Below are positions 1 through 23,415 of a stretch of DNA of 23,415 nt, one piece after another. Under the pieces are notes generated by a model. It had not been told where the DNA came from, searched no databases, and worked only from the letters and a program-made list of their open reading frames with translations. Positions within the stretch are counted from its first letter, which is position 1. Each line of letters starts with the position of its first letter. A program made the translations under genes and the position numbers. This DNA is from a virus. The stretch is taken from positions 1 to 23,415 of IMG/VR virus record IMGVR_UViG_3300046804_001270; one strand, given 5' to 3'.

Positions 1-254
1 AGTTCAGTTCTAATTCTTCTTTTGATCTCATCCCATATCTCGAATGTTTGATACTTTGTATCAATATCGATAACTTCAAGTCCACCACTAACTGATCCAC
101 AAATGATGGCAACTCCTTTGGCTCTAGGGTCGGCCATTTGTGCATCAAGCTCCTCTTGTGTGATCTTTTGAGTTTGGTAAACTTTCCAAGGAAAGATGGC
201 TGCTTTGTTTTCATTTATAGCAATTACGTTTAGTCCTAGTTCGAGGTAGTTCAT
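1..254 (-). CDS. Primase-polymerase N-terminal domain, partial (runs off left edge)
   Basis: The reading frame opens with ATG at 252-254 and stays open to the left edge, giving about 84 residues of a longer protein. The visible part reads like the N-terminal bifunctional primase/polymerase domain of phage and plasmid replication proteins: an early GLNVIAINENKAA stretch, a PWKVYQ motif, then AIICG-SGGLEVIDIDTK, in which the two aspartates of the IDID segment would be metal ligands of the prim-pol active site. In related proteins this domain primes DNA synthesis and is often followed by a helicase or DUF3987-type domain, which would lie outside the window. The start is two bases from the stop of the VRR-NUC gene, so it is probably co-transcribed with it. 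Family assignment is from motif recognition only. Confidence 0.75.
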   Translation of the reverse strand, partial: MNYLELGLNVIAINENKAAIFPWKVYQTQKITQEELDAQMADPRAKGVAIICGSVSGGLEVIDIDTKYQTFEIWDEIKRRIRTE

Positions 255-256
255 AG

Positions 257-529
257 TTAAATATTCTTATAACAATATATATCAATATCATCCAGTGATC
301 TTACCACTCTTGCAAATACGCCGTGCTTATTCAGATCAGCTATTCTTTTCTCTTGTAGTGGTGCTACTACTCCTTTCTCCGTTTTTACTTCTAGAAACAT
401 CACCACACCTTTACGAATACATAACAAATCTGGTATGCCGTTCATATTGGTCTGTATTAACTTAATACATGACCATCCATGTCTATTCAATCTATCAACG
501 ATCTTTTTCTGTAATTCTGCTTCTCTCAT
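257..529 (-). CDS. VRR-NUC domain nuclease
   Basis: A 90-residue stand-alone VRR-NUC protein of the PD-(D/E)xK superfamily. The expected catalytic positions are visible: an early glutamate (E5), the aspartate of GIPDLL (D34), the E-x-K of FLEVKTEKG (E47, K49) and the following glutamine (Q59). Single-domain proteins of this kind are common in phages, usually near a helicase and primase, and are thought to cut branched or flapped DNA during replication or recombination. The first 35 bases overlap the end of the methyltransferase gene, and the primase starts two bases after its stop, which indicates tight co-expression. No DNA-binding extension is present, so the protein may act with the SNF2-type helicase encoded upstream. 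That partnership is inferred. Confidence 0.85.
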   Translation of the reverse strand: MREAELQKKIVDRLNRHGWSCIKLIQTNMNGIPDLLCIRKGVVMFLEVKTEKGVVAPLQEKRIADLNKHGVFARVVRSLDDIDIYCYKNI

Positions 530-1526
530 ATGATTCTATAGTTTTAAAAATTTGATAAGCTACTTGTGGTACTATTGCGTTGCCTCCTGCTTTTATACTT
601 TCTTTTCTCCATTTAGGAAAGGTAATTCCGTCCAATTTGTTGGGAAGCCCATCATTTCCATTACAAATTGGGGAGACAGTTGGGAAGGTTTCCCATTTTC
701 TTGGGCTATTAAATGATTTAATTCCGACCTCCTTGTTATTCCATCCTTTCTCTCTACATCCGTTCCTATATTCCAACATCTCGCAGTTGGTGTCGGTAAT
801 ATTCCACTTCCCATTGCCATTTGCCTCAAGCTCATTTGCAAATTCACTCCTTTTTCCATATGTCTTTGTTTCCTCGCTTCGTAAGTTTCTGGCTTTGTCC
901 CCGTGTTCCAATCCTGTGCATTTGGGGTAGGCAATAAACTCATTATCTGTGTTGCAAGATTCGGCATTGTTGTGCCATTCGGATATTTTTCCATTCTTAC
1001 CTTGAATTTGTCCAAATCCATCACTTCTTCCTTTGTTGTTGGCGTAAGCAACAAACCAGATTCTGTCCCTTCTATGCGGCGCGTTGACACTTGCAGCTGG
1101 AATAAGAAACGATTGCACTTCATATCCTTCCCTTTCCAAATCATTGTACACCTCGTGGAATACCATCCCTCCATTCCAACTAACAAGTCCACGAACATTT
1201 TCGCCAATAATCCATCTGGGTTTAATCTCTTTGATGCATCTAAGCATTTCAGGAAAGAGGTGTCTTTCATCGGCTTTTCCAAGTCTTTTTCCTGCTGTTG
1301 AGTATGGTTGACAAGGGAATCCTCCAGTGATGATGTCAACTTTTCCTCTGTGAACTGTAAAGTCTGTTGTACAAATGTTTTCATAACTAATTGCGTTAGG
1401 CCAATAATATTTTAATACTTTTTGTCCAAATGGATTCCATTCGCAATGAAATATGTTTTCCCATCCCATCCATTCTGCCGCTAAATCAAAACCTCCTATA
1501 CCACTAAAAAGTGATCCATGGGTCAT
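495..1526 (-). CDS. DNA cytosine-5 methyltransferase (Dcm family)
   Basis: A 343-residue C5-cytosine methyltransferase, which transfers a methyl group from S-adenosylmethionine to cytosine in DNA. Motif I is GSLFSGIGGFDLA (residues 4-16), motif IV is GGFPCQPYS with catalytic Cys72, motif VI is the ENV at 109-111, motif VIII is PHRRDRIWF (150-158), and motifs IX-X are KWRKESIKAGGNAIVPQVAYQIF (about 305-327). The stretch from about 162 to 280, where the target recognition domain should lie, is hydrophilic, Asn/Gly/Lys-rich and without evident recognition-domain motifs. That stretch is also covered by a second open frame (593-1384) with its own conserved-looking features. The ATG overlaps the upstream stop as ATGA. 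No restriction enzyme is obvious beside it, so it probably protects phage DNA from host nucleases or marks it for another purpose. Confidence 0.93.
   Translation of the reverse strand: MTHGSLFSGIGGFDLAAEWMGWENIFHCEWNPFGQKVLKYYWPNAISYENICTTDFTVHRGKVDIITGGFPCQPYSTAGKRLGKADERHLFPEMLRCIKEIKPRWIIGENVRGLVSWNGGMVFHEVYNDLEREGYEVQSFLIPAASVNAPHRRDRIWFVAYANNKGRSDGFGQIQGKNGKISEWHNNAESCNTDNEFIAYPKCTGLEHGDKARNLRSEETKTYGKRSEFANELEANGNGKWNITDTNCEMLEYRNGCREKGWNNKEVGIKSFNSPRKWETFPTVSPICNGNDGLPNKLDGITFPKWRKESIKAGGNAIVPQVAYQIFKTIESYERSRITEKDR
593..1384 (-). CDS. Overlapping-frame protein inside the methyltransferase gene
   Basis: This 263-codon ATG frame lies wholly inside the methyltransferase gene, shifted +1. 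I list it because its translation resembles a module seen at the C-terminal end of many phage cytosine methyltransferases: three spaced LLxTPT/LPTPxAxxW repeats (LLLTPTT, LLPTPNAQDW, ILPTPTARCW), a STRCTMIWKGKDMKCNRFLFQL segment, and a terminal SQLSPQFVMEMMGFPTNWTELPF block like the SLNPxWVEWLMGWPxGWT signature. The methyltransferase frame is featureless where this frame is most regular. It could be made by internal initiation at 1384, by frameshifting, or be an overprinted frame kept open by constraint on the main frame. No clear ribosome binding site precedes the ATG. I think genuine coding is likely but unproven. Confidence 0.5.
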   Translation of the reverse strand: MKTFVQQTLQFTEEKLTSSLEDSLVNHTQQQEKDLEKPMKDTSFLKCLDASKRLNPDGLLAKMFVDLLVGMEGWYSTRCTMIWKGKDMKCNRFLFQLQVSTRRIEGTESGLLLTPTTKEEVMDLDKFKVRMEKYPNGTTMPNLATQIMSLLPTPNAQDWNTGTKPETYEARKQRHMEKGVNLQMSLRQMAMGSGILPTPTARCWNIGTDVERKDGITRRSELNHLIAQENGKPSQLSPQFVMEMMGFPTNWTELPFLNGEKKV

Positions 1527-1948
1527 AGTATAAGTATATTTTTATCCATAAAATTTATTATCATCTTGGTAGGCATCATTACACCGTTCTCGCACTCCAC
1601 CTCAAATGCTACATTCCAATCTTTCTCGGTCATGGTGTTCACAAAGATTAAGCCTTCGTAAAACTCACCCGTTTTGTATAGTTGGTTATTTTCACCAAGC
1701 CTTACGATGTCTTTACTACGCAAATCATCTTCATGGATTCGAAAAGTAATAATGCAACTTGCTCTTTCAACCAAACCACGAATGTAACTAATGCCTTCGC
1801 TATTAAAAAATATTTCTATGTCCCACCATAGCTTATTCTCCGTTTTGCTTTCCCACCAGTCAATGTCAGTCTGCGGTGGAAGGCCTAAGGCATAGTAAAG
1901 ATGCTCACACTCAATAGTGAATAGAGTCGAGGTAATTTTTTGTGTCAT
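1523..1948 (-). CDS. Hypothetical protein, 141 aa
   Basis: I do not recognise this protein. It is soluble in appearance, with no signal peptide or membrane segment, and has an acidic, aromatic-rich first half (two WW pairs at about 31-32 and 41-42) and a predicted alternation of strands and helices. Its TGA stop overlaps the ATG of the methyltransferase in an ATGA arrangement, and its start overlaps the end of the small membrane protein gene by 38 bases, so it is translated as part of the same compact block. A role connected with the methyltransferase is possible from position alone; nothing in the sequence shows it. Confidence 0.8.
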   Translation of the reverse strand: MTQKITSTLFTIECEHLYYALGLPPQTDIDWWESKTENKLWWDIEIFFNSEGISYIRGLVERASCIITFRIHEDDLRSKDIVRLGENNQLYKTGEFYEGLIFVNTMTEKDWNVAFEVECENGVMMPTKMIINFMDKNILIL

Positions 1949-2075
1949 AATATAATTTTTTAATTAAATAGGTTATCGTAAGACTTATCATAAAGCATAG
2001 TGTAAAAGGTACACAAAAGAATAGCCAATAGGCTAACCATAGAAATATTTTTAATATTGCAAGCATAATTTTCAT
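1911..2075 (-). CDS. Small single-pass membrane protein, 54 aa
   Basis: A short gene that fills the apparent gap between the helicase and the 141-residue protein. The ATG at 2073-2075 overlaps the helicase TGA stop as ATGA, the same coupling used elsewhere in this cluster, and the frame runs 54 codons to a TGA at 1911-1913, overlapping the next gene by 38 bases. The protein is mostly one long hydrophobic stretch (about residues 3-38, for example FLWLAYWLFFCVPFTLCFMI), enough for one long or two short membrane passes. A basic-aromatic tail follows (KKLYYDTKNYLDSIHY). The function is unknown. The ATGA coupling and the absence of stops in an AT-rich stretch are the evidence that it is real. Confidence 0.6.
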   Translation of the reverse strand: MKIMLAILKIFLWLAYWLFFCVPFTLCFMISLTITYLIKKLYYDTKNYLDSIHY

Positions 2076-3313
2076 TTTAAATAGTCATTCTTAAAGTGAT
2101 TTAGTGTATAATCCTTCTTATCCATTACGGCTTTATATATCTTATCCTCTATGCCGTTGTAGCTAAATATCCAATAAATCTGAGCCGTTTCCGTTCGATC
2201 CTTTGTCTGAATCCTTGCTCTACTCTGCCAATAACTTGTAGCCGAAAAATCAATATTATAAAATACCAATGCATCAGCCGTACTTAAATTAAGTCCTTCA
2301 CGACCACTTACAATTTGAGATACAAACACCGCATCCGAACCAGCATTATTAAATGCCGCCGCATCAATCTCTACTCTACTTCCAAACGCCCATAGTAAAG
2401 CCGCATACTCCGCTTGAAACTTATAAAATATAGCTATCTTTTTTCCCGCAAACTTATCTCGTATAAACTCAGCTTTTGTATAGTCAAAAGCCTTTGCAAC
2501 TCGATTAGGTTCATCTACTATCACTGATCCACTATAAATTTGATGCAGCTTATTCATCAACTTTACGGCGGTATCTCCCATGACGGTTTCACCGTCTTTA
2601 TTCGATACCATTTTATCCTTACGTAATCTATCGGCTAATTTATACGTACTATCCTCCATTTTAACATATAAAATATTCTCTTCAATAAGCCCTTCAAAAC
2701 CTGCCTGGGCTTGAGTGTATGTGATCATAATAGGATTAATATCTTCCATAATTTTCTTTTCATTTGCTAGTGAGTAATCGTTGATTTGTCTATTAAACAT
2801 ATACTTATGGTGTACACTTACATAGTCCTTAGCCCACTTATAAAAGTTAGGATAAGCCTTTGCATAAGGTGAGTAACTACTAATCCATAGTTGATGATAA
2901 ATTTGAGAATACGATTCAGGAGTAGGAGTACCACTTAAAAATATAATAGGTGTAGCCGCACAAATACGCTTCAACTCTTTAGCACGTTTAGAAGGTCTAG
3001 GAAAAGCACCGAGTCCATGTGCCTCATCAACTATCACCACATCCCATCCGTATTCAACTTTATGCAACTGCTCAAAATTGGTTATGTAAATCTCCATATC
3101 ATAACCCATCTTTTTCGCTTGCTCTATAATATCATCAATAGCTTTCTTCTTTGTGCAAAACAACACCTTTTGTGCGCCGAATTTATAAGCAGATGCAAGT
3201 GCCGTCAAAGTCTTGCCAGTCCTCACTTCCATAGCTAGATATGCTATTTTGTGATACTTTAGCAATTTAGCCGCCTTATCCGAAATCTCTATTTGGTAAT
3301 CCCTAAGATTCAT
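2072..3313 (-). CDS. SNF2/DEAD-like superfamily 2 helicase
   Basis: A 413-residue superfamily 2 ATPase of the compact phage SNF2-like type. Q-motif-like LRDYQ is at residues 3-7, Walker A EVRTGKT at 29-35, Walker B DEAH at 96-99, motif III LSGTPTP at about 126-132, motif V GREGLNLS and motif VI QSRARIQTKDRT in the last quarter. It would use ATP to translocate on or remodel duplex DNA during replication or recombination. The length is typical for phage stand-alone versions, and both RecA-like lobes are present. The start overlaps the preceding small gene by 11 bases and the stop couples to the small membrane protein by ATGA. The neighbouring VRR-NUC, RecB-like nuclease, SSB-like protein and primase support a replication or recombination role. 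Confidence 0.9.
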   Translation of the reverse strand: MNLRDYQIEISDKAAKLLKYHKIAYLAMEVRTGKTLTALASAYKFGAQKVLFCTKKKAIDDIIEQAKKMGYDMEIYITNFEQLHKVEYGWDVVIVDEAHGLGAFPRPSKRAKELKRICAATPIIFLSGTPTPESYSQIYHQLWISSYSPYAKAYPNFYKWAKDYVSVHHKYMFNRQINDYSLANEKKIMEDINPIMITYTQAQAGFEGLIEENILYVKMEDSTYKLADRLRKDKMVSNKDGETVMGDTAVKLMNKLHQIYSGSVIVDEPNRVAKAFDYTKAEFIRDKFAGKKIAIFYKFQAEYAALLWAFGSRVEIDAAAFNNAGSDAVFVSQIVSGREGLNLSTADALVFYNIDFSATSYWQSRARIQTKDRTETAQIYWIFSYNGIEDKIYKAVMDKKDYTLNHFKNDYLK

Positions 3314-3485
3314 AGGTAGGCATATTTATCCATCCTTTAACATCAACTATATATTCAGAATATGCTTGTACCCAAACTTTTCCAGTCCATACGCATAAAC
3401 CATAATCTAAGTTTCCTAAATCACATAAGTGCATAGTCATTAATGTAGTTGGATTTTCAGTATTCCATTTAATATTTTCATTCAT
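3303..3485 (-). CDS. Hypothetical protein, 60 aa
   Basis: A small protein rich in Trp and Tyr, without membrane segments. The pattern of a Pro-containing start, a central VWTGKVWVQAY and a closing GWINMP faintly resembles the short DUF551-type phage proteins, which carry a W-G-x-W core and end in HWxPLP. I regard this as a weak likeness only. Its start overlaps the stop of the upstream gene by 8 bases and its stop overlaps the helicase start by 11, which fits a translated member of the early operon. The function is unknown. Confidence 0.65.
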   Translation of the reverse strand: MNENIKWNTENPTTLMTMHLCDLGNLDYGLCVWTGKVWVQAYSEYIVDVKGWINMPTYES

Positions 3486-3822
3486 TGTCGTTATTATTTA
3501 ATTGTTCAAAATATCCCTGCTCGCTTAATTTAAAATGCAAATCATCTTCCACATCCATTGCATCAATTTGCATCTTTAATCTTTCAATATATAAAGTTGC
3601 ATCCATCAATTCCTCTTGCAAATGATTGATCCAATCAAAGGTGTTTAAATCTTGGCGCATAAGGTTGGTTTTATATTTTAAATAACCCATTTTCATGCGA
3701 TCTTTATATTTATCAATGACCGTATTCACAATCTTATCATCTGGTACATCATAGCATTCAATACATTCATCGTTAAATGTCTGCATTACATCTTTTTTAC
3801 ATTTATTGCAAATCATAATCAA
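3478..3822 (-). CDS. Zn-ribbon protein with MazG-like phage helix region
   Basis: A 114-residue protein with two parts. The N-terminus has paired cysteines, C5-x2-C8 and C20-x2-C23, as in a small zinc ribbon. The middle (about residues 38-86) follows a pattern common in phage MazG-like or related helical proteins: a KYGxxLxRxDL-type stretch (here KYKTNLMRQDL) followed by DWINHLQEELMDATLYIERL, in which clustered acidic residues (EEL-D) could bind metal. MazG-type enzymes hydrolyse nucleoside triphosphates, but this protein is short and I cannot confirm the full active site, so the enzymatic role is tentative. A second ATG two codons downstream is an equally good start. It overlaps the genes on both sides. 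Confidence 0.7.
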   Translation of the reverse strand: MIMICNKCKKDVMQTFNDECIECYDVPDDKIVNTVIDKYKDRMKMGYLKYKTNLMRQDLNTFDWINHLQEELMDATLYIERLKMQIDAMDVEDDLHFKLSEQGYFEQLNNNDNE

Positions 3823-3967
3823 AAGTTATTATAAATTTTTTATAAGGAATTATTGCAATGGTTTTATTTTCTTCATATATAAAAATCATTTCATCTTTTA
3901 TAACAAAATCATCAAATGAAAAACAAAATAAATCCCCACAATCTAAATCTTTAATATTAATATTCAT
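3803..3967 (-). CDS. Small hypothetical protein, 54 aa
   Basis: This short frame fills the gap between the RecB-like nuclease and the zinc-ribbon protein. It starts at ATG 3965-3967, inside the last codons of the nuclease gene (11-base overlap), and ends at TAA 3803-3805, inside the first codons of the next gene (20-base overlap). The protein is acidic in its first half (DLDCGDLF, FDDFVIKDE), then has an IYEENKTIAIIPYKKFIITFDYDLQ-like beta-rich end, with no membrane segment or known motif. The overlaps on both ends and the open frame in very AT-rich sequence support it. The function is unknown. Confidence 0.55.
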   Translation of the reverse strand: MNINIKDLDCGDLFCFSFDDFVIKDEMIFIYEENKTIAIIPYKKFIITFDYDLQ

Positions 3968-4715
3968 CTTTTTTATATTTTAGTTGGTAAGAAATATTAC
4001 GTGGTGTTACTCCTTCGTTCATTGCGAGCCATAGCTTTTGTGTGCTTTTAAAAAGCTCCCAATCTTTCTTTAGCTCGGTCATTGTGCGTGTTACAAGTTG
4101 CCATCCGAGGCCTTGTATAGCTCCGTTTTTGCCAGTTGTCCTGGTTTTGGCATTAAGCCATAATATGCCTACGCTATCTACGTTTAACTTTTTATGATGC
4201 TCTTTAAGTAATTGATGGTATGCTGCAAGTTGTAACCAATATGATGGATAAATGCTATTTGATGTTTTAATGTCGAGTAGCATCGTTAATGATCCAAGTC
4301 TTATCACTCGATCAAGTGTGCCAGCAAAGCCTAACTTATCACTCATTAAATGCACTTCCATCATATCAATGGTAGGCTTATACATCGTTGAAAATTCAAC
4401 ATAACGCTCGAACATTGACCACTCTAACATTTTATATTGTGGCGTTCCATACTCATTAATTAATGTAATCTCTTCATTGCAATCATAACGCTCCGTAAGC
4501 TCATGCACTACTGATCCACGCCTACCTGCCTCATCTCGTATGGCGTCAGCATCAGAACCAACATCTTTAAGCCATTTAAAGTAGCTAACATCTTTCGGAT
4601 AAGCCTCTAAAATTGTGGTAACACTTGGTAAATAATTGTCCTTGGGAGAAAGGTAAAAACGATTGTCAATAAACTGAATACGTTGTCGGTCTAGGTCTAG
4701 TTTGTAATTTTTCAT
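3957..4715 (-). CDS. PD-(D/E)xK nuclease, RecB/Cas4-like
   Basis: A 252-residue nuclease of the RecB/Cas4-like PD-(D/E)xK group. Numbered from the ATG at 4715, the conserved residues are H71 in GSVVHELTE, D135 in FAGTLDRV, D148 and K150 in LLDIKTS, and Q162 with Y166 in LQLAAYHQL, the order typical of this family. Such proteins act as 5'-3' exonucleases or end-processing enzymes in phage recombination. The frame also extends upstream to a TTG at 4745, but that would run into the tRNA-like element, and the internal ATG at 4713-4715 gives the better N-terminus, so I chose it. No cysteine cluster for an iron-sulfur site is evident, unlike classical Cas4. It sits between an SSB-like protein and a helicase. 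Confidence 0.85.
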   Translation of the reverse strand: MKNYKLDLDRQRIQFIDNRFYLSPKDNYLPSVTTILEAYPKDVSYFKWLKDVGSDADAIRDEAGRRGSVVHELTERYDCNEEITLINEYGTPQYKMLEWSMFERYVEFSTMYKPTIDMMEVHLMSDKLGFAGTLDRVIRLGSLTMLLDIKTSNSIYPSYWLQLAAYHQLLKEHHKKLNVDSVGILWLNAKTRTTGKNGAIQGLGWQLVTRTMTELKKDWELFKSTQKLWLAMNEGVTPRNISYQLKYKKDEY

Positions 4716-4735
4716 AATAGTTGTAGTTGAGTTTT

Positions 4736-4789
4736 TGGTCTCCAATTCAGATTCGAACTGAACGTCTGCGTACCACTTACGTTGGAGAC
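4736..4789 (-). ncRNA. tRNA-like element lacking an anticodon arm
   Basis: The 91-base space between the SSB-like and nuclease genes holds a structure with tRNA elbow features. Read on the minus strand, GTCTCCAA (4789-4782) pairs with TTGGAGAC (4745-4738) as an acceptor-like stem. A perfect T-arm follows the tRNA layout: stem TTCAG/CTGAA (4762-4758, 4750-4746) with a seven-base TTCGAAT loop matching the TPsiC consensus, directly abutting the acceptor strand. A small D-like arm, CGT-AAGTGGT-ACG (4781-4769), carries the GG expected to contact the T-loop. CCA follows a possible discriminator base (A4739, then 4738-4736). Only six bases separate the D-like and T arms, so there is no room for an anticodon arm. 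It is not a functional elongator tRNA. A decayed tRNA, a tRNA mimic or a processing signal are possible. Confidence 0.5.
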
Positions 4790-4806
4790 GATCCTTATAA
4801 CCAAAC

Positions 4807-5391
4807 CTAAAAAGGTGTAGAGTCCTCGGTATAATCTGAGAGAACTGGTTTTATCATTGGTAAGATATTATTTTTTACATATTCTTCCAAATATTCCATT
4901 CTTTCGGTATCATCCCAAGTAGTAACTCCTTTAACTTTTATTTGCTTTAGTTGCGGTAATTCACCAGGATTTGCTTTGTTCCAATAATGCTTAAGTCCTA
5001 CTCCATGTTGATTAATAAAAAGCACAGATGATTTTTTATCTCCATCAATGGTTAGCTTTGGAGTTAATGTTACAACATTGCTAAAGCTCACGTTTGGTAA
5101 TGCCTTCAAAAAGCTAACTGCATAACCGCTTGAGTATTTCAACTCAATAAAATAAGTAAATTCCTGATCTTTTACGGTAACAACCCAAAACTTACCATAC
5201 TCGCTTTCTTTTGTTTTGATGTCGGAGATGTAACCCGTAAGAGAGTCATAAAACTCTTCGTGTACTTCACGACCCATTTTATTAGTTCTTTTAACTGATT
5301 TGTCAGTAGGCTGCTTGAATTGACGTACAAGTTTGCCATTGGTGATGGATAGGAATACCCCATTGCCACCTTGATTAGACTGAAGTCCCAT
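4807..5391 (-). CDS. Putative single-stranded DNA-binding protein
   Basis: A 194-residue protein whose C-terminus, DYTEDSTPF, is an acidic tail ending in Pro-Phe like the protein-interaction tip of bacterial SSB. The body (about residues 50-140) looks beta-rich, with alternating hydrophobic strands (TGYISDIKT, KFWVVTVKD, FTYFIELKY, NVVTLTPKL, KSSVLFINQ), compatible with an OB fold, and is preceded by a basic, Gly/Asn-containing N-terminus. No catalytic motif is seen. Its position just upstream of the nuclease and in a cluster with helicase and primase suits a protein that coats single-stranded DNA and recruits partners. I assign it from the tail and context only. The start overlaps the end of the membrane protein gene by 17 bases. 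Confidence 0.6.
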   Translation of the reverse strand: MGLQSNQGGNGVFLSITNGKLVRQFKQPTDKSVKRTNKMGREVHEEFYDSLTGYISDIKTKESEYGKFWVVTVKDQEFTYFIELKYSSGYAVSFLKALPNVSFSNVVTLTPKLTIDGDKKSSVLFINQHGVGLKHYWNKANPGELPQLKQIKVKGVTTWDDTERMEYLEEYVKNNILPMIKPVLSDYTEDSTPF

Positions 5392-5719
5392 TTTGTAAAT
5401 GTTTATTGTTAAGTAATAGTGAAACGCGAAATTGATAAGATGATAGTAAATGTGCTACCTTTTCATTGTAAACCTTATAATCTACTAATTGCTCATACTT
5501 GTACATAAATTGATTGATATGATGCTGCACATTCTCATAGTCACTTTTAGTCATGCGATGAATTTTTAAAGTAAGCCAATTATATTCATCCCAAAATATT
5601 GGAGGCACTTTATAATGATCATTGTGATCAACTTTTTTATTTTTCTTTGTGCTTTTAACTGGAACTATAAGAAAGGCAACTCCAATGCTACAAGCTAGCA
5701 AGATTAGTAGTAGTGTCAT
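5375..5719 (-). CDS. Small membrane-anchored protein, 114 aa
   Basis: The first 20 residues form one hydrophobic segment (LLLILLACSIGVAFLIV) followed by a basic cluster (KSTKKNKK), which suggests an N-terminal membrane anchor with the rest in the cytoplasm. A cysteine lies inside the segment at position 10, but the residues before it (LLA) and after it are only a partial lipobox match, so lipoprotein processing is possible but not convincing. The remainder is helical and rich in His, Tyr and Lys, without a motif I recognise. It overlaps the regulator gene upstream by 32 bases and the SSB-like gene downstream by 17. The function is unknown. Confidence 0.7.
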   Translation of the reverse strand: MTLLLILLACSIGVAFLIVPVKSTKKNKKVDHNDHYKVPPIFWDEYNWLTLKIHRMTKSDYENVQHHINQFMYKYEQLVDYKVYNEKVAHLLSSYQFRVSLLLNNKHLQNGTSV

Positions 5720-5882
5720 TTTTTAAGGTGTTAGTTATTTTGAAATAGTTGGATAGTGTGATTTTGCCCGTTTTCTCCGCACGATAAATAGTTTGTGCGG
5801 TAAGTCCGCATTTTTGAGCCAGCTTCTCTCTTGAGATGCCTCGTTCCGTTCTTAGTTTCTTAATTTCTTCTTGTACATTCAT
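5688..5882 (-). CDS. XRE-family (Cro/C1-like) transcription regulator
   Basis: A 64-residue protein consisting almost only of an XRE-type helix-turn-helix: IKKLRTERGISREKLAQKCGLTAQTIYRAEKTG (about residues 7-39), with the typical REKLA first helix and TAQTIYRAE recognition helix. It has no C-terminal oligomerisation or cleavage domain, so it is closer in size to Cro than to a full CI repressor. It is the first gene of the early unit. A promoter-like box lies 17 bases upstream of its ATG and an 8-base-armed palindrome further upstream, so autoregulation of the early operon is a reasonable inference. The end overlaps the next gene by 32 bases. Confidence 0.88.
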   Translation of the reverse strand: MNVQEEIKKLRTERGISREKLAQKCGLTAQTIYRAEKTGKITLSNYFKITNTLKNDTTTNLASL

Positions 5883-5898
5883 ATAATTTAATTTTAGA

Positions 5899-5906
5899 CA
5901 AAGTTA
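5899..5906 (-). promoter_or_regulatory. Bacteroidota-type -7 promoter box
   Basis: The minus strand reads TAACTTTG, an exact match to the Bacteroidota -7 consensus TAnnTTTG, placed so that transcription would begin roughly ten bases before the ATG of the XRE gene. No convincing -33 TTG/TTTG box sits at the usual spacing; the upstream stretch is T-rich instead. Its position between a terminator and the first gene of the early unit supports it as the early promoter. Confidence 0.5.
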
Positions 5907-5936
5907 ATATAACAATATTCAATAAATAAAATTATA

Positions 5937-5956
5937 TTACGAAATCGTTTTCGTAA
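5937..5956. promoter_or_regulatory. Candidate operator palindrome
   Basis: An inverted repeat with perfect 8-base arms, TTACGAAA-TCGT-TTTCGTAA, lies upstream of the promoter-like box and 55 bases from the start of the XRE gene. It is much more GC-structured than the surrounding AT-rich bases and is not followed by a T-tract on the minus strand, so it looks like a protein-binding site rather than a terminator. The XRE protein is the obvious candidate binder; this is an inference. Confidence 0.5.
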
Positions 5957-5972
5957 ATCAATAGGGTGCAAT

Positions 5973-5999
5973 AAAAAGCCCCTCGTTGAAACGAAGGGC
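5973..5999 (-). terminator. Rho-independent terminator of the late unit
   Basis: On the minus strand GCCCTTCGT-TTCA-ACGAGGGGC forms a nine-pair stem (one G-T pair) with a four-base loop, followed at once by TTTTTATT. It lies 28 bases after the stop of the HExxH protein gene and before the early promoter, so it ends transcription of the long virion-lysis unit and insulates the early unit. Confidence 0.88.
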
Positions 6000-6027
6000 G
6001 ACAAACCAACTGCTATGAAAAAAACAC

Positions 6028-6297
6028 CTAAATCGATCCGTCTTGCAACGGTATATCTTCGTGCGGATCAATCCGCCTATAATTCTCTTTCCAAAGTATT
6101 TTTGTCAAAGTTATGGCCTTTTTCTCAATTTCATCTTCATCGGCTTCAGGCCACAACAAATGAGCTACTTCATGTATAATAATCTCAAGATGTTTTTTGC
6201 CCTTAAGTCTTTCGTCTATTTCGATTAATCCGTCAGAATGCGCCACCCCATACACTTTTTCCTTTCCCAATTTTCGATATTTTATACGTATTCTCAC
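6028..6297 (-). CDS. Small HExxH metallopeptidase-like protein
   Basis: An 89-residue protein with a zinc-metallopeptidase core, IIIHEVAHLLWPEADEDEIE (HExxH at residues 42-46), followed by a helix and the common phage ending LWKENYRRID. A short beta-rich N-terminus with GLIEIDERLKGKKHLE precedes the motif, as in minimal SprT/zincin-like phage proteins. The third zinc ligand is not obvious; E50 or E54 could serve. It is far shorter than a regular protease, so whether it cuts protein or has another metal-dependent role is unclear. Its start overlaps the exonuclease stop by four bases, and it is the last gene before the terminator. Confidence 0.8.
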   Translation of the reverse strand: MRIRIKYRKLGKEKVYGVAHSDGLIEIDERLKGKKHLEIIIHEVAHLLWPEADEDEIEKKAITLTKILWKENYRRIDPHEDIPLQDGSI

Positions 6298-7016
6298 TTG
6301 GCTAGTTTAACATGGAATTTATTACATTTTTTGCATTGCAAAGCATATTTCTTAACCCCCGTTGCACTATACCTTGTTTGGCTTATTTTAAGCTCTTTTG
6401 AGCCGCATTCTGGGCAAGTTCCCCTATCCTTGCCATCTACTACCCCATAATGGGTTTTAGGCTCTATATGTGTGTTTAAATGCTTAAAAACCTTCTCTAG
6501 CAATATCACATCATTTTTGCAGTATTTAACCATTTTATCCATGGCCACCTTGTCTTTATTTAACATAATATTTTTCCAAAGATCAAAGTCAGTATGAATT
6601 TTTTGGCCTATGCCCAAAAACTTGGCTATATAATTAAGTCTATTTGAGTTGAACCGAAACTTATTACGAGCAATTTTAAGGGTATCAATGGTTGTATATC
6701 TAGGAAACATATCAATGCCATGAAATAGACATCTTGTACGAATCCATGCAAGATCAAACCTATCCCCATTATGCCCAATTAATTCATCCGCCTGGTTAGC
6801 AACCTTAATGAAACTTTGCAATAATTTCTTATCTGATTGGTGCGAATCCCAAGTCAAAGCGTGACAATCTTTTACGCCTTCCCATTTATAACAAATACAA
6901 ATAATCTCCCTTTCCTTAATGATATTACTATAATCTATATTTTTCTTAAATCCAGCTTCCCAAAAAAGTCCAATATTAGGCGAAGTTTCAATGTCGAAAA
7001 AGAGTCTTTTTCTCAT
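6294..7016 (-). CDS. DnaQ-like 3'-5' exonuclease with C-terminal zinc ribbon
   Basis: A 240-residue protein of the DEDD exonuclease superfamily (ribonuclease H fold). FFDIET gives the first acidic pair (D8, E10), ELIGHNGDRFDLAWI gives the second aspartate (D85 or D88), and YCKNDVILLEKVF gives the last (D169) in the Y-x3-D arrangement. After the nuclease domain comes a zinc ribbon with C201-x2-C204 and C228-x2-C231, which could bind nucleic acid. Such proteins degrade single-stranded DNA or proofread; no polymerase domain is attached. The gene sits at the end of the lysis-proximal block rather than with the other replication genes. It overlaps the spanin candidate and the HExxH gene by four bases each. 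Confidence 0.85.
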   Translation of the reverse strand: MRKRLFFDIETSPNIGLFWEAGFKKNIDYSNIIKEREIICICYKWEGVKDCHALTWDSHQSDKKLLQSFIKVANQADELIGHNGDRFDLAWIRTRCLFHGIDMFPRYTTIDTLKIARNKFRFNSNRLNYIAKFLGIGQKIHTDFDLWKNIMLNKDKVAMDKMVKYCKNDVILLEKVFKHLNTHIEPKTHYGVVDGKDRGTCPECGSKELKISQTRYSATGVKKYALQCKKCNKFHVKLAK

Positions 7017-7465
7017 AGATACTTTTTATAGGCGTATGCTCCAACTCCTATAATCCCTATCCATAGCCATGTATAAAATAATGCTTTGCTTTTACGGTTG
7101 TATTTATCTTCAAGTATTGCTAATTCTTTATCCTTCTTTTCGTACAACACCTTGTATCTGTCATCCCATACCTTGACTTTTATTAGAACAGTGTCATGGT
7201 ATGAACTGACTATTTTCTTTATTTTTTCCTTTATAATTGGCTCTGAATATTTATAATCCATAAACCAATTGTAAATCGTATCGGTTATTTTTTGAGTTAT
7301 AAACGAATCTTTTATATATAATATTGTGTCAATCTCGCTTGTTTGCGGAAATTGCTCAAGGCAAATCTCGGCCGCTTTGTCTCTGTGTTCGGCCATGTAG
7401 CGTTTGATCTTGTTCGTTGTTACGCAGCTCGATATTAATAGAGCAATGATGATAAATCTTAGCAT
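7013..7465 (-). CDS. Putative u-spanin (lipoprotein with C-terminal membrane segment)
   Basis: A 150-residue protein with an N-terminal lipoprotein signal, RFIIIALLISSC, in which C14 would be lipidated. A long charged, probably helical middle follows (about 20-125), then a C-terminal hydrophobic segment FYTWLWIGIIGVGAYAY (about 129-146) with a basic end. A lipid-anchored N-terminus plus a C-terminal inner-membrane segment is the architecture of unimolecular spanins such as T1 gp11, which link and fuse the two membranes in the last step of lysis. The position directly after the endolysin gene fits. The two anchors and the context are the basis; spanins do not share much sequence, so similarity searches may be silent. 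Confidence 0.7.
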   Translation of the reverse strand: MLRFIIIALLISSCVTTNKIKRYMAEHRDKAAEICLEQFPQTSEIDTILYIKDSFITQKITDTIYNWFMDYKYSEPIIKEKIKKIVSSYHDTVLIKVKVWDDRYKVLYEKKDKELAILEDKYNRKSKALFYTWLWIGIIGVGAYAYKKYL

Positions 7466-8055
7466 AAAATAGATGTAAATGTTTTTGTTTTTGCGATGCG
7501 ATCTGACAAGCCGTTAAACCCTCCGTTAATTCTTAATGTCAATAATTTAACGGTATTTTCTAAATCTTCACTTTTTGCAATATCCCATAATCTTCTTATT
7601 TCAAAATACCATGCTGCCGATAAAAGTGGATATTTACTAGCCACTAAATCTGGATTGTTTAGCAAATCTACCGAAATATATTTTCCAAATGCAACATAAT
7701 TGCTTTTACCCGTAAGTTGAATATATCCTCTGCCTCTGAATTTCCATCCATCTCCGCTTTGCTTATCGCCATTGCCCATGCGGTTAGAATAGACCATATT
7801 GGCAATCAGCTCTGGTTTACGTTCTACGCTTTGAGCCGTATCCTTACTAAAATATTTTGGAAATGTTTTAAGTAGTGCGTCTGCACTATAATTTAGATTC
7901 TCTCTTGTATAACGGAAATTACCGCTCTCATGTGCGCACTGCGCTAAAAAGTGTGCTAAAACTTGCGGTGAAGTAATTTTAAACGTATCTATAACACTCG
8001 GAAGCTCATCAATTACTTGCTTGGGAAGAGTTGTTATCAGCTTTTTGGTTATCAT
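7459..8055 (-). CDS. GH19 endolysin (chitinase-like muramidase)
   Basis: A 198-residue single-domain glycoside hydrolase family 19 enzyme that would cut peptidoglycan glycan strands. Numbered from ATG 8055, the motifs are FLAQCAHESGNF with catalytic E43, TRENLNYSADALLKTFPKYF with the second acid E52, and GWKFRGRGYIQLTGKSNY, a hallmark of phage GH19 lysozymes. The C-terminal helix includes the INGGFNGLSDR signature. The frame is open further upstream to 8133, but that part overlaps the preceding gene deeply and does not resemble the family, so I start at MITKKL. No signal peptide is present, so a holin would be needed for release; a candidate is encoded immediately upstream. Confidence 0.9.
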   Translation of the reverse strand: MITKKLITTLPKQVIDELPSVIDTFKITSPQVLAHFLAQCAHESGNFRYTRENLNYSADALLKTFPKYFSKDTAQSVERKPELIANMVYSNRMGNGDKQSGDGWKFRGRGYIQLTGKSNYVAFGKYISVDLLNNPDLVASKYPLLSAAWYFEIRRLWDIAKSEDLENTVKLLTLRINGGFNGLSDRIAKTKTFTSILC

Positions 8056-8251
8056 CAGCGAACATATTTGATAGGAATTTGCCAACCCATCCGCTAATAA
8101 AAACTGCAATTGCAAACTCTTTTTGTCCATCAAGCATAGTCATAGTAGATACAAAAACACTTGCTGCCGCTAAAGAGTCTCCAAAAAGCCTAATTTTTTT
8201 AGGAGTAGGATGCCAATAATATTTAAGTCCAAACTTCATTATGATATTCAT
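8009..8251 (-). CDS. Putative holin (small membrane protein)
   Basis: An 80-residue protein with a basic, aromatic N-terminus (KFGLKYYWHPTPKK), two moderately hydrophobic segments (about residues 27-41 and 46-62: SLAAASVFVSTMTML and EFAIAVFISGWVGKFLSNM) and a short polar, acidic tail. The layout and position before the endolysin fit a class II-type holin, which makes the inner-membrane holes that release GH19 enzymes. The hydrophobicity is weak for a membrane protein, so the call is tentative. ATG codons at 8251 and 8239 are both possible starts; the second begins with MKFGLKYYW. The gene overlaps those on both sides. Confidence 0.5.
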   Translation of the reverse strand: MNIIMKFGLKYYWHPTPKKIRLFGDSLAAASVFVSTMTMLDGQKEFAIAVFISGWVGKFLSNMFADDNQKADNNSSQASN

Positions 8252-8594
8252 TTGTTACGACCCAATTTGTACCGTTACTCACTAACTCTACGTAATTATA
8301 TTGATCATATAATACGTATGTAGTTGCACCATCTATTGTTTCGGTGCTATATCCATCAATTGTTACGATATTGGTACTTGAGTCTGTCTTTTTAATAATA
8401 AAACACGCTGCGTTAGCTACTGCGGTAGGTAATGTAACCGTTACATTACCACTTGTTGTATTTACAAGTTTTACTACAATACCATCCGTATCGGTAAGCG
8501 TAATATTACTTGTGATTGTACCCGATGTAAACGCAAGATTTGTTGCATCAAGTATTTGGTCAAAATTTGTAATATACGATCTATTTATTCTCAA
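8223..8594 (-). CDS. Beta-rich virion-type protein, 123 aa
   Basis: A 123-residue Thr/Val/Asn-rich protein with a repeating beta pattern: DTDGIVVKLVNTTSGNVTVTLP, then FIIKKTDSSTNIVTIDG, ETIDGATTYVLYDQYNYVELVSNGTNWV. The segments resemble the modules of phage and marine viral structural proteins that carry a TLP-xxANA-FIIKKTDSS-TIDG core, often as domains of tail fibres or decoration proteins. It is present here as a separate small gene, downstream of the tail fibres and a glycosyltransferase, and overlaps the preceding gene by four bases. It is likely an accessory virion or receptor-binding component. Confidence 0.6.
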   Translation of the reverse strand: MRINRSYITNFDQILDATNLAFTSGTITSNITLTDTDGIVVKLVNTTSGNVTVTLPTAVANAACFIIKKTDSSTNIVTIDGYSTETIDGATTYVLYDQYNYVELVSNGTNWVVTNEYHNEVWT

Positions 8595-8986
8595 AGTTCT
8601 TCTTCTTCTTGTTTTGGTGCTTCTTGTAATTCCACTCCATTAACCCAATCTTTCAAAAAGAAATAAGGCTCTAATCCTTGTGGATTCAGCACTTCAATCT
8701 TTTTAAACTCAAACTCACTATCTTCAATCTTTTTAATATCCGCTTTTAGCTTCTTTAAACCTTCTTTATTAAAGTTGTATTCTCCTTTCTCATTTAGGAT
8801 CAAATTGCCTTTTTCATCAACCGCAGAATTATCAAGCCTTGCATCATCAATTTTAGCTTGAAACTCATCAATTGACGGCTTCAATTTCTCGTAGATTTTA
8901 AATAGTTTTTTTTGTCCTTTTGTCTCTTGTTGTCCAATGTTTAGTTTAATGTTCTCGATTAAAACGAATAAATCTCTGTAAGTCAT
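8591..8986 (-). CDS. Hypothetical charged helical protein, 131 aa
   Basis: I do not recognise a named domain. The protein is Lys/Glu-rich and probably mostly helical in its first two thirds (YEKLKPSIDEFQAKIDD, EGLKKLKADIKKIEDSEF), with a short insertion of DEKGNLILNEKGEYNFN that looks like a beta hairpin, and an acidic end QEEEEL. There is no membrane segment or signal peptide. Such small helical proteins often sit next to fibre genes in Bacteroidota phages. A chaperone or structural role is a guess from position only. Confidence 0.75.
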   Translation of the reverse strand: MTYRDLFVLIENIKLNIGQQETKGQKKLFKIYEKLKPSIDEFQAKIDDARLDNSAVDEKGNLILNEKGEYNFNKEGLKKLKADIKKIEDSEFEFKKIEVLNPQGLEPYFFLKDWVNGVELQEAPKQEEEEL

Positions 8987-9014
8987 AGTTTAAATTTTAG
9001 CTAATTTACTTAAT

Positions 9015-9653
9015 TTATATTAAAATAATTCTTTTTTCGTGTCCTACAATTATATTTTCATTGACTTTTACTTTATATCCTTTTTCTTTAGCTTTCATAA
9101 AAAATATAATATCTGGAGTAATTAATCCATAATCCAAACTTAATTCTTCTTGAAAAAACCATGGGTATGATATATTCTCAAAAACTCCGTTTTTTACTTT
9201 CATAAAACCCATAGCCCCCATATCAACTTCTTTTACTTCATTAGTTATTTCTGATCTATGTAAATATTTATAATGCCCATATTTTATTGCATCATTAATA
9301 TCTATTTTTTCTATGCAAGTAAAATAATCTTTATTTCCACTCATTATATAAAGTCCAGTAACTATATCTCCTTCTGTTTCAATCAATTCTTTTATTTGTT
9401 CTGGCTTCCATATTATATCACTATCAATCCAAATAATATAATCGTAGTCATCTCCGTTAAATGGCTTTTGAAATTCCCCTTTATTAAAAGAGCCACCTAA
9501 AACATCATTCATTACATAATAAATATTGTTGCTTTCGGCTCTATGTATTTGTAATGACCAATCATTTTTTTTAGCATAGCTTATTGTATTTAATAAGCAG
9601 TCTAAAAAATTGCCACTAAAATTATTACCAGTTATACAAAGTTTAATAATCAT
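9015..9653 (-). CDS. Glycosyltransferase, GT2/GT-A-like
   Basis: A 212-residue GT-A-type glycosyltransferase. After a first strand and helix (MIIKLCITGN), the segment YDYIIWIDSDIIWKPEQI contains the DxD metal/nucleotide-sugar site (D77-x-D79). VDMGAMGFMKVKNGVF follows as in the family's acceptor-binding turn, then DYGLITPDIIFFMKAKEKGYKV resembles the EDxxFCxRxxxxG region, and H205 of VGHEK could be the late metal ligand. It would move a sugar from a nucleotide donor to an acceptor. The ATG overlaps the fibre stop as ATGA, so it is produced with the fibre, which makes virion protein or the host cell surface a plausible target. The acceptor cannot be read from sequence. Confidence 0.8.
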   Translation of the reverse strand: MIIKLCITGNNFSGNFLDCLLNTISYAKKNDWSLQIHRAESNNIYYVMNDVLGGSFNKGEFQKPFNGDDYDYIIWIDSDIIWKPEQIKELIETEGDIVTGLYIMSGNKDYFTCIEKIDINDAIKYGHYKYLHRSEITNEVKEVDMGAMGFMKVKNGVFENISYPWFFQEELSLDYGLITPDIIFFMKAKEKGYKVKVNENIIVGHEKRIILI

Positions 9654-12568
9654 AAAATTACAATAGTTGCTAGTTTATAAGTTGTTCCATCTACCTCTAG
9701 CTCAATATATTGGCTTGAATTTAAGTAACAATTGGTTGCTGCTATTCTATTTCCAAATTTCCAAGGTTTTGCAGTCCCACCGCTAGGCGCTCCAGTTTTT
9801 ATTGATCCAGTTGCTTCTATATTCCCATCACTCGTTATGCGCATACTTTCTTGTTCATTACCACCACTTCTTGTCCATAATGCTAAAGCATGGCTACCAG
9901 CACTTTCTTGAACTGAAATAACACCCCCTACTTTTGAATATGTACTTCCATTATGGAATGTAATACCCATACTTGATGAAAGATTTGAACTTCCTAATAG
10001 ACCATATCCAGCAGCAGTTGATGAACCAATATTTACATTCCCCCCACTCGTTATGCGGAGTCGCTCGGTGCCAGAAGTTTGAAAAGTATGAGATAGTCCA
10101 ACTAAATTTAAGTTTAAATATGCACCTGCTCCCCAATTATAAGCAGCTAATTCTCCATTGCTTGAAGTATAATACATAGCAATACCTGCATTGCTTGTTG
10201 TGGCTCTAATCTCACCACCTTCAACTTGTAATTTACTCGCAGGGCTGCTCGTTCCAATACCAACTGAGCCATTTGCTTTTATAAATAAATCAGGAGATGC
10301 TCCAGATACATAAAATCCAATATTGTTTGTACCAGAATTTGTACCACTATTTTGAATGTAAGCATAATTTGAGTTATCAGTTACATAAAGATTTAAAGCA
10401 CCACTCGTTTTTAAAGATGCTGAATTTGCCGTAACACTCGAACTGAAAGTAGCTGCGCCAGCACTTGTTAATACCATTCTATCGGCACCTCCAGCAACAG
10501 AACTAAATCGTAGGTTCCCACTAGCCCATTTAATTTGTGGATTTGCAGAGTTTAATGTTAAATCATCAGCAAGTGATATTGTACTACTGAAAGTAGCTGC
10601 GCCAGTTGAGGCGATTGTGAGTACCTTTGTTAAACTACCAGCAGCAGGTCTTGTATAAAATTCTAAATCACTACCAACATTATCGGTAACTGCAACTGCA
10701 CGTATTGCTGCAACAGATGAATTTGATGAATTATACCAAGCTAAAGTTCCTCTATTACCAGTTGTAACTGATGATGAATTTGACATTGCGATTGTAACAT
10801 CGCTTGATTTTCCAACTTGTAATTCAGCTACTGGAGTTGCCCCATTTATACCAACACTCGAACTAAACGTAGCACTTGTACCAGATAATGCGCCAGTTAA
10901 TGTACCGCCAGTGAGTGGCAAATACCCACTTAAAGCAGAAGGTACAACATAATCAGTTCCAGCAACCGCAGCACTAACAGTTCCGCTACCATTTGCTTTT
11001 AATATTCCTGAAACCGTACCTGCGCCACCATAAGATGAACCTATAACTGCACCTTGCCATCCTGCACCTGTTATATTACCATTGATATATACGTTTCCAA
11101 ATACACCTAATGCTCTTTGAGTAACACCAGTATATGAACCATTTAAAAATGTTGGGTTTATTCTAACTCCATATAAAATATCATTGTTTGCAGTTGCATA
11201 AACATTTGATGTAACATCCATTCCAATAACACCAAGTTGTGCAGTGTTGTTTATTATAAATTGTCCTGTTGGACTAAATGTAAATGTAGAAGAACTTGTT
11301 ATAGATGATGTTCCATTAAAATATGCAATTTGTCCACTTGTTCCCGTTCCCGTAACTGGGTTTGTCAAAAGAGGTTGTGCGCCTATTGTATTATAACTTA
11401 TTGTTCTTGCAGCAGAACCATTAAATGTTGTTCCACTTGCAGCTCCAGCACCACCATTATTAAATGTAATTGAATTGGCAACACTACCAGCTTGTCCAGT
11501 TGTATTTTGATTCCATGTAGGTACGGTTGTTGCGTCCATTTTTGCATAATCAATGCTACCAGCAAGCATTGCATTGGTAACTTTTAAAGCACCAATTGTT
11601 GTAGTGATTGCAGTTGTACCGCTACCAGTTACATCACCACTTAATGTAATTGTTTGGTTTCCGCTTATATAAGTAGGCGTCCAGTTCTCCCATTTGCTGC
11701 TTGTTCCATTAAAACGAAGCAATTGTGCGTTTGTAGGAGAAGTCAATGTAACATTGCTAATATCACCAAGTCCTAAATTTACCGCACCCGTAAAGCCATT
11801 CACACTACTTACCGCATCCGTATTGTCAACTTTATCCCAAGCAGTACCATTAAATATTGCCCAGTCTCCCACTTTCCAATCAGTAATGCCATCAAGATTT
11901 GTGCTACCTGCCACACTTACAACATAATAATATCCTTTAGTTCCAACTGAACTTGTTAAAGTTGGACTATTTGTAGATGCGTTCCATGTACCTTGATAAT
12001 TTACACCTCCAGCAATTCCACTTATTTGGTTTTGAATCTTACCAAATGCAGTCAAAACGCTATCAGTTGCAGCAATTGTGCCACCACCACTTAAATTTAA
12101 ACCCGTAAGAACGGTTGCAAGAACCCTAGGTTCCGTAAAATATACTGGGCCATTCTCAGGCACTACACTTGTATCAAGTGTTTGGAAGGTCTTATCACCT
12201 CTCCAATATTTAGTAGATGTGCTAGCCGTAATTGCTGGCTCTTTACTATTAAATGTTGTCCAATCCGTACTAGTTAAATATCCATTCACACTACCCGTAG
12301 CCGCTGGAATACTAACCGTTCCGCTTGTATTTACAAGAGGCGAGCTAAAAGTCAAAGCAGTTTGATAAGTATTACTATCAAGCGATCCATCACCTTTTAA
12401 AAATTGTGAGCTTGTACCGCTAGCAATGTAATTTTGTATGCGTTGATTTCCACCGCTACCCTTACCAATATAAAGATCGTACGTGTCAGTAGTGAATAAA
12501 GGCTCGGCAAGTTGTCCTTGTGGAATACCTGACGCTAAGCCTCTTTTTATCTTTAATGTATTTGCCAT
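9650..12568 (-). CDS. Large tail fibre protein with Mtd-like N-terminus
   Basis: A 972-residue Ser/Thr/Gly/Asn-rich fibre protein and likely receptor-binding protein. The N-terminal NTLKIKRGL...LAEPLFTTDTYDLYIGKGSG (about residues 3-38) resembles the N-terminal domain of the major tropism determinant family, which attaches the fibre to the virion. The middle has many short fibre motifs, such as DWTTFNSKEPAIT, LPLTGGTLTGALSGTSATF and repeated GAATFSSS segments. Then come VGIGTSSPASKLQV and two R-x-RITSxGNxxI/MRITSDGNI units typical of phage fibre repeats. The end, YIELEVDGTTYKLATI, recurs at the C-terminus of Bacteroidota phage structural proteins. No S74 chaperone catalytic segment was seen. 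The downstream glycosyltransferase start overlaps its stop. Confidence 0.88.
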   Translation of the reverse strand: MANTLKIKRGLASGIPQGQLAEPLFTTDTYDLYIGKGSGGNQRIQNYIASGTSSQFLKGDGSLDSNTYQTALTFSSPLVNTSGTVSIPAATGSVNGYLTSTDWTTFNSKEPAITASTSTKYWRGDKTFQTLDTSVVPENGPVYFTEPRVLATVLTGLNLSGGGTIAATDSVLTAFGKIQNQISGIAGGVNYQGTWNASTNSPTLTSSVGTKGYYYVVSVAGSTNLDGITDWKVGDWAIFNGTAWDKVDNTDAVSSVNGFTGAVNLGLGDISNVTLTSPTNAQLLRFNGTSSKWENWTPTYISGNQTITLSGDVTGSGTTAITTTIGALKVTNAMLAGSIDYAKMDATTVPTWNQNTTGQAGSVANSITFNNGGAGAASGTTFNGSAARTISYNTIGAQPLLTNPVTGTGTSGQIAYFNGTSSITSSSTFTFSPTGQFIINNTAQLGVIGMDVTSNVYATANNDILYGVRINPTFLNGSYTGVTQRALGVFGNVYINGNITGAGWQGAVIGSSYGGAGTVSGILKANGSGTVSAAVAGTDYVVPSALSGYLPLTGGTLTGALSGTSATFSSSVGINGATPVAELQVGKSSDVTIAMSNSSSVTTGNRGTLAWYNSSNSSVAAIRAVAVTDNVGSDLEFYTRPAAGSLTKVLTIASTGAATFSSTISLADDLTLNSANPQIKWASGNLRFSSVAGGADRMVLTSAGAATFSSSVTANSASLKTSGALNLYVTDNSNYAYIQNSGTNSGTNNIGFYVSGASPDLFIKANGSVGIGTSSPASKLQVEGGEIRATTSNAGIAMYYTSSNGELAAYNWGAGAYLNLNLVGLSHTFQTSGTERLRITSGGNVNIGSSTAAGYGLLGSSNLSSSMGITFHNGSTYSKVGGVISVQESAGSHALALWTRSGGNEQESMRITSDGNIEATGSIKTGAPSGGTAKPWKFGNRIAATNCYLNSSQYIELEVDGTTYKLATIVIL
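10443..10605. repeat. Short direct repeat in the large fibre gene
   Basis: The 19-base string CTGAAAGTAGCTGCGCCAG occurs at 10443-10461 and again at 10587-10605, 144 bases (48 codons) apart in the same frame, encoding the repeated GAATFSS motif. It could support recombination within the fibre gene. Confidence 0.8.
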
Positions 12569-12578
12569 TTATATATTT

Positions 12579-14153
12579 TTACCAAGTTCCGTAATCTCCA
12601 ACACTCCATGACCTATTTGCACTTAAATCGTAGCTAACATCATTAATTGTCAATGTCCTTGCATTTGTAACGGGTGTAAAGCCAAGTGCCGTTGCTATGC
12701 TCTTACTCTCCCAAAGTGATGTTGTTGTATTGTAAAATATGCCGTCATTATTGGAAGGACTTTGTGCGCTCACATTATGCAACTCATCAAGCTCGTAACC
12801 GTTTTGAATCTTTACCTCAATCACACCCATAGTTGGATGTGATCTAATTACAACTCCAATATACACCAAATGATATGGTGCATAAGGCTTTGTTGATGTA
12901 TAACCACCAGCTACGGTAGGACTTAAATACAAAGCCGTTCCAGCCGCATAGGCTTGAGTATCTAAATTATCAATGCCACCAGCAACAACCACATAACCAT
13001 TGCTCATATTGGTTATGTCCGATTGTACAATGGCGAATGTTTGAGCGGAAGTTGCATCACCTACGGCTAATGCTTTTGTTACAGTTGGTAAATTTCCATG
13101 ACCTCCATTTATATAAACCACCGTTCCCTTTGTAAGTGTTGCCCCACTCTCATTATATACTTCACGTATGAGCGTTAAAGCCTCATTTGTGCTTGATGGA
13201 AAAGTAGCAAGTGTTCCATCGCCTCTTACGTATTGTGCAGTTGTTCCAGCACCCGTTACCACAATTGTTCCATTACTAGTTAATGGAGAATTACTAACCG
13301 TAAATGCCGTAGGCATTGTAAGGCCTACCGAAGTTAAACCAGTATCAATATCGCTCCAAGATGCTTGAATAGTTCCGCCATCTTGCTGCGTAAGTGTTAA
13401 TGTTTTTGTGCTTGTACCCGTTACACTTGCACTATTTATCTTATCATTGTATGCTTCATCCCACTGCCCTTGCTTAGTGTCGGTTGGAATAGAGTAGCCG
13501 CTGCCATAATTTATAGCAATTGTACCATTACTTGTAAGAGGGCTATTTGATACGGTCAACCCAGTTGGCACGCTTATGCCTACGGAAGTTAATCCCGTAT
13601 CTGTGTCCGTACCATTAATCCAAGCAGAACCATTGTATTTAAGTACCTGGTTTGTGGTAGGTGATGTAATCGTAACATCACCAAGTTGAGTCAAATTATA
13701 ATCACCTTCCGTAGCCACAACATCTCCCGTTCTTCCAAAAACGCTTGTTACGGGAGCCGTATCATAATCATTCCATGATGCTTGTAAGGTAGAGCCGTCT
13801 TGCTTTGTAAGGGTAAGTGTCTTGGTTGTCGTACCGCTTACATTGGCCGCAGTCAAGCTCCTATCGTATGCAGTGTCCCATTTAGTTTGTTCAGCATCGC
13901 TAGGCAAACTATATCCACTTGCATACGTTACCGCTAAAGTTCCGCTTTGCGTAAGTGGACTATTTGCAACACTAAACCCAGTAGGCATTGTAAGGCCTAC
14001 TGATGTCAAATTTGTTGCAGCTCCACTTGCACTATAATCCAAATTCACATAAACGGGGCTTGGATTGCCACCACTAACCGTAATATTGGTTACATCGTAA
14101 GTAACCTTTATGACTGGTTGTGTTGAGCTATATGTTACTTTAATAACTATCAT
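12579..14153 (-). CDS. Repeat-containing tail fibre protein
   Basis: A 524-residue, beta-rich fibre protein. Residues 49-131 and 188-270 are two copies of one unit that begins LTSVGxxxPTGxxVxNSPLT, continues through GSGYSxPxDxxQxxWDxAY and ends TKTLTLTxQDGxTxQASWxDxD. Residues 273-300 are a third, shortened copy. Between copies lies SVFGRTGDVVATEGDYNLTQLGDV, a collagen-like-fibre attachment motif common in phage fibres. The C-terminal half (about 330-470) lacks the repeat and reads as a different, globular-looking region (AVGDATSAQTFAIVQSDI, SNGYVVVAGGIDNLD, YAAGTALYLSPTVAGGYT), followed by ELHNVSAQSPSNNDGI. The gene ends ten bases before the larger fibre, so the two probably form one adsorption apparatus. 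Confidence 0.85.
   Translation of the reverse strand: MIVIKVTYSSTQPVIKVTYDVTNITVSGGNPSPVYVNLDYSASGAATNLTSVGLTMPTGFSVANSPLTQSGTLAVTYASGYSLPSDAEQTKWDTAYDRSLTAANVSGTTTKTLTLTKQDGSTLQASWNDYDTAPVTSVFGRTGDVVATEGDYNLTQLGDVTITSPTTNQVLKYNGSAWINGTDTDTGLTSVGISVPTGLTVSNSPLTSNGTIAINYGSGYSIPTDTKQGQWDEAYNDKINSASVTGTSTKTLTLTQQDGGTIQASWSDIDTGLTSVGLTMPTAFTVSNSPLTSNGTIVVTGAGTTAQYVRGDGTLATFPSSTNEALTLIREVYNESGATLTKGTVVYINGGHGNLPTVTKALAVGDATSAQTFAIVQSDITNMSNGYVVVAGGIDNLDTQAYAAGTALYLSPTVAGGYTSTKPYAPYHLVYIGVVIRSHPTMGVIEVKIQNGYELDELHNVSAQSPSNNDGIFYNTTTSLWESKSIATALGFTPVTNARTLTINDVSYDLSANRSWSVGDYGTW
13254..14009. repeat. Tandem coding repeats in the fibre gene
   Basis: Two units of 83 codons (13761-14009 and 13344-13592) and one partial unit of 28 codons (13254-13337) encode the LTSVG...ASWxDxD module. 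At DNA level the 20-base string GTAGGCATTGTAAGGCCTAC is identical at 13309-13328 and 13981-14000, linking the first and last units. The copies have diverged elsewhere, which suggests duplication followed by drift or occasional gene conversion. Confidence 0.85.
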
Positions 14154-14491
14154 TATGATGTAACTTGGTTTTGAACTTCAACGAATCCTTGCATCCAAGT
14201 ATATTTATTAGTTGAGATCGTTACTTCAAGTTCGTATGTATATTCACCAGCCGTATAAGTTGCAGTTTGAACGGGTGTTAAACTTACTTTTCTAGTGTGA
14301 TTGTCAATTTGCACAAAGCTAGCATCAAGCCATTCGATCATCACCGTTCCACTTGTGTTTTTAGCTTGTAACTTAAATGAATAAGTACTCACATCAAGTG
14401 GAGTATCTTCGCACTCATCTTCATAAAAAGAATAGGTGATCACATAGGTATCTCCCTTCTTTATGGGTTTCATGTTTAATTCACCTATCAT
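14153..14491 (-). CDS. BppU-like N-terminal domain protein (baseplate/fibre adaptor)
   Basis: A 112-residue single-domain protein. KPIKKGDTYVITYSFYE, a DVSTYSFKLQAK segment, an RKVSLTPVQTATYTAGEYTYEL stretch and the ending WMQGFVEVQNQVTS follow the beta-sandwich pattern of the N-terminal domain of upper baseplate proteins (BppU family), which anchors receptor-binding proteins to the tail tip. Its ATG overlaps the previous stop as ATGA, favouring the start at 14491 over a second ATG six codons later. Its stop touches the start of the repeat fibre gene, so it may be the adaptor on which the fibres sit. The fold assignment is by pattern only. Confidence 0.7.
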   Translation of the reverse strand: MIGELNMKPIKKGDTYVITYSFYEDECEDTPLDVSTYSFKLQAKNTSGTVMIEWLDASFVQIDNHTRKVSLTPVQTATYTAGEYTYELEVTISTNKYTWMQGFVEVQNQVTS

Positions 14492-14709
14492 AACTTATCT
14501 GCTTTATCTTTTAATTCTAATTTAATCTCATTTAGAGCTTGCATTATTTCTTTAAATTGAACAGCAGTCTCATCTTCTTTTTTCTCTAAAGTTTTTAGCC
14601 TAAGATCATGTTCTCTGATCTTTATTTTCATGTCGGTGTATAGGCGAATAGCACCTAATCCGAATGCTATTGTTTGAACGCCAAGAACTAACCAGAAATT
14701 TGCTTCCAT
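14488..14709 (-). CDS. Small membrane/coiled-coil protein, 73 aa
   Basis: An N-terminal hydrophobic segment (about residues 5-24, FWLVLGVQTIAFGLGAIRLY) is followed by a charged helix with heptad-like spacing (HDLRLKTLEKKEDETAVQFKEIMQALNEIKLELKDK), so the protein is a membrane anchor with a cytoplasmic or periplasmic coiled coil. Small proteins of this shape in phage tail regions are often annotated as holin- or haemolysin-like (XhlA type), although in XhlA the order of the two parts is reversed. It is a second holin candidate besides the one near the endolysin, or it may be a tail accessory protein. The stop overlaps the next start as ATGA. Confidence 0.65.
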   Translation of the reverse strand: MEANFWLVLGVQTIAFGLGAIRLYTDMKIKIREHDLRLKTLEKKEDETAVQFKEIMQALNEIKLELKDKADKL

Positions 14710-14731
14710 TTGCTTAAAATTACAACATTTT

Positions 14732-15352
14732 TTATAATGCGATATATATCGCTTTTACTACTTTTCCATTATAAGAAGTGCCAATAGATATAACAAAATT
14801 TGGCGAAGTTCCAGTCACAGAATAGTTATAATACCATACCCCATCTATTCCAATTGCAACGAGTTTATAGTCATCTGGATCTCTAGCAGTAATTGAGCCA
14901 CTTGATACGGTATAACTATCTACTTCAGTAATTTCAGTCAAAGGACCAGTTCCTTGAAGAGTAAATGAATAGCCAGCATTTTGGCTAGTAGTTGAGTTTA
15001 GTGATAAATCTTGTATAATGCAAGAAAATTGATATACTTTATAATTTCCACTTGCATCAATCATATCCAAATAACCCACAAACTCTTGATCAGTACCCTC
15101 AATAAAATTATCAAAAAAAGTTATTGGTTGCAAATTTGATTGCACCATTTTAACTAGACCGCTACCGCTAATACTAAAACTTGTTCTATTTTGTAAGTAT
15201 TCTCTAAAAACACCATTTGTTCTAGGTGCTAACTCTAAAAAATCCCTAGTAATACTTATTTGAGCATCCTTAGTACAAGCAAAAGGATAAACTCCACCAC
15301 TTGCATTTGTGAATGCTAAAACTAATCCTTGTGCCGTTACTACTTCTGCCAT
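14732..15352 (-). CDS. Second tail-tube-like protein (minor tail)
   Basis: A 206-residue protein whose first 130 residues resemble the TP901-1-type tail tube fold: KDAQISITRDFLELAPRTNG, REYLQNRTSFSISGSGLV, then FFDNFIEGTDQEFVGYLDM and a closing AGYSFTLQGTGPLTEI strand, as in family members that end a tube domain with an SFxGxGxL motif. The last 60 residues form an extra beta-rich domain (YKLVAIGIDGVWYYNYSVTGTSPNFVISIG). It lies after the tail-tip gene rather than beside the major tail protein, so it is more likely a tip or adaptor component than the tube itself. It could be a tube paralogue; that needs structural comparison. Confidence 0.6.
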   Translation of the reverse strand: MAEVVTAQGLVLAFTNASGGVYPFACTKDAQISITRDFLELAPRTNGVFREYLQNRTSFSISGSGLVKMVQSNLQPITFFDNFIEGTDQEFVGYLDMIDASGNYKVYQFSCIIQDLSLNSTTSQNAGYSFTLQGTGPLTEITEVDSYTVSSGSITARDPDDYKLVAIGIDGVWYYNYSVTGTSPNFVISIGTSYNGKVVKAIYIAL

Positions 15353-15353
15353 T

Positions 15354-17807
15354 TTAATTCGTTAAATATTTATCTACATAAGTATCAAAAACTTGAGCAG
15401 TATTTGTTATATAACTAAAGCTCATTGAACCTCCAGTCAAATCAATTGAATAAATATTAGTATCCATCCATACGGTTAAAATATCACCATTATCCAAAGT
15501 AATACTATTGGTACTTAAATCTACATTAAAATATTCTGGACTATTGTTTATATAAACAGTTTGTGTATTTATTGCAGCTCCATTTAACCTTAGTTCAAAG
15601 TTTACACTTCCAGCACCAGCACTATTAATAGCTCCTGATACATTACAAGCAATATTTACATTAATAGTATTTGCTGCATTATATGTAATATTTGAAGTCC
15701 CACCTAATGTAAAGTCTGCTGGACTTACAATCGTCCATGGAACATAATTTGTAGAAGTATATGATCCAGTAGTTACATCCGCTTGGAAATTTTTTGTAAT
15801 ATTTGATCCTGGGTCTTTTTGAGTATCGTAAACCTCAATAAGAGTTGCTGACCAAGTTGCTGCATCAAAATCAATCTCACGCATATTTAATACATAATAT
15901 ATTTTATCTGGATCATCGTCCACAAAAATAAATGTATTAATAAGTCCAATTGGCTCGGTATTATTGTTAAACTTCAATCCATAACAATTAACATCAATCT
16001 TATTACGATTAAATTTGTTATGTTCCCAATAAGCAATTAATGCCTCTTGTATGAATGGAAAACTTTCCTCATCATATCTATACCTATACCATTCGGCGTT
16101 TGTAAGTGTTAATGCATCTGACTCAAATAATGTTCCCTTAAAATTATAAGATACATTATCCTCCAAATAAATCATGTTTTCACTTACATTTCTTAATTTA
16201 TCAGTCTTTTCATAATAAAATTCATGACCAGTAATGTTTGATCTTCTTTCATCAGTATTAAAAATTGGAATTGTTTCCAATTCAAAATTTTTAATATAAA
16301 CCTGGTTATCTGGATGATATAAATTATATTGACTATAAAAATTGAAAGTAAATTTTCCAGTATAAGGAACTGGATCAGCTGTTATTGAAATAGAATTCCA
16401 ATCTTGTAATGTTTGTTCTTTTGCAAAATCTACTGGAAAGGTAATTCCTTTTGGAGGTATTACGGCAGTAGAAGCATCATATTCATGCCATTTACCTTCT
16501 GAATCTAAAGTATAAGTTCCAAAATTGGTTTCAAGAATTAAAAAAGCAACTCTTGCTTCTCCCTCATCTTTTTTAAATCCATCATCGCCTATAAAATTGT
16601 TTCTATCAAATAATTTATATTTTATATCAAAATTGAATTTAATTTGATCAAATATTCTTACATAACAATATTCTGAAGCAAGCCAGCATCTATCAGTTAC
16701 TGATGCTGAATATAATAAATTAAAAAATACTTTTCTTTCACTAAGAATTGTATCTACAAATAATTCATCAACTGCATAGTCTTGACTATTTGGAAGTGGA
16801 TTATAAAAGGTATTTGTTTTAAATTCCCAATTTGCTAAACTAATTTCTCTTAAAGAAGCATTTTCGCTTATTAAATCACCTCTTGTAAAAGATGAATTTT
16901 GAACACATTCAGCAAACATTTCATAATTCCTAATAACTCTATCCTTTTTCGTTCTGCGAATGATATAACGTAACATTTCTGGAGTTATAGGCTGCATATT
17001 TTCATTTACTCCTATATTTGCATCATATCTACGATTAGATGTATGTCTGCCAGAAATGCTATTTCTAAAACCTCTTAAGTCAGTATTGGTAGGTATATAT
17101 AAATCTTCTAATCTTAAAAAATACCATTGTCCTTTATATTGGAACATGGTTTGGCAAAATGACGTATTTATTTTATTAAGTACATCTAATTTGCTTTCAT
17201 ATTGTTTGGGCTCAATTGCAAATGTTCTTGCATCAAAATAACATTGATCTAAACACATATCTGTGTTAGTATCATCCATTGATGAATGATATAAACTATT
17301 ATAAACTCTTGATTGGATTAAATTTTGTACAGTTTCTTGTAAACAATAACTTATTGCTTGCCATGGAGTTATTTTACCTACAACCTCATCTCCATCATCA
17401 CTAAACTCCTTTTCTGATAATTGTCCTATTCCTTCTGTCGCAGTAAGAGTTAAAATATGACTTGTGGAAAGCCATGTTTCTTGAAAATTATCTTGTAAAA
17501 TATATCCATACCAATATGGACTAAATGATCCAAATGAAAATATTACGAGAATATCATCATCATTATCCATTGTAAAATTGTCAATGGTTACTGATGAATC
17601 TGATGCAACGATATTAATTGTAGCTTGTTGTGGCCTATATGCCTTAAATAAGTTTTCATCTGTATTATATTCTGACAATACAAATGGTCTGGCTGCTGGA
17701 GTTAAATAAGTTACTCCGCCAGTCCAGCCTTCATAATGAAATTGAACCTGACAAGTATCACCTTGTCGGTTAATAAATTCCATCCTATATTTTTCTTGTT
17801 TAGCCAA
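15354..17807 (-). CDS. Large tail-tip/baseplate protein
   Basis: An 817-residue protein immediately after the tape measure gene, the slot of distal tail and hub proteins in siphoviruses. The N-terminal region (about 8-65: RMEFINRQGDTCQVQFHYEGW, then AARPFVLSEYNTDENLFKAY) looks like the beta-sandwich start of baseplate proteins I know from Bacteroidota phages. The middle is Tyr/Phe/Asn-rich with helices (WQAISYCLQETVQNLIQ), and the last 120 residues are a separate beta domain (SNITYNAANTINVNIAC, VNFELRLNG, ILTVWMDTN). No peptidase or glycosidase motif was recognised. It overlaps the tape measure stop by eight bases. I call the role from position and composition. Confidence 0.75.
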   Translation of the reverse strand: MAKQEKYRMEFINRQGDTCQVQFHYEGWTGGVTYLTPAARPFVLSEYNTDENLFKAYRPQQATINIVASDSSVTIDNFTMDNDDDILVIFSFGSFSPYWYGYILQDNFQETWLSTSHILTLTATEGIGQLSEKEFSDDGDEVVGKITPWQAISYCLQETVQNLIQSRVYNSLYHSSMDDTNTDMCLDQCYFDARTFAIEPKQYESKLDVLNKINTSFCQTMFQYKGQWYFLRLEDLYIPTNTDLRGFRNSISGRHTSNRRYDANIGVNENMQPITPEMLRYIIRRTKKDRVIRNYEMFAECVQNSSFTRGDLISENASLREISLANWEFKTNTFYNPLPNSQDYAVDELFVDTILSERKVFFNLLYSASVTDRCWLASEYCYVRIFDQIKFNFDIKYKLFDRNNFIGDDGFKKDEGEARVAFLILETNFGTYTLDSEGKWHEYDASTAVIPPKGITFPVDFAKEQTLQDWNSISITADPVPYTGKFTFNFYSQYNLYHPDNQVYIKNFELETIPIFNTDERRSNITGHEFYYEKTDKLRNVSENMIYLEDNVSYNFKGTLFESDALTLTNAEWYRYRYDEESFPFIQEALIAYWEHNKFNRNKIDVNCYGLKFNNNTEPIGLINTFIFVDDDPDKIYYVLNMREIDFDAATWSATLIEVYDTQKDPGSNITKNFQADVTTGSYTSTNYVPWTIVSPADFTLGGTSNITYNAANTINVNIACNVSGAINSAGAGSVNFELRLNGAAINTQTVYINNSPEYFNVDLSTNSITLDNGDILTVWMDTNIYSIDLTGGSMSFSYITNTAQVFDTYVDKYLTN

Positions 17808-19932
17808 TTCTACTAATATTAGTGTTTGTTCTATTTATTGCACCTACTAAATCCGATCCTCTTAAACTTAAACTTACTGCTCCTGACATTGCAAGACCCC
17901 CTGGATTAACACCTCCAAAATTTGCACTTCTTCCACCTCCAAAACCTAATGCTCCAGAAAATGCTTTTCCAAACATTTCAAAACCATTCATTCCAGTTTT
18001 CAACTGTGACCCAGCGGAAAAACCACCAGTTAATATTGTTGCAAGTAATGTTATTATACCAGTAGCTAATATTTTTGCAGCTAATTGTTTTAAATTGTCT
18101 AAAACTGCTTTTCCAAATTCTTTAAATGAAAATTTTCCACCATCAAGCATTTTTCTAAATTGCTCTTGCAATGGATCAAAAAATACCTCACCTAACAAAG
18201 CAGATGTTGCTTGAATATCATCTAACATTTTTTTCTGCGCTTCTTTCATTTTTTTCTGCGCTTCTATTACTTGGGCCATTGCTTTTTCATAAGCAGCTGG
18301 TCCAAGTCCTATAATATTTTCAGTAGATGGAGGTATTAAATCAGTTAATGATTTTTGTGTTTTTTTAGCCTCTTCTCTAATTTGTTTAAATGTATCTTTT
18401 GCAATTTCTAAGCCAGTATAAAATTGTTCAGTTAATCTTTTATTTAATTCACTGTCAATAATATCTTGTTCAAGTAATTTTAATTCTTGATCTAAAGTAC
18501 TCCTTAATTTACTAAATGCACGTATTAAATCTTGTGGTGATGAAACAATAATATCAGAAAATTTATTAGGAAATCTATCTTGTATATCTTTTAGTATTTC
18601 ATTAAATTGTTTTACTGAATCATTTCCTTTAGTTAAATCTAAATTTGATAAATCATTAAAAAATTTTACACCATCATCATATATTGATGTATTTTTTAAA
18701 TCTTTGAAAAAATCAAAATATTCTTTACTAGGTCTATATGATGCAAAAAAATCTCTAGTAGCTTTAGCACCTTTTTCTTTAACTTTAGTATTTTCTACTA
18801 AAGTATTTGTTTCTTGATCAATTTTATCTTTAAAATCTTGTACTCTATTGTTTAAATTAAATGTTTTTACTGCTAAATCTTCAATTACTTTTCTATTCTT
18901 ATCTTGTATATTTATTTGATTAACAATAGATGCAGAAATATTATCAGATGTTCCAACAAAATTCTTGATCTGATTATTTCTTTTAATATCAGATTTTATT
19001 AATAAATCTTGTTCTTTTTGTAATCTTTCGCTTTCATAAATTTGTTCTTGTAAAACATCTATTTCATCACTATATTTCCTTATTCTAGCTTGAGCAATAA
19101 TTACCTTTAAATATTTCTCAGTTGCTTGCCTAATTAAATCAACATTACTAGCACCAGTTTTTAAATCACTATAATAATCACCACTTATTTGTTGTAATTG
19201 TTCAAGTGCATTTTTCTGTTGTTCTTGAGTTAAAGTTAAATCAGTTGCTTTTTTAGTTAAATTTTGTATAACTGCAATTTGTCCAGATTGTGATGCAGTT
19301 GCATCGTTTGTAACCTGACTTATTAATTGTTGTTTAATTATGGATTTTTCATATTCATCATTAAACTTACTTATTTGTGATGTTAAACTATTTTGTTTAC
19401 CAATAAGCGCATCAATTGCGCCTCCTAAACTACCATATTTTTGAACTAAAAAAGTTACTACCGTTGTAACTGCACTAAATGCTAAAAATACACCAGCAGG
19501 ACCTTTTAATTGCGTTATTAATGCTGCCGTAACACCTTTTAAACCTTCTGTTTTAGTTGATAAATTTCCAAATCCTTGTATTACTCCTGGAAGGTTATTT
19601 TGAATACCTATAAATCCAAACGGTAAATCTTGTAATGTTAATGATAAACTTGTTAATGCAGTTCTAGCATTTTTTGTTGCATCTTCAGTTTTCTTAATTT
19701 TTGGTACAGTTGATTCTGCGCCAGTTCCTAATCTATCAAATGATTTTAATAATCCTTGTTGTGTATTACTTAATCTAGTATATTCTCTAACTAATTTATT
19801 TAATTGTTTATCCCCAGTTGGAAGTGAATTTATCTTTGCAGATAATTTATCCATTTGGTCAGTAACTAACTTAATAGTTGCTAACATCTGATCGGCATTG
19901 GCCTTAATCGGTATAATTAATTCAGCACTCAT
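17800..19932 (-). CDS. Tape measure protein
   Basis: A 710-residue, mainly helical protein that sets tail length and is ejected with the DNA. The N-terminus (about 1-70) is coiled coil of the TMP type (DQMDKLSAKINSL, LNKLVREYTRLSNTQQGLLK). A hydrophobic stretch at about 146-165 (AGVFLAFSAVTTVVTFLV) and a second near the C-terminal part (AAKILATGIITLLATILTGG) could insert in the host membrane. Long charged helices lie between them (about 180-600), then a Gly/Ser-rich end (GALGFGGGRSANFGGVNPGG). Using the usual 0.15 nm per residue, the tail would be near 100 nm; this is a rule-of-thumb estimate. The start overlaps the frameshift extension by four bases (ATGA). Confidence 0.92.
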   Translation of the reverse strand: MSAELIIPIKANADQMLATIKLVTDQMDKLSAKINSLPTGDKQLNKLVREYTRLSNTQQGLLKSFDRLGTGAESTVPKIKKTEDATKNARTALTSLSLTLQDLPFGFIGIQNNLPGVIQGFGNLSTKTEGLKGVTAALITQLKGPAGVFLAFSAVTTVVTFLVQKYGSLGGAIDALIGKQNSLTSQISKFNDEYEKSIIKQQLISQVTNDATASQSGQIAVIQNLTKKATDLTLTQEQQKNALEQLQQISGDYYSDLKTGASNVDLIRQATEKYLKVIIAQARIRKYSDEIDVLQEQIYESERLQKEQDLLIKSDIKRNNQIKNFVGTSDNISASIVNQINIQDKNRKVIEDLAVKTFNLNNRVQDFKDKIDQETNTLVENTKVKEKGAKATRDFFASYRPSKEYFDFFKDLKNTSIYDDGVKFFNDLSNLDLTKGNDSVKQFNEILKDIQDRFPNKFSDIIVSSPQDLIRAFSKLRSTLDQELKLLEQDIIDSELNKRLTEQFYTGLEIAKDTFKQIREEAKKTQKSLTDLIPPSTENIIGLGPAAYEKAMAQVIEAQKKMKEAQKKMLDDIQATSALLGEVFFDPLQEQFRKMLDGGKFSFKEFGKAVLDNLKQLAAKILATGIITLLATILTGGFSAGSQLKTGMNGFEMFGKAFSGALGFGGGRSANFGGVNPGGLAMSGAVSLSLRGSDLVGAINRTNTNISRIG

Positions 19933-20563
19933 TTTGCCAATCTTTTAAATATTTCCTTATATTCTTCTTCGTCAATTTTAGAAATTTCTTCGTCACCTGG
20001 TAACTCCCATAATTGCTCTGGTGTTTTTGGTGCAGTTTTTGGATCACCCATCAACCGCACCATTGTAAACATTAAAAGTCTAACTAATTTATACTGATCA
20101 ACTTTAGATTCATTATGCCCATTAAGCATTAATGAAAAATGCTTTGGACTAATATTATAAAACTGATCAGGCAATAATTTTAGTTCACCAAAAGCAAACT
20201 CTTCTATTTCTTGCCACGAGTACTCTTTTTTTTTGGCTGATCGCCTTTTTGAGTTTCTTTTATAAACTCATTTTCAGTCCATAACTTAACAATTTCTTGT
20301 ATCTGAGTTAAAAAACTTTCGTTCTTTAAATTCTTTTCAATTGTATCTACAAAAAATTCTAAATTATATTCTGGAACAACTTCTTTAATTAAACAATTAT
20401 TATAATAGCCACTATATAAAATATGAGCTATTCCAATCTCGTTTAATTCGTTGTTTTCAAATCCAATTCCAGTTGAAAATTTTTCGGATAGATAGCGAAA
20501 GCTAGCCATACCGAATTTGATGCCAATTTTCTTGTCATCAATAGTTAAAGTAGTATAATTCAT
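19929..20563 (-). CDS. Tail assembly chaperone, long -1 frameshift form (gpGT-like)
   Basis: The downstream frame at 19929-20225 has no ATG that would give a full product and is open upstream to the A-run in the first frame. Slipping by -1 on A_AAA_AAG at 20231-20225 joins 113 residues of the short protein to 98 more, a 211-residue product. The joined part begins EYSWQEIEEFAFGELKLLPDQFYNISPKHFSLMLNGH, which has the W-x2-I/L...L-P-x2-F...P-x-E/H-F pattern of tail chaperone extensions, then charged helices. The position between the tail tube and tape measure genes is where gpG/gpGT-type pairs occur in siphoviruses; such proteins coat the tape measure and recruit tail tube subunits. The stop overlaps the tape measure ATG. 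Confidence 0.8.
20204..20563 (-). CDS. Tail assembly chaperone, short form (gpG-like)
   Basis: The 119-residue product read without frameshifting. It is a helical, slightly acidic protein with a short beta start (MNYTTLTIDDKKIGIKFGM), then FRYLSEKFSTG and a central IAHILYSGYYNNCLIKEV stretch seen in Bacteroidota phage chaperones, and a basic tail (KKKSTRGKK) whose codons contain the slippery run. It is expected to be made in excess over the long form and to help assemble the tail around the tape measure protein. It begins three bases after the stop of the major tail gene. Confidence 0.85.
   Translation of the reverse strand: MNYTTLTIDDKKIGIKFGMASFRYLSEKFSTGIGFENNELNEIGIAHILYSGYYNNCLIKEVVPEYNLEFFVDTIEKNLKNESFLTQIQEIVKLWTENEFIKETQKGDQPKKKSTRGKK
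20225..20231 (-). other. -1 ribosomal frameshift heptamer A_AAA_AAG
   Basis: The minus strand reads CCA AAA AAA AAG AGT in the short frame, a run of nine A followed by G. The last seven bases form A_AAA_AAG, the same slippery heptamer as E. coli dnaX. Moving back one base makes the next codon GAG and opens the extension frame. The short frame stops 21 bases later at TAG (20204-20206). I did not find a strong downstream stem or an upstream Shine-Dalgarno-like stimulator by eye. Confidence 0.8.
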
Positions 20564-20565
20564 AA

Positions 20566-20997
20566 TTATGCAGTTACGTCAATTGCACCAGTAGATGCTA
20601 TTGTTCCAGAAAAGTTTACAAATTCAGTTGTTGCTTGATTCAATGTCAAAGAAGTAATATATCCTTTGAATTGATGATAATAAGCAGCACCTGCACTTGA
20701 TCCAGTTACAACTGGATTTTGAACTCTTACTGATACAAGTGTTTTGTTAGCAAATGCCGTAAGCAAAGAACTATAAGAAACTTGTGATACAGAAGGTGCG
20801 GTTTCGCAAATTGCATCAAAATCCAAACTCATTTGTGGCTCACCTACCGCAGTAAGAACTCCACAATTTGTTTGATCGGTGGTAGAATCTACTGTTGAAT
20901 TAACAGAAGATGTGCGCAAACATACGAGGTTTAAATATGACGTTCCACCAGCTACGTCAATCTCGATGTTTTGCAATGAACCTTGTACTTGTGCCAT
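20566..20997 (-). CDS. Major tail tube protein
   Basis: A 143-residue protein with the pattern of TP901-1-like tail tube proteins: an N-terminal GTSYLNLVCLRTSSVNS, TTDQTNCGVLTAVGEPQMSLDFDAICE, a middle helix (SYSSLLTAFANKTLVSVRV) and a C-terminal strand series ending NFSGTIASTGAIDVT. The Val/Thr/Ser-rich beta composition and the gene order (completion protein before, chaperone and tape measure after) make it the stacked-ring tube subunit. The ATG is preceded by an A-rich leader (AAAATAAAACAACA) without a Shine-Dalgarno sequence, as expected for a strongly expressed Bacteroidota gene. Confidence 0.85.
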   Translation of the reverse strand: MAQVQGSLQNIEIDVAGGTSYLNLVCLRTSSVNSTVDSTTDQTNCGVLTAVGEPQMSLDFDAICETAPSVSQVSYSSLLTAFANKTLVSVRVQNPVVTGSSAGAAYYHQFKGYITSLTLNQATTEFVNFSGTIASTGAIDVTA

Positions 20998-21004
20998 TGT
21001 TGTT

Positions 21005-21436
21005 TTATTTTTGGTTTACTAAATTGTTTATTGTTATTATTTTACGGGCAACATAGTTGTCCCCATTACGCAAAGGTAAATATAAAGAATTTATTCGTGC
21101 CATAGGATATACCATAAAATCTGAATCACTAAATCCATCAATTTGGCTATCTGGTATCAAAATATTCAAAATTTGCCCAGCAATATTATCAACTATTGAT
21201 AAATCGTTAATTCTATATTGTTCACTAAATATATCTATATCTACTTGTACTATATTTTGAAATGTATTATTTGTATTATTCGCTTGTTCAGTTATGGATG
21301 AAATGATTATATAATTTTTAGGTAATGTTTTGAATGGGTCTTGTCCATATACGGGTACATTGTTACCATTATATGAAATATTGCCATTTAAAGCATTTAC
21401 ATAAATAGTTCTTACATTATTTGAGCAATCTTTCAT
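21005..21436 (-). CDS. Tail completion (terminator) protein, gp17-like
   Basis: A 143-residue protein in the slot between the gp10-like protein and the major tail protein. VPVYGQDPFKTLPKNYIIISSITEQANN, followed by FQNIVQVDIDIFSEQYRINDLSIVDNIAGQIL, follows the beta-alpha pattern of tail-completion proteins of the DUF3168 type, in which VxVDIFS strands alternate with a helix carrying the ID-x-IA motif. It would cap the tube at the head-proximal end and join it to the connector. The gene starts at the last base of the preceding stop (TAATG). Confidence 0.75.
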   Translation of the reverse strand: MKDCSNNVRTIYVNALNGNISYNGNNVPVYGQDPFKTLPKNYIIISSITEQANNTNNTFQNIVQVDIDIFSEQYRINDLSIVDNIAGQILNILIPDSQIDGFSDSDFMVYPMARINSLYLPLRNGDNYVARKIITINNLVNQK

Positions 21437-21882
21437 TATCCTTTAATTAAATTTTCTATTCTTTTAACCATTTGAGGAAATACTTCTCGCACAGATGGAT
21501 AAAAAAATGGTTGTGCTGGTGTATGTCCAGGAGTGCTTGTCTTAAATGTTTTTGCATATTCTTGCCATTCATTGTCAAGTGATGGTACATATTTTTCTGC
21601 AAATGGGCCTGTTCCAAATTCAACATAAGCGGCATATCTTACATCACAAACTAAATCATAAGCTAACTTACTATTTTTATCTGGTTCAACATGAATACTT
21701 GCTCTTAATCTACCATTTGGTGTTGCTGGGGCTTTTTGTTTGGCTCTTGTAGCCATTTCTTCAGCAGAGGCCAATATTTCAGCATCAATTTGTTTTACCA
21801 AATCTTCTGAATATTTATTTAAGTCTGCTTTTAGCTTATCAAATATTTTATTCTGATTTTGAAAAAATATTCCGTCAGCCAT
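21436..21882 (-). CDS. HK97 gp10-like head-tail protein
   Basis: A 148-residue member of the HK97 gp10 family, which works at the head-tail junction or in tail assembly. The core features are a long N-terminal helix with TRAKQKAPATPNGRLRASIHVE, then YDLVCDVRYAAYVEFGTGPFAEKY and the ending PAQPFFYPSVREVFPQMVKRIENLI. The YAxYVEFGT motif and the PAQPFxxPAV-like motif are the usual signature of this family. Its start shares one base with the connector stop (TAATG), consistent with translational coupling. Confidence 0.9.
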   Translation of the reverse strand: MADGIFFQNQNKIFDKLKADLNKYSEDLVKQIDAEILASAEEMATRAKQKAPATPNGRLRASIHVEPDKNSKLAYDLVCDVRYAAYVEFGTGPFAEKYVPSLDNEWQEYAKTFKTSTPGHTPAQPFFYPSVREVFPQMVKRIENLIKG

Positions 21883-22442
21883 TATATAACAACCTTTTTA
21901 TATTGATGATAGTTAAGTCCATTCCAGTTAGGATATTGGCTTATAAGTGCTTGAGGATCAGCATTCATCTTCTTACCCCTATTCTCATATTGCCAAGCCA
22001 CAAGTGCCATAATATCATTTGCAATGTCCTCTGGAACTGAGCTATATCCACTTTGATATTGAATCTCATAATTTCCTTGAGTATAAAGCCAAAGTTTGCC
22101 AGCAATCACCTCATAATCTTCATTCTTAGTTAATGTCTCCCAGCTATTCATGCCAGTCTTAATTCTAACGCTATCTATACAAATCACTGGTCCATAAGGC
22201 AAATCCACCATCCATACACTCGGCTCAAATCCAGTTAGTTGAATATATGTTTTTAATAGTTTATTTACAAAAGCAACACCAGTTAGTTTTTCAATATGTA
22301 TTCTTGAACCATTTATTAGTGATTGTATTAAAGTATCGTCTGATGTATAATCAATTCGCATCCAATTCTTTGCATCCGTTAAGCTAACTGGCTCAACAAC
22401 CCCATCAGCTAAGATCGTTGTTCCGTTTATATATATTGCCAT
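21882..22442 (-). CDS. Head-tail connector protein (gp6-like)
   Basis: A 186-residue protein of the phage head-tail connector group (HK97 gp6-like). VEPVSLTDAKNWMRIDYTSDDTLIQSLINGSRIHIEKLTG (about residues 16-56) is the hallmark: helical, with the LxxAKxxLR-DxxxDD pattern. A beta part follows (LPYGPVICIDSVRI, DYEVIAGKLWLY, YEIQYQSGYSSVPEDIANDIMALVAWQYENRG), typical of this family's second half. It would form a ring between the portal and the tail completion protein. The upstream portal, capsid and terminase genes are expected to the right, outside the window. Confidence 0.9.
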   Translation of the reverse strand: MAIYINGTTILADGVVEPVSLTDAKNWMRIDYTSDDTLIQSLINGSRIHIEKLTGVAFVNKLLKTYIQLTGFEPSVWMVDLPYGPVICIDSVRIKTGMNSWETLTKNEDYEVIAGKLWLYTQGNYEIQYQSGYSSVPEDIANDIMALVAWQYENRGKKMNADPQALISQYPNWNGLNYHQYKKVVI

Positions 22443-22447
22443 ACTTA

Positions 22448-23415
22448 CTAATATTTATTAACCATTTCTCTGAACCAGGTCTCAAATTGATCAAGCGCTT
22501 CTCTCGGATCATGCTCTCTTGATCTCTCTTTTGCTTTTTTAGATGCCTCACTATATTTTTTGGCATCATCCAGTTCAGTAATTGCTTTAACCCAGCTTTT
22601 AATATCATTCCTATCTTTTATGTAAATGCCAGCTTTTCCGCAATTCTCTACAAGCCCTTCGGCCATTGAGCATATAACGGGTATTCCGCTACACATAGCC
22701 TCAGTTGCCGTTCTACCCCAACTCTCATATTCACTTGGCATTAATAATATCCTAGTTTGCTTGTAATATTGCGTAATATTAGGCGAATTAGGCAATAATT
22801 TTAAATTCGGAAGGTTTGCATCCATTTGAGGATCATAGCTTCCTAAAACGCCTAAAAACCGCTTATTTGGCAATGCACGAGCAATTTGTTCAAATATCTT
22901 ACCACCTTTATTCTCGTTGGTGTTTATCAGTGTTATGTACTCGTTCTTCGCTGGGTCAATTTTTAGGTCATAATACCGATAATCAACGGGAGGCGTTAGT
23001 ATAAAGTTATCCCATTTGTATTGCAATTTCTCTTTTAGCCAAAAAGAGTTATACACAACGTGTTGATTGCGTTCTGCGTGAATGATTTCTGGGTATGGAT
23101 GGCTATTATGTATAAGATGAAATACTGGTTTTTTATATAGTTTGGCTGCTCCAATTGTCCATCTTGTATAGTCTAAATGCGTAATTACGGCATCACTCCA
23201 ACGCATCAAATTATCAACTACATTATCGTTTGGAGGAAAAACATCAACTCCGTCAAATACGTAATTATTTTTAATCTTATATTGATTCGCTTGATGTAAA
23301 AGCACTCTAATATTATGTCCTTTACTAATTAAGTATTTATTGATATGATGTAACATCCATTCAGCACCACAATTATGTTCTGGTGGATAAAGATGTATTG
23401 AGCAAACTATATTCA
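22448..23415 (-). CDS. GT4-family glycosyltransferase, partial (cut by right edge)
   Basis: A GT-B fold glycosyltransferase. Before the internal methionine at 23356 the frame continues through NIVCSIHLYPPEHNCGAEW, the usual N-terminal donor-domain motif with HLYPP and CGAE. The visible bases at the edge are TG, so the start codon is probably ATG with its A one base beyond the window. The C-terminal domain has LINTNENKGGKIFEQIA and LMPSEYESWGRTATEAMCSGIPVI, which holds the E-x7-E nucleotide-sugar motif (about E211 and E219 counted from the internal methionine). The gene lies six bases before the connector gene, inside the head-tail block. Sugar transfer to virion protein or host surface glycan is plausible; the acceptor is unknown. 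Confidence 0.85.
   Translation of the reverse strand, partial: NIVCSIHLYPPEHNCGAEWMLHHINKYLISKGHNIRVLLHQANQYKIKNNYVFDGVDVFPPNDNVVDNLMRWSDAVITHLDYTRWTIGAAKLYKKPVFHLIHNSHPYPEIIHAERNQHVVYNSFWLKEKLQYKWDNFILTPPVDYRYYDLKIDPAKNEYITLINTNENKGGKIFEQIARALPNKRFLGVLGSYDPQMDANLPNLKLLPNSPNITQYYKQTRILLMPSEYESWGRTATEAMCSGIPVICSMAEGLVENCGKAGIYIKDRNDIKSWVKAITELDDAKKYSEASKKAKERSREHDPREALDQFETWFREMVNKY

Follow-up and report, generated by a model that had tools for sequence, protein, structure and literature searches.

The window, which is the whole 23,415-nucleotide stretch analysed here, is a phage contig of 23.4 kb. Its minus strand carries the long genes, among them those for an exonuclease, a helicase, a DNA polymerase exonuclease subunit, a DNA methyltransferase, an endolysin and several tail genes. 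A gap of 91 nt separates the gene of a 194-aa protein from that of a PD-(D/E)XK exonuclease and holds a tRNA-like element (Table 1); the layout of the genes suggests that the two flanking genes are co-transcribed. A Pfam search gave nothing for the 194-aa protein. Its structure, predicted with a pLDDT of 86, strongly matches uncharacterised Caudovirales proteins, including those of Cellulophaga phages, and weakly matches OB-fold-like PDB entries, none at E<=0.001. Based on the OB-fold-like matches and an acidic tail that ends in phenylalanine, this protein is probably a single-stranded DNA-binding protein (SSB).

Table 1. Features of the gap and its two flanking genes, with positions in the window
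Feature	Positions	Strand	Remarks
Upstream gene, 194 aa	4807..5391	(-)	predicted beta-rich, acidic tail ending ..DSTPF
Spacer, 17 nt, upstream-gene stop codon to element	4790..4806	(-)	
tRNA-like element (mini, type A), 54 nt, no anticodon arm	4736..4789	(-)	minus strand is the coding strand
Acceptor 5' strand GTCTCCAA (G-1 and positions 1-7)	4782..4789	(-)	pairs with 4738-4745; covariation
D-hairpin CGTA-AGTGG-TACG, 4-bp stem	4769..4781	(-)	loop GG at 4773-4774
Linker CAGACG, 6 nt	4763..4768	(-)	replaces anticodon arm and variable loop
T arm, 5-bp stem TTCAG/CTGAA	4746..4762	(-)	canonical loop TTCGAAT
Acceptor 3' strand TTGGAGAC (positions 66-72 and C73)	4738..4745	(-)	covariation
A-rich leader, 20 nt, element to downstream start codon	4716..4735	(-)	
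Downstream gene, PD-(D/E)XK exonuclease	3957..4715	(-)	phrog_298, PF12705; ATG start at 4715

A preliminary description of this DNA had called the gap the only sizeable one of the operon; another, at 5883-6027 (145 nt), is larger. That second gap contains a terminator-like hairpin (5978-5999, minus strand, GCCCTTCGTTTCAACGAGGGGC followed by TTTTT) and is probably a unit boundary preceding the HTH gene. Promoter-like sites near the element do not exceed chance. A Bacteroidota-type promoter picked out by eye at TAGGTTTG was rejected because it has no upstream box and its motif is lost in the relatives L002 and L009.

The structural parts named in the preliminary description are all present, on the minus strand. 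Read 5' to 3', the element runs GTCTCCAA / CGTA-AGTGG-TACG / CAGACG / TTCAG-TTCGAAT-CTGAA / TTGGAGAC / CA. Its acceptor stem has 8 bp, comprising 7 bp and a G-1:C73 pair. Once C73 is paired to G-1, only CA follows it, so that the CCA described at the expected 3' place is out of register; relatives read CCT, TCA, GCG or ACG, and an encoded CCA is mostly absent and not conserved among the mini elements.

We collected loci with the same gene pair by protein-guided IMG/VR searches and, after removal of duplicates, obtained 84 distinct gap versions. A descriptor of acceptor plus T-arm finds a tRNA-like element of some form in 40 of them, a count to be read with some descriptor rows arising by chance (e.g., the second rows in L013, L022, and L149) and with a doubtful acceptor assignment in L066, where the T-arm is clear. 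Type A, the mini element, is present in the window, L002-L009, L043, L010, L011, L012, L022, L019, and L107, where it starts 13-37 nt past the upstream stop codon and always carries a D-loop GG and a T-loop UUCRANY. The linker reads CAnnnG across the aligned relatives. Type B is tRNA-Leu-like (AGTCAGG TGGCGGAATTGGTAGACGC ... GCAGGTTCGAGTCCTGC CCTGACT), with a middle that is hypervariable in length and sequence, and one such element, in L042, has an Rfam tRNA match. Type C comprises other acceptors, GACAAGG..CCTTGTC among them. The remaining gaps contain plain hairpins, three-way junctions without a T-loop, terminators, or other sequence. When 33 virus records were scanned with the full covariance model, strong matches occurred at this gap only, those of the model-building members being expected by construction. 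A looser descriptor, run on eleven records, recovered the tRNA-like elements at this gap, with L107 (T-stem mismatch) and L037 below the cut-off, and two other hits, where 2.3 are expected by chance.

Conservation of the stems was tested on 11 distinct mini elements, i.e., the window and 10 relatives; L012, with its longer D region, was left out owing to misalignment by MAFFT. Double compensatory changes are present in 12 of the 17 pairs, all three helices are represented, and 96.3% of alignment cells are paired. The covariation score is 0.555, compared with a mean of 0.168 in shuffled alignments (reached in 0 of 500) and no more than 0.088 when the partners are slid; the sequences represent few lineages, and shuffling takes no account of how they are related. 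Unprompted, RNAalifold returned the same structure minus the -1:73 pair. The pairs U1-A72 and C2-G71 are invariant and are thus untouched by the test. The acceptor/T helix is conserved as a structure. The invariant loop letters of the alignment are the T-loop UUCGA and the D-loop GG, both of which belong to the elbow, where they would make a three-dimensional contact.

The strict pattern (7/7 acceptor pairs, 5/5 T-stem pairs, and a TTCRANY loop) occurs once in the window, and 0.003 occurrences per window are expected in order-2 Markov sequences. A covariance model built without the window recovers the window element with a score of 49.1 bits (E 2.7e-13), against 8.1 bits for the second-best match in the window. 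The isolated window RNA folds moderately better than shuffled sequences (z -2.2), and its D-hairpin is absent from the minimum-energy fold and gets little weight from energy models (about 0.12 in context). The claim therefore rests on the comparative evidence. The survey of relatives and the custom covariance search had both been proposed as checks in the preliminary description, and both turned out in its favor: the structure lies at the same locus in relatives with compensated stems, and the relatives alone suffice to find it in the window. The mini-element alignment likewise bears out the replacement of the anticodon arm by six bases, and with it the view of a tRNA elbow kept without the decoding part between two genes of an operon.

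Two conventional identities were considered and rejected. ARAGORN calls neither the window element nor any other mini element as a tRNA and finds no tmRNA. No Rfam family, the tRNA model RF00005 included, matches the window or the tested mini elements (L006, L010, and L019), which remain without an RF00005 match even at E<=1. The element is below the family threshold for a tRNA and lacks an anticodon arm with a 7-nt loop and U33; a tmRNA is contradicted by the negative ARAGORN and Rfam results and by the absence of a tag reading frame.

Decoding parts are also lost in the Leu-like elements. A canonical anticodon arm (at least 4 of 5 pairs and a 7-nt loop in the right place) is found in none of the 15 type B elements, while the same script detects 4-5 pairs and U33 in all 12 bacterial tRNA-Leu controls, which come from four genomes of a single bacterial class, that of a Niabella MAG (ARAGORN names 11 of the 12 as Leu). 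Mean identity among type B elements is 0.80 in the acceptor and D part, 0.83 in the T and acceptor part, and 0.52 in the middle, a distribution showing that selection acts on the top half. Three Leu-like elements (L013, L018, and L261) have an extra hairpin in the D-loop.

On the upstream-protein tree, type A occurs in the window clade (9 rows, support 100), L010/L011, L019, L107, and L012/L022, a scatter that implies either long persistence through deep divergence or repeated origin. A different clade shows exchanges of plain hairpins, type B, and type C between near-identical phages, and the shared 3' flank of that clade (CCTCACTTTTAAACAAACACTATG) starts exactly at the end of the element. 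The label 'tRNA-like or not' changes at least 19 times on this quickly built tree, which includes four rows from short fragments and partly relies on labels set by simple patterns. The gap slot as a whole is exchangeable.

The slot has further contents. L149, L226, and L137 have two tRNA-like elements per gap, and in L149 these alternate with a pair of additional small reading frames, of which one is lipoprotein-like. Most of L013-L029, L042, and L267 have a three-way junction with the topology of the mini element and no T-loop, the hairpins of which also show compensated changes (GCGC/GCGC to GCGA/TCGC). Terminator-like hairpins with a similar apex (ATGTKTCTACAT) are located in the gap past the upstream gene, or nearby, in the divergent L012, L034, L035, L037, L038, L040, L063, L066, L110, L116, and L156; termination does not need such an apex. 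A recurring structured-looking module ending in TGACNGCTTGGAAAGACAAGC is present in the gaps of L025, L125, L131, and L142 (no Rfam match at E<=1 for L025). The gaps of L065, L066, and L070 contain a long module that looks structured, includes a GGTGGGTGGCAACTAYCAGAAGTTGC-like segment, and has no Rfam match at E<=1.

We found nothing by blastn of the locus against INPHARED, and no cultured member of the group turned up in the phage collection. Among named phages, tblastn of the upstream protein yielded distant homologues only, in Cellulophaga phages; no tRNA-like element is present in the gap of either Cellulophaga phage phi46:1 or MW202577. Relatives were found in MAGs labelled Cytophagaceae and Niabella, which, together with the distant Cellulophaga phage homologues, makes a Bacteroidota host likely. 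No mini element was detected at E<=0.01 in 295 genomes of the class of the Niabella MAG (G034), searched with strict filters and without a positive control. A sequence pattern run over 2.9 million viral contigs returned, among 30 hits checked, this phage group and hits devoid of the pairing; the pattern misses other loop spacings, including the form in the window itself.

Several known RNAs resemble the element. The t-elements of plant mitochondria likewise resemble tRNAs and lie at the ends of genes within polycistronic RNA, where they mark RNase P and RNase Z cut sites and are cleaved, CCA-tailed, and uncharged (PMC11658184, PMC8003010). The phage element has the same kind of position, 17 nt after a stop codon and 20 nt before a start codon within the putative polycistronic unit. 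However, t-elements are organellar, share homology with tRNA genes, and by prediction still have a tRNA-like secondary structure, whereas the element described here belongs to a DNA phage, has only 54 nt, has lost the anticodon domain, and is conserved by covariation. The mascRNA and menRNA at the 3' ends of the MALAT1 and NEAT1 transcripts have acceptor and T arms, a reduced D arm with two Gs, and no decoding function (PMC11693755), but they derive from animal lncRNAs and still possess an anticodon-like stem; we do not claim homology. In the tRNA punctuation of mitochondrial polycistronic RNA, the cut signal is, as proposed here, a tRNA shape between genes, although there it is formed by real decoding tRNAs. 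The tRNA-like domain of tmRNA combines an acceptor and T arm with a reduced D arm and has no anticodon arm; the phage element differs in having neither a tag reading frame nor a long insert. Gene 32 of phage T4 encodes an SSB. The mRNA of this gene, M3 RNA, and C4 antisense RNA are phage RNAs cut by host RNase P, and the review text consulted describes no conserved tRNA elbow for them (PMC11143913); we do not put the likeness forward as homology. Viral mimicry of the tRNA elbow is known from the 3' tRNA-like structures of plant RNA viruses (PMC4810234), which are pseudoknotted, aminoacylated, and placed at the 3' ends of RNA genomes, whereas the phage element is internal in a DNA phage operon. 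No previously described counterpart from a DNA phage turned up in Rfam or in the papers searched, which were open-access ones with few subscription papers and no bioRxiv preprints among them. We class the element as an mRNA-embedded tRNA mimic, and not a tRNA, a tmRNA, or a t-element by descent.

The comparisons establish the structure itself and show that it is conserved by covariation, occupies a fixed site, and has shed its decoding parts. As to function, we give about an even chance to the reading that the element is a non-decoding tRNA top half that serves as a processing signal in a polycistronic phage mRNA ('tRNA punctuation'). RNase P, RNase Z, and the CCA-adding enzyme read the acceptor, T arm, and elbow and not the anticodon (PMC4810234), and the contacts of RNase P are limited to the acceptor and T stems (PMC11221534). 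In mascRNA, the two D-loop Gs and the T-loop recruit RNase P and RNase Z, and the product is not aminoacylated (PMC11693755). Enzymes that read the top half, together with the parallels of mascRNA and t-elements, favor mRNA punctuation. We infer that the RNA is cut, by which enzymes, and with what consequence for expression, as follows. The acceptor/T helix and the D/T elbow would be mistaken for a pre-tRNA by host RNase P, and a cut on the 5' side would free the upstream mRNA (that of the probable SSB) at its 3' end. A cut by RNase Z on the 3' side would leave the exonuclease mRNA with a short A-rich 5' leader, and the excised RNA of about 52 nt may be CCA-tailed and is probably not aminoacylated. 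The general lack of an encoded CCA and the weakness of the window D-hairpin in energy models count against punctuation. An encoded CCA aids bacterial RNase P.

The main rival, which we consider rather unlikely, is a general intergenic structure (a 3'-end stabilizer, an exonuclease barrier, or a translational insulator) for which any compact fold would do and the tRNA shape was co-opted in some lineages. Hairpins, three-way junctions without a T-loop, and terminators replace the element in relatives, partly by swaps at a shared boundary between near-identical phages, so the tRNA shape is not required for the role of the slot; replacement by hairpins or terminators is compatible with the making of mRNA ends and also with a plain stabilizer. 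However, the D-loop GG and the T-loop UUCRANY have survived a deep divergence in which most stem pairs changed, which would be unexpected if stability alone mattered, and type A persists in several separate lineages. Nor do these paired changes in the acceptor, D, and T stems and the kept elbow loops fit functionless relics of decaying phage tRNA genes, a reading suggested by the resemblance of the Leu-like elements to tRNA-Leu with ruined anticodon arms and one that is hardly credible to us. It is very unlikely that the element is an operator, bound by the upstream OB-like protein in the mRNA that encodes it, for control of the following gene: the element always adjoins the upstream gene and that protein has weak OB-fold-like matches, but phages with near-identical upstream proteins differ in element type.

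Other readings assign the RNA a role of its own. A decoy or sponge, in which the released RNA would occupy binders of the acceptor and T-arm such as a tRNA-targeting defense nuclease or a CCA or modification enzyme, seems unlikely to us. The fast turnover of the slot and its uptake of other RNA modules and small genes resemble an accessory locus, and Cas12a3 reads only the tail, acceptor, and T-arm of tRNA (PMC12851939). However, in the phage tRNA counter-defense known to date a functional tRNA is restored and its anticodon is needed (PMC11555353), promoter-like sites near the element are at chance level, and no host defense could be linked to it. A broader version, quite unlikely in our judgment, sees the gap as an RNA accessory slot in which tRNA-top-half scaffolds with varied, often structured inserts are exchanged; freed by host tRNA enzymes, these stable non-decoding RNAs would work in trans, as decoys or sponges for host factors that target tRNA. 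Mimicry for aminoacylation was suggested by the G-1:C73 pair, which the preliminary description had likened to tRNA-His identity. This pair is present in the window and L002-L009 (7 of the 11 aligned mini elements, all of one clade) and in L012, but it is not conserved in L010, L011, L019, and L107, and the mini elements outside the window clade and L012 have C/U, A/G, or G/A instead. The discriminator base is C, U, G, or A, and t-elements and mascRNA are uncharged. Because the pair is not conserved beyond the window clade and L012, we rejected tRNA-His mimicry as a general function, and an aminoacylation mimic of any kind has little to recommend it.

If tRNA punctuation is the correct reading, the essential tRNA-processing enzymes of the host would cut and separate viral mRNAs, and DNA phages would have come to the strategy of plant mitochondria and MALAT1 either by independent evolution or by borrowing from a tRNA. 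The element would then provide a compact natural substrate for defining the minimal tRNA portion needed by RNase P and RNase Z in vivo, and the gap would be a locus where tRNA-like, hairpin, and terminator solutions swap among close relatives.
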